From positions 1 to 59,762 of the forward strand of contig JAEMQS010000022.1 in NCBI GenBank assembly GCA_016463765.1: a DNA stretch of 59,762 nt, in the 5' to 3' direction. The position numbers were made by a program, and so were the translations under genes. The notes below the pieces were generated by a model. It was not told the origin of the DNA. It ran no database searches and saw nothing but the letters and a program-made list of their open reading frames with translations. Source of the DNA: Solirubrobacteraceae bacterium. GTDB taxonomy: Bacteria; Actinomycetota; Thermoleophilia; Solirubrobacterales; Solirubrobacteraceae. Below, one piece after another: positions 1 to 59,762 of the stretch. The number at the start of each line of letters is the position of its first letter. Within the stretch, counting starts at the first letter, position 1.

Positions 1-1081
1 CGAAGCCGATCGCCAGCTCGAGCGGGTCGATGTTCAGCGCCGCGCGCGGATCCTCGGACGCGGGCTTGGCAGCGGGCAGCGCCTCCTGCGCCGCGAGCGC
101 GACCTCGGCCGCCTCCTCCTCCTTGGATTGCTTGTTCAGCGTCCAGCCGATGGCGAAGAAGATCCCGCCGATCAGCAGGAACGGGATCTTCGGGAGCGCC
201 GGCACGAGCGCGAAGGCCATGATCACGCCACCGGCGACCATCGGCGCCTTGCGCTGCTTGACGAGCTGGGCGGCGAGGTCCGAGCCGAGGTCGTCCCCGG
301 TGTCGGCGGCGCGCGTGACGATGATGCCCATCGCGACGCTGATGAGCAGCGCCGGGATCTGGGCGGCGAGGCCGTCGCCGACGGTCAGCAGCGAGAAGTG
401 CTGCGCGGCCTCGCCGAACGGCATGCCCTGCTGCAGGACGCCGACGATGATGCCGCCGATGAGGTTGATGAGCGTGATGACGATGGCCGCCATCGCGTCG
501 CCCTTGATGAACTTCGAGGCGCCGTCCATCGAGCCGAAGAAGTCCGCCTCGCGCTGGATGTCGTCGCGCCGGGTGCGGGCCTCGTCCTCGGTGATCTGGC
601 CGTTGTTCAGGTCGGCGTCGATCGCCATCTGCTTGCCCGGCATGGCGTCGAGGGTGAACCGTGCCCCGACCTCCGCGACGCGTCCGGCGCCCGCCGTGAT
701 GACCATGAACTGGATCACGACGAGGACGACGAAGATGATGAGGCCGACGACCACGTTGCCGCCGACGACGAAGTTGCCGAACGCCTCGACGACGTGGCCG
801 GCGTCGCCCTCGAGCAGGATCAGTCGGGTGACGCTGATGTTGATCGCCAGCCGGAAGAGCGTGGTGAGCAGCAGCAGTGACGGGAACGCCGAGAAGTCCA
901 GCGCGCGCGGGACGTAGAGCGTCGTGATCACGGTCGCCAGCGCCACGCTGATGTTGATGGTGATCAGGAAGTCCAGCAGCACCGGCGGCAGCGGGACGAT
1001 CATCATCACGACGACCATCACGACGAGCAGCGCCGCGACGATGTCGGTGTACTTCCCCGCCTTCTTCATGAACCCGTTCAT
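1..1081 (-). CDS. flhA: Flagellar export gate protein FlhA (N-terminal part, runs off the left edge)
   Basis: FlhA forms the nonameric ring of the flagellar type III export gate and couples proton flow to export. The start ATG lies at 1081-1079 and overlaps the flhB stop (ATGA). The frame stays open to base 1, giving 360 codons of the roughly 690 usual for the family, so only the membrane half is present. The N-terminus alternates hydrophobic segments (for example around residues 15-60 and 100-130). The family signature is visible near residues 140-160: RFTLDAMPGKQMAID followed by ADLNNG. This is the last visible gene of the fliO-fliP-fliQ-fliR-flhB-flhA unit. The cytoplasmic chaperone-docking domain is outside the window. 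The identification is secure. Confidence 0.97.
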   Translation of the reverse strand, partial: MNGFMKKAGKYTDIVAALLVVMVVVMMIVPLPPVLLDFLITINISVALATVITTLYVPRALDFSAFPSLLLLTTLFRLAINISVTRLILLEGDAGHVVEAFGNFVVGGNVVVGLIIFVVLVVIQFMVITAGAGRVAEVGARFTLDAMPGKQMAIDADLNNGQITEDEARTRRDDIQREADFFGSMDGASKFIKGDAMAAIVITLINLIGGIIVGVLQQGMPFGEAAQHFSLLTVGDGLAAQIPALLISVAMGIIVTRAADTGDDLGSDLAAQLVKQRKAPMVAGGVIMAFALVPALPKIPFLLIGGIFFAIGWTLNKQSKEEEAAEVALAAQEALPAAKPASEDPRAALNIDPLELAIGF

Positions 1082-2145
1082 GCGGCCACGCTCTGACGCA
1101 TCGGGCGGGTGCGGTACACGAAGGCCAGCACATGGGCGACGGCCTGGAAGAAGTCCTCGGGGATCTGCTGGCCGACCTCGACCGTCTTGTGCAGCCCACG
1201 CGCGAGCGGCGGGTCGGGGACGACCGGGACGCCGTGCTCGGCCGCGAGCTCACGGATGCGGAAGGCGACGAGATCCTGGCCCTTGGCCACGACCTCGGGG
1301 GCCAGCATGCCGTCGGAGTACTTCAGCGCGACGGAGAAGTGCGTCGGGTTGGTGACGACGACGTCGGCGTCGGGCACCGCGGACATCATGCGCGCCCGGG
1401 ACAGCTCGAAGGCCTTGCGCTTCTGGGCCATCTTGACCTCGGGCGGGAGCGACATGTTCTTGGTCTCGTCCTTGACCTCCTGCTTGTCCATCTTCATTTC
1501 CTTCTCGGTGCGGTGCTTCTGGTAGATGTAGTCCGCGATTCCGAGGACGATGTAGGCCACCGCGACGTTGCGCGCGATCTTCATGATCAGCTCGTTGGTC
1601 AGGATCCCCAGCTCGATCGGGCCGATGCCGACCATCGACGCGATCTGCGGCATCACGGGCATGACGACCATCAGCGCGGGGCCCGCGACGAAGACGACCT
1701 TGAGGATCGACTTGATCCCCTCGACCGCGGCGTTGGGGCCGAAGACCTGCTTGGCGCCCTTGAGCGGGTCCAGCTTCTTCGGGTTGGGCTGAATGGCCTT
1801 CGGGGTGATCTTGAAGCCCACCTGGGCGACGAGGATCACGACGCCGGCGACGACACACGCCAGCGCGATCGGCAGGATGCACTGGAGGGTGACCATGCCC
1901 GCCTCGGAGACGAGCGGGCCGATCCCCTCGCGGGTGACGTTCTGCGGGTTGGCGATCTTCGTCAGCGACTCGCGCGTGAGCTCGGCCATGAGCTCGACCA
2001 TCTTCTGGCCGGTGAGCCCGATGACGAACAGGCCGACGATCGTGATGACCGCCGCGTTGAGGTCCTGGGACTTCGCGACGGTGCCCTGCTGGCGGGAGTC
2101 TTCCTTCTTCTTGGGTGTCGCCTTTTCTGTCTTCTCACCCGCCAT
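1078..2145 (-). CDS. flhB: Flagellar export switch protein FlhB
   Basis: FlhB is the substrate-specificity switch of the flagellar export gate: autocleavage in its cytoplasmic tail changes export from rod/hook to filament substrates. It has 355 residues, normal for the family. The N-terminus carries the typical GEKTEKATPKKKEDSRQQG basic stretch, followed by four hydrophobic segments. The autocleavage tetrapeptide NPTH is intact at residues 266-269. The C-terminal domain continues past it with VPVVPDPPLARGLHK. The start is 3 nt downstream of the fliR stop, and the end overlaps the flhA start by 4 nt, which indicates translational coupling. A second, truncated FlhB-like protein is encoded at 55235-55552. 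Confidence 0.98.
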   Translation of the reverse strand: MAGEKTEKATPKKKEDSRQQGTVAKSQDLNAAVITIVGLFVIGLTGQKMVELMAELTRESLTKIANPQNVTREGIGPLVSEAGMVTLQCILPIALACVVAGVVILVAQVGFKITPKAIQPNPKKLDPLKGAKQVFGPNAAVEGIKSILKVVFVAGPALMVVMPVMPQIASMVGIGPIELGILTNELIMKIARNVAVAYIVLGIADYIYQKHRTEKEMKMDKQEVKDETKNMSLPPEVKMAQKRKAFELSRARMMSAVPDADVVVTNPTHFSVALKYSDGMLAPEVVAKGQDLVAFRIRELAAEHGVPVVPDPPLARGLHKTVEVGQQIPEDFFQAVAHVLAFVYRTRPMRQSVAA

Positions 2146-2148
2146 GGC

Positions 2149-2937
2149 TCAGGCCACCTTCAGGGTGCGCAGCGCGTCGGTGACGGAGCCCTGGACCTCG
2201 TCGCCGATCCAGGTGCCGACGTAGGGGAAGGTCAGGGCGAGGAGGAGGAGGCCCACGCCGATCTTCACGGCGAAGCCGACGGCGAAGACGTTCAGGGACG
2301 GCGCGACGCGGCTGACCATGCCGAACGCGGCGTCGGTGATGATCATGGCCAGGAGGATCGGCCCGCAGATCTCGATGGCCGACACGAAGATCTGCAGGAA
2401 CGAGGTGACGGCGCCGTCGACCATCGTGCCGAGGTCAGGCATCTCAGTGATGCCCACCAGGTCGTAGGTGCGCGCGAGGCCCTGCACCACCCACTCGACG
2501 CCGCCGACGATGACGAAGATCGCCGTGGCGAACATGACGTACATCTGCGAGATGACCGCGGAGTTGTTGCCGGTCAGCGGGTCGATCGCCGCGCCGAACG
2601 CGAAGCCGACGCTGAAGTCCAGGAGCGTGCCGGCGGTGGCCACCGCCGCGAACAGGCAGGCGAGCACGAAGGCGTAGGAGAAGCCGATCAGCAGCTCCTT
2701 GCCCATGAGGAACGCGATCCCGAGCACGTCGGTGGGCATCACGGCGCCACGCGCGACGATCGGCGCGAGGCCGAACGCGATGCCGACGGCCGCCACACCC
2801 CGCACGCGCGGGGGCATCGAGCGCGAGCTGAACAGCGGCGCGACGATGAAGAGCGGCACCACGCGTGCGAGGACCGCGAAGAAGCCGAGCACCTGCTGCT
2901 CGCCGAACTGCTGGAGCAGCGTCTCTGCGCCCGTCAT
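2149..2937 (-). CDS. fliR: Flagellar export gate protein FliR
   Basis: FliR joins FliP and FliQ in the helical core of the export gate inside the MS ring. The protein has 262 residues, the normal FliR length, and is almost wholly hydrophobic, with about six long apolar segments. I chose the ATG at 2937 because it overlaps the fliQ stop in the ATGA manner seen at every junction of this unit. An upstream in-frame start at 3006 would read through the whole end of fliQ. Family features include ARVVPLFIVAPLFSSRSMP near the N-terminus and FGMVSRVAPSLNVFAVGF near residues 200-220. The gene sits in the canonical fliP-fliQ-fliR-flhB order. Confidence 0.96.
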   Translation of the reverse strand: MTGAETLLQQFGEQQVLGFFAVLARVVPLFIVAPLFSSRSMPPRVRGVAAVGIAFGLAPIVARGAVMPTDVLGIAFLMGKELLIGFSYAFVLACLFAAVATAGTLLDFSVGFAFGAAIDPLTGNNSAVISQMYVMFATAIFVIVGGVEWVVQGLARTYDLVGITEMPDLGTMVDGAVTSFLQIFVSAIEICGPILLAMIITDAAFGMVSRVAPSLNVFAVGFAVKIGVGLLLLALTFPYVGTWIGDEVQGSVTDALRTLKVA

Positions 2938-3206
2938 GACCCGATCAGGGTCGGGATGGAGCTCCAGAGTTCCCGCGTGTAGCTCAGGAGCTCGTTGAGC
3001 AGCCACGGGCCGGCGATGACGAGCACCGCGGCGGTGGCGAGCAGCTTGGGGACGAACGCGAGCGTCTGCTCCTGGATCTGCGTGATCGCCTGGAAGATCG
3101 AGATGATCACGCCGACCACGAGGCCGACGATGAGGATCGGCGCCGAGATCTTCAGCGCGAGCTCCATCGCGGACGTCATGAGGCTGATGACGGTGTCGTT
3201 CGTCAT
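2934..3206 (-). CDS. fliQ: Flagellar export gate protein FliQ
   Basis: FliQ is a small two-helix membrane subunit of the flagellar export gate. The predicted protein is 90 residues, as expected. It has two long hydrophobic helices, around residues 18-40 (APILIVGLVVGVIISIF) and 53-72 (LLATAAVLVIAGPWLL), joined by the conserved QAITQIQEQTLAFVPK loop. The ATG at 3206 overlaps the fliP stop (ATGA), and the TGA at 2936-2934 overlaps the fliR start in the same way. The short reading frame is easy to miss because an overlapping frame is also open here, but length, topology and gene order all agree. Confidence 0.96.
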   Translation of the reverse strand: MTNDTVISLMTSAMELALKISAPILIVGLVVGVIISIFQAITQIQEQTLAFVPKLLATAAVLVIAGPWLLNELLSYTRELWSSIPTLIGS

Positions 3207-3838
3207 CCGAAGCTCTCCACCAGGGCCTGCGTGACGAGGTTCCAGCCGTCGACGAGGACGAAGAGCAGGATCTTGAACGGCAGTGAGATGAAGACCGGCG
3301 GCAGCATGACCATGCCCATCGACATGAGGGTCGAGGCGATCACCAGGTCGATCACGAGGAACGGCAGGAAGATCAGGAATCCGATCTGGAAGGCCGTCTT
3401 CAGCTCGCTGATGATGAACGCGGGGATCAGGACGTAGGTCGGGACGTCCTTGCGCGTCCGCGGCGGCTCGAGCTTGCCGAGCTTCATGAACAGGGCGATG
3501 TCGCGGTCGCGCGTCTGCTTGAACATGAACTCGCGCATCGGCATCTCGGCGCGCTTGAGCGCCTGCTCCTGCGTGATCTTCTTGTCCATCAGCGGGTCGA
3601 CGGCGTCGGTCTTGATCTCCTTGAAGGTCGGGGCCATGACGAAGATCGTCAGGAAGAGGGCGATGCCCACGAGGACCTGGTTCGGCGGCGCGGTCGGCGT
3701 GCCGAGGCCGGTGCGGATGAAGCCGAGGACGACGAGGATGCGCGTGAAGCCGGTGACGCAGAACAGCAGCGCCGGGATCAGCGCGACCCCGCCGATCAGG
3801 ATGAGGAGTTCGACCGCGTTGCCGCCGTCGCCCGTCAT
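3203..3838 (-). CDS. fliP: Flagellar export gate protein FliP
   Basis: FliP is the pentameric centre of the export gate. It has 211 residues, shorter than the roughly 245 of enterobacterial FliP. The missing part is the cleaved N-terminal signal peptide and the segment after it: the protein begins directly with the first membrane helix (VELLILIGGVALIPALLF). Conserved blocks are intact: FTRILVVLGFIRTGLGTPTAPPNQ (given here in two halves, FTRILVVLG and IRTGLGTPTAPPNQ), REFMFKQTRDRD, SELKTAFQIGFLIF and LPFKILLFVLVDGW. Start and stop overlap fliO and fliQ by 4 nt each. The identification is certain. Only the absence of the leader is unusual, and it is also seen in some other lineages. Confidence 0.97.
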   Translation of the reverse strand: MTGDGGNAVELLILIGGVALIPALLFCVTGFTRILVVLGFIRTGLGTPTAPPNQVLVGIALFLTIFVMAPTFKEIKTDAVDPLMDKKITQEQALKRAEMPMREFMFKQTRDRDIALFMKLGKLEPPRTRKDVPTYVLIPAFIISELKTAFQIGFLIFLPFLVIDLVIASTLMSMGMVMLPPVFISLPFKILLFVLVDGWNLVTQALVESFG

Positions 3839-4482
3839 GACCGCACCGTCTTCTCACGGATGCTGCCGAGCAGCGCCTGCACGGTCAGCTGGTTGGGCTT
3901 CGTCGACGCGGTCTGCGCGCCCGGCGCGCCGCCGGCGGCCAGGACCTTGCGCAGCAGGGCGGGCATCGCGGCCTTCGCGCCGGTCTCGGTGGCCGAGCCC
4001 TCGATGACGCCGTCCTGCTCGGGGTCGGGCACCAGGCCGGCGAGGATCGCCTCGGCCGCGGTATAGGTGCGGATCGGCGTGATCGCGTGCTCGCCGACGC
4101 CGACGAGGATGTAGTCCTCACCGGCGCGGACCAGGTGCAGTGCGCGGTTCGCGCCCAGGCCGATGGACGCCACGGTGGCGAGGCCGTCGCCCTTCGTGGC
4201 CTCCTCGCGGCTGGCCTTGATCTGGCGCAGCACCCAGTAGAGGCCGTAGATGACGGCGAGGACGATCGCGAGGCCGACGAACGTGCGGACGACGTTCGAG
4301 CTGCTCGTCGCGGTCGCCGCGGCGCCACCGTCGTCCGTCGGGACCTTGATCGGCGTGTCCTCGCCGGTCGGAGCCTTGGGCGCAGGGGTGGTCTTCGTGC
4401 CTTCAGCCGCGAAGGTGGCGGCCGGAAGCAGCAGACAGGTGACAGCGGCCGCGGAGACGGCCGAGAGGCGGAGGCGAATCAT
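3835..4482 (-). CDS. fliO: Flagellar biosynthetic protein FliO
   Basis: FliO is a bitopic membrane protein that helps assemble the FliP/FliR core. The ATG at 4482 is chosen because it begins a convincing signal sequence (MIRLRLSAVSAAAVTCLLLP, cleavage likely after the ATFA at residues 22-25). The open frame continues upstream to 4545, but that part is Arg/Pro-rich and looks non-coding. A low-complexity linker follows, then one membrane helix at about residues 66-86, then a cytoplasmic domain with GLGANRALHLVRAGEDYILV, the hallmark of the FliO family. The total is 215 residues. No strong ribosome-binding site is seen. It is the first gene of the export-gate unit, and a sigma-28-like promoter lies 46 nt upstream. 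Confidence 0.9.
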   Translation of the reverse strand: MIRLRLSAVSAAAVTCLLLPAATFAAEGTKTTPAPKAPTGEDTPIKVPTDDGGAAATATSSSNVVRTFVGLAIVLAVIYGLYWVLRQIKASREEATKGDGLATVASIGLGANRALHLVRAGEDYILVGVGEHAITPIRTYTAAEAILAGLVPDPEQDGVIEGSATETGAKAAMPALLRKVLAAGGAPGAQTASTKPNQLTVQALLGSIREKTVRS

Positions 4483-4527
4483 TGGTGTGGAGGGGTGACG
4501 TCGGGGAGGGGGCCGGCGTCCATCCCT

Positions 4528-4554
4528 TCGTCGGCAACCACGCACCGGGCTTGA
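4528..4554 (-). promoter_or_regulatory. Candidate sigma-28 promoter for fliO-fliP-fliQ-fliR-flhB-flhA
   Basis: On the minus strand, TCAA is followed by exactly 15 nt and then GCCGACGA (bacterial sigma-28 consensus TAAA-N15-GCCGATAA). The -35 element sits inside an inverted repeat, CCGGGC/GCCCGG, with a 7-nt centre. It is placed 46 nt upstream of the fliO ATG. Confidence 0.65.
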
Positions 4555-4564
4555 GAGGCCCGGT

Positions 4565-4576
4565 GGACATTTGTCC
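4565..4576. promoter_or_regulatory. Palindrome upstream of the fliO promoter
   Basis: The plus strand reads GGACATTTGTCC, with 5-bp arms. It ends 10 nt upstream of the -35 element of the fliO promoter. On the minus strand, CGGACAA..GTCCAC is shared with the palindrome upstream of the fliJ promoter (26687-26698). An activator or repressor site is an inference. Confidence 0.35.
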
Positions 4577-4593
4577 GATCGACGTTTGAATCG

Positions 4594-5136
4594 TCAGCGC
4601 CAGGCGCTGAGACGCAGCGAGTGCGTCACCCGCGGCGCGCCGCCGAGCAGGCGGCGCTCGGTGACGTCGAGCTCCTCCAGCCGGCCTTGGGCGTCGGCCG
4701 CGATCCGCAGCGCGGCGGCACGCCGCCCGTTCGGCAGTGGGATCCCGGTGACGCGCAGCACGAGCGTCCGGACCCAGCGCGCCGGATCCCCGGCCGGCAG
4801 CTCCGCCGCCGCGCCCGGGGCGAGTTCGTGTTCGGTGATCGCCTCCAGCAGGCCGAGCAGCCCCGCGCCCGAACGCCCGACGTCGCGGCCGGCCCAGTCG
4901 GGGTCGACGTGGCGCTGCTCGGGCTCGCCCCCGGCGGTCAGGCCGACCTCCTCGCCGACGAGCTCGACCCACAGCGGCCGCAGGTCCGGGGCGTCGCGCT
5001 CGAGCGTCGTGAGCCCGCGGGCGAAGTCGCACGTGCCCGTGAACCGCACGCTTCCCGCGCTCCCGCGCGCGGCCGTGAGCTCCGCGCGCGCCGCGCCGCC
5101 CGCCCGCGTGCGCTGCAACAGCTCGCCGACCGTCAT
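4594..5136 (-). CDS. Uncharacterised 180-residue protein between the c-di-GMP gene and fliO
   Basis: I do not recognise this protein. The ATG at 5136 gives 180 residues, with coding-like composition and no signal peptide or membrane segment. The frame is open further upstream, but there it lies antiparallel to the c-di-GMP gene product's own frame and makes no sense. The sequence contains a mix of short strands and helices, with a Trp-rich centre (LRPLWVELVGEEVGL near 52-66; ARWVRTLVLRVTGIPLPNGR near 119-138). It lies 38 nt downstream of the large multidomain gene and upstream of the fliO promoter, so it is probably the last gene of the motA-fliN transcript. It could be a small accessory of the c-di-GMP protein, but that is only positional. 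Confidence 0.6.
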   Translation of the reverse strand: MTVGELLQRTRAGGAARAELTAARGSAGSVRFTGTCDFARGLTTLERDAPDLRPLWVELVGEEVGLTAGGEPEQRHVDPDWAGRDVGRSGAGLLGLLEAITEHELAPGAAAELPAGDPARWVRTLVLRVTGIPLPNGRRAAALRIAADAQGRLEELDVTERRLLGGAPRVTHSLRLSAWR

Positions 5137-5174
5137 GCCGCCAACGGTACCCGGCGCGGTGGCCGACGCCCGGT

Positions 5175-8100
5175 TCAGTCCACCGGACCGGGGCGCCCGA
5201 CGTGGAAGCCCTGCGCATAGTCGACGCCGTAGGTCCGCAGGAGCTCGAGCGTCTCGGCGTCCTCGACGAACTCCGCGATCGTCTTCAGCCCCAGCCCCTG
5301 CGCGACGCCGACGATCGCCTTCGTCACGTGCTGGTCGGTGGGGCTGCGCGTGAGCGTCTGGATGAAGTCCCCGTCGATCTTGATGTAGTGCAGCGGCAGG
5401 CGCTTGAGGTAGTAGAAGCTGCCGAACCCGACCCCGAAGTCGTCGAGCGCGAAGTGGCAGCCGAGCGCGGTGAGCCGCTCGGCGAGCGCCGCCGCACTCG
5501 GCAGGTTCGCGATCGCCGCGGTCTCGGTGATCTCGAAGACGAGGTTCGCCGGATCGGCACCCGCGGCCTCGACCTCCTGCTGGATGTAGGCGGGCAGCTC
5601 CGCATCCGCGAGCGACTTCGCCGACAGGTTGAGCTCCAGCAGCCGCCCGCCACTCGTCGCCGCCAGCCGCGCGCCCTCCCGGATCACCCAGCGGTCGATC
5701 GCCGTGATGAGCCCGGTGCGCTCGGCGGTCGGCAGGAACTCGGCCGGCGCGATGAGCTCGCCGTGGTCCTCGAGGCGGATCAGCAGCTCGGCGTGCGTGA
5801 CCTCGTTGGTGCGCAGGTCGAGGATGGGCTGCTCGTGCAGCGTGAACTCCTCGTGCTCGAGCGCGTGGCGGATCCGCTCCGACCACGTGTGGCGCGCGGC
5901 GGCGCGACGACCGTCATCCGGCGTGTAGACGACCGCGCGGTCCCGGCCGGCCTCCTTGGCCTGGTCGAGTGCGATGTCCGCCGCGGCCAGCAGGTCCTGC
6001 GCGTTGCCCGCGTCCACGGTGATCGGGGCGATGCCGATGCTCGCCGTCGTCCGCACCCGCGCCCCGTCGCTGACCAGCGCGTGCGTGCGGACCAGTTCGA
6101 GCAGCTCGTCGCCCACGACCTGCGCGCCGGGCACGTCGGTGCGCGACAGGATGAACGCGTACTCGTCGCCGCCCAGCCGCGCGAGGATGTCCGTCGGGCG
6201 CAGGCGCTCGCGCAGCGCGTGGGCGAGCGCGCGGATGAGCTCGTCGCCGACCTGCGGGCCCAGGCTGTCGTTGATGTCCCGGATGTGGTCGAGGTCGAGC
6301 ACGAGCAGCACCGCCGCGCTGGCGTTGCGCCCCACCCGCTCCAGCGCCGAGGCCAGCTCGCGCTCGAACCGCGGGCGGTTGAGCAGGCCGGTGAGCGCGT
6401 CGTGGTCAGCCGCGAACTCCAGCTCGTGCTCGAGGCGCTTGCGCTCGGTGACGTCACGGACGATCCCGATCGTCCACGTCGCGCCGGGGCGTTCGAGCGG
6501 GCTGAGGGTGACCTCCACGGGGAACGACGCGCCGTCGCGCCGGCGGCCCGCCCGCTCCAGTTCCAGGGTCGCGGTCCCCTCGGCGGAGAGCGCGACGCGT
6601 GTCCAGTCGATCTCGCCGACGAGCTCCTCCGCCGGGCTGCCCTCCAACGCGTCGCGCGTGTAGCCGAACAGCTGCTCGACCCGCGAGTTGACGAGCACGA
6701 TCCGGCCGCGCTCGTCGGTGATGAGAATCGCGTCGGGCGCCGACTCGACGAGCGTGCGGAACTGCTCCTCGCTGGCGCGCAGCTCGCCCTCCGTGCGGCG
6801 GCGGATCCGGTTCTCCTCGCGCACGTCCTGGTAGAGCCGCGCGGTCTCCACGGAGATCGCGGCCTGGGCGGCGAGGATCTCCACGGCCGCGAGCCGGTCC
6901 TCCGGGAACGCATCGTCGACGAGCCGGTGCTCGAGCAGCAGCAGGCCGACGAGCGCGCTGTGGCGCACCACGGGCTGGCAGAGCAGCGAGCGGATGCCGC
7001 GGGCGGTGATGACGGCGTCGGAGCCGAAGGTCGGGTCGGCGCGCGCGTCGCGCAGCAGGACGCGCTCGCGGGTCCGCAGGACGTAGTCGGTCACGGCGTG
7101 CGGCACGCCGTCGTCATCGTCGGCCGCCGCGCGGCGGACGTGCACCTCGTCGTGGGCGGTCTCGGCGACCGCGACCACGTCGATCCGGCCGTCGTCGTCG
7201 ACGAGCAGCAGCCGGCCCGCCTGGGCGCCCGCCGCGGCGACCGCCAGGCGCAGGAGCGTCGCGGGGAGCTGTTCGAGGTCGAGCTCGCCGGAGATCGCCT
7301 GGGAGCTGCGCGCGACCGCGAGGGCGTCGAGCGCGGGCGCGCCCGCCGGCATCCCGGCGGGCACCGCGGCCAGGGCGGCGAACTCGGCTTCCAGCTGCGC
7401 CACCTTCGCGGTCGCCCCCCAGCGCGCGTAGCGGTCGCGCGCGTCACGCAGGCAGGCCAGGCCCACCGACGCCAGGTCGCGCCCCAGGTACCAGCGACCG
7501 GCACGTTCTCGCGCGAGCGCCTCGTAGTGGATGAGCCCGGACCCTGCGGCGGCGGTGATCGCGGCCTCGTACGCCCGCGCCGCGTCCTCGACCCGACCCT
7601 CGATCCGGGCGAGCTCGGCCGCCACGAGCTGGGCCGGCGCCAGGAAGTTGCCGGGCCCGTGCACCGCCCATGCGTCCAGGCGTGCGACGGCCGCGATGAG
7701 CCGCGCCCGGATCTCGTCGCGGTCCGCGGGCGACGCGGCGTCCCACGCCGCCGCCCGCGCGAGCGCGCCGTACGGCTCTTGGAGCGCGAGCATCGGGTGG
7801 TACGCCACCGCCCAGCTGACCTCGTCGAACTGCTGCGCCGCCGCGAGCGCGTCGTCGACGCGGTGCGCGATCACGAGGACGCCGAGGCGATGCAGCGTGT
7901 CGATCGCCAGGTAGAACGGCGGGCGGCTCGTGCGCAGCCGGTCGGCGAACGCCTCGTCGTCGAAGTCGGCGCCGCCGTAGTCGCCGAGGGCCGACGTCTC
8001 GCCCCGCAGGCTGCGCGCCGCGCGCTCGACGATCCACAGCGCGTCCTGGTTCTCCGGCAGCTTCATCTGCTCGGCGAAGGCGAACCGCGGTTCGGCGTCG

Positions 8101-11100
8101 CGCAGCACCTCGTCGAGCGCGTCGCCCGCCGCGAAGCGGATGACCAGGGAGAAGAACCCGCAGTACGCCGCGTGGGCGAGGTCGCCGACGGCGACGCCAT
8201 GCTCGAAGCCCGCGCGGATGAACGGCAGGCAGTCCGGATACGGGTCGGTCCAGACGCTGCCCAGTCCGACGTAGACCCCGGTCTGCGCAGCCAGGGCATC
8301 GATCCCGGCGGCCTCGGCCAGCGCGTGCGCGGCATGCCCGAGGCGCCGGCCCTCCTCGGGACGGCCGAAGCGTGCGGCGAGCACCGAGCCGAGCAGCGCG
8401 TGCAGCAGCGGGGACAGCGCGGCATTGCCGTGCTCCAGGCTCATGAGCGCGCTCTCGAGCATGAGCCGGATCCCGAGGTTCGTGGAGCCGCCCAGGAATG
8501 CGGCCGTCATCACCGGGGCCAGCAGCCCGGCGACCGCGTTGATGCGCGGGTCGTCCGTCACCGGGAGCTCGAGCAGGGACTCGATCGGGCGGCCGCCGAG
8601 CAGGTCCCACATGCGTGCGGCCACCGCGTCGATCTCCTCGTCGGAGAGATCCGGGTCCAGCCCGACGCCGAGCCGGGCGAGGGCGTCGATGCCGGCCTGC
8701 GCGGCCTCCGCCGGCTGGCTGCGCGCCAGCCGCGTCTCCACCCGCATCTGCGCGGCGGCCGCGATGTCGCCGGGCTCGCGGGCGTGCGCGAGCAGCAGGT
8801 CCACCAGCCGCTCGGTCTCCTCCAGATCGCCACCCGCGTGCTCGCACCGCGCGCACCCGAGGTGCAGATCGAGGCTCAGCCTGGGCGCGACCTCCCAGGC
8901 GTCCTCGGGCAGGAACTCGATGCCGGTGCGCAGGTACCGGGCGGCCGACCGCAGCGCCGTCGCCGCCATGGCGCGGTGGCCGGCCAGGAGGTTCAGCTCC
9001 GCGCACCGCAGCCGCTCGGCGGGGTCGTCGACGAGCCCGGCCCCGGCGTTCAGGTGACCGACGATCCCGAAGACCCGGGCCTCGAGCACCTCCGCGGGCG
9101 CGTCCGCGAGCAGCGCCCGGCCGATCGCGAGGTGGACCGCGGGCGCCTCGGACGGAGCGATGAGCGCGTACGCCGCCTGGCGCACCCGGTCGTGCGAGAA
9201 CCGGTAGCCGGGTTCGCGCGCGACGAGCAGCCGCTCGCGCAGCGCGTCCCACAGGTCCGATTCGACGTCGCGCTCGGGTCGCCGCGCCGCGACCGCGAGC
9301 GTCGCAAGATCGCAGCGGTCGCCCAGGCAGGCAGCGATGGTCAGGACCTCCTGCGTGGCGGGCGGGAGACGCCGGAGGCGCTCGGTCATGATGTCGACGA
9401 CGTTGTCCGTGACGTCCGCGCCGGCAATCTCGTCCCGGTCCCAGCGCCACCCCCCGCCGAGCGGGTCGAGCGAGATGAGCCCGCGCTGGTGCAGGGCGTG
9501 GAGGAACTGCAGCACGTAGTAGGGCGTGCCGCCGGTCTTGTCGCGCACGAGCGCCGCCAGCGCCGCGCAGGCCGCCGGCGGCGCGCGCAGGGTGTCGTCG
9601 AGCAGGCGCTGCAGGGCGGGCGCGTCGAGCGGACCCAGGGGGAGTTCCAGCACGCCGGCGGACCCGCGCAGCTCGTGCAGCGCGAGCGTCAGCGGATGGG
9701 TGGGCTCGAGCTCGTCGTCCCGGTACCCGCCGACCAGCAGGAGCCGCGTCGGGCGGTCGCGCCCCGCGAGGTCGACCAGGAGCTGCACCGTCGCGGGGTC
9801 GGCCCAGTGCAGGTCGTCGACGAACAGGACGACCGGGTGCTCGGTCGCGAAGACGTCGATGACGTCGCCGACGACACGGTGGACGCGCCGTTGCGCCTCG
9901 GCCAGCGGGAGGTCGCCGACCGGCGGGCACGGGCCCAGCAGCAGCTCGGCGCGTGGGACGAGGTCGCAGATGATGCGGCCGTTGGCGCCGACCGCGGCGC
10001 GCAGCTGCTCGGTCCGCGCCCGCAGGCGGGCGGGCGGCTCGGCGAGCGCCTGCTGCACGAGCTCCCCGAGGGCCTGCGCGAACGGCGCGTACGGCACGTC
10101 GCGCGCGACACCGTCGAGCTTGCCGGTCACGAACGTGCCGCGGGTCTGCCCGACGGACTCGCGCAGCGACTGGACGAGCGAGGACTTCCCGACGCCCGCC
10201 GGCCCGGAGACGAGGACCAGCTCACTGCGGCGCGTGGAGGTCACACGCGTGAACGCGCCGAGCAGCGCGTCGCTCTCGGTCGTGCGCCCGTACAGGCGCT
10301 GCGGCACGGCGAACACGTCGGAGACGTCCTGGGACCCGAGCGCGAACGGCCCGACCACGCCCGTGTCGCGCAGATCGGCGACACAGCGCCCGAGGTCCGC
10401 GACCACCCCCGCGGCGCTCTGGTAGCGGTCCTCGGGGCTCTTGGCCAGCAGCCGCATGACGATGCGGTCGACGACCTCGGGGATCGCTGGCGTGTGGGCC
10501 CGCAGTGACTCCGGGACCCGCGCGACGTGGGCGTGCACCCATTCCAGCGTGTCGTCGGCCTCCAGCGGCAGGCGTCCCGACAGCAGCTCGTACAGGACGA
10601 CGCCGAGGGAATAGAGGTCGGACCGGCGGTCCACGGGGCGGTTGACCCGGCCGGTCAGCTCCGGCGACAGGTACGGAAGCGCGCCCTCGAGCCCGGCCGT
10701 GACCTCGCGGGCGGGCAGCATTCCGGGGGCGAGCGGACGGGCAGACCAGAGGCCCGTCACGCGCACGTCGGCCTCGGCCTCCGGCAGCAGGAAGGAGCGG
10801 GCCTGCAGGTCGCGGTGCACGAGCCCGTGGCGGTGGACGGCCGCCAGCGCCCGAGCGGCGCCCAGGGCGAGGCCCAGCGCTTCGGCGAGGCCCAGCGACC
10901 CGGCGTGCAGATCGTCGAACGTCGCGGCGGTCTCGACGGTGGGTGCCGCCACGATCACGGACGTCGCCAGCAGCTGCCCCTCCGGGGCCCGGTGCCCGAA
11001 CAGCACCGCCCTGCCTGTGACCGGCTCACCGTTCCAGCGGACCGTCAGGGTCCCGTCCCACCGGCCCTCGCGCACGGCGCGCGGGATGATCTCGGCGGCC

Positions 11101-11363
11101 GCGCGCGGGCGCTCACCGGCATCGAACAGCTGGTCGACGGGATCCCCTGGCACCAGGCCGAGCGCCGCGCGAGCGCCACTGCCCGCCTCCACGACCTGCC
11201 CGTCGAGCCCGATGACGACCACCGCGTCGGCGCAGCGGTCGAACAGCTCCGCCAGCCGGTCGATGGCGTGCGCGGGTGCGTCCCGGCGCGCGTCAGAGCC
11301 CTGGCCGGTGAGACGGCGTACGGCCTGCGCGACGGGAGGAGCCGTCCGTGGATTCGTTGACAC
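5175..11363 (-). CDS. Giant PAS-pseudokinase-AAA ATPase-TPR-GAF-PAS-GGDEF-EAL protein (2062 residues)
   Basis: This is a probable cytoplasmic sensor and c-di-GMP enzyme; it starts with GTG. Domains by residue: PAS-like (about 33-140); C-lobe of a Ser/Thr kinase fold (about 155-330) with HRDL at 183-186 and SDLYSLGVVLYELLSG at 248-263; AAA/STAND ATPase with Walker A GPAGVGKS at 387-394 and Walker B VVLFVDDLHWAD near 511-522; a long helical TPR-like region (about 700-1340); GAF (about 1350-1520); PAS (about 1525-1645); GGDEF (about 1650-1805); EAL (about 1832-2058). The kinase part lacks the N-lobe and the DFG motif, so it is probably a pseudokinase. The cyclase site is GGDEY (1731-1735) with an RxxD inhibitory site five residues before it. 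The EAL domain has ELL (1859-1861) but keeps DDFG (from 1974) and KIDG. It lies between fliN and fliO, so a role in tuning motility is likely. Confidence 0.9.
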   Translation of the reverse strand: MSTNPRTAPPVAQAVRRLTGQGSDARRDAPAHAIDRLAELFDRCADAVVVIGLDGQVVEAGSGARAALGLVPGDPVDQLFDAGERPRAAAEIIPRAVREGRWDGTLTVRWNGEPVTGRAVLFGHRAPEGQLLATSVIVAAPTVETAATFDDLHAGSLGLAEALGLALGAARALAAVHRHGLVHRDLQARSFLLPEAEADVRVTGLWSARPLAPGMLPAREVTAGLEGALPYLSPELTGRVNRPVDRRSDLYSLGVVLYELLSGRLPLEADDTLEWVHAHVARVPESLRAHTPAIPEVVDRIVMRLLAKSPEDRYQSAAGVVADLGRCVADLRDTGVVGPFALGSQDVSDVFAVPQRLYGRTTESDALLGAFTRVTSTRRSELVLVSGPAGVGKSSLVQSLRESVGQTRGTFVTGKLDGVARDVPYAPFAQALGELVQQALAEPPARLRARTEQLRAAVGANGRIICDLVPRAELLLGPCPPVGDLPLAEAQRRVHRVVGDVIDVFATEHPVVLFVDDLHWADPATVQLLVDLAGRDRPTRLLLVGGYRDDELEPTHPLTLALHELRGSAGVLELPLGPLDAPALQRLLDDTLRAPPAACAALAALVRDKTGGTPYYVLQFLHALHQRGLISLDPLGGGWRWDRDEIAGADVTDNVVDIMTERLRRLPPATQEVLTIAACLGDRCDLATLAVAARRPERDVESDLWDALRERLLVAREPGYRFSHDRVRQAAYALIAPSEAPAVHLAIGRALLADAPAEVLEARVFGIVGHLNAGAGLVDDPAERLRCAELNLLAGHRAMAATALRSAARYLRTGIEFLPEDAWEVAPRLSLDLHLGCARCEHAGGDLEETERLVDLLLAHAREPGDIAAAAQMRVETRLARSQPAEAAQAGIDALARLGVGLDPDLSDEEIDAVAARMWDLLGGRPIESLLELPVTDDPRINAVAGLLAPVMTAAFLGGSTNLGIRLMLESALMSLEHGNAALSPLLHALLGSVLAARFGRPEEGRRLGHAAHALAEAAGIDALAAQTGVYVGLGSVWTDPYPDCLPFIRAGFEHGVAVGDLAHAAYCGFFSLVIRFAAGDALDEVLRDAEPRFAFAEQMKLPENQDALWIVERAARSLRGETSALGDYGGADFDDEAFADRLRTSRPPFYLAIDTLHRLGVLVIAHRVDDALAAAQQFDEVSWAVAYHPMLALQEPYGALARAAAWDAASPADRDEIRARLIAAVARLDAWAVHGPGNFLAPAQLVAAELARIEGRVEDAARAYEAAITAAAGSGLIHYEALARERAGRWYLGRDLASVGLACLRDARDRYARWGATAKVAQLEAEFAALAAVPAGMPAGAPALDALAVARSSQAISGELDLEQLPATLLRLAVAAAGAQAGRLLLVDDDGRIDVVAVAETAHDEVHVRRAAADDDDGVPHAVTDYVLRTRERVLLRDARADPTFGSDAVITARGIRSLLCQPVVRHSALVGLLLLEHRLVDDAFPEDRLAAVEILAAQAAISVETARLYQDVREENRIRRRTEGELRASEEQFRTLVESAPDAILITDERGRIVLVNSRVEQLFGYTRDALEGSPAEELVGEIDWTRVALSAEGTATLELERAGRRRDGASFPVEVTLSPLERPGATWTIGIVRDVTERKRLEHELEFAADHDALTGLLNRPRFERELASALERVGRNASAAVLLVLDLDHIRDINDSLGPQVGDELIRALAHALRERLRPTDILARLGGDEYAFILSRTDVPGAQVVGDELLELVRTHALVSDGARVRTTASIGIAPITVDAGNAQDLLAAADIALDQAKEAGRDRAVVYTPDDGRRAAARHTWSERIRHALEHEEFTLHEQPILDLRTNEVTHAELLIRLEDHGELIAPAEFLPTAERTGLITAIDRWVIREGARLAATSGGRLLELNLSAKSLADAELPAYIQQEVEAAGADPANLVFEITETAAIANLPSAAALAERLTALGCHFALDDFGVGFGSFYYLKRLPLHYIKIDGDFIQTLTRSPTDQHVTKAIVGVAQGLGLKTIAEFVEDAETLELLRTYGVDYAQGFHVGRPGPVD

Positions 11364-11444
11364 AGCGCCCGCTTCCTGAAGACGCCGCGACCCTACCAGC
11401 GAGGCCCCTGGAACACGGCCGCTCAGCGGCGGCGGCGCCAGGTG

Positions 11445-11864
11445 CTACGCGGCGGCAGCGGCAGCGGCGATGGCGGCGTCGATGGCCGCCTGATCGATCG
11501 GCGCGTCCTGCGCCGGCACCGCTTCGACCGGCGGAGCGGCCGCGACCGGCGGAGCCTCGGCGGTCTGCGCCTCGGCGCCGACGACCTCGGTGACCCGCAG
11601 GCCGTATTCGGAATCGATCACGACGACCTCGCCGCGCGCCACGAGCTTGCCGTTGACGAGCAGGTCCACGGGCTGGTCGGCCATGCGGTCCAGCGCGATG
11701 ACGGACCCGGGGCCGAGCGCCAGCGCCTCTCCGAGCGACATCGACGTGCGGCCGATCTCGACCGACAGCTCGACGCGCACCTGGGCCAGGCGGCGCAGGC
11801 CGTCACCGGTGTCGATCGGCGCCGCGTCGACGGCGGACGGGGTGAGCGAGGTGATGTCGGACAT
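11445..11864 (-). CDS. fliN: Flagellar motor switch protein FliN
   Basis: FliN forms part of the C ring below FliM. The 139-residue protein starts at the ATG at 11864, with a good ribosome-binding site (AGGAGC, 7 nt upstream). The SpoA (surface presentation of antigens) domain covers about residues 22-95, with the diagnostic LAQVRVELSVEIGRTSMSL, VIALDRMADQPVDLLVNGK and GLRVTEVV blocks. Unlike classical FliN, the SpoA domain is near the N-terminus and is followed by an Ala/Pro-rich tail (about 96-139) that ends in an alanine run. A second SpoA protein, FliY at 14558-15391, also exists, so this rotor has two FliN-type subunits. It is downstream of fliL in the motA-motB-fliL-fliN unit. Confidence 0.93.
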   Translation of the reverse strand: MSDITSLTPSAVDAAPIDTGDGLRRLAQVRVELSVEIGRTSMSLGEALALGPGSVIALDRMADQPVDLLVNGKLVARGEVVVIDSEYGLRVTEVVGAEAQTAEAPPVAAAPPVEAVPAQDAPIDQAAIDAAIAAAAAAA

Positions 11865-11875
11865 GGCGAAGGCTC

Positions 11876-12340
11876 CTACTGCACGGCGACGTCGGTGAAC
11901 AGGACGTGCTTGACCTTCACGTCCGTCTTCTTGTTGATCTGCTTCGCGATCGATTTCTTGAGCTTCTCGCGCGACGAGCTGCGCTGGAGCTGCTTCGCGG
12001 TGGAGTCGCTGAGCGCGTCCGTGACGATGTCCCGGACCACCGGCTCCTGCGGGAGGACACCGAAACCCTCGGGCGGCTTGGGCGCCTTCTTCTCGCCCGA
12101 GGCGGCGGCGGCCTCCTTCGCAGCCTTGGCGGACGAGTACTTCTTGCCGAGCTCCAGCGCGACGTTCAGGCGCGCGAACCGGCCGTCCGACAGGTTGACG
12201 AGGAACTCCTTGGGAATGATGTACACCTCGCCCGCCACCTTCGGCTTCGGCTCTTCCTTCGGCTTGGCGAGCACCATCTTGTAGCCCCCCAGGGCGCCCA
12301 CGATGGCGACAACGACGATGATGATGATCTTCTTGTTCAT
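11876..12340 (-). CDS. fliL: Flagellar basal body-associated protein FliL
   Basis: FliL is a single-pass inner-membrane protein that surrounds stator units and stabilises torque generation. The protein has 154 residues. A short Lys-rich N-terminus (MNKK) precedes one membrane helix (about 5-25), followed by a periplasmic domain with EVYIIPKEFLVNLSDGRFARLNVALEL, shown here as EVYIIPKEFLVNLSDG plus RFARLNVALEL, the usual FliL pattern. The C-terminus keeps the SREKLKKSIAKQINK and VKHVLFTDVAVQ blocks. A Lys/Ala/Pro-rich insertion (about 70-95) is unusual for the family. The gene lies 4 nt from motB and 11 nt from fliN. Confidence 0.94.
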   Translation of the reverse strand: MNKKIIIIVVVAIVGALGGYKMVLAKPKEEPKPKVAGEVYIIPKEFLVNLSDGRFARLNVALELGKKYSSAKAAKEAAAASGEKKAPKPPEGFGVLPQEPVVRDIVTDALSDSTAKQLQRSSSREKLKKSIAKQINKKTDVKVKHVLFTDVAVQ

Positions 12341-12344
12341 GGGG

Positions 12345-13148
12345 CTACTCGGAGGCGTCGGAGGATTCGGCGGTCGGGACCTTCTGGCGAGGGATGAGGA
12401 TCTCGACCCGTCGGTTCATTGATCGGCCACGGTCGGTGGAGTTGGAGGCCACGGGTGCGAGGTGCGCCTTCCCGCTCGCCTCCAGGCGGACGGGCGAGAC
12501 CTTGTTGCGCGTCATCGCACGCACGACGGCGCTGGCACGGGCCGTCGACAGCTCCCAGTTCGTCGGGTAGCGCCCGCTGACGGGCACCGAGTCCGTATGG
12601 CCGGAGACGCGGATGGTGTGGCTCTTCAGGCGCAGCAGCTGCGCCATGCGCCGGATGATGCGGTCCGAGCGCGACTTCAGCTCGGCGCTCCCCGAGTCGA
12701 ACAGCAGGTCGTCGGACTTGAGCCTGACGTTCAGTCCGTCCTTCGTGACCTCCGTCTCCACCTTGCTCGAGAGGCCGTCGTCGGCCGCAGCGCTGTCGAT
12801 CTGCGCCTTCAGCTGCTCGAGGTCGCTCGTCTCCTTCTCGACCTCCTCGGCGGTCGCCGGGGTCGAGACCAGCGCGGCCTGCAGGGACGGCGAGGGTGGC
12901 TGCTGCTTGAGCTCGCTCGAGTCGGCCTGGCCGCCGGTCTCCGCGATCGCGGTGCCGCCCCCGAAGATCTTCCCGCTGTTCTCACGCACGGACTGCGCGA
13001 AGGGCTCGGCCTTCTTGGGGTCCATGTCGCCCAGCGCGTAGAGGACGATGAACAGCGCGAGCAGGAGGACGAGCATGTCCGCGAAGGTGACGAGCCACCG
13101 TTCGTCGGGGTGCTCCTCGTGGTGTGGGGCCCGCTTCTTCCGAGCCAC
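12345..13148 (-). CDS. motB: Flagellar motor stator protein MotB
   Basis: MotB is the peptidoglycan-anchored stator subunit. It has 267 residues and starts at a GTG (13148), 3 nt after the motA stop. The N-terminus has the characteristic DERWLVTFADMLVLLLALF, with the proton-carrying aspartate at residue 24 at the start of the single membrane helix. A linker (about 50-140) follows, then an OmpA-like peptidoglycan-binding domain (about 145-255) with LLFDSGSAELKS, VSGHTDSVPVSG, NWELSTARA and MNRRVEILI. The aspartate within a TFAD context suggests proton rather than sodium coupling, which is an inference. It is coupled with motA. Confidence 0.97.
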   Translation of the reverse strand: MARKKRAPHHEEHPDERWLVTFADMLVLLLALFIVLYALGDMDPKKAEPFAQSVRENSGKIFGGGTAIAETGGQADSSELKQQPPSPSLQAALVSTPATAEEVEKETSDLEQLKAQIDSAAADDGLSSKVETEVTKDGLNVRLKSDDLLFDSGSAELKSRSDRIIRRMAQLLRLKSHTIRVSGHTDSVPVSGRYPTNWELSTARASAVVRAMTRNKVSPVRLEASGKAHLAPVASNSTDRGRSMNRRVEILIPRQKVPTAESSDASE

Positions 13149-13151
13149 GGG

Positions 13152-13982
13152 TCACGCCGCCTTGGCTTCAGCGCCGCCGTCGACCGCGGTGAGGTTGGGC
13201 CGGCCGCCCTCCATCTGCTCCTCGACGGACAGGCGCTGATCCGGCGGCACGAAGGCCATCAGCTTCTCGGCGACCATCCGGGGGTTGTCGCCGGCCTGCA
13301 CGGCCAGCAGGCCCTCGATGACCATCTGGCGGGACTTGACCTCGGCCGCGGTCTTCGCCTTCAGGCTCTCGCTGATGGGCATGAGCACGACGTTCGCGGC
13401 GCCGACGCCGTAGAGCGTGGCCATGAACGCGGCGGCGATCGCCGGGCCCAGCAGTTCAGGGGAGTCCAGCAGCTCCATCGCCTTGAGCAGGCCCATGCAG
13501 GCGCCGAGGACGCCGAGGGTCGGCGCGAAGCCGGCCGCGCCCTTGAACAGCTCGTGGCCGGTGCGGTGGCGGGACTCCATCGACTCGATCTCCAGCTCCA
13601 GCACCTCGGCGACGGTGTCCGGGTCGCTGCCGTCGACCACCAGCCCCAGGCCCTTCTTCACGAACGGGTCCTCGATCTGGTTGGCCTCCTCCTCGAGCGC
13701 CAGCAGGCCGTCGCGCCGCGCGCGGTCGGCGAAGTGATGCATGAGGACGACGTTCCCGCCGAGGTCCGGCGGCTCCGTGTTGAACGCGGTCTTGTAGTAG
13801 GTCGGCAGGCGCTTCATCGCGTCCATGCCGTACGCGGCGATACACACGCCGAGCAGGCCGCCGAAGACGATGAAGATGCCGGGCGGGTTGATCAGGGCGA
13901 CCGGATTGAGACCCTTGATCATGCCGCCGATCATGAGGCACAGCAGGGCCGCGCCGATGCCGATGGGAGTAGATGCCTTCAT
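13152..13982 (-). CDS. motA: Flagellar motor stator protein MotA
   Basis: MotA makes up most of the stator ion channel, five copies to two MotB, and its cytoplasmic loop pushes FliG. The protein has 276 residues and four membrane segments (about 7-25, 33-52, 150-170, 182-205). Conserved features are GGMIKGLNP, FIVFGGLLGVCIAAY, the charged cytoplasmic loop (about 70-145), and GVLGACMGLLKAMELLDSP followed by LGPAIAAAFMATLYGVGAAN. ATG at 13982 starts the gene. The sequence just upstream has no Shine-Dalgarno motif, and a candidate sigma-28-type element ends only about 15 nt before it, so the transcript leader may be very short. It heads the motA-motB-fliL-fliN unit. Confidence 0.97.
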   Translation of the reverse strand: MKASTPIGIGAALLCLMIGGMIKGLNPVALINPPGIFIVFGGLLGVCIAAYGMDAMKRLPTYYKTAFNTEPPDLGGNVVLMHHFADRARRDGLLALEEEANQIEDPFVKKGLGLVVDGSDPDTVAEVLELEIESMESRHRTGHELFKGAAGFAPTLGVLGACMGLLKAMELLDSPELLGPAIAAAFMATLYGVGAANVVLMPISESLKAKTAAEVKSRQMVIEGLLAVQAGDNPRMVAEKLMAFVPPDQRLSVEEQMEGGRPNLTAVDGGAEAKAA

Positions 13983-13997
13983 AGGGGATCGACCCCG

Positions 13998-14025
13998 TCA
14001 TCGGTCGCCTGGGAGACGTCCCTTA
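13998..14025 (-). promoter_or_regulatory. Weak candidate sigma-28-type promoter for motA
   Basis: On the minus strand, TAAG is followed by 16 nt and ACCGATGA. The spacer is 1 nt longer than in the other seven copies and the -35 is different, so support is weaker. An inverted repeat GTCCAC/GTGGAC with a 5-nt centre lies just upstream (about 14030-14046). Confidence 0.35.
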
Positions 14026-14140
14026 CGTTCGTCCACATACCGTGGACATACGGACCCCTGGCCAGAAGTTCGATGGGCGCGCGCAGGGGCAGGCCGACCC
14101 CGTGCGGGGTGGTCGCGCCGGAATCGTCGAGGTGCTGCGG

Positions 14141-14163
14141 GCGCCCGCCGCCGAGGCGGGCGC
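14141..14163 (-). terminator. GC-rich hairpin after cheY (end of the chemotaxis unit)
   Basis: This is a perfect 9-bp inverted repeat, GCGCCCGCC/GGCGGGCGC, with a 5-nt loop, starting 4 nt beyond the cheY stop. There is no T-run, as is usual for actinobacterial terminators. The remaining 13983-14140 holds the motA promoter region and no convincing gene. Confidence 0.55.
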
Positions 14164-14167
14164 GCAT

Positions 14168-14527
14168 CTAGCCGAGCGCCTTCTCGATCGCGCCGAGCAC
14201 GCGATCGGGCTGGAACGGCTTGACCACAAAATCCTTCGCGCCGATCTTGATCGACTCGAGGACCTTGCTCTCCTGGCCGAGCGCCGAGCACATGATGACC
14301 TTCGCGCTCGGGTCCATCGCGATGATCTCGCGCAGGGCCTGCAGGCCGTCCTTCTCGGGCATGGTGATGTCGAGCGTCATCACCTCGGGGCTGAGCTCCT
14401 GGAAGCGCTCGACGGCCTCCTGGCCGTTGGCGGCCTCGCCAACCACCTCGTGGCCGCCCTTCGCGAGGGCGTCGCCCACCATCTTCCGCATGAACGCGGC
14501 GTCGTCAACAATCAGCACTCGGGCCAT
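14168..14527 (-). CDS. cheY: Chemotaxis response regulator CheY
   Basis: CheY carries the phosphorylation signal from CheA to the motor switch. This is a single receiver domain of 119 residues. The acidic pair is Asp8-Asp9 (LIVDDAAFMRKM), the phosphorylation site is Asp53 (TLDITMPEKDG), the switch Ser is at 81 and the conserved lysine is Lys103 (VVKPF). A strong ribosome-binding site (GGAGGA) precedes the ATG at 14527. It lies 30 nt after fliY and ends the chemotaxis unit, followed by a terminator-like hairpin. The sequence resembles the Bacillus/Thermotoga type of CheY, which interacts with FliM and FliY. Confidence 0.95.
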   Translation of the reverse strand: MARVLIVDDAAFMRKMVGDALAKGGHEVVGEAANGQEAVERFQELSPEVMTLDITMPEKDGLQALREIIAMDPSAKVIMCSALGQESKVLESIKIGAKDFVVKPFQPDRVLGAIEKALG

Positions 14528-14557
14528 GGTCGTGTGTCCTCCGTGGGGATAGGGGTG

Positions 14558-15391
14558 TCAGGCCGCCGCGCGATCGAGCACGCGCTCGATCGTCACGTCG
14601 ACGTGGTCGTCGTTGGTCTCGAGACGGCCGGTGGCGAACCACATGCCGTCCACGTAGATGTCGATCGGGTCGTCGATCTCGTGATCGAGCGCGACGACCT
14701 CGCCGATGGGCATGCCCACCAGCCGGCCGATCGGCATGCGGGTGCGGCCGAGTTCGGCCCAGACCCGCACAGGGATGTCACCGAGAACCTCGACGAGGGG
14801 CTCGCCCTCGACCTCGGCGGAGGAGATGCTTTCCAGCGCGCGCGCCATGCGCAGCACGAACGCGGACGGCACGAGCTGCACGAGGCGGCACGCCGTTCCT
14901 GCGATCAGGACCTCGACGGTCGTCACGTGCTGCTCGCGGTGGAGCATGGCCGCGGCGTCGCGCGCGGAGTCCAGATGGCGGACGTCCGGCGGCGTGATGT
15001 CGATGTGCTGGTCCAGGTAGGTGCCCGTCGCCGCGGCGGCGCCGGCCATCATCTGGTTCATCGCCTCGCCGATGGCCGAGAGCTCCATCTCGTCCAGGGC
15101 GTTGGGATCCGCCCCGGGCTCGGCCTGCTCCATGCCCATCATCTTCGCGGCGAGGGTGCGCGCGGCGGTGATCGGCATGATCATGACGTTGCCGCCCGTC
15201 ACGCCGTCGGTGTAGGCCACCGACGCGCCCACCGACGGCAGGCCGATCCCGGCGAGCGGGTCGACGCCCTCGGGCGTGATCGCGATCTCGCCGGCCTCGG
15301 CGACGCCGGCGCCGCCGAGCATCTCCAGACGGGCCACGACCTCGGTCACGGTCTGGTACGTCAGCTCGTAGAGGGCTTCGTCCTGGCTCAT
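14558..15391 (-). CDS. fliY: Flagellar motor switch phosphatase FliY (CheC-like domain plus SpoA domain)
   Basis: FliY is a C-ring protein that also dephosphorylates CheY-P in species lacking CheZ. The 277-residue protein has a CheC/FliM-like domain (about 25-190) and a C-terminal SpoA domain (about 195-270, with VRVWAELGRTRMPIGRLVGM and VALDHEIDDPIDIYVDG). One phosphatase motif of the [D/S]x3Ex2Nx22P type is intact: SAIGEAMN with a proline 23 residues after the asparagine. The first of the two active sites found in Bacillus FliY is not obvious near the N-terminus, so this is probably a one-site enzyme. The start overlaps the fliM stop by 4 nt. Confidence 0.9.
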   Translation of the reverse strand: MSQDEALYELTYQTVTEVVARLEMLGGAGVAEAGEIAITPEGVDPLAGIGLPSVGASVAYTDGVTGGNVMIMPITAARTLAAKMMGMEQAEPGADPNALDEMELSAIGEAMNQMMAGAAAATGTYLDQHIDITPPDVRHLDSARDAAAMLHREQHVTTVEVLIAGTACRLVQLVPSAFVLRMARALESISSAEVEGEPLVEVLGDIPVRVWAELGRTRMPIGRLVGMPIGEVVALDHEIDDPIDIYVDGMWFATGRLETNDDHVDVTIERVLDRAAA

Positions 15392-16374
15392 GCCACGTCC
15401 TCCATCGGCGTCTCGATCTGGACCGCGCGCTTGCTGCCATGGCGGCCGGCGCGAGTGCGGCAGACGGTGATGTCGTCGACGACGAGGTCGGCCTCACCCG
15501 GCGCGGGGCCGGTCAGGCGGATGCTGTCGCCGGGCTGCAGGGCGAGCACCTCGTGCAGGCCCATCGTGGTCGCGCCGAGCTCGGCGCGCACGCTCACGGT
15601 CGCCTCGCCGATGCGGCGGTGCAGCATGTCCTTGACGACGGGGTCGGCGTGCATGTCCGCGGCGGTGCGCGCCGCGTACTCCGCGAGCGCGGGCTGGACC
15701 GAGACGTGCGGGAGCAGGAGGACGACGGCGGAGCTGACGGAGCCCAGCCGGGCCTCCATCGCGATCGCCAGCGTCGGCTCGCTCGCCGAGACCATCTGCT
15801 CGGCGTCGGCCTCGTTCTCGATGCCGGTCAGCTCGAACTCCACCTCGGCGAGGTCCTGCCACGTCAGGCTCATCGCGCTCGTGAACTCCCCGAGCACGCG
15901 CTTGACCAGCGCCATGTCGATGCCGGTGAGCTTGCGCTCGTTGGGCTCCTCGTCGTCGGAGCCCAGCAGCTTGTCGATCGCCAGGAGCAGCAGCGGCATC
16001 TCGACGGCCAGCAGGCACGTCGTGCCGTACGGCTTGATCTCGACGACCGCGCAGGCCGCGTCACGGGAGACGAGCTTGTACGCGTCGCGCCAGGTGCGCT
16101 GCGACGTGTCGATGAGCTCGAGTTCCATCGGGATGCGGTGCTGGCCGGCCAGACGGGTGCCCGCCATGCGGCAGAACGCCTCGTGGAGGCGCCGCATGCG
16201 GTTCTCCTCCTCGGGCCCGAACTTCGTCGGGCGCGAGAAGTCGACGACGCGCAGCCAGCGGTTGCGGCCCTTCTGCTCCTTCTCCTCGACCGCCGGCTGG
16301 TCGGGCAGCTCGCCGTTGGCGGCCTGCTCGAGCAGCGCGTCGATCTGGGAGGCGTCGAGGATCCCGTCGCTCAT
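15388..16374 (-). CDS. fliM: Flagellar motor switch protein FliM
   Basis: FliM forms the wall of the C ring and binds CheY-P. It has 328 residues. The N-terminal CheY-binding peptide is clear (ILDASQIDALLEQA). The middle domain (about 45-230) contains FSRPTKFGPEEENRMRRLHE and the GID-MALVKRVLGEFTSAM block. The C-terminal SpoA domain (about 250-325) has SVRAELGATTMGLHEVLAL and the VDDITVCRTRAGRHG end. The gene overlaps cheD upstream and fliY downstream by 4 nt each, so the three are translationally coupled. FliM sits inside the chemotaxis unit rather than with fliG, as in Bacillus-like gene orders. Confidence 0.96.
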   Translation of the reverse strand: MSDGILDASQIDALLEQAANGELPDQPAVEEKEQKGRNRWLRVVDFSRPTKFGPEEENRMRRLHEAFCRMAGTRLAGQHRIPMELELIDTSQRTWRDAYKLVSRDAACAVVEIKPYGTTCLLAVEMPLLLLAIDKLLGSDDEEPNERKLTGIDMALVKRVLGEFTSAMSLTWQDLAEVEFELTGIENEADAEQMVSASEPTLAIAMEARLGSVSSAVVLLLPHVSVQPALAEYAARTAADMHADPVVKDMLHRRIGEATVSVRAELGATTMGLHEVLALQPGDSIRLTGPAPGEADLVVDDITVCRTRAGRHGSKRAVQIETPMEDVA

Positions 16375-16871
16375 ACCGGTACCCCGACAGCCTTTCCGAG
16401 CAGGACGAGCTCCTCGCCCGCCACTTCCCGTGAGGTCATGACGCCGCCCTGGGCGTGGACCCGGACGGTGCGGCCGCGATCGCCGCCGGTCGCGGTGGCC
16501 TTCACCGAGAGGCTCGCCGCGGACAGCGCGAGACGGACGGCCTCCTCGTTGCGGCGACCGACCTCGATCGAGCTCGTCTTCGCGAACATCTGCGCGCCGC
16601 CGGCCATCCCGATCTCCAGCCCGGAGGGACGCGCGCCGAGGGCGAGCACCTCCTCGAGCAGGATCGGCACGGCGTGGTTGGCGTAGCGGCCCCGCAGAGG
16701 GCCGGCGCCGTTCGGCGATTCGGGCAGCATGACGTGGGCCAGGCCGACGATCCCGCGCGGGCGGTCGATCATCGCCAGGCCGATGCAGGAGCCGAGGCCG
16801 ACGGACACCAGGACCTCATCCGGGTCCTTCGTGGCGACCAGCTCGCCGATACGGACAGGGGTCTCGGGCAC
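16371..16871 (-). CDS. cheD: Chemoreceptor glutamine deamidase CheD
   Basis: CheD deamidates glutamines of chemoreceptors and, with CheC, tunes adaptation. The protein has 166 residues. The catalytic cysteine and histidine are both present: Cys29 in SVGLGSCIGLAMID and His46 in GLAHVMLPES. The C-terminal KIFGGA-like block is replaced by AGGAQMFAKTSSIEVGRRNEEAV. The start lies 5 nt after the cheC stop, and the stop overlaps the fliM start. The cheC-cheD adjacency supports the usual CheC-CheD complex, in which CheD stimulates the CheC phosphatase. No receptor gene is in the window, so its substrates are elsewhere. Confidence 0.95.
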   Translation of the reverse strand: MPETPVRIGELVATKDPDEVLVSVGLGSCIGLAMIDRPRGIVGLAHVMLPESPNGAGPLRGRYANHAVPILLEEVLALGARPSGLEIGMAGGAQMFAKTSSIEVGRRNEEAVRLALSAASLSVKATATGGDRGRTVRVHAQGGVMTSREVAGEELVLLGKAVGVPV

Positions 16872-16876
16872 AGCTC

Positions 16877-17461
16877 CTACATTCCGATGCGGCTCAGCAG
16901 ATCGGCGACGCCGTCCGCGCTGGGCACGAGCAGGAACGACAGCTCACACTGCTCGCCCTCGACGAACATCGCCGAGTCGAGCATCAGGGCGGTGTCCCCG
17001 ACGTCGTCGCGCTCGAGGAGCACGGTGGAGACGATGGCGCCGAGCATGTCGGTGGTCGTGACCGGCGGGTGCGGCTCGACCTCCATCCCGATCATCTGGC
17101 CGAGCGCGTTGACGTACGAGGTGCCGAGGATGTTGCCGATCTCGCCGAGGGCGGACAGGCCGACCTCCGAGTCGGGATCGACGCCGAGCATCGCGCAGAG
17201 CGCCGCCGCGTCCTCGAGCGGGAACACGAGCAGCACCGTGCCGTCGAGATCGCCGAAGATGTCGAGCTTCACCGCGGTGCGCGGCAGCTCCGGATCGCCG
17301 ACCGCCTCGATCGCCTCGCCGAGCGGCAGGGCGACGACGGACGGGACCTTGATGTCGACGGGGCGGCCCAGCATCTGCGCCAGCGCCGTGCAGGCGGTGC
17401 CGGAGCCGATGTTGGCAAGCTCGCCCAGCGCGTCAAGCTGCGCTTCGCTGTAGTGCGCCAT
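16877..17461 (-). CDS. cheC: CheY-P phosphatase CheC
   Basis: CheC removes phosphate from CheY-P and partners with CheD. I use the ATG at 17461 (194 residues), which has a good ribosome-binding site (GAGGAG) and begins the typical SEAQLDALGELANIGSG helix; a longer frame exists but is Arg/Pro/Thr-rich and antisense-like. Both active sites match [D/S]x3Ex2Nx22P: DALGELAN (about residues 9-16), and SALGEIGN (about 106-113), each with a proline 23 residues after the asparagine. The gene starts inside the end of cheA (29-nt overlap) and is followed after 5 nt by cheD. No cheZ is present, so CheC and FliY are the likely signal-termination enzymes. Confidence 0.93.
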   Translation of the reverse strand: MAHYSEAQLDALGELANIGSGTACTALAQMLGRPVDIKVPSVVALPLGEAIEAVGDPELPRTAVKLDIFGDLDGTVLLVFPLEDAAALCAMLGVDPDSEVGLSALGEIGNILGTSYVNALGQMIGMEVEPHPPVTTTDMLGAIVSTVLLERDDVGDTALMLDSAMFVEGEQCELSFLLVPSADGVADLLSRIGM

Positions 17462-19487
17462 GGTTCTCCTCGTTGGAGGCCGGCGCGTCGTCCCGCGCAG
17501 CCCGATCGTGTTCCCTGGTGAGCCCGTCGACGTCGACGACGAGGGCGATCTCTCCACTGCTCAGCACGGCCGCCGCGGCGACCGGCACGTCTTCGCCCAC
17601 CTCAGGCGGCAGGCTCCGGCAGACCAGCTCGCGCTGCCCGAGCAGACCGTCGACCGCGAGCGCGATCGTCCGGCCCGACTGCGAGCGCACCAGCACGGCG
17701 TACGGCTTGTCGGCCGCGTGGTCGTCGCGCCCGGCGAGTGCCGTGGCGGCGTCGATCAGCGGGCTGACCTCGTCACCCATGACGAGCATCGGGCGACCGG
17801 CGACGCCGCGCACGGTCCAGTCCTCGACGCGGACCGTCCGCTCGATGCGGTCGATCGCGACGGCGTACGTGCTCTCCCCGGCCTCGACGAGCAGCGCGCT
17901 CGTGATCGCCAGTGACAGCGGCAGGCGGATCTCGGTGGTCGTCCCCTGGCCGGTGACGGAATCCATGATCACGTCGCCGCCCAGCTCGCGGATGCGGTTG
18001 CGCACCGCGTCCATGCCGACCCCGCGGCCGGAGACGTCCGTCGCCTTCTCGGCGGTGGAGAATCCGGCGCTGAAGAGCAGCTCGATGGCGCGCGGGGTGT
18101 CGACGAGCTCCGCATCCTCGGCGGAGATCAGCCCACGCTTGACGGCGACGGCAGCCACCTTCCTGGGATCGACACCACGGCCGTCATCCTTGACCGTGAT
18201 CACGATCCCGCCGCCCGTCGGACGCGCACGGACCTCGAGCGTCCCCGTCTCGGGCTTGCCGAGGCGCAGGCGCTCCTCCGGCGACTCGAAGCCGTGGTCG
18301 ACCGAGTTGCGGATGAGGTGCACGAGCGGATCGCCGAGCGCGTCGACCACGGTGCGGTCGAGCTCGGTGTCCTGCCCCTGCAGCACGAGGTTGACGTCCT
18401 TGCCGAGCTTGCCGCTCAGGTCGCGCACGAGGCGCGGGAAGCGCATGAAGACGGCCTCGACGGGGATCATGCGGACCTGCATGACCATCGTCTGCAGCGA
18501 CTGCGAGCTGCGGGTCAGCTCCTGCATCGCGCTCGCCAGACCGGGGTGGTCGGCGTCGCTGACCAGGGCCTCGAGCTGCGTGCGGTGCACGACGACCTCG
18601 GCCATGTAGTGCATGAGCTGGTCGAGGCGCTCGGCGTCCACGCGGACGGTCTTCGCCGCGCCGGAGCCGGACTTCGCCGCCGGCTTGGTCTCGCCCTCGG
18701 CGGGCTTGGCCTCGGCGACGACCTCCTCGGGCACCTCGGGCACGTCCTCGGCGACGGGGGCGTCGGCGATCATCTGCTCGACGTCGACCTCGACCACCTC
18801 GACGCTGCCGACCTCCTCGACCTCGGCGACCGCGTTGCGCAGCGCGTCGGGATCGCCGTCGACGACCCACGCCTCGACGATGTCGCCGGCGAACTGCTCC
18901 ATGGCGTCCTCGTCGGGCAGCGCCACGAGGACGTCGCCGAGATTCGTGCACGCGCCGATCACCATGAACGCGCGGACCGAGGGCATCGAGACGTCCTCGG
19001 TCAGACGCGCGAGGACGTGGAGGACCGGGCGGCCGGCGGCCAGGCGGAAGAGCTCCCCGGGGTCGGGGGCGACACCGCCGAGCTTGACGGCCTTCTGCTC
19101 GGGCGTGCGCTCGTGGACGAGGCCGTCGAGACGGGCGATCAGCTCGGCCGGGTCGAGGCGCTCCTCGCCGTGCTCGTCGATGTTGGCGACGCCCCCCTCG
19201 AGCATGTCGAGGCACGCGAGGACCGCGTCGATGGCGTCGCGCGAGAGCCCGCCGCGCCGCTGGCGCAGGAGCTCGAAGACGTCCTCCATCTTGTGCGTGA
19301 GCTCCGCCATCGCCGCGAAGCCCATGGTCGCGCTCATGCCCTTCATCGAGTGCGCGACCCGGAAGATCTCGTCGATCTTCTCCTTGTCCTCGGGGTTCTC
19401 CTCGATCTTGAGGACCGCGAGATTCAGTTCTTGGAGATGCTCGCGGGACTCCGCGAGGAACATGGGGAGATACTCGGAAGTGTCCAT
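17433..19487 (-). CDS. cheA: Chemotaxis histidine kinase CheA
   Basis: CheA autophosphorylates in response to receptors and passes phosphate to CheY and CheB. It has 684 residues. An N-terminal HPt domain (about 1-105) carries the phosphorylated His46 (RVAHSMKGMSATMGF). A second domain (about 145-235) fits a CheY/CheB-binding P2 region, followed by an acidic/Ala linker. A dimerisation helix pair (about 275-340) leads to the ATPase domain with the N-box HLIRNSVDHGFE (about 386-397) and a glycine-rich SGRGVGMDAVRNRI. A CheW-like domain lies at about 530-670. It has the full domain set and no obvious defect. It starts 4 nt after the cheR stop. Confidence 0.97.
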   Translation of the reverse strand: MDTSEYLPMFLAESREHLQELNLAVLKIEENPEDKEKIDEIFRVAHSMKGMSATMGFAAMAELTHKMEDVFELLRQRRGGLSRDAIDAVLACLDMLEGGVANIDEHGEERLDPAELIARLDGLVHERTPEQKAVKLGGVAPDPGELFRLAAGRPVLHVLARLTEDVSMPSVRAFMVIGACTNLGDVLVALPDEDAMEQFAGDIVEAWVVDGDPDALRNAVAEVEEVGSVEVVEVDVEQMIADAPVAEDVPEVPEEVVAEAKPAEGETKPAAKSGSGAAKTVRVDAERLDQLMHYMAEVVVHRTQLEALVSDADHPGLASAMQELTRSSQSLQTMVMQVRMIPVEAVFMRFPRLVRDLSGKLGKDVNLVLQGQDTELDRTVVDALGDPLVHLIRNSVDHGFESPEERLRLGKPETGTLEVRARPTGGGIVITVKDDGRGVDPRKVAAVAVKRGLISAEDAELVDTPRAIELLFSAGFSTAEKATDVSGRGVGMDAVRNRIRELGGDVIMDSVTGQGTTTEIRLPLSLAITSALLVEAGESTYAVAIDRIERTVRVEDWTVRGVAGRPMLVMGDEVSPLIDAATALAGRDDHAADKPYAVLVRSQSGRTIALAVDGLLGQRELVCRSLPPEVGEDVPVAAAAVLSSGEIALVVDVDGLTREHDRAARDDAPASNEENHGALQRSAA

Positions 19488-19491
19488 CGCC

Positions 19492-20298
19492 TTAGGCCTT
19501 GCGGTAGATGAAGGGATGCGTGGGCGTCAGGCCGATCGGCCCGGGGGTGGCGACACGCTCGGTGGCGCCGATCACGAGGTACCCACCGGGACGCAGTGCG
19601 GCGGCGAACCGCCCGTGAAGCTCGTCACGGACGTCCTCGTTGAAGTAGATGACGACGTTGCGGCACATGATCAGGTCGTAGGACCCGGGGGGAACGGACA
19701 TGTGCAGCAGGTCGCCGAGCTCGAACGTCATGCCGAACCGCAGCTCGGGCTTCGCGGTCCAGAACTCACCGTCGTGGGAGAACCACTTCTTCATGGACTC
19801 CTGCGGCGCCTCACGTGCGTCGGCGTCGGTGAACCGGCCCTCGCGGGCGCGGTCGATGATGCGGCGGTCCACGTCGGTGCCGGTGATGCTCAGGCGGGCG
19901 TCCGGCGCGGCGTCGCGGGCGACGGCGGAGAGCGTGAACGCCTCGGCGCCGTACGAGCAACCCGCCGACCAGGCGCGGATGCGCTTGTCGGCCGCGAGCT
20001 CCGGGATGACCTGCTTGTGCAGGACCTGCCACTGCTCGGGGTGGCGCCACAGCTGCGAGACGTTGATCGTCACGTGGTCGAGGAACCGGTGCAGCTCGTC
20101 CTTGTCCGCGGAGAGGACGGCCAGGTAGTCCGGCAGGTTCGTGATCCCGCGCCGCCCGGCGAAGGAGCGGATGCGCCGCTCCATCTGGCCGCGGCGGTAC
20201 TGGGTCAGGTCGACGGGCCAGAGCTTGCGCAGGCCGGCGATGAAGACGAGGTAGTCGTCATTGCTGTCGAGACGGTTCGTGGCAGCGGCCGTCGTCAT
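19492..20298 (-). CDS. cheR: Chemoreceptor methyltransferase CheR
   Basis: CheR adds methyl groups from S-adenosylmethionine to receptor glutamates. It has 268 residues. The N-terminal helical domain is followed by the methyltransferase fold with the substrate contact region TINVSQLWRHPEQW (about 77-90), the SAM-binding motif IRAWSAGCSYGAEAFTLS (about 107-124), ITGTDVDRRIIDRAREG, and the YDLIMCRNVVIYFN block (about 205-218). In the SAM motif the usual GCSTGEE is GCSYGAE, a variant that does not by itself argue for loss of function. The start overlaps the cheB stop by 4 nt, so methylation and demethylation enzymes are coupled. Confidence 0.95.
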   Translation of the reverse strand: MTTAAATNRLDSNDDYLVFIAGLRKLWPVDLTQYRRGQMERRIRSFAGRRGITNLPDYLAVLSADKDELHRFLDHVTINVSQLWRHPEQWQVLHKQVIPELAADKRIRAWSAGCSYGAEAFTLSAVARDAAPDARLSITGTDVDRRIIDRAREGRFTDADAREAPQESMKKWFSHDGEFWTAKPELRFGMTFELGDLLHMSVPPGSYDLIMCRNVVIYFNEDVRDELHGRFAAALRPGGYLVIGATERVATPGPIGLTPTHPFIYRKA

Positions 20299-21398
20299 CG
20301 ACCGACCTCCTGGGCGATCGCGGCGGGCAGGGCATGCAGCGGAAGTTCGACGTCGGCGAGACCGGCATCCGAGATGGCGCGCGGCATGCCGTACACCGCG
20401 CAGGTCTCCTCGGCCTCGACGAGGATGCGGCCACCGGCGGCCTTGACGGCGCGCGCGCCGGCGAGACCGTCGTTGCCCATGCCCGTCAGCACCACGAGCA
20501 GCACGTCGCCGCCGTGACGGTCGACGACGTCCTGGATCGTGAGGTCCGCGCGAGGGCGCAGGCCACCGACGGGGTCACCGTCGCCGAGCCGCACCGACTT
20601 CGCGTCGGCCAGATGCAGATGGGAGCCGCCCGGCGCGAGCAGCGCGAGGCCGGGCTCGATGCGCTCGCCGCCCTGCGCCTCGACGACGTGCAGCGCACTG
20701 TCGTTGTCCAGCCGCTGCGCGAGCGAGCCGGTGAACCCCGGCGGCATGTGCTGGACGATGAGGACCCCGGCGCCGAGCGGCGCGGGAAGCTGCGGCATGA
20801 GCTGGGCGAGGGCCCGCGGGCCACCGGTGGACGTCGCGATGACGACGACCGGCGCGCGGCCGGTCCGGCGGGCGGGCACGGCCGCGGTGCGCGGCGTGGC
20901 CGGCCGCGCGTGCGACTCGCGACGCGGCGGGGCCGGGGCCGGGGCCGCCGAGGTCCGCAGGCGCGCGGCGCCGTTGCGGCGCCGGGAGACGCTGCGGCCC
21001 GCGGCCGCGAAGACCTTCTCGTCGAGCTGGCGACCGAAGTCGGAGAGCGTCTCGCCGACCTTCGGCTTCTCGATGAGATCGAAGGCGCCCTCGGCCAGCG
21101 CGTCGACGGCGCGCGCGCCGTGGGCGGGACTGAAGGCGCTGACGACGACGACCGGGATGTCCAGGCCGTCGCGCCTGAGCGTGCGCAGCACGCCCATGCC
21201 GTCGAGGCCCGGCATCGCCAGATCGAGCGTCATCACGTCCGGCTTGGCCGAACGGCACAGCTGCAGCGCGGCGTCGCCGTCCTCCGCCTCTCCGACCACG
21301 TCGTAGCCGGAGTCGCGGAGGGTCTGGGACAGCACGCGCCGCATGAGGCGCGAATCGTCGGCGACCACGACGGTGCCTCGTGTCGCAGTCGCGGTCAT
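20295..21398 (-). CDS. cheB: Chemotaxis methylesterase/response regulator CheB
   Basis: CheB removes methyl groups from, and deamidates, chemoreceptors after phosphorylation by CheA. The ATG at 21398 (367 residues) is used because the receiver domain begins immediately (GTVVVADDSRLMRRVL); the open frame upstream is low-complexity Arg/Gly sequence. The receiver phosphorylation site is Asp59 (TLDLAMPG). An Ala/Pro/Arg-rich linker (about 135-180) is unusually long. The esterase domain keeps the Ser190-His217-Asp310 triad (IATSTGGP, IVQHMPPGF, LTGMGNDG). It lies 2 nt after cheW and overlaps cheR. Confidence 0.96.
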   Translation of the reverse strand: MTATATRGTVVVADDSRLMRRVLSQTLRDSGYDVVGEAEDGDAALQLCRSAKPDVMTLDLAMPGLDGMGVLRTLRRDGLDIPVVVVSAFSPAHGARAVDALAEGAFDLIEKPKVGETLSDFGRQLDEKVFAAAGRSVSRRRNGAARLRTSAAPAPAPPRRESHARPATPRTAAVPARRTGRAPVVVIATSTGGPRALAQLMPQLPAPLGAGVLIVQHMPPGFTGSLAQRLDNDSALHVVEAQGGERIEPGLALLAPGGSHLHLADAKSVRLGDGDPVGGLRPRADLTIQDVVDRHGGDVLLVVLTGMGNDGLAGARAVKAAGGRILVEAEETCAVYGMPRAISDAGLADVELPLHALPAAIAQEVGR

Positions 21399-21400
21399 CG

Positions 21401-21853
21401 CTACGCCGCTTCGGTCAGCTCGGCGGCGGGCAGCGACCCGAACAGGCCGGCCGGCTCGAGGAGCACGATGAGACGGTCTTCGAGCTTGCCGACGCCCATC
21501 ACGGCGCCGTCGTTGCTCCCCGGCGCGGGCTCGATCTGCTCGTTCTCGAGCACGACGACCTCTTCGACCTCGTCCACGATGACGCCGACCATCTCGGCGC
21601 CGCTCTCGACGATGACGATCTTGCCGGCGCCCTCTTCGCGCTCCTGGACCGCGAGACCCAGGCGGACCGCGAGGTCGTGGACGGGAATGATCTTCCCGCG
21701 CAGGCTGATGACACCACGGGTCCACTCTTCACGCGACGCCACGAAGCGGGGCTCCGTGTAGCGGATGATCTCGTGGACGTGGCTGATGGGGAGCGCGTAC
21801 TCCTCGCGCCCAAGCGCGAAGACCACGAGCTGCCGTGACTCGGAGTCGGACAT
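21401..21853 (-). CDS. cheW: Chemotaxis coupling protein CheW
   Basis: CheW links receptors to CheA. The 150-residue protein is a single CheW domain with QLVVFALGREEYALPISHV, VISLRGKIIPVHDLAVRLG and the VIVDEVEEVVVL block. The ATG at 21853 has an excellent ribosome-binding site (AGGAGG, 5 nt upstream). It is the first gene of the cheW-cheB-cheR-cheA-cheC-cheD-fliM-fliY-cheY unit and has its own sigma-28-like promoter 36 nt upstream. It is complete and typical. Confidence 0.96.
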   Translation of the reverse strand: MSDSESRQLVVFALGREEYALPISHVHEIIRYTEPRFVASREEWTRGVISLRGKIIPVHDLAVRLGLAVQEREEGAGKIVIVESGAEMVGVIVDEVEEVVVLENEQIEPAPGSNDGAVMGVGKLEDRLIVLLEPAGLFGSLPAAELTEAA

Positions 21854-21889
21854 GCGGCCTCCTGGGACCGGACTGGGCTGACTCTCCCC

Positions 21890-21916
21890 TGATCGGTCCG
21901 CTGGCCGAGAAGTTGA
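21890..21916 (-). promoter_or_regulatory. Candidate sigma-28 promoter for the chemotaxis unit
   Basis: On the minus strand, TCAA, 15 nt, then ACCGATCA. The element ends 36 nt upstream of the cheW ATG, in the 101-nt gap after flbD, which holds no other recognisable signal. Spacing and -35 match the copies upstream of fliO, flaG, flgB and flgG. Confidence 0.6.
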
Positions 21917-21954
21917 GTCGCGCCGTTGCGTCCGGACGCCCGGAGGGGTGGGCC

Positions 21955-22224
21955 CTACCGAGAACGGAGGGGGATGGGCCCCTCAGGCGGCTCGTCATCC
22001 GAGCCGGAGGTCGCCTCCACGTGCGCTTTCATGGCGGCCGCCGCGATCGACGCGTGCCACCCGTTGATGAGCTCGACGACGCGTTCGGCGTCCTCGGCGA
22101 CGACGAGGCGAGCACCGGTGGCGAGCAGCAGCGTGGTGTCGGGATGCGTCTCGATGCTCACCACGAGACTGGGATTCAGCGAGAACGGCTCGTGCGTGTG
22201 ACCGATGCGATGGAGCTGGATCAT
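21955..22224 (-). CDS. flbD: Flagellar protein FlbD (SwrD family)
   Basis: FlbD/SwrD is a small cytoplasmic protein found beside flgE or motA in Gram-positive flagellar operons; in Bacillus, SwrD raises motor torque. The protein has 89 residues. The first 60 match the family pattern: MIQLHRIGHTHEPFSLNPSL then VVSIETHPDTTLLLATGARL, with a C-terminal helix (AERVVELINGW). The tail after about residue 65 is an acidic, Pro-rich extension. There is no Shine-Dalgarno sequence within 15 nt of the ATG; instead the arm of an 11-bp hairpin abuts the start codon directly, so translation may be controlled by RNA structure. Confidence 0.85.
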   Translation of the reverse strand: MIQLHRIGHTHEPFSLNPSLVVSIETHPDTTLLLATGARLVVAEDAERVVELINGWHASIAAAAMKAHVEATSGSDDEPPEGPIPLRSR

Positions 22225-22279
22225 GAGCGCACGGCGAATGATGCCGTGCGCTCCCGACGACTTCGCCGGGAGCGCACGG
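22225..22279 (-). promoter_or_regulatory. Two mutually exclusive hairpins between flgE and flbD
   Basis: Three arms share one sequence. In the mRNA, arm 1 is CCGTGCGCTCCC (rc of 22268-22279), arm 2 is GGGAGCGCACGGC (rc of 22243-22255) and arm 3 is GCCGTGCGCTC (rc of 22225-22235). Arms 1 and 2 pair over 12 bp with a 12-nt loop; arms 2 and 3 pair over 11 bp with a 7-nt loop ending exactly at the flbD ATG. Only one hairpin can form at a time. A regulatory role is an inference. Confidence 0.5.
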
Positions 22280-22289
22280 GCGATCAGGA

Positions 22290-23198
22290 TCAGCGCTTGA
22301 GGTTGACGAGATCCTGGAGCATCTCGTCGGAGGTGCTGATCACGCGCGAGTTGGCCTGGAAGCCACGCTGGGCGGTGATCATGTTCGTGAACTCGCTGGC
22401 CATGTCGACGTTCGACATCTCCAGCACGCCGCCGATGGACTGGCCGTAGGCGTTGCCGGGGGTGCCGGCGACCTCGCCGCCCGCCTGCGGGGTGCTCATC
22501 CAGCGGTTGCTGGTGACGCGCTGCAGGCCGGCCTCGTTGCCGAACTTCGCCACCGACAGGTAGCCGGCGACGGCGCGGCCGTCGGCGCCGATGGGCGGCA
22601 GCGCGGCCGGATGCGTGTAGCCGGCGGGCGGCACGAAGCTCACCGCGCCGTCCTGCCCGACCGCCACGTCGGTGGCGCCCGGGGGCAGGAAGATGTAGCA
22701 GTCGGCGACCGCGGTGCCGGCGTCGCCGTCGTTGTCCGGCCCGACCTTGCCCATGACGTAGTAGCCGTCCTGGGTGATCATGTAGCCCTGATCGTTGCGC
22801 GTGAAGTTGCCCGCGCGCGTGTAGTTCATGTCGTTGACCGCGGTGGTGCCGGCCGTCGGCGTGCCCGCCGTCGGCGTGCCCGCGCCGACGCGGAACCAGC
22901 CGTCGCCCTGGATGGCGACGTCGAGCGCCGAGCCCGTCGACTGGAACGCGCCCGAGCTGATCAGGTTGTCGATCGAGCCGAGCGTCACACCGAGGCCGAC
23001 CTGCGCCGAGTTGTAGCCGCCGGACGCCGCGTTGGCGGCGGAACCGGCGCGCTGCGTCTGCGAGAGGGCGTCGCGGAACGTCGCCCGGCTGGCCTTGAAG
23101 CCGACCGTGTTCACGTTCGCGAGGTCGTTCGCGGTGACGTCCAGCATGATCTGGTGGGTCTTCAGTCCGCTGATCGCGGAGTACATGCCACGCATCAT
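22290..23198 (-). CDS. flgE: Flagellar hook protein FlgE
   Basis: FlgE polymerises into the hook. This 302-residue protein is at the short end of the family, lacking most of the variable outer domains. The N-terminal rod-like helix is typical (MYSAISGLKTHQIMLDVTAN then DLANVNTVGFKASRATF) and the C-terminal block is SNVDMASEFTNMITAQRGFQ followed by ANSRVISTSDEMLQDLVNLKR. The centre has DVAIQGDGWFRV and YTRAGNFTRNDQGYM. A short tandem AGTPT repeat lies around residues 107-115. The Shine-Dalgarno sequence AAGGAAGG is 12 nt upstream of the ATG at 23198 but only 4 nt from another ATG (see findings). The flgD-TIGR02530-flgE-flbD order supports hook rather than rod function. Confidence 0.9.
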   Translation of the reverse strand: MMRGMYSAISGLKTHQIMLDVTANDLANVNTVGFKASRATFRDALSQTQRAGSAANAASGGYNSAQVGLGVTLGSIDNLISSGAFQSTGSALDVAIQGDGWFRVGAGTPTAGTPTAGTTAVNDMNYTRAGNFTRNDQGYMITQDGYYVMGKVGPDNDGDAGTAVADCYIFLPPGATDVAVGQDGAVSFVPPAGYTHPAALPPIGADGRAVAGYLSVAKFGNEAGLQRVTSNRWMSTPQAGGEVAGTPGNAYGQSIGGVLEMSNVDMASEFTNMITAQRGFQANSRVISTSDEMLQDLVNLKR

Positions 23199-23295
23199 CT
23201 GCGCATCAATCCTTCCTTGGTCCCGGCCTCCAAGAAGGTCCAGCCGGGTGCGTTTGCGTTTGGGACTTCCCTGCCTGCAACTGCTGGTGATGCCG

Positions 23296-23691
23296 CTAGG
23301 CGATCACCGCTGAGTCGATGTTCGTGAAGACGTGCTCGCGCAGATGCGAGCGGTCCATCGCGGTGATCACCGTGTTGTTCTTGACCGACACCACGAATGC
23401 CGTGTTGTCGACGAACACCACCGAGTCCCGCGAGCCCTTCTCGGCGGCCTTCGACACGCCGCCTTCGAGTCGCTGCATCGTCTGTGCATCGAGCTCGATC
23501 CCTCGCTTCTGCAGCCGCTGGATCGCGTGGCCGCTGAACTGCAGCGACGAGGCCTCCTTGGCCAGGATGTCGCCGAACGCGGGGCCCTGGGGCGCCGCGG
23601 TCGGCTTCTGTGGCGCCTGCGGGGCGGTGACCGGAGCCGGTCCACCAACCCCCGGCGGCACGAGTGCCGGGTTGAAGTTGGATGCGCTCAC
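23296..23691 (-). CDS. Flagellar operon protein of the TIGR02530 family
   Basis: This small conserved protein occurs between flgD and flgE in Gram-positive flagellar operons; its exact role is not known. The protein has 131 residues. A Pro/Ala-rich N-terminus (1-40) precedes the family domain: FSGHAIQRLQKRGIELDAQ (about 53-71), a helix (TMQRLEGGVSKAAEKGSRDS), and the strands VVFVDNTAFVVSVKNNTVIT (about 91-110) and AMDR. The match to the family pattern is close. The start overlaps the flgD stop by 4 nt. A 97-nt gap separates it from flgE and contains no obvious promoter. Confidence 0.82.
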   Translation of the reverse strand: MSASNFNPALVPPGVGGPAPVTAPQAPQKPTAAPQGPAFGDILAKEASSLQFSGHAIQRLQKRGIELDAQTMQRLEGGVSKAAEKGSRDSVVFVDNTAFVVSVKNNTVITAMDRSHLREHVFTNIDSAVIA

Positions 23692-24104
23692 ACGACCTCC
23701 GTGATCGTGCCGGGGTCGATCTCGCCCACCCCGCCGACCGTGAGCTTCGGCTCACCGTCGACCCACGTGACCTTCTCGACCTTGCCGCTGACGGCGTCGC
23801 CGGCCTCGTTCTTGTAGGTCACGTCACGGCCGACGAGCGACACCGCCCAGTCCGTGCGCGCGGCCTTCGCCAGGCTCGTGGTCTGCGCCGTGAGGTTCGT
23901 CATCGCCTCCAGGCTCGAGAACTGGGCCAGCTGGGCGAGCTGCCCGGTCTGGTCCGTGGGGTTCATCGGGTCCTGGTACTTCATCTGGGCGGTGAGCAGC
24001 TTGAGGAACGAGTCCTTGTCGAGACTCGAGCTCGTCCCCTCGGAGTTCGTCTGCTTCTTCGTCAGATCGAGCGCCGCGTTGTTGACGGCGGAAACTGTGG
24101 ACAT
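23688..24104 (-). CDS. flgD: Hook assembly scaffold protein FlgD
   Basis: FlgD caps the growing hook. It has 138 residues, shorter than enterobacterial FlgD (about 230) because the C-terminal Fn3/tudor-like part is reduced; short forms are common in Gram-positive bacteria. The conserved N-terminus is present: LDKDSFLKLLTAQMKYQDPM, NPTDQTGQLAQLAQFSSLEA and MTNLTAQ. The remainder (about 85-138) has VGRDVTYKNEAGDAVSGKV and ends in a strand. It lies 18 nt after fliK and overlaps the TIGR02530 gene. Confidence 0.93.
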   Translation of the reverse strand: MSTVSAVNNAALDLTKKQTNSEGTSSSLDKDSFLKLLTAQMKYQDPMNPTDQTGQLAQLAQFSSLEAMTNLTAQTTSLAKAARTDWAVSLVGRDVTYKNEAGDAVSGKVEKVTWVDGEPKLTVGGVGEIDPGTITEVV

Positions 24105-24122
24105 CCGTGTCTCCTTCCTGTC

Positions 24123-25421
24123 CTATGCCCGCACGTCAACGAGGGCGCCCGGGATGAGCGGGCGCACCGTGACGGGAGCGTCGTCGTGGTCATGGTCGGT
24201 GACGGCGTCCATGCCGCCGCGGCGGGAGGTCCCACCGCTTGCGTCGCGCCCGTCGGAACGGGCGCCGGTCCGGGCCTCGTCACCGCGCGCCTGCGCGGAG
24301 AGGCCGATGTCGAGGCGCACGATCTCCACGCCCTGGTCCTCGAGGGACTGGCGCAGCTGATCGGCGGCGGCCTGGAGGCCCTGGAGGGCCTCGGGCCGGT
24401 CGACGGTCATGGTGGCGGTCAGCCCGCCGCCCGTGACACTGCGCAGGCGGACCTGCACCGTGCCGAGCTCGGCCGGATGCAGCTCGAGGTTCGCCGTGGC
24501 CTGGCCGCGGCCGACCGCCAGCTCGACGAGCGCCTGCATGCGGTGCACCTGCGGGGAAAGCAGGGGACCGGTCGGCGGCAGCGTCGTGACCGGGGTCGCC
24601 GCCGGCATGACCGGGGGCGGTGCGGCGTTCGCGTTGGCGTTCGCGGCCTCGGCGTTCGCCACCGCCTGCGCGGCTGCCGCGGCGGCCTGGCTCTGGCCCT
24701 GGTCGCCGCCGCTCTGGGCGCCGCGCTCGTGGCCGAACGCGTGGCCGTTGCCGCGGCCCGGCGCGTCGGCCGGCCGGTTCGCGGCGTCGGGCTTCTCGCC
24801 CTTGCCCGCGGCCGGAGCGGTCTGCTCCTCCACGGGGACCTCGGCGCCGTCGGCCGCAGCCGTCGCGCCGGGGGTCTCGGCAATCTTGGGCTCGGAGGTG
24901 ACCGCGGGGGCGGCGATCTCCGAGCCGGCCGGTCCAGCCGTCGCACCCGCGCCCTCCAGCGCGGGCACGACGGCCTCCGGCTTCGGCGACGACCCACCCG
25001 TGACGACGGGCGCCTCCACACCCGTCTGCGCGGCCACGCCCTCCAGCGCGGCTGCGGTCTGCGACGCGGGGGCGTCGCCGGTGGTCGTCGACGTCTGGCC
25101 CTCTGCGACGAGCGGCGACTCGTCGACCGTGGGGGAAACCTGGGGCGTGGCAGGGGCCTCCGCGCTGGGATCGGCGACGGCGTCCGGCTGTGCCGGTGCG
25201 GTCTCCTCGCCCTGCGGGGCGTCCTGCTGAGTGACCGGCCCAGTCGGGGTCTCGGTCTGTGCTTCGCGGCCTTCCGCAGGTGCGGTCCGGGCCTGGGTTT
25301 CCGACGCGAGGAACAGGTCGAATCCTGTCCCCGGTGGACCCCCGGGAGGTGCCCCTCCGGAGGCGGCGACCCGAGGTGGTGCGTGGGTCGCCTGAGTGAT
25401 GGTGCGGGGAGTCACGCTCAT
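24123..25421 (-). CDS. fliK: Flagellar hook-length control protein FliK
   Basis: FliK measures hook length and triggers the FlhB export switch. The protein has 432 residues, of which about 1-300 is an Ala/Pro/Glu-rich, low-complexity ruler region without recognisable motifs. The C-terminal Flg_hook domain (about 300-385) is recognisable: [31 protein letters not shown] and [20 protein letters not shown]. The start overlaps the lytic transglycosylase stop (ATGA). A second FliK-like protein is at 55539-56192. Identification rests on the C-terminal domain and on the position upstream of flgD. Confidence 0.9.
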
Positions 25422-26185
25422 GTGGTGGAGTAGGGCAGGCCGCCGGATGACGGACTACTCGTCGGGGTGGACATGGACGTCGTGGGCACATCCGCGCCGA
25501 TCGCCGCGGCGGCGACGGGCATGGTGGACGTGGCAGGCAGGCCGGCCGCCGGGGCCGCGGCGGGAGTCGCGCTCGCGCGGTACTCCTCCGCGTACGCCAG
25601 GACCTTCTTGACGTAGTTCTGGGTCTCGGCGTACGGCGGAATCCCGCCGAACTTCTGGACCGCGCCCGGGCCGGCGTTGTACGCGGCCAGCGCCTTGCGC
25701 TCGTCGCCGCCGAAGGCGTCGAGCTGCTGCTTGAGGTACTTCGCGCCGCCGTCCAGCGCCTGCGCCGGGTCGGTGGCATCGGTGACACCGAGCGACGCGG
25801 CGGTGCCGGGCATGAGCTGCGTCAGACCGGTGGCGCCCGCGGGGCTCCTGGCGTTCGGGTTGAAGTTCGACTCCTGCCGGACGAGCGCGGTCAGCAGCGC
25901 GGGATCGACCCCGTGCTTCTGGGCGGCGGCCTGGATCTCGGCGGAGAAGGGGGTGTTCAGCGGGCCGGTGGCGGCGCCCTGGGTGCCGGTCGCGGCGGCG
26001 AGCGGCGTCAGCGCGGCGCCGGGGGTGTCCGCGTTCGCGGCCCCGTCCTGGCCACCGGACGTGGTGGCCGTCTGCAGCGCGGAGGCGAAGTCGCCCGTCG
26101 CATCAGCCGGCGCAGGACCCGCCTGCAGCGAGCTGATCATCTGCTGGATCTCGTCGACCCGGGCGGAGATGGCGGTGACGCTCAT
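25418..26185 (-). CDS. Flagellar lytic transglycosylase (SLT domain; FlgJ-like role)
   Basis: This enzyme is expected to cut peptidoglycan so the rod can pass. It has 255 residues. A low-complexity N-terminus (1-75) is followed by an SLT/lysozyme-like domain (about 80-200): catalytic Glu105 in [17 protein letters not shown], then [33 protein letters not shown] and [13 protein letters not shown] Pro/Ala/Ser/Thr-rich tail completes it. There is no Sec signal peptide, which suggests export through the flagellar apparatus itself; this is an inference. It overlaps fliJ and fliK by 4 nt each. It may stand in for the muramidase part of FlgJ. Confidence 0.9.
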
Positions 26186-26643
26186 CGGCCGGCCATCTTC
26201 CGGACGTGCTGGGAGAGCGCCATCTCGTCGAGCGCGGCACCTTCACGGCGCGCGTTCTCGGCGGCGTGCTCGTCGCGGCGCCGGTCCTTCAGGCGCTCGA
26301 GCACCTCACGCTTCTGCCGCGCCTCGTTGAGCTCGTCGCGGCGCACGGTCAGTTCGGTGTCGGTCCGGTCGAGCTCGCGCTCGGCCGTGGTGCGATGACG
26401 CTCCAGGCGCTCGAGCCACAGCTGCTGGCCGAGGAGGTCCTGGGCGGGGACCGGTCCCGCGGCGGCGCCGGTGCGACGGCCGTCGCGCGCCTGCTCGATG
26501 AGGTCCTGCGCAGCCTGGAGCATCGCGGCGCCACGGGCGCGGCGGTTCAGGCTGGCGGCGAACTCCTCACGCGCACGGTCCTCGTCGTGGGCCCGCAGCT
26601 CGCGGACCCGCTCGAGGCCGAACTTGAAGGGGACATCGGTCAT
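26182..26643 (-). CDS. fliJ: Flagellar export ATPase stalk protein FliJ
   Basis: FliJ is a coiled-coil protein that inserts into the FliI hexamer and couples it to FlhA. The predicted protein is 153 residues, nearly all helix and highly charged, with heptad-like patterns ([36 protein letters not shown]). The start [19 protein letters not shown] resembles FliJ. ATG at 26643 is used; a GTG one codon upstream is also possible. A sigma-28-like -10 element ends only 9 nt upstream, so the message would be leaderless or nearly so. It is separated from fliI by a 2.5-kb island of unrelated genes. Sequence conservation in this family is low, so position carries much of the weight. Confidence 0.85.
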
Positions 26644-26652
26644 CACGCCTGT

Positions 26653-26679
26653 AGGTCGGTCGGCGCGGGACGCGCTTCA
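26653..26679 (-). promoter_or_regulatory. Candidate sigma-28 promoter for fliJ-flbD
   Basis: On the minus strand, TGAA, 15 nt, then ACCGACCT. It ends 9 nt before the fliJ ATG. Supporting evidence is the same 15-nt spacer as the other copies and a palindrome just upstream. Confidence 0.5.
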
Positions 26680-26686
26680 GCCGAGT

Positions 26687-26698
26687 GGACGCTTGTCC
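26687..26698. promoter_or_regulatory. Palindrome upstream of the fliJ promoter
   Basis: The plus strand reads GGACGCTTGTCC (4-bp arms GGAC/GTCC). The minus strand reads CGGACAAGCGTCCAC, sharing CGGACAA..GTCCAC with the palindrome upstream of the fliO promoter at 4565-4576. It is 7 nt from the -35 element here, against 10 nt at fliO. Confidence 0.35.
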
Positions 26699-26721
26699 GG
26701 GGGACGTCTGGGCGACGGGCG

Positions 26722-27120
26722 TCACACTCCGGCGAGTTTCTCCCGGATCTGCGCGGGAATCGGGGTCTTCGTGCCCGTCGCCGGATCGATGAACACGTAC
26801 CGCAGCTCGGCGTCCAGGACCGCCTCCCCGTTCTTGGTGATCGCCACCGCCATCGTGGCGCTGGTGGTCCCCAGGTGCGGGAACGACAGCGCGATGTCGA
26901 GCAGGTCGTCCGCGCGCGCGGGCGCGAGGAAGCGCTGCGTCGCCTCGGCGACCACGAGGTCCGCCGCGTGCTCGGAGACCATCGCGTCGTAGGAGCCGAA
27001 CGCGTCGCGCATGAGCTCGGTCACCGCGACGTCGATGAGCGCGAGGTAGTGCGCGTTGAACACGATCCCCTGCGGATCGCACTCACCGAAGCGGACGCGG
27101 AGCGTGTGAACGTAGGGCAC
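26722..27120 (-). CDS. Hotdog-fold acyl-CoA thioesterase (4HBT/YbgC family)
   Basis: This is predicted to hydrolyse an acyl-CoA thioester in the cytoplasm; the substrate is unknown. The 132-residue protein starts at GTG (27120). The 4HBT active-site signature is present: RVRFGECDPQGIVFNAHYL, with Asp15 as the expected catalytic residue. Later strands (LDIALSFPHLGTTSATMAVA, ELRYVFIDPATG) fit the fold. It is transcribed in the same direction as fliI and fliJ but has no functional link with flagella; it forms an island with the two convergent plus-strand genes downstream. Co-transcription with fliJ is possible, since only 78 nt separate them. Confidence 0.85.
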   Translation of the reverse strand: MPYVHTLRVRFGECDPQGIVFNAHYLALIDVAVTELMRDAFGSYDAMVSEHAADLVVAEATQRFLAPARADDLLDIALSFPHLGTTSATMAVAITKNGEAVLDAELRYVFIDPATGTKTPIPAQIREKLAGV

Positions 27121-27280
27121 GTCACGCAGTCTCGCATCGGGTCGCCCGACTTGTGGTCGATCGCGACAGGGCGTACAGTTCCGGCCTCATTCCGTTCGGG
27201 GGGGCGGACAACTGTCCAGACATCGCATCATCGCCGCGGCCGCGCGCGTCATCGCCGCCGCCGCGCTCATCACGTCCGTC

Positions 27281-28693
27281 ATGCTGCTCGTCGCTGCGCC
27301 CGCGCAGTCGAGCTCGGCGACGAAGAAGCTCACGCGCTACGTCGCAGGCGAGGCGTGCAAGCCCGTCAAGCCGCTGACGGAGAAGACCCAGACCACCGCG
27401 GGCGAGCCTGTCCGCGAGTTGGACGAGGACACGCGTCCGACCGCCGAGAGCGTCGAGGACGCGCTGCCCGCGCCGCCGGCCGGCGAGAAGTGGCGGATCG
27501 GGTTCGCGGCCAACGCGCAGGGTTTCATCGTCCGGGTCTTCCTCGGGGACGAGCAGGTCGGCAGCGGGCTCATCCGCTGGGACCGCAGCTACCGCTTCCT
27601 CATCGACCTCCAGGACTTCGACATCGCCGGCTCGCCGGTGGACATCACCGGCCGGCTCGAGGGCTGCGACATCTTCGCGAAGGACCCGATCACGAAGGTC
27701 ACGGCGAACATCGTCGGGCCGATCCAGTTCACCGAGACGATCTCGCTGGTCAAGGGCGACCTGATCTGGGACAGCGAGGGCATCCGCCTCTCGGGCGACG
27801 CGAAGATCGCGTGCGCCACGAGCGGCGGCCTCAAGGGATCCGCGACCGTCGACTACCGCACGCCGGAGACGTGGACGCTGCACATCCTCGGCTCCACCGA
27901 CGGGCCGACGTGCGTCATGGAGGAGGGCTTCTCCATCGCCAACGCGACCATCGGCGGGACGATCACGGCGAAGGCGGGGGCGGTCGACGGCAAGGTCACC
28001 GGCCGCGCGACCGTCGCCGCGCCCATCCTGCCGTTCGGCGCCTGGGACGCCACCTTCGAGCTGCTCATGACCGGGACAGTCAAGAAGGTCGTCACGACGT
28101 TCAGCGCGAACGCGTCGAACCCGGCCGGCTTTGCGACCGTGACCATCGGCCCCGACGGCGAGCTCGTCATCAAGCTCAACCTCAACGCGCCTCCGGGCGG
28201 CGGCCCGGACACCGGTCCCGGCGCCGACACGTACGTCGACCCGGGCGCGTACCTCGACCCGGCGAGCACGCGCCCGAGCTCCCTGCGCTGCCGCATCCCG
28301 AGCGTCAAGCGCGGGTCCACGCTGACCACCACCCGGCGGGCGATGACGAAGGCCAACTGCAAGACGCGGATCAAGCGGGTCAAGTCGAACCTCGTGAAGA
28401 AGGGCCGCGTCGTCGGCCTCACGCAGCAGCGCGGGAAGACGTTCCGCGCGGGCACGACGATCACCGTCCGGGTGTCCGCGGGCCCGGGACCGCGCTGCAA
28501 GGTCCCGAGCATCAAGCGGGGCTCCACGCTGGCGTCGGCGCGGCGGGCGATGACGAAGGCCAACTGCACGGTCCGCGTCCAGCGCGTGGCGTCGAGCACG
28601 GTCCGCAAGGGCCGGGTCGTCGGGGTCTCGCAGAAGCGCGGCAAGACGTTCGCCGCCGGGACGCGGATCACGGTCCGCGTGTCGGCGGGGTAG
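27281..28693 (+). CDS. Secreted protein with two C-terminal PASTA-like domains
   Basis: The 470-residue protein from ATG 27281 begins MLLVAAPAQSS, which is only the tail of a signal peptide. In the same frame the DNA upstream encodes a better one (SRHRIIAAAARVIAAAALIT), so translation may start at the CTG at 27212. A beta-rich domain of unknown family fills about residues 60-310. Two tandem PASTA-like repeats follow (about 341-406 and 409-470), each with R/K-C-x-I/V-P-S and ending ITVRVSAG. Stretches of the two repeats are identical at the DNA level. PASTA domains usually bind peptidoglycan or muropeptides. No kinase or transpeptidase domain is attached. It is divergent from the thioesterase gene across a 160-nt gap. 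Confidence 0.85.
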   Translation: MLLVAAPAQSSSATKKLTRYVAGEACKPVKPLTEKTQTTAGEPVRELDEDTRPTAESVEDALPAPPAGEKWRIGFAANAQGFIVRVFLGDEQVGSGLIRWDRSYRFLIDLQDFDIAGSPVDITGRLEGCDIFAKDPITKVTANIVGPIQFTETISLVKGDLIWDSEGIRLSGDAKIACATSGGLKGSATVDYRTPETWTLHILGSTDGPTCVMEEGFSIANATIGGTITAKAGAVDGKVTGRATVAAPILPFGAWDATFELLMTGTVKKVVTTFSANASNPAGFATVTIGPDGELVIKLNLNAPPGGGPDTGPGADTYVDPGAYLDPASTRPSSLRCRIPSVKRGSTLTTTRRAMTKANCKTRIKRVKSNLVKKGRVVGLTQQRGKTFRAGTTITVRVSAGPGPRCKVPSIKRGSTLASARRAMTKANCTVRVQRVASSTVRKGRVVGVSQKRGKTFAAGTRITVRVSAG

Positions 28694-28726
28694 GCGGCCG
28701 CACACCAGGCGTAGAGTGAGCAGCAC

Positions 28727-29191
28727 GTGCTGTCCGTGCTGCTCACCAGCGTTGCCGTCGCAAGCGCCCCGGTCCCAGCGACGCCGGCCGCCGCGGGCCC
28801 GATCCGGTTCGCCCAGGTGCCCGTGGTCTTGTTCGCACGCACGGAGGGCACGCCACGGTTCAACGTGATCGTGCGCACGACGCGGCGGCTGCCCGGCGGG
28901 CGGGTTGCCGCGCGCGCGGACCTCACGGTCAATGGGATCGGGGACCCGGCACCCGTCACCCGCATCCCGCCGAGCTCGCGGCGATGCGCAGGTCTGATGA
29001 TGGAGGGCGGGAACCCCGAGACCGCGGAGGTACGCGACGGGGATGAGGTGTCCGTGGCACTCCGGATTCTGACCAAGCCGCGGCGGACGCTGCGTGCGCG
29101 GGCATCCGCCCGCAAGGTCAGCGTGGAGGATCTCGCCGACGACAGCGGGATCCCCGCGAAGCGCTGGCTCCGGGTGGCCGGCTGCCGCTAG
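28727..29191 (+). CDS. Small secreted protein of unknown function
   Basis: I do not recognise this 154-residue protein. It starts with GTG (28727), 33 nt after the PASTA gene, probably in one transcript. The N-terminus is hydrophobic (LLTSVAVASAPVPATPAAAG), consistent with a short signal peptide but without positive charges. The rest has alternating strand-like segments (FNVIVRTTRRLPGGRVAARA, DGDEVSVALRILTK) and two cysteines (about 86 and 153) that could pair. The longer frame on the opposite strand here is rejected because this one fits the spacing and the terminator that follows. Confidence 0.55.
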   Translation: MLSVLLTSVAVASAPVPATPAAAGPIRFAQVPVVLFARTEGTPRFNVIVRTTRRLPGGRVAARADLTVNGIGDPAPVTRIPPSSRRCAGLMMEGGNPETAEVRDGDEVSVALRILTKPRRTLRARASARKVSVEDLADDSGIPAKRWLRVAGCR

Positions 29192-29197
29192 GCACCA

Positions 29198-29236
29198 CTG
29201 TCGCGTTTCCGGCGATAGTCGCCGTGAAAGCGACAG
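29198..29236. terminator. Bidirectional terminator between convergent genes
   Basis: This is an extended imperfect inverted repeat. Outer arms are CTGTCGC and GCGACAG, inner arms CGGCGA and TCGCCG around a 3-nt loop, with TTTC/GAAA pairing between them. It sits in the 75-nt gap between the small secreted gene (+) and fliI (-), where a two-way stop is expected. Confidence 0.65.
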
Positions 29237-29266
29237 CCACGATTCAGCGCGCGGCCGCGCCGCGGG

Positions 29267-30736
29267 TTAGACGCCCAGGTTCAGCGGCGGGATCGCCGAC
29301 GGGTTGGCCGCGGGGAACTCCCCGGGGACACCGTCGGCCGCCTCGCCCATCGGCGCGGCGCCGGCGGGCATCGCGCCGCCCATGCCGCCCGACTGCGCGG
29401 CGAGGCCCAGGAGCAGCTGGTCGGCCTGCTCCGCCGTCGAGACGTCCTCGACGGACTGGCGCAGGAAGTCCTCGATCGGGTGGCGCATGGCGATCGCCCG
29501 GTCGGTCAGCGGGTCGGATCCCGCCTCGTACGCGCCGATGGAGATCAGGTCGCGCTTGTCCTTGTACGCGGCCATGAGCGAGCGGACCTCCTGGCCCGCC
29601 GCCCGCACCTCGGGGGTCATGATCTCGCCGACCAGACGCGACACGGACTGCAGCACGTCGATCGCCGGATAGTGGCCCTGGTGCGCGAGCTCGCGCGTCA
29701 GGACGATGTGGCCGTCGAGGATCGACCGCACGGCATCCGCGATCGGCTCGTTCATGTCGTCGCCGTCGACGAGCACCGTGTAGAGCGCGGTGATCGAGCC
29801 CTCGGCGCTGGTGCCCGAGCGCTCGAGCAGCTTCGGCAGCAGCGCGAAGACGGACGGGGTGTAGCCGCGCGTGGCGGGCGGCTCGCCGATGGCCAGGCCG
29901 ACCTCGCGCTGCGCCATGGCGAAGCGGGTGACCGAGTCCATCATGAGCATGACGTTGGCGCCCTGGTCGCGGAACGCCTCGGCGATCGTCGTCGCCGTCA
30001 TCGCCGCCTTGATGCGGACGAGCGCCGGCTGATCGGAGGTGGCGACGACCACGACGGACCGCTCGATGGCGTCGCCCAGGTCGCGCTCGATGAACTCCCG
30101 GACCTCGCGGCCGCGCTCGCCGACCAGGCAGATGACGTTGATGTCGGCCGAGGTCGACCGGGCGATCATGCCCAGCAGCGACGACTTGCCGACGCCCGAG
30201 CCGGCGAAGATGCCCATCCGCTGGCCGCGGCCGCACGGCACGAGCGAGTCGAGTGCGCGGACGCCGAGCGACACGCGGTCCTCGATGCGCGGGCGCTGCA
30301 GCGGGTCGGGCGGTGACGCGTTGGCGCCGCGACGGGCCGACAGGGACGGGTCGTCGCCACCGTCGATCGGGCGACCGAGGCCGTCGAGCACCCGGCCGAG
30401 CATGTCGTTGCCGACCGGGACCGTGAGCTGATCGCCCGTGGCGATGACCGCGTTGCCCGGGCCGATCCCGTGCATGTCGCCGAGCGGCATCAGCAGGGTG
30501 CGGCCGGCGCGGAAGCCGACGACCTCCGAAGGCACGGTCGGGCGGTCGCGGCCCGTGGAGATCTCGCAGATCTCTCCGACCTCGACCTCGAGGCCCGCCG
30601 CTTCGATGATGAGCCCGATGACGTCGCTGACGCACCCGCGGCGCACGGACAGGTCCGCGCGGCTTACCGAGACGGCGAGCCGGGCGAGCTTCTCCAGGCC
30701 CGAGTCGAGGGCCTCGTCAGCCGTCAGCGAACTCAC
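29267..30736 (-). CDS. fliI: Flagellar export ATPase FliI
   Basis: FliI is the hexameric ATPase of the export apparatus, related to F1 beta. I prefer the GTG at 30736 (489 residues), which has GAGG 9 nt upstream and overlaps the end of fliH; a GTG five codons earlier is also open. Walker A is AGSGVGKS (about 178-185). Walker B lies in NVMLMMDSVTRFAMAQRE, and the ALYTVLVDGDDMNEPIADAV block is typical. The C-terminus has a Gly/Met/Ala/Pro-rich tail of about 50 residues not present in enterobacterial FliI. It is the last gene of the flgB-fliI unit; fliJ, its usual neighbour, is displaced. Confidence 0.97.
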   Translation of the reverse strand: MSSLTADEALDSGLEKLARLAVSVSRADLSVRRGCVSDVIGLIIEAAGLEVEVGEICEISTGRDRPTVPSEVVGFRAGRTLLMPLGDMHGIGPGNAVIATGDQLTVPVGNDMLGRVLDGLGRPIDGGDDPSLSARRGANASPPDPLQRPRIEDRVSLGVRALDSLVPCGRGQRMGIFAGSGVGKSSLLGMIARSTSADINVICLVGERGREVREFIERDLGDAIERSVVVVATSDQPALVRIKAAMTATTIAEAFRDQGANVMLMMDSVTRFAMAQREVGLAIGEPPATRGYTPSVFALLPKLLERSGTSAEGSITALYTVLVDGDDMNEPIADAVRSILDGHIVLTRELAHQGHYPAIDVLQSVSRLVGEIMTPEVRAAGQEVRSLMAAYKDKRDLISIGAYEAGSDPLTDRAIAMRHPIEDFLRQSVEDVSTAEQADQLLLGLAAQSGGMGGAMPAGAAPMGEAADGVPGEFPAANPSAIPPLNLGV

Positions 30737-31298
30737 GCTCGAGCACCTCACGCGCCCGGGTCAGCTTGGTCTCGATCGACGCGTCGACGTCGCCCTCACC
30801 GGTGCGGACGATCGCCCCGCCGCGCGACACGCGGCGCTCGGCCTGCACGTCGACCGAGGAGATCCCGCCCAGCTGGCTGATGAGGTCGTCGAGGCCGCCG
30901 CGCACGATGTCGAGGTCCTCGGGGTTGACGAGGATCTGCACCCGCTCGCGGTCGGCGAGGCGGCGCAGCGCGCCGCGGATCGCCTCGAGCACGCGCTCGG
31001 GCTCCACGGTCACGGCGGCGCCGATGATCTGTTCGGCGATGCGCAGCGCCAGGCCGACGGCCCCGCGCTCCAGGCCGTCGGTCACGTGGATGCGCAGCTC
31101 GTCGAGACCCGCCGCGGCGCCCACGAGCGCCTCGGCGGCCGGCGCGCACGCGGCGCGGCCCTCGGCCATGCCGGCGGCGAGACCCTCCTCGTAGGCCTGC
31201 TGGCGAATCGCGTCGGCCTGCGCCACCGCCTCGGCGATGGGGTCGGGCCGGTCGTACATGCCGGTCGGGGGGACCAGCTGCGGCAACTCAAACGTCAT
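30717..31298 (-). CDS. fliH: Flagellar export ATPase regulator FliH
   Basis: FliH dimers hold FliI at the C ring and regulate it. The 193-residue protein has a helical, charged N-terminal half (AVAQADAIRQQAYEEGLAAG with the GxxxG-like AAGMAEGRAA segment) and a C-terminal half resembling the V-ATPase E-subunit/FliH fold (LALRIAEQIIGAAVTVEPER, VQILVNPEDLDIVRG). The start overlaps the fliG stop by 4 nt, and the end overlaps fliI by 20 nt. FliH sequences diverge strongly, so the call relies partly on the fliG-fliH-fliI order. Confidence 0.9.
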   Translation of the reverse strand: MTFELPQLVPPTGMYDRPDPIAEAVAQADAIRQQAYEEGLAAGMAEGRAACAPAAEALVGAAAGLDELRIHVTDGLERGAVGLALRIAEQIIGAAVTVEPERVLEAIRGALRRLADRERVQILVNPEDLDIVRGGLDDLISQLGGISSVDVQAERRVSRGGAIVRTGEGDVDASIETKLTRAREVLEREFADG

Positions 31299-32374
31299 AG
31301 GACATCCCCTCCGCCGCCCTCTTCCTCACCGCGCGGGAGGACGATGGTGCCCTCCTCGTCGAGGCGACGGACGATGGCGACGATCTTGCCCTGCGCCTCT
31401 TCCACGACGGTGCGGCGCTGCGGGGGCATGACCTCGATGTCCTCGCGCAGCGTCTGCGCGGCGCGCTCGGACATGTTCGACAGGAACTTCTCGACAAGAT
31501 CGTCCGGGACGCCACGCAGCGCCAGGACCAGGTCCTTGCCCTCCACCTCGCGGAGGATGAGCTGCATGTCGCGGTCCTCGAGCACCGACAGGTCCTCGAA
31601 GGTGAAGAGCTTCATCCGGACCTCGTCGGCGAGCTCCGGCGCGTTGGACGCGAGGGTCTCGATGACGTGGCGCTCGGTCGAGCGGCCCGCGTTGTTCAGG
31701 ATGTCGGCGAGCGAGTCGACCCCGCCGGGTGAGTGGAACTCCGCCGTGCTGATCGCGGAGATCTTCTGGCGCAGGCCCTGGTCGATCGCGCCGATGACGC
31801 CCGGGTTCGTCTCGCGCATCGTCGCGATGCGGACGGCGATCTCCGCCTGGTCCTCGGGCGGGAGGTGCGTGAGCACCTGGCCGGCGACGCTCGGCCACAG
31901 GGACGCGATCACGAGCGCGACGGTCTGCGGCGCCTCGTCCTTCAGCAAGGTGCAGATCTGCTCGGGCGGAGTGCGGCGCAGGAACTCGAACGGGCGGACC
32001 TCGCCGCGCGCCTGGAGCAGGCTGATGATCTCGTCGGCGCGCTGCGGGCCAAGGAGGTTCTCGAGGACCTCGCGCGTGTACTCGAGGCCGCCGAGGGCCA
32101 CCTCGGAGCCGGGCGCGAGGCTGATGTACATCTCCTCGTACAGCGACTCGGCGACGTTCGCGTCGACGCGGTAGATCTCCGCCATGTCGGCCGAGAGCTG
32201 CTCGACCTCCTCGTCGGGCAGGAACCGCATGATCTCCGCGGCCTTCTCCGGACCGAGGCTGACGAGCAGCGCGGCGGCCTTCTGACGGCCGGTGTACGAG
32301 GCGGTCGGGTTGCCGACCGGCCCGACCGGGGCGAGGTCGGTGCCGGGGGTCGGGGCTTCGGCCAACTCGCTCAC
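31295..32374 (-). CDS. fliG: Flagellar motor switch protein FliG
   Basis: FliG connects the MS ring to the C ring and interacts with MotA to generate torque. I use the GTG at 32374 (359 residues), which overlaps the fliF stop (GTGA) and has GGAGG just upstream; a GTG six codons earlier is also in frame. The three FliG domains are clear: N (about 25-110, KAAALLVSLGPEKAAEIMRF), M (about 115-230, RTPPEQICTLLKDEAPQTVA and the THLPPEDQAEIAVRIA block) and C (about 235-335, FEDLSVLEDRDMQLILREVE, EKFLSNMSERAAQTLREDIE) with the charged torque helix. Confidence 0.96.
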   Translation of the reverse strand: MSELAEAPTPGTDLAPVGPVGNPTASYTGRQKAAALLVSLGPEKAAEIMRFLPDEEVEQLSADMAEIYRVDANVAESLYEEMYISLAPGSEVALGGLEYTREVLENLLGPQRADEIISLLQARGEVRPFEFLRRTPPEQICTLLKDEAPQTVALVIASLWPSVAGQVLTHLPPEDQAEIAVRIATMRETNPGVIGAIDQGLRQKISAISTAEFHSPGGVDSLADILNNAGRSTERHVIETLASNAPELADEVRMKLFTFEDLSVLEDRDMQLILREVEGKDLVLALRGVPDDLVEKFLSNMSERAAQTLREDIEVMPPQRRTVVEEAQGKIVAIVRRLDEEGTIVLPRGEEEGGGGDVL

Positions 32375-33894
32375 GACTCCTCCGACATCCACGCGCGAAG
32401 CTGCTGGGCCACCTTCTCAGGTTCCTTGTCGACCATCTCGCCGACCTGGGTGCGAGCGGCGCTGGGCGGCGCGGCCTCCGGCAGCCCGTTGCTGTCCATC
32501 TCGTGCCCGCCGGCGGTCAGCGCGGCGAGGGGCCGGGGCTCGTCGATCTCGGTCAGCCACCGGGCGTCGCCCAGGGCCTCGTTCTCGCGCTTGCGCAGCG
32601 CGCGGGTCACGAAGAAGAGGAAGAGCGCGCCGGCGATGCCGAGGCCGACCCACTTCGCCATGCCGACGGCCTGCGGCGGGACCGGGGCGCCCTTGGCCTC
32701 CTCGGTCTCGGGCTGGTCGAACGGCACCTGGCTGACGGCCAGCGTGTCGCCGCGCTCCTGGTCGATGCCGGCCGCGCTGGCGACCGCGGCCTCGATCTCG
32801 GTGACCTGCGCCTCGGGAATGTCCGCGTCGAGCACGAGCGCGACGTCGAGCTTCTCGACGGCGCCCGGGGCGACGGTGGTGCGCTCGATCGTCTTGTCGA
32901 CGCCGAAGTTCTCCTCGCGCATCTCGCGGTTGTAGTCCGAGCTCGAGCCGTTGGCGTCAGCGGCGACGCCCTCGATGTTCGGCCGGGCACCCGCGGCACC
33001 CGCGGTCTCGCCCTCGCTCTGAAGCTCCTCGGTCTCCTCCTTGCGCGCCAGCGCCGTGCCGCGCGTGCCGTACTTCAGCTCCTCGCGCTTGATCTCGTCG
33101 ACGTTGAGCGTCGGGCGCGCCTCGATGTACGCCTTGTCGGGGCCGATCGTGCGGATGAGCATGGCGTTGAGCTTGGACTGCAGCTCGGTGGCGTACCGGT
33201 TCTCGGCGGCGATCTTCGTCGTGCTGCCGCCGGTGCCACCCGCCTGTCCGCCCTCGCCGAGCGGCCAGATGAGCTCGCCCGTCGTGGTCGTGACCGTGAC
33301 GTTCTCGTCCTTCAGGCCCTCGACGCTGCCCGCGACCATGCTCGCGATGCCGCGCACCTGCTGCGGGTCCAGGCCGTTGGCGGGCGCCCCGAGCAGCACG
33401 GACGCCGTCGGCGGCGACGACTCGTCGGCGAAGAGCTTGTCGTCGGGGAGCGACAGCTGCACGGTGGCGCTGCTGATCCCGTTGATGCTCCCGATGTTCT
33501 TGGCGATCTCGCCCTCCAGCGCGCGCTGGTAGTTGATCTTCTGCTGGAAGTCCGAGGCGCCGAGCTTCTGCTCATCGAGCAGCTCCATGCCCGGCTTGCT
33601 GCTGCCTCCCGACGCCAGGCCGGTGCTCGACAGCGCGACCTTCGCCTGCGACTCGCTGTCGCTGACGACCGACACCGCGGTGCCGTTGTTCTCCAGCTTG
33701 TAGGCGATGCCGGCCTCGTCGAGCGCCGCGGTGGCCTTGGCGGTGTCGCTCGGGTCGACGCCGTTGATGACCGTGACGTAGCTCGGCGCGGTCGCCATCC
33801 GGAAGAGGATGAACATCATGACGAGCCCGACGAGGAGGGAAGCGCCGAGAATGGCCTTGCCCCTGGTGGGCATGGACTGGAGGACGGAGAGCAC
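32371..33894 (-). CDS. fliF: Flagellar MS-ring protein FliF
   Basis: FliF forms the membrane MS ring on which the basal body is built. It has 507 residues and starts with GTG (33894), with GAGG 9 nt upstream. Two membrane helices bracket the periplasmic part (about 14-33 and 427-447). The ring-building motifs are visible: KINYQRALEGEIAKNIGSIN (about 118-137), ATVQLSLPDDKLF and ASVLLGAPANGLDPQQVRGI. The C-terminal cytoplasmic segment GEMVDKEPEKVAQQLRAWM is the FliG-binding tail. It overlaps the fliG start and lies 24 nt after fliE. Confidence 0.96.
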   Translation of the reverse strand: MLSVLQSMPTRGKAILGASLLVGLVMMFILFRMATAPSYVTVINGVDPSDTAKATAALDEAGIAYKLENNGTAVSVVSDSESQAKVALSSTGLASGGSSKPGMELLDEQKLGASDFQQKINYQRALEGEIAKNIGSINGISSATVQLSLPDDKLFADESSPPTASVLLGAPANGLDPQQVRGIASMVAGSVEGLKDENVTVTTTTGELIWPLGEGGQAGGTGGSTTKIAAENRYATELQSKLNAMLIRTIGPDKAYIEARPTLNVDEIKREELKYGTRGTALARKEETEELQSEGETAGAAGARPNIEGVAADANGSSSDYNREMREENFGVDKTIERTTVAPGAVEKLDVALVLDADIPEAQVTEIEAAVASAAGIDQERGDTLAVSQVPFDQPETEEAKGAPVPPQAVGMAKWVGLGIAGALFLFFVTRALRKRENEALGDARWLTEIDEPRPLAALTAGGHEMDSNGLPEAAPPSAARTQVGEMVDKEPEKVAQQLRAWMSEES

Positions 33895-33918
33895 AGTGGG
33901 ACCTCGGGAGGGGACGAG

Positions 33919-34254
33919 CTAGACCTGCGTGCGGAGGACTTCCTGGAGCGCGGTCACACCGCGTTCGCGAAGCTGTGTTGCGAGCTGCATGGAGAGCTTG
34001 GCCTTCTCGACCGCCATGATCACGGCGGTCGGATCCTCGGCCTGACCGGTGGCGAGCGCCTGCGCCTGCGTCGACGCCTCTTCCTGCAGACCCTGGAGGT
34101 TGGAGATCTGCTTGCCGAGCATGTCGCCGAAGCCCTCGGACTTCGGGGCCCCGACGGTGGTGCCGTCGGCGTCGGTCGTCAGCGGCTCGATGCGCCCGAC
34201 GCCCTCGAGCTGCCACTCGGGGCCGGTCGTCATGAAGGAGGGGTCGATGGTCAT
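33919..34254 (-). CDS. fliE: Flagellar MS-ring/rod adaptor FliE
   Basis: FliE joins the MS ring to the rod. The 111-residue protein is of normal length and helical, with the conserved FGDMLGKQISNLQGLQEEAS (about 42-61), the AVIMAVEKAKLSMQLATQLR block (about 77-96) and the C-terminal VTALQEVLRTQV. The ATG shares one base with the flgC stop (TGATG). It belongs to the flgB-flgC-fliE-fliF order typical of most flagellated bacteria. Confidence 0.94.
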   Translation of the reverse strand: MTIDPSFMTTGPEWQLEGVGRIEPLTTDADGTTVGAPKSEGFGDMLGKQISNLQGLQEEASTQAQALATGQAEDPTAVIMAVEKAKLSMQLATQLRERGVTALQEVLRTQV

Positions 34255-34706
34255 CAGCCGCGGAGGAGGTCGACGGTCTTGGTGAACATCTGCTTGGCCG
34301 TCTGCATCGCGTTGACGTTCGCCTCATACGAGCGCGACGACGCGATGAGGTCGACCATCTCGGTGACCGGGTTGACGTTCGGCAGGGAGATGTAGCCGTC
34401 GTCGTCGGCGTCCGGGTGGCCCGGGTCGTAGACGCGGCGGTTCGGCGTCGGGTCCTCGGAGACCTCGACGACCTTGACGCCCTGCGGCGGGCCCTGCGTG
34501 CGGGCGCGGGCGCCGACCTCGCTGCTCAGCACGCTGGAGAAGCTCGAACCCTCGGCCTGCAGGGTGACCTCCTGGCGGCGGAACGGCTGGCCGTCGGCAC
34601 CGCGCGTGGACTGCGCGTTTGCGAGGTTGTTCGCGACGACGTCCATCCGCGTGCGCTCGGCCGACAGGCCGGACGCGGAGACGTTGAGTGCATCGAACAT
34701 GCCCAT
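34254..34706 (-). CDS. flgC: Flagellar proximal rod protein FlgC
   Basis: FlgC is a rod subunit. It has 150 residues. The N-terminal rod motif is ALNVSASGLSAERTRMDVVA followed by NNLANAQSTRG; the C-terminal motif is VNPVTEMVDLIASSRSYEAN then VNAMQTAKQMFTKTVDLLRG. The central region includes DPTPNRRVYDPGHPDADDDG, the usual FlgC hallmark before YISLPNV. It is 2 nt from flgB and overlaps fliE by one base. It is complete and typical. Confidence 0.96.
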   Translation of the reverse strand: MGMFDALNVSASGLSAERTRMDVVANNLANAQSTRGADGQPFRRQEVTLQAEGSSFSSVLSSEVGARARTQGPPQGVKVVEVSEDPTPNRRVYDPGHPDADDDGYISLPNVNPVTEMVDLIASSRSYEANVNAMQTAKQMFTKTVDLLRG

Positions 34707-34708
34707 GG

Positions 34709-35065
34709 CTACTGACCCGTGATGGCGGAACGCATGATCTGGACGCGCACCTTCATGATCTGGACGAGGGCGTCGTACTCGAGGGCGACCTGCGCCATCG
34801 TCGACTGCTCCTTGTCGATGTCGACGTTCGAGCCGTCACCGCGCAGCGGCGCGGTCCGGTCGACGTCCGGGCTGAACTGCACCGACTTCAGGGAGGACTT
34901 GCCGCCGGACATCGCGGAGCCGAGCGCATCGTGGAACTCCACGTCGCGCCGGCGGTAGCCGGGGGTGTTCGCGTTCGCCAGGTTCTCGGCGACCGTGCGC
35001 TGACGCAGGCTGACGCCTTGCGAGGCGCGCTCGAGCGCGAGTTGGGTGGTGTCGAAAAGGTCCAT
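34709..35065 (-). CDS. flgB: Flagellar proximal rod protein FlgB
   Basis: FlgB is the first rod subunit. It has 118 residues, with the N-terminal ALERASQGVSLRQRTVAENL then ANANTPGYRRRDVEF, and the C-terminal helix ALEYDALVQIMKVRVQIMRS. There is no clear Shine-Dalgarno sequence before the ATG at 35065. It heads the flgB-flgC-fliE-fliF-fliG-fliH-fliI unit, with a sigma-28-like promoter 67 nt upstream, and follows a gene for an unrelated secreted protein. Confidence 0.94.
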   Translation of the reverse strand: MDLFDTTQLALERASQGVSLRQRTVAENLANANTPGYRRRDVEFHDALGSAMSGGKSSLKSVQFSPDVDRTAPLRGDGSNVDIDKEQSTMAQVALEYDALVQIMKVRVQIMRSAITGQ

Positions 35066-35120
35066 GCGTGGAGGGACTGCATGGCCCGAATCCTTGGGCG
35101 AACTCTCGCCCCATCCATGG

Positions 35121-35149
35121 GGCGCACCCGGTGAGTCGGCGGGTGCGCC
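35121..35149. promoter_or_regulatory. Inverted repeat bracketing the flgB -10 element
   Basis: Perfect 9-bp arms, GGCGCACCC (35121-35129) and GGGTGCGCC (35141-35149), flank the -10 box of the flgB promoter (35133-35140). It could be an operator, or a terminator for the secreted gene that ends at 35207; there is no T-run. Confidence 0.45.
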
Positions 35150-35159
35150 GGTGACTTGA
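35133..35159 (-). promoter_or_regulatory. Candidate sigma-28 promoter for flgB-fliI
   Basis: On the minus strand, TCAA, 15 nt, then GCCGACTC, 67 nt before the flgB ATG. The three bases before TCAA are CCC, the same as at flaG. The 141-nt gap (35066-35206) contains no gene. Confidence 0.65.
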
Positions 35160-35206
35160 GGGGCGACCTGGACGTTCGGTCGATGCCAGGTGCCGCGCGA
35201 GCCCGC

Positions 35207-36277
35207 TCAGCGCGGGCAGGGCATGCGGCTCGGCGCGGAGCCGAGCTTGACGCACCCGCGGCCGACACCCTTCCAGCCGTTGACGCGACCGTTTGCGCCG
35301 CGCGTGAACGCGATCACGAGATAGGTGCCGCGGATCCTGCGGCTGGCGACGGAGACCTGCAGGCGCAGGCCGGGCGTGGAGACCCGGATCCCGGGCCGGA
35401 TGCGGACGTTGACCGACCCGGCCGCGTTGACCCTGGCGCGCCACGACCCGCGGCAGCCGGCACGGCACGTGACGTGGACGGTCGCGTCGGCGGGCAGGCC
35501 GCCGGGCAGCGACGCGGCGTTGAGCTGCAGCGGGGACAGCTTGCCGTTGCGGCGGGTCTGGGACAGCGAGAAGAGCGGGGTGATCTTGCCGAGCTGCGCG
35601 AGGCGGGGCGGGCGGCAGCCGATCGACGACGCGCCGGTCTCCGTCGGTCCGGTGTCCCCGATCAGCGTCGCCTGCAGCGACCAGGCGCCGTTCGGGCACA
35701 GCGTGCTGCGCACCCAGTCCGCGTTGGGGTCCTGCCCGCCGAGGCGCAGCTGCAGCGACTGGAGGTCCTCACCGCGGACCGCGGCCGGCAGGCCCATGGT
35801 CAGCGCCCGCTGGGACTCGTCGAGCGAGGCCGTGGTGACCTCCACGAGCGTCGGCACCGGCGCGTTCTCGATGCGGATGGCCAGCACGCTGGGCGACAGG
35901 GTGTACGCCCGCAGGCCGTAGCTCCGGCTGGCCGTCTCCAGCGTGCCGTCACCGACCTCCGAGCCCGGCGGGCAGGACTCGGGCGACGAGCGCACCGTGG
36001 TCTCCGCGCACGAGGGTCCGGACGCGCCGAGCTGGAGCCCCTCCCCGACGGCGAAGGTCACACCGCGCGGAACCCTGGTGCCCGGGCCGTCGGCCGAGAC
36101 GAAGACCGTGAGGACGGTGCTCGCGGGCGCGCCGGAGGACCCGGCGATCGCGTCGGCGACCGTGCCCTCGACGGTGAGCGCAGATGCCGGCGCGACAGGG
36201 AGGACGCACGCGGCAAGGATGGACGGCACGACGGCGCGGAAGAAGCGGCGCCGGCGCGCGGGGCGGCCGGGGAACAT
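35207..36277 (-). CDS. Secreted protein of unknown function inside the flagellar cluster
   Basis: I do not recognise the family. The ATG at 36277 (356 residues) starts a strong signal peptide: FPGRPARRRRFFRAVVPSIL then AACVLPVAPASA, cleavage near residue 34. The mature part is beta-rich with several cysteines (for example near 83, 92, 191, 219 and 260) that could form disulfides. Its last third (GSVNVRIRPGIRVSTPGLRL, VSVASRRIRGTYLVIAFTRG) resembles the repeated Ig-like ends of other secreted proteins in this lineage. The frame upstream of 36277 is Arg/Pro-rich non-coding sequence. It lies between fliT and flgB in the same direction; whether it acts on the flagellum or is a passenger is open. 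Confidence 0.75.
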   Translation of the reverse strand: MFPGRPARRRRFFRAVVPSILAACVLPVAPASALTVEGTVADAIAGSSGAPASTVLTVFVSADGPGTRVPRGVTFAVGEGLQLGASGPSCAETTVRSSPESCPPGSEVGDGTLETASRSYGLRAYTLSPSVLAIRIENAPVPTLVEVTTASLDESQRALTMGLPAAVRGEDLQSLQLRLGGQDPNADWVRSTLCPNGAWSLQATLIGDTGPTETGASSIGCRPPRLAQLGKITPLFSLSQTRRNGKLSPLQLNAASLPGGLPADATVHVTCRAGCRGSWRARVNAAGSVNVRIRPGIRVSTPGLRLQVSVASRRIRGTYLVIAFTRGANGRVNGWKGVGRGCVKLGSAPSRMPCPR

Positions 36278-36320
36278 CGCCTGCCAGGCTACAAAGTCCG
36301 GCGGGAGACCTCCAGGCGGC

Positions 36321-36647
36321 CTACGCCGCGTGGTTGAACGACGCCGCCGCGCTGGCGGCGACCGGGGCGTACCCGGCGGCCGCGCTGCGGCCCTGCCGGA
36401 CGCCCTGCAGCTCGCGCAGGATCTCAGCCTTCTGTTCCTCCAGCCCACGGGTGGCCTGGAGATGCAGTTCAAACGCGCGGCGCAGCAGCGGCTCGGCACC
36501 GGCCGGGTCGGGCCCGTGCAGCTCGGCGAGACGCAGGCCGAACTCGTCCTGGGTGTGGACCAGCTCGTCCCAGCGCTCGGCGTCGATGTGGGCGCAGACG
36601 GACTCGGCGAGCGTGACCAGGGCGCGGTACGGGGCGAGGTCGTCCAT
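36321..36647 (-). CDS. fliT: FliT-like flagellar chaperone
   Basis: FliT binds FliD and other export substrates. This 108-residue protein starts at the ATG at 36647, sharing one base with the fliS stop (TGATG). It is almost entirely helical: LAPYRALVTLAESVCAHIDA, ERWDELVHTQDEFGLRLAEL and ALLR-type helices up to about residue 85, followed by an Ala-rich tail. A helical protein of this size directly after fliD-fliS is the normal FliT position, but sequence conservation is minimal, so the symbol is a positional assignment. Confidence 0.6.
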   Translation of the reverse strand: MDDLAPYRALVTLAESVCAHIDAERWDELVHTQDEFGLRLAELHGPDPAGAEPLLRRAFELHLQATRGLEEQKAEILRELQGVRQGRSAAAGYAPVAASAAASFNHAA

Positions 36648-37033
36648 CACACACCCGCTCCGGCGCCGGCACCTGCGATCTCGGCCCACGCCTCACGCAG
36701 GTTCGTGAGCAGGCCGATGACCTGCTGGATCTTCTTCGGGTCGCGGTGGATCCGCGACGCGATGAGCTCCGAGCGGCAGAAGATGTAGATGGACTGCAGG
36801 CGCTGGCTGATCTCGCCGGCGTCCATGTTCAGGGTCGAGATGAGCTCTTCGAGGATGGCCTCGGCGCGCTGCATCCGATCGTTTGTCTGGGCGACCGAAC
36901 CTTCCTCCATCGCGATCTCCGCCTGGCGGAGGAACCGGATGGCGCCGTCGTACAGCATCACGACGAGCTGGCCCGGTGATGCGGTGAGGACGCTGTTCTG
37001 GCGGTACGCCTGGGGTGTGGCGTAGGGGTTCAT
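36647..37033 (-). CDS. fliS: Flagellin export chaperone FliS
   Basis: FliS holds flagellin unfolded before export. ATG at 37033 is used (128 residues): it has GGAGCG just upstream and begins the typical NPYATPQAYRQNSVLTASPG. The conserved LVVMLYDGAIRFLRQAEIAM block is present, as is the ILEELISTLNMDAGEISQRL helix and LYIF-like SIYIFCRSELI. The C-terminus ends in an Ala/Gly run. The gene is 25 nt after fliD. Flagellin itself is not in the window. Confidence 0.94.
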   Translation of the reverse strand: MNPYATPQAYRQNSVLTASPGQLVVMLYDGAIRFLRQAEIAMEEGSVAQTNDRMQRAEAILEELISTLNMDAGEISQRLQSIYIFCRSELIASRIHRDPKKIQQVIGLLTNLREAWAEIAGAGAGAGV

Positions 37034-37058
37034 CGCTCCGTGGGGATCGGGGGAGTCA

Positions 37059-38417
37059 TCAGGACGAGGACGGCAGGCCGGCGAGCGCACTCGAGAGCGC
37101 GCTGCCGATCGAGTTCTGGCGGGCGAGCATGGTCTCCATGACCTCGAACTGCTTGCGCAGCCGCTGCTCCTTGAAGACGAGGCGGTCGTCGAAGCGCTCG
37201 ATCGAGTCCTTGATGCGGCGCAGCTCGGAGTCGGTCTCCGTGCGGCGGTTCGACAGGACGCCGCCGGTCTGGGTGATCGGGTCGATCAGGGCCTCGAAGC
37301 GCTGGGCCAGGCCGTTCGTGCCGGAGACGCCGCCGAGCAGCTTGCGCACGTCGGTCGGGTTCGCGGCGAAGGCGGCGCTGAACTTCGCCTCGTCGAAGAC
37401 GAGCTTGCCGGCGAGCGAGTCCTGGTTGATGGTCGACGACGCCGCGCCGGTCGTGATGCCGATCTCGGCGAGCTGGTCGAGGTCGCCGTTGGTCAGGCCA
37501 TCCATCGCCGAGCTGATCGCGTTGCGCATGCTCGACTGGAGGCTCCGCAGCCCGTTGTCGGCGTAGAGCGAGCCCTTGCGGGCGTCGGCGGCGCTCGCGG
37601 GATCGGTGATCTTCCGCTCGCCCGTGAGGTTCTTCACCGTGTCGACCACGGTGTTGTAGGCCTCGACGAAGCTCTTGAGCTTCTCGATGACCTTCGTCTT
37701 GTCCGCCGTCGGCGAGCTGACGGTGACACTCACCGGGCTGGTGGTCAGCGCCTTCAGCGTGATGTCGACGCCGGGGACAGCGGTGGAGATCGTGTTCTTC
37801 GAGGATGTCTGCAGGGCGCCCCCGTCCACGCGGTACTGCGCGTCGGTGCCCAGCTTCTCGCTGTCCTGCGACAGCGCGGCGGCCGTCCAGCCGAAGGTGC
37901 TGGCCGCGCCGGTGGCGGTGCTGGAGACGACGAGCTTGCCGCCCGCGTTGACCGCGATCACGCCCGTGTCGGGCTGGCCGTTGATGGCCAGCACCGTCTC
38001 GTCGAGCGTCATGCCGGCGGTGATGTTCACGTTCGCCGAGCCGAAGGTCCACGTCTCGTCCGCGGCGGGCGAGGTGTAGGTGAAGGTGCGCTGCGACGAG
38101 CTCGCGAGGCCGAGGACCTCGATGCTCGTGGAGCCCGTGCCGGCGCCGCCGGTGCGTGTCGCCGAGATCTTTGTCGCGTCGGAGACGTCGACGGTCTGCT
38201 GCGGCGTCCACAGCGACGACAGCTTGAAGTCCTGTGCGCGGAACTTCAGCGTGTTCAGCTTGCTGGTGACGTCCGCGAGGTTGTCGGTCCGGGCCTGGGT
38301 GTTGGCCTGGCGGTACTCGAGCTTGGTGCGGCCCACGCGCTCGAGCTGCATGAGCTGCGAGATCATCGTGCCCGTGTCGAGCCCCGATGACAGTCCGTTG
38401 AGTGCAATGCCGGCCAT
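37059..38417 (-). CDS. fliD: Flagellar filament cap protein FliD
   Basis: FliD forms the pentameric cap under which flagellin assembles. It has 452 residues, typical for the family. The N-terminal region is diagnostic: IALNGLSSGLDTGTMISQLM and QLERVGRTKLEYRQANTQAR, with DVTSKLNTLKFRAQDFKLSS. The middle is variable and Thr/Ser-rich. The C-terminal coiled coil ends IERFDDRLVFKEQRLRKQFE then VMETMLARQNSIGSALSSAL. A good ribosome-binding site (AAAGGAT) lies 8 nt before the ATG. It sits in the flaG-fliD-fliS-fliT order common in Gram-positive bacteria. Confidence 0.96.
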   Translation of the reverse strand: MAGIALNGLSSGLDTGTMISQLMQLERVGRTKLEYRQANTQARTDNLADVTSKLNTLKFRAQDFKLSSLWTPQQTVDVSDATKISATRTGGAGTGSTSIEVLGLASSSQRTFTYTSPAADETWTFGSANVNITAGMTLDETVLAINGQPDTGVIAVNAGGKLVVSSTATGAASTFGWTAAALSQDSEKLGTDAQYRVDGGALQTSSKNTISTAVPGVDITLKALTTSPVSVTVSSPTADKTKVIEKLKSFVEAYNTVVDTVKNLTGERKITDPASAADARKGSLYADNGLRSLQSSMRNAISSAMDGLTNGDLDQLAEIGITTGAASSTINQDSLAGKLVFDEAKFSAAFAANPTDVRKLLGGVSGTNGLAQRFEALIDPITQTGGVLSNRRTETDSELRRIKDSIERFDDRLVFKEQRLRKQFEVMETMLARQNSIGSALSSALAGLPSSS

Positions 38418-38441
38418 GGCGAATCCTTTGAAGGGGTGGTG

Positions 38442-38831
38442 CTACGCGGCGGTGTCGGGGTCGGTGGCGTCGACGATGTCGCGCAGCGAGATCGGGCGCA
38501 CGACGTTGCCGTCGGTGTCCACGAGATCGGCGACGACACGGCCGTCGAGGTTGTGCGTCTGGAACCGCACGTGCTGGTCACGCGCCTGCAGGTCCTCGTA
38601 CAGCCGCGCGGCGGCCTGGACCTCGTCGAGGACGTGCGACGGGATCTCCGTATCGCGGGCGCGGCGAGCGGCACGCGCCGCCTCGAGCACCCCGGCGTCG
38701 TAGACCTTTGCGAAGTCGTCGCCCGCGGGTGCGTCTGCCGTATTCGGCCTTGCGGGCAGCGGCGTTACCGGCTGCGGGGCCTCCGTGCCGATCTTCGCGT
38801 CGCGCCCCACTGGTAGGACGTGAAAGCTCAT
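38442..38831 (-). CDS. flaG: FlaG-like flagellar protein
   Basis: FlaG proteins are encoded next to fliD and affect filament length in some species. The ATG at 38831 (129 residues) has a strong ribosome-binding site (AGGAGG, 6 nt away). The N-terminal half is Pro/Ala-rich. The C-terminal half fits the FlaG pattern of an amphipathic strand pair: HVRFQTHNLDGRVVADLVDT then DGNVVRPISLRDIVDATDP. The match to the family is moderate, and the position immediately upstream of fliD supports it. It is the first gene of a unit with its own sigma-28-like promoter. Confidence 0.6.
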   Translation of the reverse strand: MSFHVLPVGRDAKIGTEAPQPVTPLPARPNTADAPAGDDFAKVYDAGVLEAARAARRARDTEIPSHVLDEVQAAARLYEDLQARDQHVRFQTHNLDGRVVADLVDTDGNVVRPISLRDIVDATDPDTAA

Positions 38832-38909
38832 GCTCGATCCTCCTGGACGATCTCCCTGCCCATCCATGGGCCGGGGCTGCACGCTCCCTGTAGCGCGCTT
38901 CTGGTCGGA

Positions 38910-38936
38910 GAATCGGCGTCTCAGGACAGCCCTTGA
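38910..38936 (-). promoter_or_regulatory. Candidate sigma-28 promoter for flaG-fliD-fliS-fliT
   Basis: On the minus strand, TCAA, 15 nt, then GCCGATTC, the closest copy to the sigma-28 consensus in the window (first six of the eight -10 bases identical). It lies 78 nt before the flaG ATG. The -35 sits at the centre of a large palindrome (38923-38946). Confidence 0.7.
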
Positions 38937-38946
38937 GGGATGTCCT
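38923..38946. promoter_or_regulatory. Palindrome centred on the flaG -35 element
   Basis: It has outer arms AGGACA and TGTCCT and inner arms CCCT and AGGG, separated by one mismatched base on each side, with a 2-nt centre. The whole element is 24 bp and overlaps the -35 box and the first part of the spacer. It is a plausible operator for a dimeric regulator. Confidence 0.45.
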
Positions 38947-38998
38947 ACAACACCAGCCACGTGTTCGAGACACGGAGCGTCGTGTGCTAGCGCGGCGC

Positions 38999-41503
38999 TC
39001 ATGCCTCAATGAGCTCGAGGATCTTCGCGGCCACCGGGTTGGTGGGCTCGATGCGCCGGACCTCTTCGACGAAGGTCGCCGCGTCGTCGTTCATGCCGCG
39101 CATGGCCGCGACCTGCGCCAGGCCGAGAAGCGCGGGCACGTCGGCGCCGGCCTCCTGGACGACGGCGACCCACTCGTCGGCAGCCGACTCGAGGAACCCG
39201 CGGCGCAGGTACATGGTGGCCAGGCGCTCGTGGCGCTCCCGCCAGGGCAGCGCGACGGACTCGACGATCGGCAGCAGCTCGCCGAAGCGCTCGAACGCCT
39301 CCAGGCGCAGGAGCGCCTCGAGCATCGTCAGCCCGGACGCCGCCGAGGCGGCGGGGAGTGACGGCGGAGCGGGCGTGCCGTCCCGGCGCGCGCGCCAGGC
39401 CAGCAGCACCTGGAGGTCCGGGTCGGGCAGGCCGGCGTCACGGGCACGCTGGAGCGCGGTGTCCAGCGCGTCGGCGGGCGCGTCGTGCTCCTCGTCGGCG
39501 AGCAGCGCGAAGCAGATGGTCCGGGCCGCGGCGGCGCCCCAGTCCGAGTCCGGTCCGAGCGGGTCGACGGCGTCGGCGGCCTCCGTCAGCTTGCCCTGGG
39601 ACAGCAGCGTCTCGGAGAGCGCCAGGCGCAGCGGGGGGTTGTCGGGCTGGGCGTCGAGGGCCTCGCGCAGCTGCACCTCGGCCAGCTCGGCGGCGCCGCG
39701 CTCGTGCAGCGGGACGGCCAGCATGAACCGGGCGGCGGCGCTGAGGTGCCCGTCGGCCTCGACGGCCTCGACGACGGCCTCGGGCTCGCCGCCGCGGAGC
39801 AGCATGACCTCGGCCAGCGGCTCGACGGCGGACAAGAACTGCGGGTACGCGCTGCGGACGTCGAGCAGCAGCCGCTCGGACTCCTCGAGGTTGCCCCGGG
39901 AGCGCTCGAGGTCGGCGAGCGACGTCTGCGCCAGGAACGAGCCGCAGCCGACGGTGGCCGAGTAGTTGCTCGGCGCGTCGCCCATCTCGATGCAGGTCCG
40001 CAGGTACGCGGCCGACCCGTCGATGTCGCCGAGCGCCCGCGTCGCGTGGGCCTGCTCGAGGACGATGTCGGTGAAGCCCGGCAGGATCGCGAGGACCTCG
40101 TCGCCCTTGGCGACGCACTCCTCGAAGCGGGTGTTGATGCGCAGCGACTGCACGTAGCGCGCGCAGCACGACGGCACGAAGCCGTAGCTCAGCATCTCCG
40201 GGTCGTCCTGGAGCTTCGCCCACGCCCGCTCGAAGTGCTCGAGGGCCTTGGCCTGCTCGCCGGCGCCGGAGTACTCCGAGCCGAGGTTGTAGTGGTGGAA
40301 CGCGGTGTCCACGCCCTCCTCGCTCTGCTTGAGCAGGAGGTCCAGGTTGCGGCGGGACTTCTCCTTGGCGTCGCGGACGACGCCCAGGTAGCCGTAGTGC
40401 TCGACGCGCACGTCGGTGATCTCGGTGCGCTCGGGCAGCCAGCCCGGCAGGTTCTGCGCGATCTGCTCGTGGATGCGGCCGTCGAAGCGGTAGTTCGGGC
40501 GGTTGCGGAAGACGCGCAGCGCGTTGTGGTTGACCGAGGTGCCGTCCTCGACCGAGCCGGTGAAGTTGGTCTCGATGAGGTAGAAGGCCTCGCGCCAGGT
40601 CTTGCCGGTCAGCGCGCGGAGCCGCTCGACGTCGTCCTCGATGAGGACCTCGTCGGCGTCCAGGTACATGATCCAGTCCGACGTGGCCGCCTCGAAGGAG
40701 ACGTTGCGCGCGTCGCTGAACGACCCGTTCCACTCGTGGTACAGCACCTTCGCGCCGTACTCCTCGGCGATCTCGACGGTGCGGTCGGTCGAGCCGGTGT
40801 CGACGACGATCATCTCGTCGACGGCGTCACGGACGGCGGCGAGGCACTGCGGGAGCATCTCCTCCTCGTCCTTGACGATCATGCACAGGCTCAGCGTCAG
40901 GCCGGTGGCGGGCTTGGCCTTCGCCGCGACGCGCTTGCCGCGGGGGGCCAGCTCGCGCAGCGCCGCCATGACGGCGGCGGGGAGCTTCGGGCGCGGGACG
41001 TTGGCCTTGCGCCGGCGCTGGATCTCCTTGCGGTTGCCCGCGACACCCGGGATCTCGGGCGCCATCGCGAACGCGGCGTTGAAGAGGGCCTCGGCCGCGC
41101 CGAGCTCACCGAGCTCGTACAGCGCGACGCCGGCGAAGTTCAGCAGGCGCGGCTCGCGCGGCTCGATCTCCAGGAGCTCGATGTTGCGCAGCGCGATCGT
41201 CGCGAACATGCCGCTGACGAACTGCAGGCTCGCGTCACGGTGGGCGAGCCCGGCCTCGGCCAGCAGGCAGTGCGCCTGGTAGCGGCGGTGCACGTCGGCG
41301 ATGTCGGCCGCCTCGCTCCAGAGCGCCGCGTACCCGTCGAGGTCCCGCTGCGCGAGCAGGGCGGTCGCACGCGCGCGGAGCGCGTGAGGGGCCTGGTCGT
41401 CGGAGACGGCGGTCGGCGCGGCCGTCCCGGGGGCGCCGGTGAGGCGCAGGCCGGAGGACGGGCGATCGGGTTCGGGAGCGGCGTCGGTCAGGCGGAGCGC
41501 CAT
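38999..41503 (-). CDS. TPR - family 2 glycosyltransferase - TPR protein (candidate flagellin glycosyltransferase)
   Basis: This 834-residue protein probably transfers sugars to flagellin or another flagellar protein; the acceptor is inferred from position only. An N-terminal helical TPR-like region (about 40-165) precedes a GT-A domain (about 200-330) starting LTLSLCMIVKDEEEMLPQCL, with VVDTGSTDRTVEIAEEYGAK, NGSFSDARNVSFEAA and the metal-binding DAD at 282-284 (MYLDADEVL). RVEHYGYLG closes the catalytic part. A long TPR array fills about 360-834. The ATG at 41503 has AGGAGG 9 nt upstream. It is immediately upstream of the flaG-fliD unit, divergent from the sigma gene, and has a sigma-28-like promoter. 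Confidence 0.88.
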   Translation of the reverse strand: MALRLTDAAPEPDRPSSGLRLTGAPGTAAPTAVSDDQAPHALRARATALLAQRDLDGYAALWSEAADIADVHRRYQAHCLLAEAGLAHRDASLQFVSGMFATIALRNIELLEIEPREPRLLNFAGVALYELGELGAAEALFNAAFAMAPEIPGVAGNRKEIQRRRKANVPRPKLPAAVMAALRELAPRGKRVAAKAKPATGLTLSLCMIVKDEEEMLPQCLAAVRDAVDEMIVVDTGSTDRTVEIAEEYGAKVLYHEWNGSFSDARNVSFEAATSDWIMYLDADEVLIEDDVERLRALTGKTWREAFYLIETNFTGSVEDGTSVNHNALRVFRNRPNYRFDGRIHEQIAQNLPGWLPERTEITDVRVEHYGYLGVVRDAKEKSRRNLDLLLKQSEEGVDTAFHHYNLGSEYSGAGEQAKALEHFERAWAKLQDDPEMLSYGFVPSCCARYVQSLRINTRFEECVAKGDEVLAILPGFTDIVLEQAHATRALGDIDGSAAYLRTCIEMGDAPSNYSATVGCGSFLAQTSLADLERSRGNLEESERLLLDVRSAYPQFLSAVEPLAEVMLLRGGEPEAVVEAVEADGHLSAAARFMLAVPLHERGAAELAEVQLREALDAQPDNPPLRLALSETLLSQGKLTEAADAVDPLGPDSDWGAAAARTICFALLADEEHDAPADALDTALQRARDAGLPDPDLQVLLAWRARRDGTPAPPSLPAASAASGLTMLEALLRLEAFERFGELLPIVESVALPWRERHERLATMYLRRGFLESAADEWVAVVQEAGADVPALLGLAQVAAMRGMNDDAATFVEEVRRIEPTNPVAAKILELIEA

Positions 41504-41549
41504 GGGACCAGCACCTCCTGAGGGGTGGAGGAGAACATCTCTGGCCGGG

Positions 41550-41576
41550 TGTTCGGCAGGACGGACGGATTTCTGA
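41550..41576 (-). promoter_or_regulatory. Candidate sigma-28 promoter for the glycosyltransferase gene
   Basis: On the minus strand, TCAG, 15 nt, then GCCGAACA, 46 nt before the ATG at 41503. The -35 carries one change from the TCAA seen at other units. It overlaps one copy of a tandem sequence (41566-41643). Confidence 0.55.
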
Positions 41577-41643
41577 ATCCCGCACGCCGAACGGCGGCAC
41601 GGCGGAGGTCCGGAGATCTGAAACCCGAACAGACAAACGGCGG
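41566..41643. repeat. Two related 32-33 bp sequences in the glycosyltransferase/sigma gap
   Basis: Unit 1 (41566-41597) and unit 2 (41611-41643) share CGGA...CTGAA.CCCG.AC and the end ACGGCGG, with starts 45 bp apart. The minus-strand reading of unit 1 contains the -35 of the glycosyltransferase promoter. The rest of the 291-nt gap (41504-41794) shows nothing else certain. Confidence 0.5.
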
Positions 41644-41794
41644 GGAGTTCATCCGATGGGGGTCCCCACTTCTGGGGAGGGTGCCCATGGACAGCTGACG
41701 GATTTCCGGCGGGGTTGTGTGCTGGTCAGCACGTCCAGATGCCGAAGCGGGGTCTTGTCGTCCCCTCGCACCCCAAGAAGGAGCATTGAGATCA

Positions 41795-42613
41795 ATGCAG
41801 GCTGAACGATCCGGTCGCCGCCGGATGTCGCCGGAAGAGACGCTGGCACTGTGGAAGCAGTACCAGGAGACCAAGGATCAGGCTCTCCGTGACCGTCTCG
41901 TCCTCACCTTCGCGCCTCTCGTGAAGTACATCGTCTACAAGAAGGTGCGCGAGATGCCCGCCCGCTGTGAAGTCGAGGACTTCATCAGCTGCGGCCTCGA
42001 AGCACTCATCCGCTCGATCGACCGGTACGACCCGGAGAAGGGCGCCACGCTCGAGCAGTACGCGTGGACCCGCATCCACGGCGCGGTCCTCGACGAGCTC
42101 CGCCGCCAGGACTGGGCCCCGCGCTCCGTCCGCCGCTGGGAGCGCGACATCGAGCGCGCCGTCGAGGAGTTCACCGCCCTGCACGGCCGGCACCCCTCGC
42201 GTGAAGAACTCGCCCTGGCCGTCGGCACGACGACCGAGGCCCTGCGTGAGCGTCAGCAGGAGATCACCCGTTCGGACCTGACCTCGCTGAACACCCTCGT
42301 GCTCAGCGACGACGAGACGACGATCGAGCGCATCGACACGCTCGCGTGCCAGGACACGCGCCTCGATCCGGAGAACGCCGCCACGCAGGAGGCCGCCAAG
42401 GAGCGCTTCCGCGAGGTGTTCGCCCGCCTGCCCCAGCGCGAGCGCGAGATCGCCGTGCTGCTGTACGTCAAGAACATGACCCTCGCCGAGATCGGCAAGA
42501 TCCTCGGTGTCAGCGAGAGCCGCGTCTGCCAGATCCACACGCAGATGAAGCGTCAGCTGCGCGAGGCGCTCGACGGCGACGCCGCGATGCTCGAGAGCGT
42601 CGCGGTCGCCTAG
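41795..42613 (+). CDS. fliA: RNA polymerase sigma factor of the FliA/WhiG (sigma-28) family
   Basis: This protein is expected to direct RNA polymerase to flagellar promoters. It has 272 residues. Region 2 is clear (FAPLVKYIVYKKVREMPARC, EVEDFISCGLEALIRSIDRY then DPEKGATLEQYAWTRIHGAV), region 3 includes HGRHPSREELALAVGTT, and region 4 has MTLAEIGKILGVSESRVCQI. The ILEELR-like DELRRQDWAPRSVRR motif is typical of the family. ATG at 41795 has AAGGAG 12 nt upstream; an in-frame TTG at 41786 is an alternative. No sigma-28-like site is seen before it, so it is probably transcribed by the housekeeping sigma factor. No FlgM gene is in the window. Confidence 0.93.
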   Translation: MQAERSGRRRMSPEETLALWKQYQETKDQALRDRLVLTFAPLVKYIVYKKVREMPARCEVEDFISCGLEALIRSIDRYDPEKGATLEQYAWTRIHGAVLDELRRQDWAPRSVRRWERDIERAVEEFTALHGRHPSREELALAVGTTTEALRERQQEITRSDLTSLNTLVLSDDETTIERIDTLACQDTRLDPENAATQEAAKERFREVFARLPQREREIAVLLYVKNMTLAEIGKILGVSESRVCQIHTQMKRQLREALDGDAAMLESVAVA

Positions 42614-42657
42614 GTCGCAAGGGCACTGCCAGTCGTGGGGACGACTCCGACCGACCG

Positions 42658-42694
42658 GGTTCGCGCGGCGCGCAAGCAGGCGCGCCGCCGAACC
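42658..42694 (+). terminator. Strong hairpin downstream of the sigma factor gene
   Basis: The left arm is GGTTCGCGCGGCGCGC (42658-42673), followed by a 6-nt loop, then GCGCGCCGC and CGAACC on the right with one unpaired base. TCCTCC follows rather than a T-run. The region to 42798 has further weaker hairpins (for example GACGCACG/CGTGCGTC) and no gene that I can support. Confidence 0.6.
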
Positions 42695-42798
42695 TCCTCC
42701 CCGGTCTCACCGTCGTTGCAGCGTGTGCTCGACGACGCACGCGACCGGCGCGTCGCCTCCGTGCGTCGCGTCCTGACGGGCCCGTCCCGTCCCTCCTC

Positions 42799-43926
42799 CT
42801 AGAACGGGCACGGCTCGATCGGCTCGACGATCTCCTCGACGGAGAGGTCCGGCCGCCGCAGCGCGATCGTCGCCGGCTTGCTGCAGTCCACGGGATCGGT
42901 CAGCGTGAGCGGCATGTCGAAGATGTCCGTCGCCGAACCGGCGTAGAGGTACTGGTACGTGCGCCCGACCCACCGCGGGTGGATCGCGCAGACGTAGCCG
43001 GTCACGCCGGTGAAGACGTCGCACGCGAGGATCCCCGGCTGGACGGTCACGACCACCTCGCTCGAGATGCCGCAGTCGGCGTTGACCGCCGCGAAGGCGG
43101 CCTTCGGGTCCGGCGTGTTCATCGAGACCCCCGAGACCGCACGGCATGCCGCGCTCGCGGTCGTCTCGCCCGTCTCGGTGCGGTCGTTCTCGTTGAAGCA
43201 GCCGGGGTCGGGATTGCCGTGCTCGCCCAGGGCATCGGTCTGGCCGTCGCCGTCGTTGTCGACGCCGTCACGGCACGCGCCGTAGCTGCCGGGCTCCTCC
43301 GGCGGGGCGGGCTTCGGGGCCGCCGCGGGCGGCGGGAGGATCTCCTTCGGCGGGGTGCTCGCGCCGGGGGCCGGCGAGGTCGCGCCGCCGGGCTGGGGTG
43401 CGGCGCCGGTCGTCGGGTTCGCCGGCTGGCCCAGGCCGAGCCTGGCGAGGAGCGCCGAGTCCGCCGCCGACGCGCGGCCGCACGCACGGCGCTCCATCGC
43501 GGCGCCGAGCGCCTTGGCGTCCGACGCGTTGAGCGTGCCGCGTCGCAGCACGGTTCGCAGGCGTGACGCCGGGCCGCTGGTCCCGCATGCGGCAGCCGCC
43601 AGGGTCGCGGCCGGCTTGGCCTTCAGCGAGCCGCGGGCGCGCAGCCGAACCGCGCCGCCCTGGGCGCCCGGCGGGCGCACCACCGCGAGCGCGAGGCGCC
43701 CCCGGCGGTCGGCGCCACCGAGCACGACGACGCCACGCGGCGCCGCGGTGACCTTCGGTTTCACCCCCTTCGCGCCGGTGCCGAGCAGTACAGCGGTGGC
43801 TCCGGCGGCCGGCGCGGGGGTCGAGAGCGTGCCGGCGGCCGCGGGGGCGGCGGGCAGCACGAGGGTGCAGGCCGCGGCGGCGAGGGCCGCGCGGCGCAGG
43901 TGGGAAGAACGGCGGAAGGTCGGCAT
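42799..43926 (-). CDS. Secreted Pro/Ala-rich protein with a DxDxDG-type motif
   Basis: I do not recognise the family. The 375-residue protein has an Arg-rich signal peptide (MPTFRRSSHLRRAALAAAAC, cleavage near residue 31). Residues about 32-165 are Ala/Arg-rich and repetitive. A Pro-rich linker (about 166-210) follows. The C-terminal domain (about 211-375) begins GACRDGVDNDGDGQTDALG, a calcium-binding-like Asp/Asn array common in secreted actinobacterial proteins, and contains about eight cysteines. It converges with the sigma gene and is unlikely to be functionally tied to it. Confidence 0.78.
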   Translation of the reverse strand: MPTFRRSSHLRRAALAAAACTLVLPAAPAAAGTLSTPAPAAGATAVLLGTGAKGVKPKVTAAPRGVVVLGGADRRGRLALAVVRPPGAQGGAVRLRARGSLKAKPAATLAAAACGTSGPASRLRTVLRRGTLNASDAKALGAAMERRACGRASAADSALLARLGLGQPANPTTGAAPQPGGATSPAPGASTPPKEILPPPAAAPKPAPPEEPGSYGACRDGVDNDGDGQTDALGEHGNPDPGCFNENDRTETGETTASAACRAVSGVSMNTPDPKAAFAAVNADCGISSEVVVTVQPGILACDVFTGVTGYVCAIHPRWVGRTYQYLYAGSATDIFDMPLTLTDPVDCSKPATIALRRPDLSVEEIVEPIEPCPF

Positions 43927-43972
43927 ACCCCGAACGTACGCCCGGACCGGCGCGCCGCCATCGGGGACTCCC

Positions 43973-44419
43973 CTAAACCCCCACCCCAGAGTCGCGCGAC
44001 CACCGGGCGAGGACCATGAGGGTCTTCGTCCCGGTCACCTTGCCGCTGCGGCGCAGCGCGTTGACGACCTGCTGGAGGTGCGCGACGTCGTCGACGCGCA
44101 GGCGCAGCAGCACGTCAGGGTCACCCGCGATGGTGAAGATCTCCTGGACCTCGGGGATCGCCGACGCGATCTCGACGACCTCGGACGCGTCGATGCTGCC
44201 GACGATCCGCACCTCGGAGAACGCGTCCAGCGACGGGCCGACCTTGCTGTGGTCGAGCACGACGGTGTAGCCCGCGATGACACCGTCGCGCTCCATGCGC
44301 TCGATCCGCCGGGCGACGGGCGCGGGCGACAGGCTCACCCGCGCGGCGATGTCCGTGACGGTGCGGCGTGCGTCCTGGCGCAGCAGATCCAGGATCTGCT
44401 CGTCGATGGGGTCGAGCAT
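43973..44419 (-). CDS. Lrp/AsnC-family transcriptional regulator
   Basis: Lrp-type regulators sense amino acids or related metabolites and control adjacent catabolic genes. From the ATG at 44419 the protein has 148 residues: an N-terminal helix-turn-helix (about 3-52; DPIDEQILDLLRQDARRTVT, DIAARVSLSPAPVARRIERM) and a C-terminal RAM ligand-binding domain (about 66-142; DAFSEVRIVGSIDASEVVEI, EIFTIAGDPDVLLRLRVDDV). It is divergent from the indolepyruvate oxidoreductase gene across 132 nt. This is the classical arrangement for a local regulator, so that gene is its probable target. Confidence 0.92.
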   Translation of the reverse strand: MLDPIDEQILDLLRQDARRTVTDIAARVSLSPAPVARRIERMERDGVIAGYTVVLDHSKVGPSLDAFSEVRIVGSIDASEVVEIASAIPEVQEIFTIAGDPDVLLRLRVDDVAHLQQVVNALRRSGKVTGTKTLMVLARWSRDSGVGV

Positions 44420-44518
44420 GCCTTCAACGTACGCCGACCGCACGATCGGCGCAAGATTCATGCGTGTCATCGCAGGATCGCTGCGCACAGATTGCGCGGG
44501 TCGGGGGTGCGGCGGACA

Positions 44519-44532
44519 GTCCTGAGCAGGAC
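44519..44532. promoter_or_regulatory. Palindrome in the lrp/oxidoreductase divergent gap
   Basis: GTCCTG-AG-CAGGAC is a perfect 6-bp inverted repeat, 19 nt before the oxidoreductase ATG. It may be an operator for the adjacent Lrp-type regulator. No clear promoter hexamers are visible in the remainder of the 132-nt gap. Confidence 0.35.
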
Positions 44533-44551
44533 CTCGACAGGGGAGCTCGGG

Positions 44552-47500
44552 ATGTACCGCGACGTGAATCTCCAGGACAAGTTCGCCGCCACCGCCGGCG
44601 CGGTCCTGCTGTCCGGTGTGCAGTCCCTCGTGCGCACGACGCTCGACCAGCGCCGCCTCGACCGGGCCGCCGGCCTGAGCACCGCCGCGTACGTGTCCGG
44701 CTATCAGGGCTCGCCGCTGGGCGGGGTCGAGCGCGAGATGGGCCGCGCCGCGGCCGAGCGCGAGGACCTCGGTGTCGTCTTCGCCCAGGGCGTCAACGAG
44801 GAGCTCGCCGCCACGGCCGTCGCGGGCACGCAGCTGCTCGGCGAGGTCGGGGGACGGCGCCACGACGCCGTGACCGGCTACTGGTTCGGCAAGGCGCCCG
44901 GGCTCGACCGGGCCGCCGACGCGATCCGCCACGCGAACGTCAGCGGCACGCACCCGCTTGGCGGCGCCGTCGCCTGGATCGGCGACGACCCGTCGGCCAA
45001 GTCGTCGTCGGTTCCCAGCTCGTCCGAGCCGCTGTGCCGCAGCCTCCATCTGCCGGTGCTGGCGCCCGGCACGGTGCAGGAGGTCCTGGACTTCGGGCTG
45101 CACGCGGTCGCGCTCTCGCGCCATGCGGGGACGTGGGCGGCGCTGAAGGTCGTCGCCGACATCGCCGACGCGACGTCCACCGTCGAGGTCGGCGGCGTGA
45201 CGATCCCCGAGCTCGACCCGCGCACGGACTTCACCCCGGCGACGATGCTCCCGCCGACGAACCTCGTCGCCGAGCACGACCTCATGGTCGAGCGCCTCGC
45301 GCGTGCGACCGCCTACGCGCGCGCGGCTGACCTCAACCGGATCGTCTTCGAACCCCGCCGTCCGCGCGTCGCCGTGGTCGCCGCGGGCGTCGGCTTCCAG
45401 TCGGTGCTGCGCGCGATCGACGACCTGCAGCTCGACACCGACGCGCTCGGCCTGCGCCTCGTGCGGCTCGGGATGCCCTGGCCGCTGGACCGCGACGAGC
45501 TGCGCCGTCTGCTCGCCGGGGTCGAGGCGGTGCTCGTCGTGGAGGACAAGCTTCCGTTCGTCGAGACCCTCGTGAAGGAGGCGCTGTACCGGACCGCGGA
45601 CGCGCCCCTGGTCCTCGGCAAGGAGGACGCCGGCGGCCGCGAGCTGCTGTCCCCGCGCAGCACGCTCAGCGCCGACGACGTCGCCCGGGCGCTGGGCCGC
45701 ATCCTGCCCTCCGACGAGCTCGGGGAGGAGACCCGGGCGCGGCTGGCGCTGCTCGACCGCGCAGCAGCCGCCGCGCCCGGCGTCGCGCCGCTGGCGCAGC
45801 GCACGCCGTACTTCTGCTCGGGCTGCCCGCACAGCACGTCGACCCGTGCCGAACCGGACCAGCTCGTGGGCGTCGGGATCGGCTGCCACATCATGGTCGT
45901 GCTGGACACCGACGGCCGCCGCGGCCAGCTGCTCGGGATGCCGCAGATGGGCGGCGAGGGCGCGCAGTGGCTCGGTCTCATGCCGTTCACCGACGACGAG
46001 CACTTCATTCAGAACATCGGCGACGGCACGTTCTTCCACTCGGGGTCGCTCGCGATCCGCGCCGCGATCGCCGCCGGCGCGACGATGACGTTCCGGCTGC
46101 TGCACAACGACGTCGTCGCGATGACCGGCGGGCAGACGCCGGCCGGCCAGATGGACATCCCCGCGCTGACGCGCTGGCTCGAGGTCGAGGGCGTGCGACG
46201 GACGATCATCACCACGCCGGAGCCCGACGGCTACCGCGGCGTGTCGCTCGCCGCGAACGCGTCGGTGCGGTCGCGCGACGATCTCGCCGACGTGCAGCGC
46301 GAACTGACGGCGCTCGGTGGCGTGACCGTGCTGCTGCACGACGACCAGTGCGCGACCGAGAAGCGGCGGCTGCGCAAGCGCGGCAAGCTCGCGGCGCCCA
46401 AGGAGCGCGTCGTCATCAACGAGCGGGTGTGCGAGGGCTGCGGCGACTGCGGCGACACGTCGTCGTGCCTGTCGGTGCAGCCGGTGGAGACGGAGTTCGG
46501 GCGCAAGACGAAGATCCACCAGTCCTCGTGCAACCAGGACTTCAGCTGCACGGACGGGGACTGTCCGTCGTTCCTCATGGTGACGCCCGCCGAGGGCGCA
46601 CACCGCGCCGAGCCCCCTCTGCCGCCCGCGGTTCCGGCACCGACGGTCCGCGTGGGCAGCGACGTAACCATCCGCATGCCCGGCGTCGGCGGGACCGGCG
46701 TCGTCACGCTCTCCCAGATCCTGGAGATGGCCGCGCACATCGAGGGGCGCCACACCGCCGGGGTCGAGCAGATCGGCCTGGCGCAGAAGGGCGGCCCGGT
46801 GCTCAGCGACCTGCGCATCTCGGTCGCGCCGATCACCGGGCAGCTGCGGGCGACCGCCGCGAGCGTCGACGTCCTGCTCGGGCTCGACGCGCTGGGCGCG
46901 GCGGCACCGGCCACGCTCGCCGTGTGCGACCCCTCGCGCACGGTGGCCGTCGTGAACACCGCCGACGTCCCGACGGCGGCGATGGTGACCGACGCACGCG
47001 TCCCGTTCTCGCACGCCGACCGCGCGGTGCGCCGGGTGCGCGGCGCCACCCGGGAGCTGCACACCCTCGACGCGCCGGCCCTGAGCGAACGCCTCTTCGA
47101 CGACCACATGCCCGCGAACATGATCCTCGTCGGCGCCGCGTTCCAGCACGGTCTCCTCCCGCTGAGTGAGCTGGCGATCGAGCGCGCCATCGCCCTCAAC
47201 GGCGCGGCCGTCGAGATCTCGCTGGCCGCGTTCCGCTGGGGCCGCGCGGTCGCCGCCGACCCGGCCGCGGTGACCGCGGCGCTCGCACCACCGCCGCCCC
47301 CCGAGCCCGCCCCGCTGCCGCCGGTGCTGCGCGACCAGCTCGACAGCCGCGCGGTCACCGGCGAGCTGCGCCGGCTGCTCGACATCCGTCTCGCCGAGCT
47401 CGTCGACTACCAGGACCTGAAGCTCGCGGAGGACTACCTGCGCGACGTGCTGCGCGTGCTGGCCACCGAGCGGCTGCGGACCCCCGGGTCGACGCTCGTG

Positions 47501-48049
47501 ACCGAGGCCTACGCGCGCGGGCTCTTCAAGCTCCTGGCGGCCAAGGACGAGTACGAGGTCGCGCGGCTCCACGCCGCATCGGTGCCCACCGACGCCGAGC
47601 GCGTCGAGATCCTCCTCCACCCGCCGGTCCTGCGCGCGCTCGGGATGCGCCGCAAGCTCCACCTCAACGGCCGCTGGGCGTTCCCGATGTTGCGGCTCCT
47701 CGCGCGTGGGAAGCGGCTGCGCGGCACTCGGCTCGATCCGTTCGGCCGCGCTGAGGTCCGCCGCGTCGAACGGGCGCTCCCATCCGAGTACCGCGACCTC
47801 GTCGACGCCGCGCTCGCGCAGCTGCGGTTCGACACCGCGCCGTGGGTGACGGAGATCGCCGAGCTTCCTGACCTGATCCGCGGCTACGAGGACATCAAGC
47901 TGCGCAACGTCGAGCTGTTCCGCGAGCGCGCCGCGGCGCTGCTGGCCGCACCGCCGGCGGCGCCGTCGATCGCGATCGTGCGGTCCACCCCGGCGGCCGG
48001 TACGGTCGAGCCCGGGTGGACACGCTCAACGCCAGCTCCCAGAGCCTGA
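44552..48049 (+). CDS. Fused indolepyruvate ferredoxin oxidoreductase family protein
   Basis: This family oxidatively decarboxylates 2-oxo acids from aromatic or branched amino acids, giving acyl-CoA and reduced ferredoxin. From the ATG at 44552 (GGGGAG 7 nt upstream) it has 1165 residues. The N-terminal part is the pyrimidine-binding domain (AAYVSGYQGSPLGGVEREM, about 48-66). The TPP-binding domain contains GVGIGCHIMV and NIGDGTFFHSG (about 488-498). A cysteine-rich segment (about 625-675; RVCEGCGDCGDTSSC, CNQDFSCTDGDC) fits Fe-S binding. The gamma domain begins RMPGVGGTGVVTLSQ (about 708). The C-terminal helical part matches the extension found in long fused forms. The start is preferred over the longer open frame, which overlaps the regulator gene. 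Confidence 0.92.
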   Translation: MYRDVNLQDKFAATAGAVLLSGVQSLVRTTLDQRRLDRAAGLSTAAYVSGYQGSPLGGVEREMGRAAAEREDLGVVFAQGVNEELAATAVAGTQLLGEVGGRRHDAVTGYWFGKAPGLDRAADAIRHANVSGTHPLGGAVAWIGDDPSAKSSSVPSSSEPLCRSLHLPVLAPGTVQEVLDFGLHAVALSRHAGTWAALKVVADIADATSTVEVGGVTIPELDPRTDFTPATMLPPTNLVAEHDLMVERLARATAYARAADLNRIVFEPRRPRVAVVAAGVGFQSVLRAIDDLQLDTDALGLRLVRLGMPWPLDRDELRRLLAGVEAVLVVEDKLPFVETLVKEALYRTADAPLVLGKEDAGGRELLSPRSTLSADDVARALGRILPSDELGEETRARLALLDRAAAAAPGVAPLAQRTPYFCSGCPHSTSTRAEPDQLVGVGIGCHIMVVLDTDGRRGQLLGMPQMGGEGAQWLGLMPFTDDEHFIQNIGDGTFFHSGSLAIRAAIAAGATMTFRLLHNDVVAMTGGQTPAGQMDIPALTRWLEVEGVRRTIITTPEPDGYRGVSLAANASVRSRDDLADVQRELTALGGVTVLLHDDQCATEKRRLRKRGKLAAPKERVVINERVCEGCGDCGDTSSCLSVQPVETEFGRKTKIHQSSCNQDFSCTDGDCPSFLMVTPAEGAHRAEPPLPPAVPAPTVRVGSDVTIRMPGVGGTGVVTLSQILEMAAHIEGRHTAGVEQIGLAQKGGPVLSDLRISVAPITGQLRATAASVDVLLGLDALGAAAPATLAVCDPSRTVAVVNTADVPTAAMVTDARVPFSHADRAVRRVRGATRELHTLDAPALSERLFDDHMPANMILVGAAFQHGLLPLSELAIERAIALNGAAVEISLAAFRWGRAVAADPAAVTAALAPPPPPEPAPLPPVLRDQLDSRAVTGELRRLLDIRLAELVDYQDLKLAEDYLRDVLRVLATERLRTPGSTLVTEAYARGLFKLLAAKDEYEVARLHAASVPTDAERVEILLHPPVLRALGMRRKLHLNGRWAFPMLRLLARGKRLRGTRLDPFGRAEVRRVERALPSEYRDLVDAALAQLRFDTAPWVTEIAELPDLIRGYEDIKLRNVELFRERAAALLAAPPAAPSIAIVRSTPAAGTVEPGWTRSTPAPRA

Positions 48050-48648
48050 TCGACGTCCTCGAGGTCGCCGGGACGATCGCGTTCGCGGTCTCCGGCGCGA
48101 TGGCGGCCACGCGGCACCAGCTCGACTGGTTCGGCGTCGTGGTCCTCGGCGTCATCGTCGCGGTGGGCGGCGGGACCATCCGCGCGCTGCTGCTCGGTGA
48201 CCCGGCGGGGTGGATCGAGGAGTGGTGGCCCGTCGCGGTGGCGGCGGCATCCGCGGCGGCGGTCATCCCGCTGAGCCGGTGGGTGGGGACCGAGTTCGAC
48301 TCGTGGAACTCGGTGCTGAGCGCCGACGCCGTCGGGTTGGCCGTCTTCACCGTGGTCGGGGCCGACGCCGCCCTGGAGGCGGGCGCCCCGGCCGGCGTGG
48401 CCGTGGTCCTCGGCGTCGTGTCGGGCATCGCGGGCGGCATCCTGCGCGACGTGCTCGTCGGCGACCAGCCCGCCGTGTTCACGGGACAGATCTACGCGCT
48501 GGCGGCGGCGGTGGGCGGCATGCTGTACGTCGCGCTGCTGCGCACCGAGGTGGACCCGACGCTGGCGCTCTGGGCGCCGATCGCGGTCATCTTCGGTCTG
48601 CGGATGGTGGCGCTGCGGCGCGACTGGTCGGTGCCGAAGGTCTCTTAG
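48016..48648 (+). CDS. TRIC/YicG-family membrane channel protein (UPF0126)
   Basis: This family includes bacterial trimeric intracellular cation channels and related small transporters. The 210-residue protein starts with GTG (48016) inside the 3' end of the oxidoreductase gene (34-nt overlap). It has about seven hydrophobic segments arranged as two related halves: VAGTIAFAVSGAMAATRHQL then VVVLGVIVAVGGGTIRALLL, and AVGLAVFTVVGADAALEAGA then VVSGIAGGILRDVLVGD. The GGG-T/I-RALL and GGILRDVL motifs are diagnostic. It converges with, and overlaps by 4 nt, the next minus-strand gene. The transported ion is not predictable. Confidence 0.85.
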   Translation: MDTLNASSQSLIDVLEVAGTIAFAVSGAMAATRHQLDWFGVVVLGVIVAVGGGTIRALLLGDPAGWIEEWWPVAVAAASAAAVIPLSRWVGTEFDSWNSVLSADAVGLAVFTVVGADAALEAGAPAGVAVVLGVVSGIAGGILRDVLVGDQPAVFTGQIYALAAAVGGMLYVALLRTEVDPTLALWAPIAVIFGLRMVALRRDWSVPKVS

Positions 48649-49319
48649 AGGAGCACGGAGATCGCGTCGCCGATGAGCTTCGCCCCGATGACCAGCATCA
48701 GCACGGTCATGATCGCCGCATTGTGGGCCGCGAGCCAGTGCTTGAGGTCCTCGAGGATCGGCTCCGCGCGGTCCCCCATCCCGAAGTAGACGCCGACCGG
48801 CACCGCGGGACCGATCGTGCCGAGGATCACGAAGGCGACGAGGGCCAGCTCCTGGTCGAGCGTGTCGATCCCGGTCTGCGCGATCGCGGCAGCCGCGCCG
48901 ACGGTCAGCACGAGGTTCTTCGGGTTCGCCGCCGAGAGCAGGACGCCCATGCCGGCGGCCTTCGGCGCCGAGAAGCCGTCGGCCTTGCTCATCCAGCCGG
49001 GCATCTCCGGCTCGGCGTCGCCGCGCGGCCTGCCCCGCCACTTGCTGACCGCGAGGTGGACGAGCACCGCGCCGAGCGCCAGCCGCAGCCAGCCCGTCCA
49101 CGTCGCAGGCCCGCCGTCGTCACTCGCCCCCGCGCCGCTGGCGACGAGCAGCACCACCGTGCCGAGCACCAGGAGCCCCGCGAACCACCCCACCAGGAAC
49201 GCGGGCCCGTTCACGTGCGCGCGTGGGGTCCCGAGCATCACCACGACCGCGATGATCGGGATCGGGCTGAGCGTCACGCCGATCGCGAACGGGAGCATCT
49301 GACCGATGGCGTCGCCCAT
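48645..49319 (-). CDS. LysE/GAP-family membrane transporter
   Basis: The 224-residue protein has six or so membrane segments. It starts AIGQMLPFAIGVTLSPIPII and contains the family-type loop LLSAANPKNLVLTVGAAAAI (about 120-139). This pattern matches the GAP (Sap) branch of the LysE superfamily, which in mycobacteria is linked to glycolipid export and elsewhere to amino-acid efflux. The substrate is unknown here. It lies 20 nt upstream of cydC in the opposite order of the cyd genes (last in direction of transcription), so it may be a distal member of the cyd transcript. Confidence 0.75.
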   Translation of the reverse strand: MGDAIGQMLPFAIGVTLSPIPIIAVVVMLGTPRAHVNGPAFLVGWFAGLLVLGTVVLLVASGAGASDDGGPATWTGWLRLALGAVLVHLAVSKWRGRPRGDAEPEMPGWMSKADGFSAPKAAGMGVLLSAANPKNLVLTVGAAAAIAQTGIDTLDQELALVAFVILGTIGPAVPVGVYFGMGDRAEPILEDLKHWLAAHNAAIMTVLMLVIGAKLIGDAISVLL

Positions 49320-49339
49320 GGCGGCGGATGCTCCCAGCT

Positions 49340-50983
49340 TCAGGCGAGCTGGACGACCTCGTCGCAGCGCGCGAGGCCCTCACCGCGGTGCGTGATGAGC
49401 AGCACCGCGCGGTCGTCGGCCGCGTCGAACGCGTCGTCGATGACGCGGTGCGCGGTCTCGTCGTCGAGGTGCGCGGTGGGCTCGTCGAGGACCAGCACGG
49501 GCGCGTCGGCGAGGAGCGCGCGGGCGAGGGCGATGCGCTGGCGCTGGCCACCCGAGAGCTCGGTGCCCTCTTCGCCGACCATGGTGTCGAGCCCGTCCGG
49601 CAGCTCGTCGACCCAGTCGCCGAGACCCGCGCGGTCGACCGCAGCGCGCAGCTCGTCGTCCGTCGCGCCCGGCCGGGCGAGGCGCACGTTCTCCCGGATG
49701 TTCGAGTTGAAGAGATGCGCGTCCTGCCCGCACACCGCGACGTGGCGGCGGATGTCGGCCTGGGTGAAGTCGCGCAGGTCGGCGCCCGCGAGGGTGATCC
49801 GGCCCCGCTCGGGATCCATGAAGCGCAGCAGCAGGTTGACCGCCGTCGTCTTGCCCGACCCGGACGGGCCGCGCAGCGCGACCTTCCGGCCGGGGGCCAG
49901 GTGCAGGTCGAGCCCGTCGAGGGCGAGCGGCTCGTCGGGGCCGTAGCGCGCGCGGACATCGGTGAAGACCAGCTCGGCGTCGCGTGGGGGCGCGGGCAGC
50001 GGGTCGTCGGGGTCGCGCACGGCGGGCTCGCGGTCGGTGAGCTCGAGGATGCGCCGTCCCGCGGCGACCACCCCGGACAGGCGCCGGGCGGCCTCGGCGA
50101 GCGGCTGCGTGCCCTCGAAGGACGCGAGCGCCAGCAGCGTCAGCATCGCGATCAGGACGCGGTCCAGGTTCGACGCGTCGTGTGCAGCGACCGCGACCGC
50201 CGCCACAGCGGCGACCGTCACGCCGGTCACCAGGATGCCCAGCGCGTCGCCGAGGCCCGCGACCCAGGCGTCGCGCCGCGCGACACGGTCGAGGTCGCGG
50301 TCGGCGGCGGCGATCCGCTCCTCGCGCCCGGCCGCGGCCCCGAACGCGACGAGCTCCGGCGCGGCGCGCAGCGTCTCGACGAGCTCGGCGCTCAGCGCCG
50401 CGCGTGCGGCAGCCTGGCGGCGGCCGGCACTGCGGTTCAACCGGCCCGCCAGCGCGGGCACCGCGAGACCCTGGACCAGCAGCCCGACCGCCAGGATGAC
50501 CGCCGCCAGCGGCAGGAAGATCGCAGCGGCGATCACCGCGACGACGCCGGCCGCCAGCGCGATGAACGGCGGCAGGAGCCCGCGCAGGTAGAGGTCCTGG
50601 AGCGCGTCGACATCGGCGACCATCCGGCTGAGGAGGTCGCCGCGACGGAAGCTCGACAGGCCGGCGGGCGCGAGCGGCTCGATGCGGGTGTAGAGCCGGG
50701 AGCGCAGCGTGCCGAGCGTGCGGAACGCGACGTCGTGGGACGTCAGCCGCTCGAGGTAGCGCGCGAGCGGGCGGGCCACGCCGAAGAACCGCACGAAGAC
50801 GATCGCGATCGTCAGCGAGAGGACCGGCGGCTGCTCGGCCGCACGGCTGATGAGGTAGCCGGAGACCGCCATGAGCCCGACGCCGCAGATCACGGCGAGC
50901 GCGCCGAGCGTGATGGCGAGCGCCAGGCGCTTGCGTGGCGCCTCGGCCAGGGCGAGCAGACGGCGCAGGGTGTCGTTCCTCAC
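49340..50983 (-). CDS. cydC: Heterodimeric ABC exporter subunit CydC
   Basis: CydDC exports thiols (glutathione/cysteine) or binds heme and is needed for cytochrome bd assembly. The 547-residue protein starts with GTG overlapping the cydD stop (GTGA). A six-helix membrane domain (about 15-300) with SRAAEQPPVLSLTIAIVFVR and LERLTSHDVAFRTLGTLRSR is characteristic of CydC. The ATPase domain has Walker A GPSGSGKTT (near 370), the signature ELSGGQRQRIALARALL (near 472) and the VLVLDEPTAHLD Walker B. Confidence 0.93.
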   Translation of the reverse strand: MRNDTLRRLLALAEAPRKRLALAITLGALAVICGVGLMAVSGYLISRAAEQPPVLSLTIAIVFVRFFGVARPLARYLERLTSHDVAFRTLGTLRSRLYTRIEPLAPAGLSSFRRGDLLSRMVADVDALQDLYLRGLLPPFIALAAGVVAVIAAAIFLPLAAVILAVGLLVQGLAVPALAGRLNRSAGRRQAAARAALSAELVETLRAAPELVAFGAAAGREERIAAADRDLDRVARRDAWVAGLGDALGILVTGVTVAAVAAVAVAAHDASNLDRVLIAMLTLLALASFEGTQPLAEAARRLSGVVAAGRRILELTDREPAVRDPDDPLPAPPRDAELVFTDVRARYGPDEPLALDGLDLHLAPGRKVALRGPSGSGKTTAVNLLLRFMDPERGRITLAGADLRDFTQADIRRHVAVCGQDAHLFNSNIRENVRLARPGATDDELRAAVDRAGLGDWVDELPDGLDTMVGEEGTELSGGQRQRIALARALLADAPVLVLDEPTAHLDDETAHRVIDDAFDAADDRAVLLITHRGEGLARCDEVVQLA

Positions 50984-52674
50984 GAGGTCTCCTCCGGTGC
51001 CGCTGTCGCGTTGACGGCGTCATCCGCCGTGAACGCGCCATCGGCGAGGGCGACGACGCGATCCATGCCACGGGTGAACTCGCGGTCGTGCGCGATGAGC
51101 AGCACGGTGCGGTCCCGTGGCAGGCGCCGGACCGCGTCGGCCACGACGGCCGCGCTCTCGGCGTCGAGGTTCGCCGTGGGCTCGTCGAGGATCAGCAGGG
51201 GCGTGGCCCGCGCGAGCGCGCGCGCGAGGGCCAGGCGCTGCGACTGCCCCGCGGACAGCGCGCGGCCGCCCTCGCCCACGACGGTGTCGTAGCCGTCGGG
51301 CAGCGCGCGGATGAACTCGTCGGCGCCCGCGGCCCGGGCTGCGACCTCGACGTCCGCGTCGGGCGCGCCGAGCCGGATGTTCTCCGCGACCGTGCCACGC
51401 AGGATCGTCGCTCGCTGCGGCACCCAGGACACCTGCGCGCGCCACGCGTCAGGCGCGACGTCGCGTGCGTCGACGTCTCCCGCGAGCACCCGGCCACCGG
51501 TCGGCTCGGCGAGCCGCAACAGCAGTGACGCGATCGTCGACTTGCCCGCGCCGCTCGGTCCCACGACGGCGACGCGCTCGCCGGGCGCGAGGGTCAGCGA
51601 TGCCCCGCGCAGCACGTCCCCCTCGCGCGAGGGGTAGGCGTACACCACGTCGTCGAGGACCACCGGCGCGGTCCGCAGATCGGGCATCGCCACCGCGTCG
51701 CCGTCTGGCGCCGACACCGCGGCCGGCTCGTCGAGCAGATCCAGGATCCGGTGCGCGACCGCCATCCCGTCGGCGCTCGCGTGGTACTGCGCGCCGAGCG
51801 CCCGCAGCGGGGCGTACAGCTCGGGCGCCAGGATGAGCACGGTGAGCCCCGCCTGCAGCGCGAGGTGTCCCTCGACCAGGCGCACGCCCACGGTCACGGC
51901 GACGAGCGCGACGCCGAGGGTCGCCGCGAGCTCGAGCACCGCACCGGAGAGGAACGTCACCCGCAGCGTCCCCATCGTCGCGCGGCGGTAGTCGTCGGAG
52001 ACCTCCTCGATGCGCGCAGCCTGCGCCCCGCCGCGGTTGAACGCCCGCAGCGTCGGCAGCCCGCGGACGACGTCGAGGAAGTGCGTCGACAGGCGCACCA
52101 TCGCCGCGTACCGCTCGGTGGTGCGCCGCTCGGTGTACCACCCGACGAGCACCATGAAGATCGGGACGAGGGGCAGGGTCGCGACCATGATCCCGGCGCT
52201 GAGCAGGTCGATCGGGGCCGACCATGCGATGACCGCCAGCGGCACGATGCACGCCAGGACCACCTGCGGCAGGTACTTGGCGAAGTAGCCCTCGAGCGCC
52301 TCGATCCCGCCGACCGCGGCCGTCGCCACCTCGCCGCTCTGCACGCCGTCGAGCGCTGCGGGCGCATCGCGCAGCCGCCGGCGGACCAGCGCCATCCGCA
52401 GGTCGCTGAGCACGCTCGCCGCGGCCCGGCGCCCGACGACCTCGAAGCCCCACGACAGCGCGGACCGGCCGGCGACGACCGCCACGAGGCCCAGCAGCGC
52501 GGGCGTGACCTCCGCAAGATCGGCGCCTCCCCACGCGCGGGCGATGACGCTCGCCAGGAGCGTCGCCTGCGCGAGCACGAGCACCGCGCCGAGGACGCCC
52601 AGCGCCGCGTCGGCGCCGAGCGCGGCGCGCACCCCACGGGCGCGCGCCGCCAGGCGACGATCGACCGCCCGCAC
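50980..52674 (-). CDS. cydD: Heterodimeric ABC exporter subunit CydD
   Basis: CydD pairs with CydC in an inner-membrane ABC exporter required for cytochrome bd maturation. It has 564 residues and starts with GTG one base after the cydB stop. The membrane domain (about 18-310) contains GGIEALEGYFAKYLPQVVLA and LVPIFMVLVGWYTERRTTER, and SDDYRRATMGTLRVTFLSGA, all CydD-like. The ATPase domain has Walker A GPSGAGKST (near 371), the signature LSAGQSQRLALARAL (near 470), with Ala replacing the first Gly of LSGGQ, and LLILDEPTANLD. Confidence 0.93.
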   Translation of the reverse strand: MRAVDRRLAARARGVRAALGADAALGVLGAVLVLAQATLLASVIARAWGGADLAEVTPALLGLVAVVAGRSALSWGFEVVGRRAAASVLSDLRMALVRRRLRDAPAALDGVQSGEVATAAVGGIEALEGYFAKYLPQVVLACIVPLAVIAWSAPIDLLSAGIMVATLPLVPIFMVLVGWYTERRTTERYAAMVRLSTHFLDVVRGLPTLRAFNRGGAQAARIEEVSDDYRRATMGTLRVTFLSGAVLELAATLGVALVAVTVGVRLVEGHLALQAGLTVLILAPELYAPLRALGAQYHASADGMAVAHRILDLLDEPAAVSAPDGDAVAMPDLRTAPVVLDDVVYAYPSREGDVLRGASLTLAPGERVAVVGPSGAGKSTIASLLLRLAEPTGGRVLAGDVDARDVAPDAWRAQVSWVPQRATILRGTVAENIRLGAPDADVEVAARAAGADEFIRALPDGYDTVVGEGGRALSAGQSQRLALARALARATPLLILDEPTANLDAESAAVVADAVRRLPRDRTVLLIAHDREFTRGMDRVVALADGAFTADDAVNATAAPEETS

Positions 52675-53778
52675 CTACTGGTTCGGCGGGTCGACGTTGG
52701 CCTGCGACGGATGCGGCTCGGTGAGGTGCAACTTGTCGGCCACCTCACCGACCGCCTGGCCGAGCCCCTCGAACTCCCCGCGACTCACGCGAGCGCGGAA
52801 CACGTAGTAGCTGACCGCTTGGTAGAAGAGCACGATCGGCAGCATGAGCAGCGCCACGATCGTCATCACCGTCAGCGTGTAGTCACCCGATGACGTGTTG
52901 TAGATCGTGAGGTTGTTCGCCTCGGCCGTCGAGGACACCATGACGTTCGGGTAGAGCTGCACGAACAGGCCGCCGATGGCGAACGCGATCGTCAGCGACA
53001 CCACGAGGAACGTCCACCCCTCGTTCTGCCTCCCGGTCGTCAGCACGACGGCACCGCCGGCGCCCGACGCCGCGATGAGCAGCAGCAGGTTGGGGATGAC
53101 GTCGTCCATCACGCCCCACGCGGTCCACAGGGCGAACACCACCAGGATGCCCGCCGCGACGGGTGCGATCCGCGCGGAGATGGTCCGGGCCCGCTCGCGC
53201 AGGTCGTCCTCGGTCTTCATCCCCAGGAACACCGCGCCGCACAGCAGCGACAGCGACAGGGTCACGAGGCCGCCCACGAGCGGGTAGGGCTGCACGAGAT
53301 CGAAGAAGTCGCCGGTGAACTGCTTGTCGCCGCCGATCGGGACCCCGTACAGCAGCCCGGACAGGGCGACGCCCCACAGCAGCGCCGGGAGCAGGCTCGT
53401 CGTGAAGATGACCTTGTCCCAGTTGCCGCGCCAGCGCGCGGTGTGGTGCTTGCCGCGGTACTCGAAGGCCACGGCCCGGGCGACGAGCGCCCCGACGATG
53501 AGGAGCAGCGGCAGGAAGTACGCGCTGAACAGCGTCGCGTACCAGTCGGGAAACGCGGCGAACGTGCCGGCGCCGGCGGTGATGAGCCACACCTCGTTGC
53601 CGTCCCAGTGGGGGCCGATGGTGTTGATGACGACGCGGCGGTCCGTCTCGTCCTTCGAGAGGAACGGCATGAGCATGCCGACCCCGAAGTCGAAGCCCTC
53701 GAGCACGAGGTACCCGACCCAGAAGAAGGCCAGGGCGAGGAACCAGAACGTCTGGAGATCCAGCTGGAAGTCAACCAT
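52675..53778 (-). CDS. cydB: Cytochrome bd ubiquinol oxidase subunit II (CydB)
   Basis: CydB is the second membrane subunit of the bd-type quinol oxidase, a high-affinity terminal oxidase. The 367-residue protein has eight to nine membrane helices. Conserved motifs include FWVGYLVLEGFDFGVGMLMP (about 19-38), the TIGPHWDGNEVWLITAGAGT block (about 53-72) and FAAFPDWYATLFSAYFLPLL. The spacing to cydA is 1 nt and to cydD zero, so the four cyd genes form one tight unit. It is complete. Confidence 0.96.
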   Translation of the reverse strand: MVDFQLDLQTFWFLALAFFWVGYLVLEGFDFGVGMLMPFLSKDETDRRVVINTIGPHWDGNEVWLITAGAGTFAAFPDWYATLFSAYFLPLLLIVGALVARAVAFEYRGKHHTARWRGNWDKVIFTTSLLPALLWGVALSGLLYGVPIGGDKQFTGDFFDLVQPYPLVGGLVTLSLSLLCGAVFLGMKTEDDLRERARTISARIAPVAAGILVVFALWTAWGVMDDVIPNLLLLIAASGAGGAVVLTTGRQNEGWTFLVVSLTIAFAIGGLFVQLYPNVMVSSTAEANNLTIYNTSSGDYTLTVMTIVALLMLPIVLFYQAVSYYVFRARVSRGEFEGLGQAVGEVADKLHLTEPHPSQANVDPPNQ

Positions 53779-53779
53779 G

Positions 53780-55189
53780 TCAGTAGCTCATCGCCGGCAC
53801 GGGCTTGGAGCGCTCGGCCTCGTCGCGGACAGGATCAGGGAGCCGTTGCGCGTAGCGGCGCAGCAGCCAGAACTCGATGACGATCAAGATCGCGTAGATC
53901 GCCATGAACACACCGAGGCCCAGGCCGATCTGCCAGGTCGGGACCGCGACGCTCACGCCGTCGGCCGTCTGCTGCAGGCCTTGGACCACCCAGGGCTGGC
54001 GCCCCACTTCGGTGTACACCCAGCCGGCGGTGTTCGCCAGGAACGGGAGGGGGATGGACCAGATCATGACGCGGTGGAAGGTCCGATTCGTCTCGATCTT
54101 CCCCTTCCACGCCAGGTAGCCGGCCCAGAGCGCGAGCGCCAGGAGCAGCCCGCCGATGTAGACCATGCCGCGGAAGCCCCAGTACACGACGCCGACGGGC
54201 GGGACGTAGTCGCCGGGCCCGTACTTCTGCTCGTACTGGGCCTGGAGCTGGTTGATGCCCACGACCTCGCCGTCGAACGAGTTCGTCGCCAGGACGCTGA
54301 GGACGTACGGGATCTTGATGTTGACCGTGGTCTCGCCCGGATTGGCCTCCAGGGGCGCCACGGCGAAGAGCGAGAGGCCCGCCTTCTCCTCCGTTTCGTA
54401 CAGCGCCTCGGCGGCCGCGACCTTCATCGGCTGGCGCTCGACCATGTTCCGCATGAAGTCGTCGCCGATGAGCAGCACGAGGAGCGTCGCCGGGACGACG
54501 ATCGCGGACGCCAGCCGCGCGGCCCGCCCGAAGGCCTGGACGTCCTGGCCGCGGCGCATGTGGAAGGCGCTGACCCCGAGGACGAAGAAGCCGGCGGTCA
54601 CCGCGGCGGCGGCCATGGTGTGGAAGAACGCGAGCACCGCGGTCTCGTTGAACAGGACGGCGAAGATGTTCGTCATCTGCGCCTTGTTCCCGACCATCTC
54701 GTACCCGACCGGGTCCTGCATCCACGCGTTCGCGGCGAGGATGAAGTAGGCCGAGAGCGTGGTGGCGATCGCGACGATCCAGATGGTCGCGAGGTGGATG
54801 GCCGGCTTCAGGCGATTCCAGCCGAACACCCAGAGCCCGATGAACGTGGACTCCAGGAAGAAGGCCATGAGGCCCTCCATGGCGAGCGGTGCGCCGAAGA
54901 CGTCACCGACGAAGCGGGAGTACTCAGACCAGTTCATGCCGAACTGGAACTCCTGGACGAGGCCGGTGGCGACCCCGATGGCGAAATTGATCAGAAAGAG
55001 CTTGCCGAAGAACCGCGTGAGCCGGAGCCACTGCTCATCGCCCGACCGGAACCACAGCGTCTGCATGATCGCGAGCGTGAACGCCAGCCCGATCGTCAGC
55101 GGAACGAAGAGGAAGTGGTAGATCGAGGTGAGCGCGAACTGCCAGCGCGAAAGGTCAAGGGCCGCGTCTGCGAGAGGGAGTTCGAACAT
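53780..55189 (-). CDS. cydA: Cytochrome bd ubiquinol oxidase subunit I (CydA)
   Basis: CydA carries the three hemes and the quinol site of cytochrome bd. It has 469 residues, the short-Q-loop form usual outside enterobacteria. The heme ligands are identifiable: His25 (LTSIYHFLFVP), a His in AVLAFFHTMAA (about 190), and a Met in GFRGMVYIGG. The glutamate-bearing helix reads GLMAFFLESTFIGLWVFGWN, and GRQPWVVQG near 390 is the Q-loop-side hallmark. The start is only 45 nt downstream of the FhlB-like gene in the same direction, so flagellar and cyd transcription could be linked. No strong ribosome-binding site is visible. Confidence 0.96.
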   Translation of the reverse strand: MFELPLADAALDLSRWQFALTSIYHFLFVPLTIGLAFTLAIMQTLWFRSGDEQWLRLTRFFGKLFLINFAIGVATGLVQEFQFGMNWSEYSRFVGDVFGAPLAMEGLMAFFLESTFIGLWVFGWNRLKPAIHLATIWIVAIATTLSAYFILAANAWMQDPVGYEMVGNKAQMTNIFAVLFNETAVLAFFHTMAAAAVTAGFFVLGVSAFHMRRGQDVQAFGRAARLASAIVVPATLLVLLIGDDFMRNMVERQPMKVAAAEALYETEEKAGLSLFAVAPLEANPGETTVNIKIPYVLSVLATNSFDGEVVGINQLQAQYEQKYGPGDYVPPVGVVYWGFRGMVYIGGLLLALALWAGYLAWKGKIETNRTFHRVMIWSIPLPFLANTAGWVYTEVGRQPWVVQGLQQTADGVSVAVPTWQIGLGLGVFMAIYAILIVIEFWLLRRYAQRLPDPVRDEAERSKPVPAMSY

Positions 55190-55234
55190 TGCTCGCTAGA
55201 GGATCGAGGGCAGCGGGGACGTCGGCATCCGTAG

Positions 55235-55552
55235 TCAGCCGGTACTTCGTCGCGGAAGCTCCGCGGCCTGCCGTGCGGCAATCCGCGTCGCCAGGTCCAG
55301 GCCGTGGGCCCAGACGAGCGCCTGCGCGACCGCCTGATAGAGCTCGGAGGGGATCTCCTGATTGATCTCCACGCGCGCGAGTGCCTCTGCGAGAGCGGCG
55401 TCATCACGGACCGGCACGCCGGCCTCGATGGCGTTCTTGATGATGCGCTCGGCGATCTCGCCCGCGCCGGTGGCGACGACCCGCGGGGCGCCGTCGCCTT
55501 CGTAGCGCAGCGCGGCGGCGCGCCGGATGCGGCCGCCCTCAGGCTTCGACAT
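55235..55552 (-). CDS. FlhB C-terminal domain homologue (FhlB/YlqH family)
   Basis: This protein resembles the extreme C-terminal cytoplasmic part of FlhB and has no membrane domain. It has 105 residues: RIRRAAALRYEGDGAPRVVA, then GAGEIAERIIKNAIEAGVPV and VEINQEIPSELYQAVAQALV, with a short Ala/Arg tail. The autocleavage NPTH site is replaced by the VVATGAG region. Such proteins (YlqH in Bacillus, FhlB in others) can partly substitute for the FlhB C-terminus in export control. It overlaps the YlqG-like gene by 14 nt, the same pair arrangement as in Bacillus, and lies far from flhB itself. Confidence 0.85.
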   Translation of the reverse strand: MSKPEGGRIRRAAALRYEGDGAPRVVATGAGEIAERIIKNAIEAGVPVRDDAALAEALARVEINQEIPSELYQAVAQALVWAHGLDLATRIAARQAAELPRRSTG

Positions 55553-56192
55553 CGACGAACTCCAGTGCCCGGCCGGCGATGATCACCTGGGCGGGGCGGT
55601 CGGCCGCCTCGCGCAGGGCGGTTCGCAGTTCGTCGGAGTGGCTGCGCGCGCCTTCGAGCGGCGCGCCCGGCATCGCGAGCACCGTGGCGTGCACCTGCGC
55701 GTCGTCGAGACGCACCACGACATCCATGCGGCCCAGCAGCTCGCTGTCGTAGCGCAGCACGATGCTGCGCACCGGCTCGCCCTCCGCGCGCGCGGGTCCA
55801 CCGTCGTCGTCGAGGATCAGCTGCGCCTGGGCGCCGCCGGGGAGGCCGAAGCCCACGAGCGGCTGCGGACCGACGGCGGCCGACTGCGCCGCGGCGGTGG
55901 CGCTCGCGTCCTGCGCGCCCTGGGGCATGAACTGGTCGACGATCTTCAGCGACAGCCGCTCGTCCGGGGACTCGGTCACGCGCATGCGGAGGATCTCCCC
56001 GGCGCGCACGGTTCCCGGAAGCTGCGCCTCGAGCTTGATCCCCGCGAGGTTGATGAAGCCGCGCCCGTTGCCCAGCAGTTCGAGCACGCGGCCGTTGATC
56101 ATCGAGCCCGGCTTGAGCGTGAGGTCGTCGACCAGCGGCGACCCGCGCAGCAGGACGAACTCGATCGGAATGGCGCCACCACCGAAGCTCAC
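55539..56192 (-). CDS. FliK-like hook-length control protein (YlqG-type partner of FhlB)
   Basis: The 217-residue protein starts with GTG (56192). Its N-terminus (LLRGSPLVDDLTLKPGSMIN, then GRVLELLGNGRGFINLAGIK and LEAQLPGTVRAGEILRMRVT) is a small beta domain typical of YlqG-like proteins, which are distant FliK relatives encoded next to ylqH. The C-terminal part (VRSIVLRYDSELLGRMDVVV, DDAQVHATVLAMPGAPLEGA) fits the Flg_hook-like fold but without the classical P-G-hook motif. It overlaps the FhlB-like gene and is divergent from flgG. Its role in export or hook control is inferred from the pairing. Confidence 0.7.
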   Translation of the reverse strand: MSFGGGAIPIEFVLLRGSPLVDDLTLKPGSMINGRVLELLGNGRGFINLAGIKLEAQLPGTVRAGEILRMRVTESPDERLSLKIVDQFMPQGAQDASATAAAQSAAVGPQPLVGFGLPGGAQAQLILDDDGGPARAEGEPVRSIVLRYDSELLGRMDVVVRLDDAQVHATVLAMPGAPLEGARSHSDELRTALREAADRPAQVIIAGRALEFVDVEA

Positions 56193-56223
56193 GACCCTGT
56201 CATCGACCAGGCGTCCGCTGTCC

Positions 56224-56250
56224 TCAAGCGCTCTGGCGCGCCGCCGACCA
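56224..56250 (+). promoter_or_regulatory. Candidate sigma-28 promoter for flgG
   Basis: On the plus strand, TCAA, 15 nt, then GCCGACCA, ending only 9 nt before the flgG ATG, so the transcript would be leaderless or nearly so. The spacer and -35 are identical in form to those at fliO, flaG, flgB and cheW. Confidence 0.55.
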
Positions 56251-56259
56251 CGGGGACAT

Positions 56260-56943
56260 ATGGAACGCGGGCTTTACATCGCCGCCTCCGGCATGGTTGC
56301 CGAGATGGCCCGGCAGGATCAGATCGCCAACGACCTCGCCAACGCGGCGACGCCCGGCTACAAGGCCGACCGCTCCGCGCTGCACGCCTTCGGCGAGCTG
56401 CTGGTGACCGACCGCCCCACGGGCGCGGTGGTGGGCAGCGTCAACATGGCGACCCGCGTCGACCGGCAGGAGACCGACCTCACCAGCCAGCCCGTCCGGG
56501 ACACCGGCGAGCCGCTGGACATGGCGATCGTCGGCGAAGGCTTCTTCACGATCCAGACGCCCGAGGGCGAACGCTACACGCGCAACGGGTCGTTCACGAC
56601 GGCGCCGAACGGCACGCTCGTCGATCAGCTCGGCAACCCCGTCCTCAACCGCGACGGCGGCCCGGTGCAGGTCAACCCGGACGGCACCGTGGATGCGGCG
56701 ACCGTCGGCATCTCGCTCGTGCCCGACGCGCTGAAGGCCGGCAACGGCTACTTCACGGGCAACGCGACCGGCCAGGCCCCCGAGGGGCCGCGCACCGGTG
56801 CCCTGGAGGCGTCGAGTGTCGACGCCGCTCGCACGATGGTCGACATGCTCGCGTCGCTGCGGGCGTTCGAGGCCGGGCAGAAGGCGATCACGACGATCGA
56901 CTCCTCGCTCGAGCGCGCGAACCAGCTGTCCATGCCGCGGTAG
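56260..56943 (+). CDS. flgG: Flagellar distal rod protein FlgG (FlgF/FlgG family)
   Basis: This protein forms the rod above FlgB/FlgC. It has 227 residues, shorter than the roughly 260 of enterobacterial FlgG. The N-terminal rod motif is RGLYIAASGMVAEMARQDQI then ANDLANAATPGYKADRSALH; the centre has LDMAIVGEGFFTIQTPEGER and YTRNGSFTTAPNG; the C-terminal motif is VDAARTMVDMLASLRAFEAG then QKAITTIDSSLERANQLSMP. It is the only FlgF/FlgG-type gene in the window, so it may serve both functions, or be FlgF with FlgG elsewhere. It is the one flagellar structural gene on the plus strand and is followed by a clear terminator. Confidence 0.9.
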   Translation: MERGLYIAASGMVAEMARQDQIANDLANAATPGYKADRSALHAFGELLVTDRPTGAVVGSVNMATRVDRQETDLTSQPVRDTGEPLDMAIVGEGFFTIQTPEGERYTRNGSFTTAPNGTLVDQLGNPVLNRDGGPVQVNPDGTVDAATVGISLVPDALKAGNGYFTGNATGQAPEGPRTGALEASSVDAARTMVDMLASLRAFEAGQKAITTIDSSLERANQLSMPR

Positions 56944-56947
56944 GCCC

Positions 56948-56971
56948 CCTTCCGCTCTGCGGAAGGTTCTT
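56948..56971 (+). terminator. Rho-independent-type terminator after flgG
   Basis: This is a perfect 8-bp stem, CCTTCCGC/GCGGAAGG, with a TCT loop, followed by TTCTT. It starts 5 nt after the flgG stop. It is the most canonical terminator in the window. Confidence 0.8.
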
Positions 56972-57002
56972 GACACCGGGCATAGGTTGGTCAGATCAGC
57001 TT

Positions 57003-57019
57003 CCCCGCAGCATGCGGGG
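57003..57019 (+). promoter_or_regulatory. Hairpin in the leader of the large secreted gene
   Basis: A perfect 7-bp stem, CCCCGCA/TGCGGGG, with a 3-nt loop lies 27 nt before the ATG at 57047. A TTGACA at 56970-56975 may be a housekeeping -35, with TCAGAT 15 nt on as a poor -10. The role of the hairpin is unknown. Confidence 0.35.
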
Positions 57020-57046
57020 TTGCGTTCTCCACCAGCGGGTCTTCAT

Positions 57047-59762
57047 ATGCGCGCGAGCTGCCTCTCGCCGGTCCTCTTCGTCGTGGTCCTCCTCGGTCTG
57101 CTGGCTCCGGCTTCGGCCTCCGCCGAGATCGAGATCCTCAACCGCGGCATCGCCCCGGCTCCGCTCGTGGAGGGCACCGAGGCGTCGATCAACGTCGACG
57201 TGCAGGTCGACCAGGCGCCGTACATCGTCGAGCTCGGCTGCTGTGGCCCCGACAGCCTCGACTCGCCCGTCCAGCGGCTGATCCTCGACGACTCGAGCCC
57301 CGAGACGCAGCGCACGACCGGCTCGCACCGCTTCACCTTCACCGTCCCGGCGGCGACCGCGGCCGACCGCACCGTGACGGTCCGCGTATCGGATTCCAGC
57401 GGCGCGACAAAGACCGAGCGGTTCGCCCTCGACATCCCGACCCCCGTCCCACCGCCGGTGCCGGTCGAGCCGCCCGAGCCGCAGGGCCCGACGCGTCAGA
57501 CCGCCTGCCCCGCCGTGGTGACGTTCGGCCTGGTTCGCGCCCGGAGCACCGGCTCGTGCTGGCAGCAGTTCAAGGCCGGGACGAATCCGACCCGCCAGGC
57601 CGGGCTCGACATCGAGCCGCGTGCGACGTTCTATGAGACCCGCGGCGGCTTCTCGCTGAACGGCATCCCGTTCCCTGCGCCCCCGTCGGGGTCGAGCTAC
57701 GTGCTCGTCGAGCCGACGAGCGGCGCGCGCGGCGGCCAGGTCGGCATCGACCGCACCATCACGCTGGACCTCGGCCCGATCACCCTGTTCCGCGGCCCGA
57801 TCCGCTTCCAGCTGCCCGCGCCCGGGTCCAACGGCAGGCTCGCCGCGCTCAACCTGCCCTCGGGCACGCTCGGAGGCCTGCCGGTCGGTGGGTCGGTCGA
57901 GGTCCTGTTCCGCAACAGCGGCGGGCGCTTCTCCACCTCGTTCCCGGTGCAGGTCACGCTGCCGTCGATCTTCAAGCCGTTCCCCGGCAGCGACCGCGGA
58001 TCCGTCACCGGCGCGACCGAGATCCGCACCGAGGACGGCCGCGGCGTCAGCGTCGACGGCGGGCGCATCGAGATCGAGAACGTCGCGATCGGCAAGGTCG
58101 CGCTCAAGCAGTTCTGCATCTCGTACATGTCCGCGGGCGTGTCGCGCTCCTTCTCCGCGTGTCAGCCGCCGAGCCTCAACGGCGCGCCGGCGGTCAGCTG
58201 CAACCCGCCGTCGCGTCAGCTCGAGCGCTTTGACGCGTCCGTGCTGGTCGGCCTGCCGCTCCCGTCGCGCCCCAACCTCGGCGCGTACGCGGGCATCGCG
58301 GGCGGGCGGTTCTCCTACGCGGGAGGGTTCGTCGACAACGCGGGCATCCCGCTCGTCGCGGGCGTCGCACTCGAACGGGTCGGGTTCGGGGTGTGCGTGC
58401 AGAACGGCCTCGTGCTCCGCGGCGACGGCGGGCTGAGCTTCGCCCGCGGCCTGGTCCGCGGTGATGCGTCGCTCACCTACGCCGAGCCGGGCCGCGGGTT
58501 CTTCATCGAGGCCGCCGCGTTCATGCGCGTCGCCGGCCTTCCCGTCGGCAACGGGCGCGTCCGGGTGGACAACACGGGGTTCGTCGACTTCGACCTCAAC
58601 GCCCAGATGCGGTTGGGCGGCGGGTTCCTCATCGTCAACGGGGGCGTCGGCGGGTTCATCCAGCCCAGTCCGTTCCTCTTCAGCATGGACGGGCGCATCG
58701 AGGTCTGCATCGAGCTCGGCATCTTCGGCCAGCCCTGCATCGCGCGGGCCTCGGTGACCGTGTCGAGCATCGGCGTCGGCGGCTGCGCCGGCACGTTCGC
58801 CGGCGACTTCAGCGCGTTCTTCTTCTGGCAGCAGCCGCGCAGCGGCAAGCGCTTCGACTTCGGTCGGGGCTGCGGCTTCCAGAACCGCGTGCGGATCGCG
58901 CGGCCCAGACAGGCGGGCGCGAACTTCTCGTTCCCCGTGCCTGAGGACCCGAAGCAGTACGTCGCGCACATCCAGGGCGCGGGCGCCCCGCCGAAGGTCC
59001 GGATCACGAGCCCGAGCGGTCTCGTCATCGAGTCCGGTCCCGGCAACGCGATGACGGACAACAAGACGTACATGATGCTCGAGAACCCGGAGGCTCCGGA
59101 GACGTCGATCTTCCTCCCGCCGCAGGCCGCGGCGGGCGACTGGAAGATCGAGGCGCTGCCCGGGTCGACGGTGACCGGCGTGGAGATCCAGGCCGACGAG
59201 AAGAAGCCGACGACCGTGACCGGCAAGGCGACCAAGACCGACACCGGCTGGCAGCTCGACCTGCGCTACGCGCTGCGCCCGGGCGACAAGGTCTCGCTCG
59301 ACGTGCTCGGGACGAACGCCCAGCAGAACGTGGCGACGGGCCTGCGCGGCAAGAAGTGCACGGACGGCAAGACGCTGCCGGGCCGCACCGGCACGGAGAC
59401 CCGCTGCGCGACGGTCCGGTACACGCCGAGCTTCAGCCTCGGCGGGACGCGCACGGTCAAGGCGACGGTGACCGACGCCGAGGGTGCGCCGGTCGCGAGC
59501 GAGACGGTCGCGACCTACCGTCAGGCCCCGCCGCGGCCCGCCAGCCGCGTCCCGGCGCTGCGCCTCGTGCGGCGCGGGACGACCGTGTTCGCCATCTGGG
59601 GCAGCGCTGCGAAGGGCACCGAGCGCTACGGCTCCTACGCGATCCTGTCCGACGGGCGCAAGCTCGGCCACAACGCGCCGAAGACATGCCTCGCGTGGCG
59701 GATCCCGAACGTCGCGAAGACCACGTCGGTGCGGCTGCAGATCCAGGCCGGCCGCCAGGACC
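57047..59762 (+). CDS. Very large secreted protein of unknown function (runs off the right edge)
   Basis: At least 905 residues are encoded. The signal peptide is clear: MRASCLSPVLFVVVLLGLLA then PASASAE, cleavage near residue 26. No lipobox is seen. The mature part is strongly beta-rich and Gly-rich, with a Pro-rich hinge near 130-145 and many cysteines, often in close pairs (ELGCCGPD, residues about 63-70). An Ig/Big-like segment lies at about 28-125 (TFTVPAATAADRTVTVRVSD) and another near 720-830 (SLGGTRTVKATVTDAEGAPV). The centre (about 200-650) has long runs of alternating strands (GIAGGRFSYAGGFVDNAGIP, GGGFLIVNGGVGGFIQPSPF) reminiscent of a repetitive beta-solenoid or sheet; no catalytic motif is recognised. 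A long open frame on the opposite strand is a codon-bias shadow. Confidence 0.8.
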   Translation, partial: MRASCLSPVLFVVVLLGLLAPASASAEIEILNRGIAPAPLVEGTEASINVDVQVDQAPYIVELGCCGPDSLDSPVQRLILDDSSPETQRTTGSHRFTFTVPAATAADRTVTVRVSDSSGATKTERFALDIPTPVPPPVPVEPPEPQGPTRQTACPAVVTFGLVRARSTGSCWQQFKAGTNPTRQAGLDIEPRATFYETRGGFSLNGIPFPAPPSGSSYVLVEPTSGARGGQVGIDRTITLDLGPITLFRGPIRFQLPAPGSNGRLAALNLPSGTLGGLPVGGSVEVLFRNSGGRFSTSFPVQVTLPSIFKPFPGSDRGSVTGATEIRTEDGRGVSVDGGRIEIENVAIGKVALKQFCISYMSAGVSRSFSACQPPSLNGAPAVSCNPPSRQLERFDASVLVGLPLPSRPNLGAYAGIAGGRFSYAGGFVDNAGIPLVAGVALERVGFGVCVQNGLVLRGDGGLSFARGLVRGDASLTYAEPGRGFFIEAAAFMRVAGLPVGNGRVRVDNTGFVDFDLNAQMRLGGGFLIVNGGVGGFIQPSPFLFSMDGRIEVCIELGIFGQPCIARASVTVSSIGVGGCAGTFAGDFSAFFFWQQPRSGKRFDFGRGCGFQNRVRIARPRQAGANFSFPVPEDPKQYVAHIQGAGAPPKVRITSPSGLVIESGPGNAMTDNKTYMMLENPEAPETSIFLPPQAAAGDWKIEALPGSTVTGVEIQADEKKPTTVTGKATKTDTGWQLDLRYALRPGDKVSLDVLGTNAQQNVATGLRGKKCTDGKTLPGRTGTETRCATVRYTPSFSLGGTRTVKATVTDAEGAPVASETVATYRQAPPRPASRVPALRLVRRGTTVFAIWGSAAKGTERYGSYAILSDGRKLGHNAPKTCLAWRIPNVAKTTSVRLQIQAGRQD

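Follow-up and report, generated by a model that had tools for sequence, protein, structure and literature searches.

A predicted half-kinase-STAND ATPase protein with GGDEF-EAL output, encoded among the flagellar genes of a Svornostia-like actinobacterium

The window analyzed here (the whole stretch of 59,762 nucleotides) encodes a 2062-aa protein of a Svornostia-like actinobacterium, located at the fliN-fliO junction, which combines a predicted PAS fold, a kinase C-lobe, a STAND ATPase, GAF and PAS domains and a GGDEF-EAL module. This PAS/half-kinase-STAND-GAF-PAS-GGDEF-EAL protein probably serves as a large regulator gated by signals, which would contribute to the decision whether the cell swims, and on balance we lean towards a c-di-GMP phosphodiesterase that would promote swimming. 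For Thermoleophilia, the 2062-aa protein provides a named candidate through which c-di-GMP could control flagella.

Gene integrity and domain organization

The coordinates and length originally predicted for the gene were correct (Table 1); it lies on the minus strand and starts with GTG. Pfam matches to Pkinase, AAA_16, GAF, PAS, GGDEF and EAL follow each other in this order. Homologues cover the reading frame along its length, third codon positions change most in every domain when compared with locus L002, and dN is lower than dS throughout the gene in the same comparison (dN and dS of 0.517 and 0.949 for PAS1, 0.269 and 0.853 for the C-lobe, and 0.096 and 0.374 for EAL), so the frame is real. 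The draft state of the host genome (252 contigs) and the GTG start would be compatible with an assembly artefact or a wrong start joining two genes, but the same join recurs in 11 near-full-length homologues, the 5' part of the gene and its neighbours were found again in two named records, and the gap between the gene start and fliN is only 81 bp; we consider such an artefact exceedingly improbable.

Table 1. Features of the 2062-aa gene and its neighbours in the window.
Feature	Position	Strand	Basis or detail
Whole gene, 2062 aa: PAS1 - kinase C-lobe - STAND ATPase - helical region - GAF - PAS2 - GGDEF - EAL	5175..11363	-	
PAS1, residues 34-145, at the place of the kinase N-lobe	10929..11264	-	AlphaFold2 models, PDB fold matches, profile match
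Kinase C-lobe, residues 150-335, dead by sequence	10359..10916	-	HRD kept at 183-185, no Asn 190, no DFG Asp 204, no N-lobe
STAND/AAA_16 ATPase, residues 356-544	9732..10298	-	P-loop 385-394, Walker B 511-523
Remainder of STAND module, residues 546-1330	7374..9728	-	Homology to family cores
GAF, residues 1362-1504	6852..7280	-	Pfam
PAS2, residues 1533-1640	6444..6767	-	Pfam
GGDEF, residues 1652-1809	5937..6410	-	RxxD and GGDEY inside 1722-1736
EAL, residues 1829-2058	5190..5879	-	Catalytic positions invariant in 12/12
fliN, upstream neighbour	11445..11864	-	
180-aa ORF accompanying the gene at the fliN-fliO junction	4594..5136	-	
fliO, next flagellar gene downstream	3835..4482	-	

The N-terminal PAS fold and the kinase C-lobe

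The PAS-like domain proposed at the expected place of the kinase N-lobe was borne out by the predicted fold and by a profile match to PAS2 (E 4.3e-6), although Pfam PAS models gave no match to the N-terminus at E ≤ 1. The Pkinase match is limited to model positions 99-253 of 263 (residues 161-315), and in the PDB sequence search the matched stretch starts at residue 137 or beyond in the best 60 matches listed. N-lobe profiles did not match PAS1, and an HMM built from the N-lobes of the family had zero matches in all 13 rows. Structure prediction (AlphaFold2), which had been proposed for residues 30-335, covered residues 1-348 and 26-148. The PAS1-only model, on which our conclusion about the fold rests, has PAS topology and matches solved PAS domains, and no kinase N-lobe was among its best 50 matches listed in each of two fold searches. 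Sequence identity is 22% to the PAS domain of CPS_1291 (3lyx) and 12% to the FAD-PAS domain of NifL (2gj3). Kinases were among the matches listed for the whole 348-residue model because the C-lobe dominates; with a second aligner, the best 50 matches listed were all kinases and started at model residues 7-38, so the PAS region is partly superposable on kinase N-lobes and this search alone does not exclude one. Based on the PDB sequence search, the profiles and the fold of PAS1 alone, a normal kinase N-lobe was rejected, and a PAS fold is predicted to replace it. If true, the kinase fold would be reduced to its C-lobe with a sensor replacing the ATP-binding lobe, and such a half-kinase would make the role of pseudokinase lobes for STAND ATPases directly testable.

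The presence of HRDL (residues 183-186) and the absence of DFG were both confirmed; TGL is found at the DFG place, where Gly204 substitutes for the Asp. The DFG Asp is absent in 13 of 13 rows, and the HRD Asp, retained in the window's protein, is gone in seven of the 13. Together with the missing Asn 190 and N-lobe, the loss of the DFG Asp supports the view of a dead kinase, and the C-lobe appears catalytically dead by sequence. The DFG loss is real but not peculiar to this protein, as Gly takes the Asp position in 57 of the 105 kinase regions of non-orthologues and absence of the Asp is common in the family. The PAS-C-lobe part could also be an evolutionary leftover without a job, with only the STAND, GAF, PAS2 and output domains being of importance: nine family proteins begin 21-31 residues ahead of the C-lobe match (start calls unchecked), the more distant relative G106 retains only the later portion of the C-lobe, and PAS1 has the lowest conservation of all domains (47% identity). 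However, identity is higher in the C-lobe (67%) than in the ATPase (61%), dN is below dS for PAS1 and C-lobe alike, and Ser-Pro-Glu 233-235 (at the APE place), Asp249, Gly254 and Arg313 are invariant in 13/13 rows; a leftover seems improbable.

STAND core, relatives and known systems

The AAA/STAND module, originally described as intact, retains the P-loop and the Walker B DD in 12 of 12 rows, and G612 and P614 of the GxP motif are invariant; P-loop, Walker B and GxP make up the STAND motif list. STAND ATPases assemble in a nucleotide-dependent manner, and this protein may do so too. No TPR models were listed in the Pfam search of the protein, the TPR label, like that of the N-terminal PAS domain, having been assigned by eye.

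CP1 (pseudo)kinases, in the passages of the review consulted, are physically joined to a predicted ATPase (COG3899) and in many cases also contain GAF or PAS domains; they lack transmembrane regions and have degraded catalytic motifs in about 40% of cases (PMC12599244). The 2062-aa protein shares the kinase fold, a predicted ATPase (AAA_16, with a core 37-41% identical to the best family members) and the degraded motifs, but differs in the PAS domain replacing the N-lobe of what is only implied to be a two-lobed kinase, and in its GGDEF-EAL output. Neither a half-kinase nor a c-di-GMP output or a link to flagella is mentioned in these passages, and we file the protein as derived from the CP1 family, not as a member. 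Dual Ser/Thr-His kinases are represented, in the available parts of the sources, by HstK and cbSTKIII (PMC2176072, PMC1262709) and by fungal Chk1 (PMC9069115), and relatives of our protein bear the database name 'trifunctional serine/threonine-protein kinase/ATP-binding protein/sensor histidine kinase'. The HstK/cbSTKIII type shares the core of kinase, AAA_16 ATPase and GAF (37-41% core identity in the best such relatives); most of its members have an N-lobe and the output is a histidine kinase, in contrast to the half-kinase and c-di-GMP output described here. Neither HisKA nor HATPase_c is among the 25 Pfam families matched in the 2062-aa protein. A Clostridium thermocellum protein with a kinase, six TPR and GGDEF likewise couples a kinase domain to a c-di-GMP enzyme, whereas STAND ATPase, PAS and EAL are unnamed in the available part of its description (PMC1262709). 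Searches of the open-licence PMC literature listed no title referring to a half-kinase or to a pseudokinase with GGDEF, EAL or STAND, and no paper on 'Svornostia abyssi' was found in the open literature.

The original prediction that known kinase-AAA-GAF proteins join a histidine kinase holds for the HstK/cbSTKIII type, but at least 14 other proteins among the matches listed carry GGDEF and EAL on the kinase/STAND core, so the uniqueness of the c-di-GMP output was rejected. An N-lobe match is present in 13 of these 14. P0015-P0022, P0109 and P0172 (kinase-STAND-GAF-(PAS)-GGDEF-EAL) have cores 31-37% identical to that of the 2062-aa protein and output of the same kind. The output modules of the 14 proteins form a clade apart from that of the 2062-aa protein, and one origin for both was rejected (p-AU 1e-7) in a comparison where rows were chosen by similarity and long branches meet. 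This suggests that the large kinase-STAND-GAF scaffold acquired c-di-GMP enzymes more than once. The output of G106 groups with shorter paralogues, its joining with the orthologues not being rejected (p-AU 0.153). A core tree was calculated from 12 orthologues, the 14 GGDEF-EAL proteins and 24 others (best matches with >1000 aligned columns), without P0012, P0013 and P0014, which are pieces. Orthologues and GGDEF-EAL proteins are together against the others on a branch at 86, which is not starred, and P0067 stands beside the orthologues on a long branch. The branch at 86 would fit a common c-di-GMP ancestor of the core, and the core tree does not settle the order.

c-di-GMP output, flagellar locus and proposed function

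Eight EAL positions, the full set for metal and substrate binding, are invariant in 12/12 rows. ELL in place of EAL was correctly observed but is no deviation, since the motif Glu is retained and all 12 rows carry ELL. Binding would be an alternative role for the strong EAL conservation. Domains for both synthesis and breakdown of c-di-GMP are present as predicted, and GGDEY and RxxD are intact in the window's protein; the cyclase signature GG[DE]E[FY], however, is kept only there and in four homologues and altered to DGDEF or GGNEY in seven of the 12 rows, which points to EAL as the main output. The GGDEF domain is less conserved than EAL. The retained HRD Asp, GGDEY and RxxD leave room for a bifunctional or cyclase-led enzyme in which the STAND switch picks synthesis or breakdown and activation could halt swimming. 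Asp, Asn and Arg positions that are presumably needed by cyclases are also present, with an Arg where Lys is usual in the LDLDHIRDIND stretch. Given the altered signatures and the lower GGDEF conservation, we regard this as rather unlikely.

The predicted position between fliN and fliO is common to 3/3 genus genomes, with a companion ORF, here of 180 aa, intervening before fliO. The gene is on the strand of the flagellar operon and is 64 and 74% identical to those of the two genus mates over residues 150-620. These features argue against an ordinary global c-di-GMP regulator that is not devoted to motility and whose place, perhaps with co-transcription, is incidental to one insertion in the genus ancestor. 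On the other side, the gene is absent from 16/16 flagellar loci examined in other genera of the family (loci L048 and L049 were left out of the locus analysis), fliO follows fliN directly in L033, L035, L041 and L044 and after one additional gene in L037, and G106 lies away from flagellar genes. An incidental placement is thus a serious possibility, if held at less than even confidence. Its placement at flagellar loci is shared at the genus level, and direct control of motility, as originally proposed, is suggested by position only. A promoter/terminator scan of 3800-12400 was uninformative (0 and 1 sites, against 0.1 and 0.8 in shuffles).

In the favoured reading as a signal-gated phosphodiesterase, ligands of PAS1, GAF or PAS2, or partners on the C-lobe or the long middle region, would determine the nucleotide state of the STAND module, and self-assembly dependent on ATP would gather the C-terminal domains and switch EAL. 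GGDEF, in which RxxD is kept, may be chiefly regulatory and respond to GTP or c-di-GMP, or may have weak cyclase activity. A lower c-di-GMP level around the motor would promote swimming. For the half-kinase we propose a role in docking and signal relay rather than in catalysis. More tentatively, and rather doubtfully, the PAS domain in the N-lobe's seat might form a one-piece, ligand-read half-kinase that drives the STAND ATPase towards c-di-GMP breakdown at the motor, with a kinase fold serving as a purely mechanical relay beside the switch genes that it would control. The host genome contains 17 more GGDEF-EAL spans, so a single enzyme may have little effect. The draft genome, which is 89% complete, yielded one PilZ match, located on a different contig.

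Domain anatomy and flagellar context

The contig encodes a 2062-aa protein in which Pfam models for AAA_16 (E 4e-34), GGDEF (E 4e-36), EAL (E 4e-66), GAF and PAS were matched, and in which Pkinase matches by its second part only (model positions 99-253 of 263). A region with a predicted PAS fold (PAS1, residues 34-145) precedes the kinase C-lobe (residues 150-335), followed by an ATPase with predicted STAND switching. A similar initial stretch is present in nine of the 11 near-full-length homologues (P0001-P0011), with later starts in P0002 and P0011. The minus-strand gene order is fliM, fliY-like, cheY, motA, motB, fliL, fliN, the subject gene, a 180-aa ORF, fliO, fliP, fliQ, fliR and flhB, with cheY, fliQ and fliR named by our own reading. 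The gene starts 81 bp after fliN and lies between fliN and fliO, as originally noted, with the 180-aa ORF, for which a Pfam search returned no match, separating it from fliO. Anatomy, conservation and position of the protein are regarded as established. The fliY-like gene is present besides a separate fliN.

Coordinates of the subject gene, its neighbours and genes compared with it
Feature	Sequence	Position	Strand or frame	Remarks
Subject gene	window	5175-11363	minus	ORF, 2062 residues
180-aa ORF	window	4594-5136	minus	companion ORF
fliN	window	11445-11864	minus
FliY-like gene	window	14558-15391	minus	CheC, CheX and FliN-type C-terminal matches
Split gene, Svornostia abyssi record	L003	10001-16209	three frames
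Stretch before fliO with 623-aa PAS-GAF-GGDEF-GAF ORF	L032	2460-7740	opposite strand (ORF)	with alpha/beta hydrolase, between fliN and fliO; genus g21
622-aa GGDEF ORF	L038	4335-6203		adjoining fliO; genus g21
STAND core with GGDEF-EAL output	L026	7880-14215		genome G106

A kinase C-lobe preceded by PAS1

Residues 1-345 were searched against 5.8 billion clustered proteins; among the best 120 of 1964 matches, 12 proteins cover at least 79% of this region and the next cover at most 68%. HMM sorting of 227 proteins from two homologue listings plus the window protein identified PAS1 ahead of the C-lobe in 13 (the window protein, P0001-P0011 and P0014), an N-lobe in 196, neither in 17 and no C-lobe in two. 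Four of these 17 have a canonical N-lobe visible by eye, below the HMM threshold used. In the remaining 13, no more than 56 residues precede the C-lobe match; these proteins may truly have lost the lobe, be fragments or have a misassigned start. P0067, P0069, P0101, P0153 and P0158 start 21-26 residues ahead of this match and have no N-lobe, which may likewise be true loss or a wrong start. An additional PAS1-bearing gene (E 2.8e-56) was found in G080, a genome outside the genus, where the orthologue lies on a 3.3-kb contig.

The kinase part contains an incomplete set of catalytic residues, in agreement with the proposed pseudokinase. In the 13 PAS1-bearing sequences the DFG Asp is replaced by Gly (12) or Arg (one), the Asn after HRD is present in none, and the HRD Asp column holds D in six (including the window protein), G in six and A in one. 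Across 118 kinase regions aligned from 121 proteins (P0012 and P0013, without a P-loop pattern, and the too short P0095 were dropped), the DFG Asp column contains G in 69, D in 43 and other residues in six, and the HRD Asp column D in 104, G in eight, A in three and N in three. The DFG motif is indeed missing here, but Gly at this Asp in 57 of 105 non-orthologues makes the exchange a family-wide habit. Unlike this, HRD Asp loss is concentrated in the PAS1-bearing group (7/13 versus 7/105 non-orthologues). Judged by mean identity (67% versus 61% for the ATPase) and substitution rates (dN 0.269 versus dS 0.853), the C-lobe is kept despite its incomplete catalytic set.

In CP1 kinases the kinase is linked to a COG3899 ATPase together with GAF or PAS domains; degradation affects about 40% of these kinases, and their function is described as unknown (PMC12599244). 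Dual-kinase and fungal Chk1 versions of kinase-ATPase proteins have been reported (PMC2176072, PMC1262709, PMC9069115), and the domain is also found with diguanylate cyclases (PMC9069115). The passages considered from these four papers contain no mention of a half-kinase.

Conservation and origin of the c-di-GMP output

EAL is the slowest-changing of the domains compared (mean identity 85%, dN 0.096), followed by GGDEF (76%, dN 0.118). All 12 homologous sequences agree at the eight EAL positions taken to be catalytic. Among these 12, the GGDEF signature reads DGDEF in six, GGNEY in one and GGDEY or GGDEF in five, and the RxxD site is preserved in all. Given the slow EAL domain with its invariant positions and a GGDEF signature altered in 7/12, we favour the predicted c-di-GMP hydrolysis as the main output.

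The original prediction contrasted this output with known kinase-AAA-GAF-histidine kinase proteins; it is not unique, as 14 other listed proteins link the same kinase/STAND core to GGDEF-EAL. A tree built from 37 output modules places the 14 orthologues on one side of a branch with 100/100 support, along with five shorter proteins of PAS-GGDEF-EAL type encoded in the same genome (open frames of 701-1264 aa). Grouping the orthologues with the 14 other proteins against nine paralogues was rejected (p-AU 1.0e-7), and output identity is 42-46% to the five shorter paralogues versus 31-36% to the 14. Because placement, rejection and identity agree, the output was likely acquired separately from that of the 14 others. 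The core tree gave no decision and also fits a shared c-di-GMP ancestor.

The genome itself yielded 86 matches to the query (counting itself, kinases and ATPases). Besides the query, 17 others span GGDEF and EAL, but only one PilZ match came from the genome and locus L015.

Occurrence in related genomes

Recurrence at related flagellar loci, proposed as a check, holds within the genus: in L003 (Svornostia abyssi, CP088295) and L002 the gene occupies the corresponding position, again accompanied by the 180-aa ORF. This ORF was found in 3/41 genomes searched (own included), all within the genus. By identical coordinates these loci correspond to G001 and G002, the two mates in the genus, so the window derives from a Svornostia-like species (Baekduiaceae, Solirubrobacterales, Thermoleophilia per NCBI). 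The gene is split in L003, its first piece being P0014 (1184 aa), and cheD and the fliY-like gene of the same stretch are likewise split; three split genes in one stretch suggest sequence errors in the record rather than gene decay. The L002 record is titled as a Bifidobacterium breve MAG, yet its flagellar cluster is Svornostia-like and it is assigned to the same genus as the window; the title looks wrong.

Outside the genus, the gene was found at 0/16 fliP loci within the stretches examined (16 of 56 FliP genomes). FliO follows fliN within about 300 bp in L033, L035, L041 and L044, and other GGDEF proteins occur at the fliP locus in L032 and L038; c-di-GMP genes may have landed repeatedly at the junction before fliO. 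FliP is encoded in 59/146 genomes of the family, and residues 150-620 are matched (E<=1e-40) in six of the 146, all FliP carriers, and in 8/232 genomes order-wide.

The G106 protein shares 52% identity in its GGDEF-EAL part; its kinase part lacks an N-lobe and gave no PAS1 match, and HRD is also absent by eye. No flagellar or chemotaxis matches were identified in the 19 kb examined of its 24.7-kb contig, and FliP of G106 is located on a different contig. The G106 output may represent another separate acquisition. In G155, also outside the genus, the core ends, by eye, in a histidine-kinase-like stretch.
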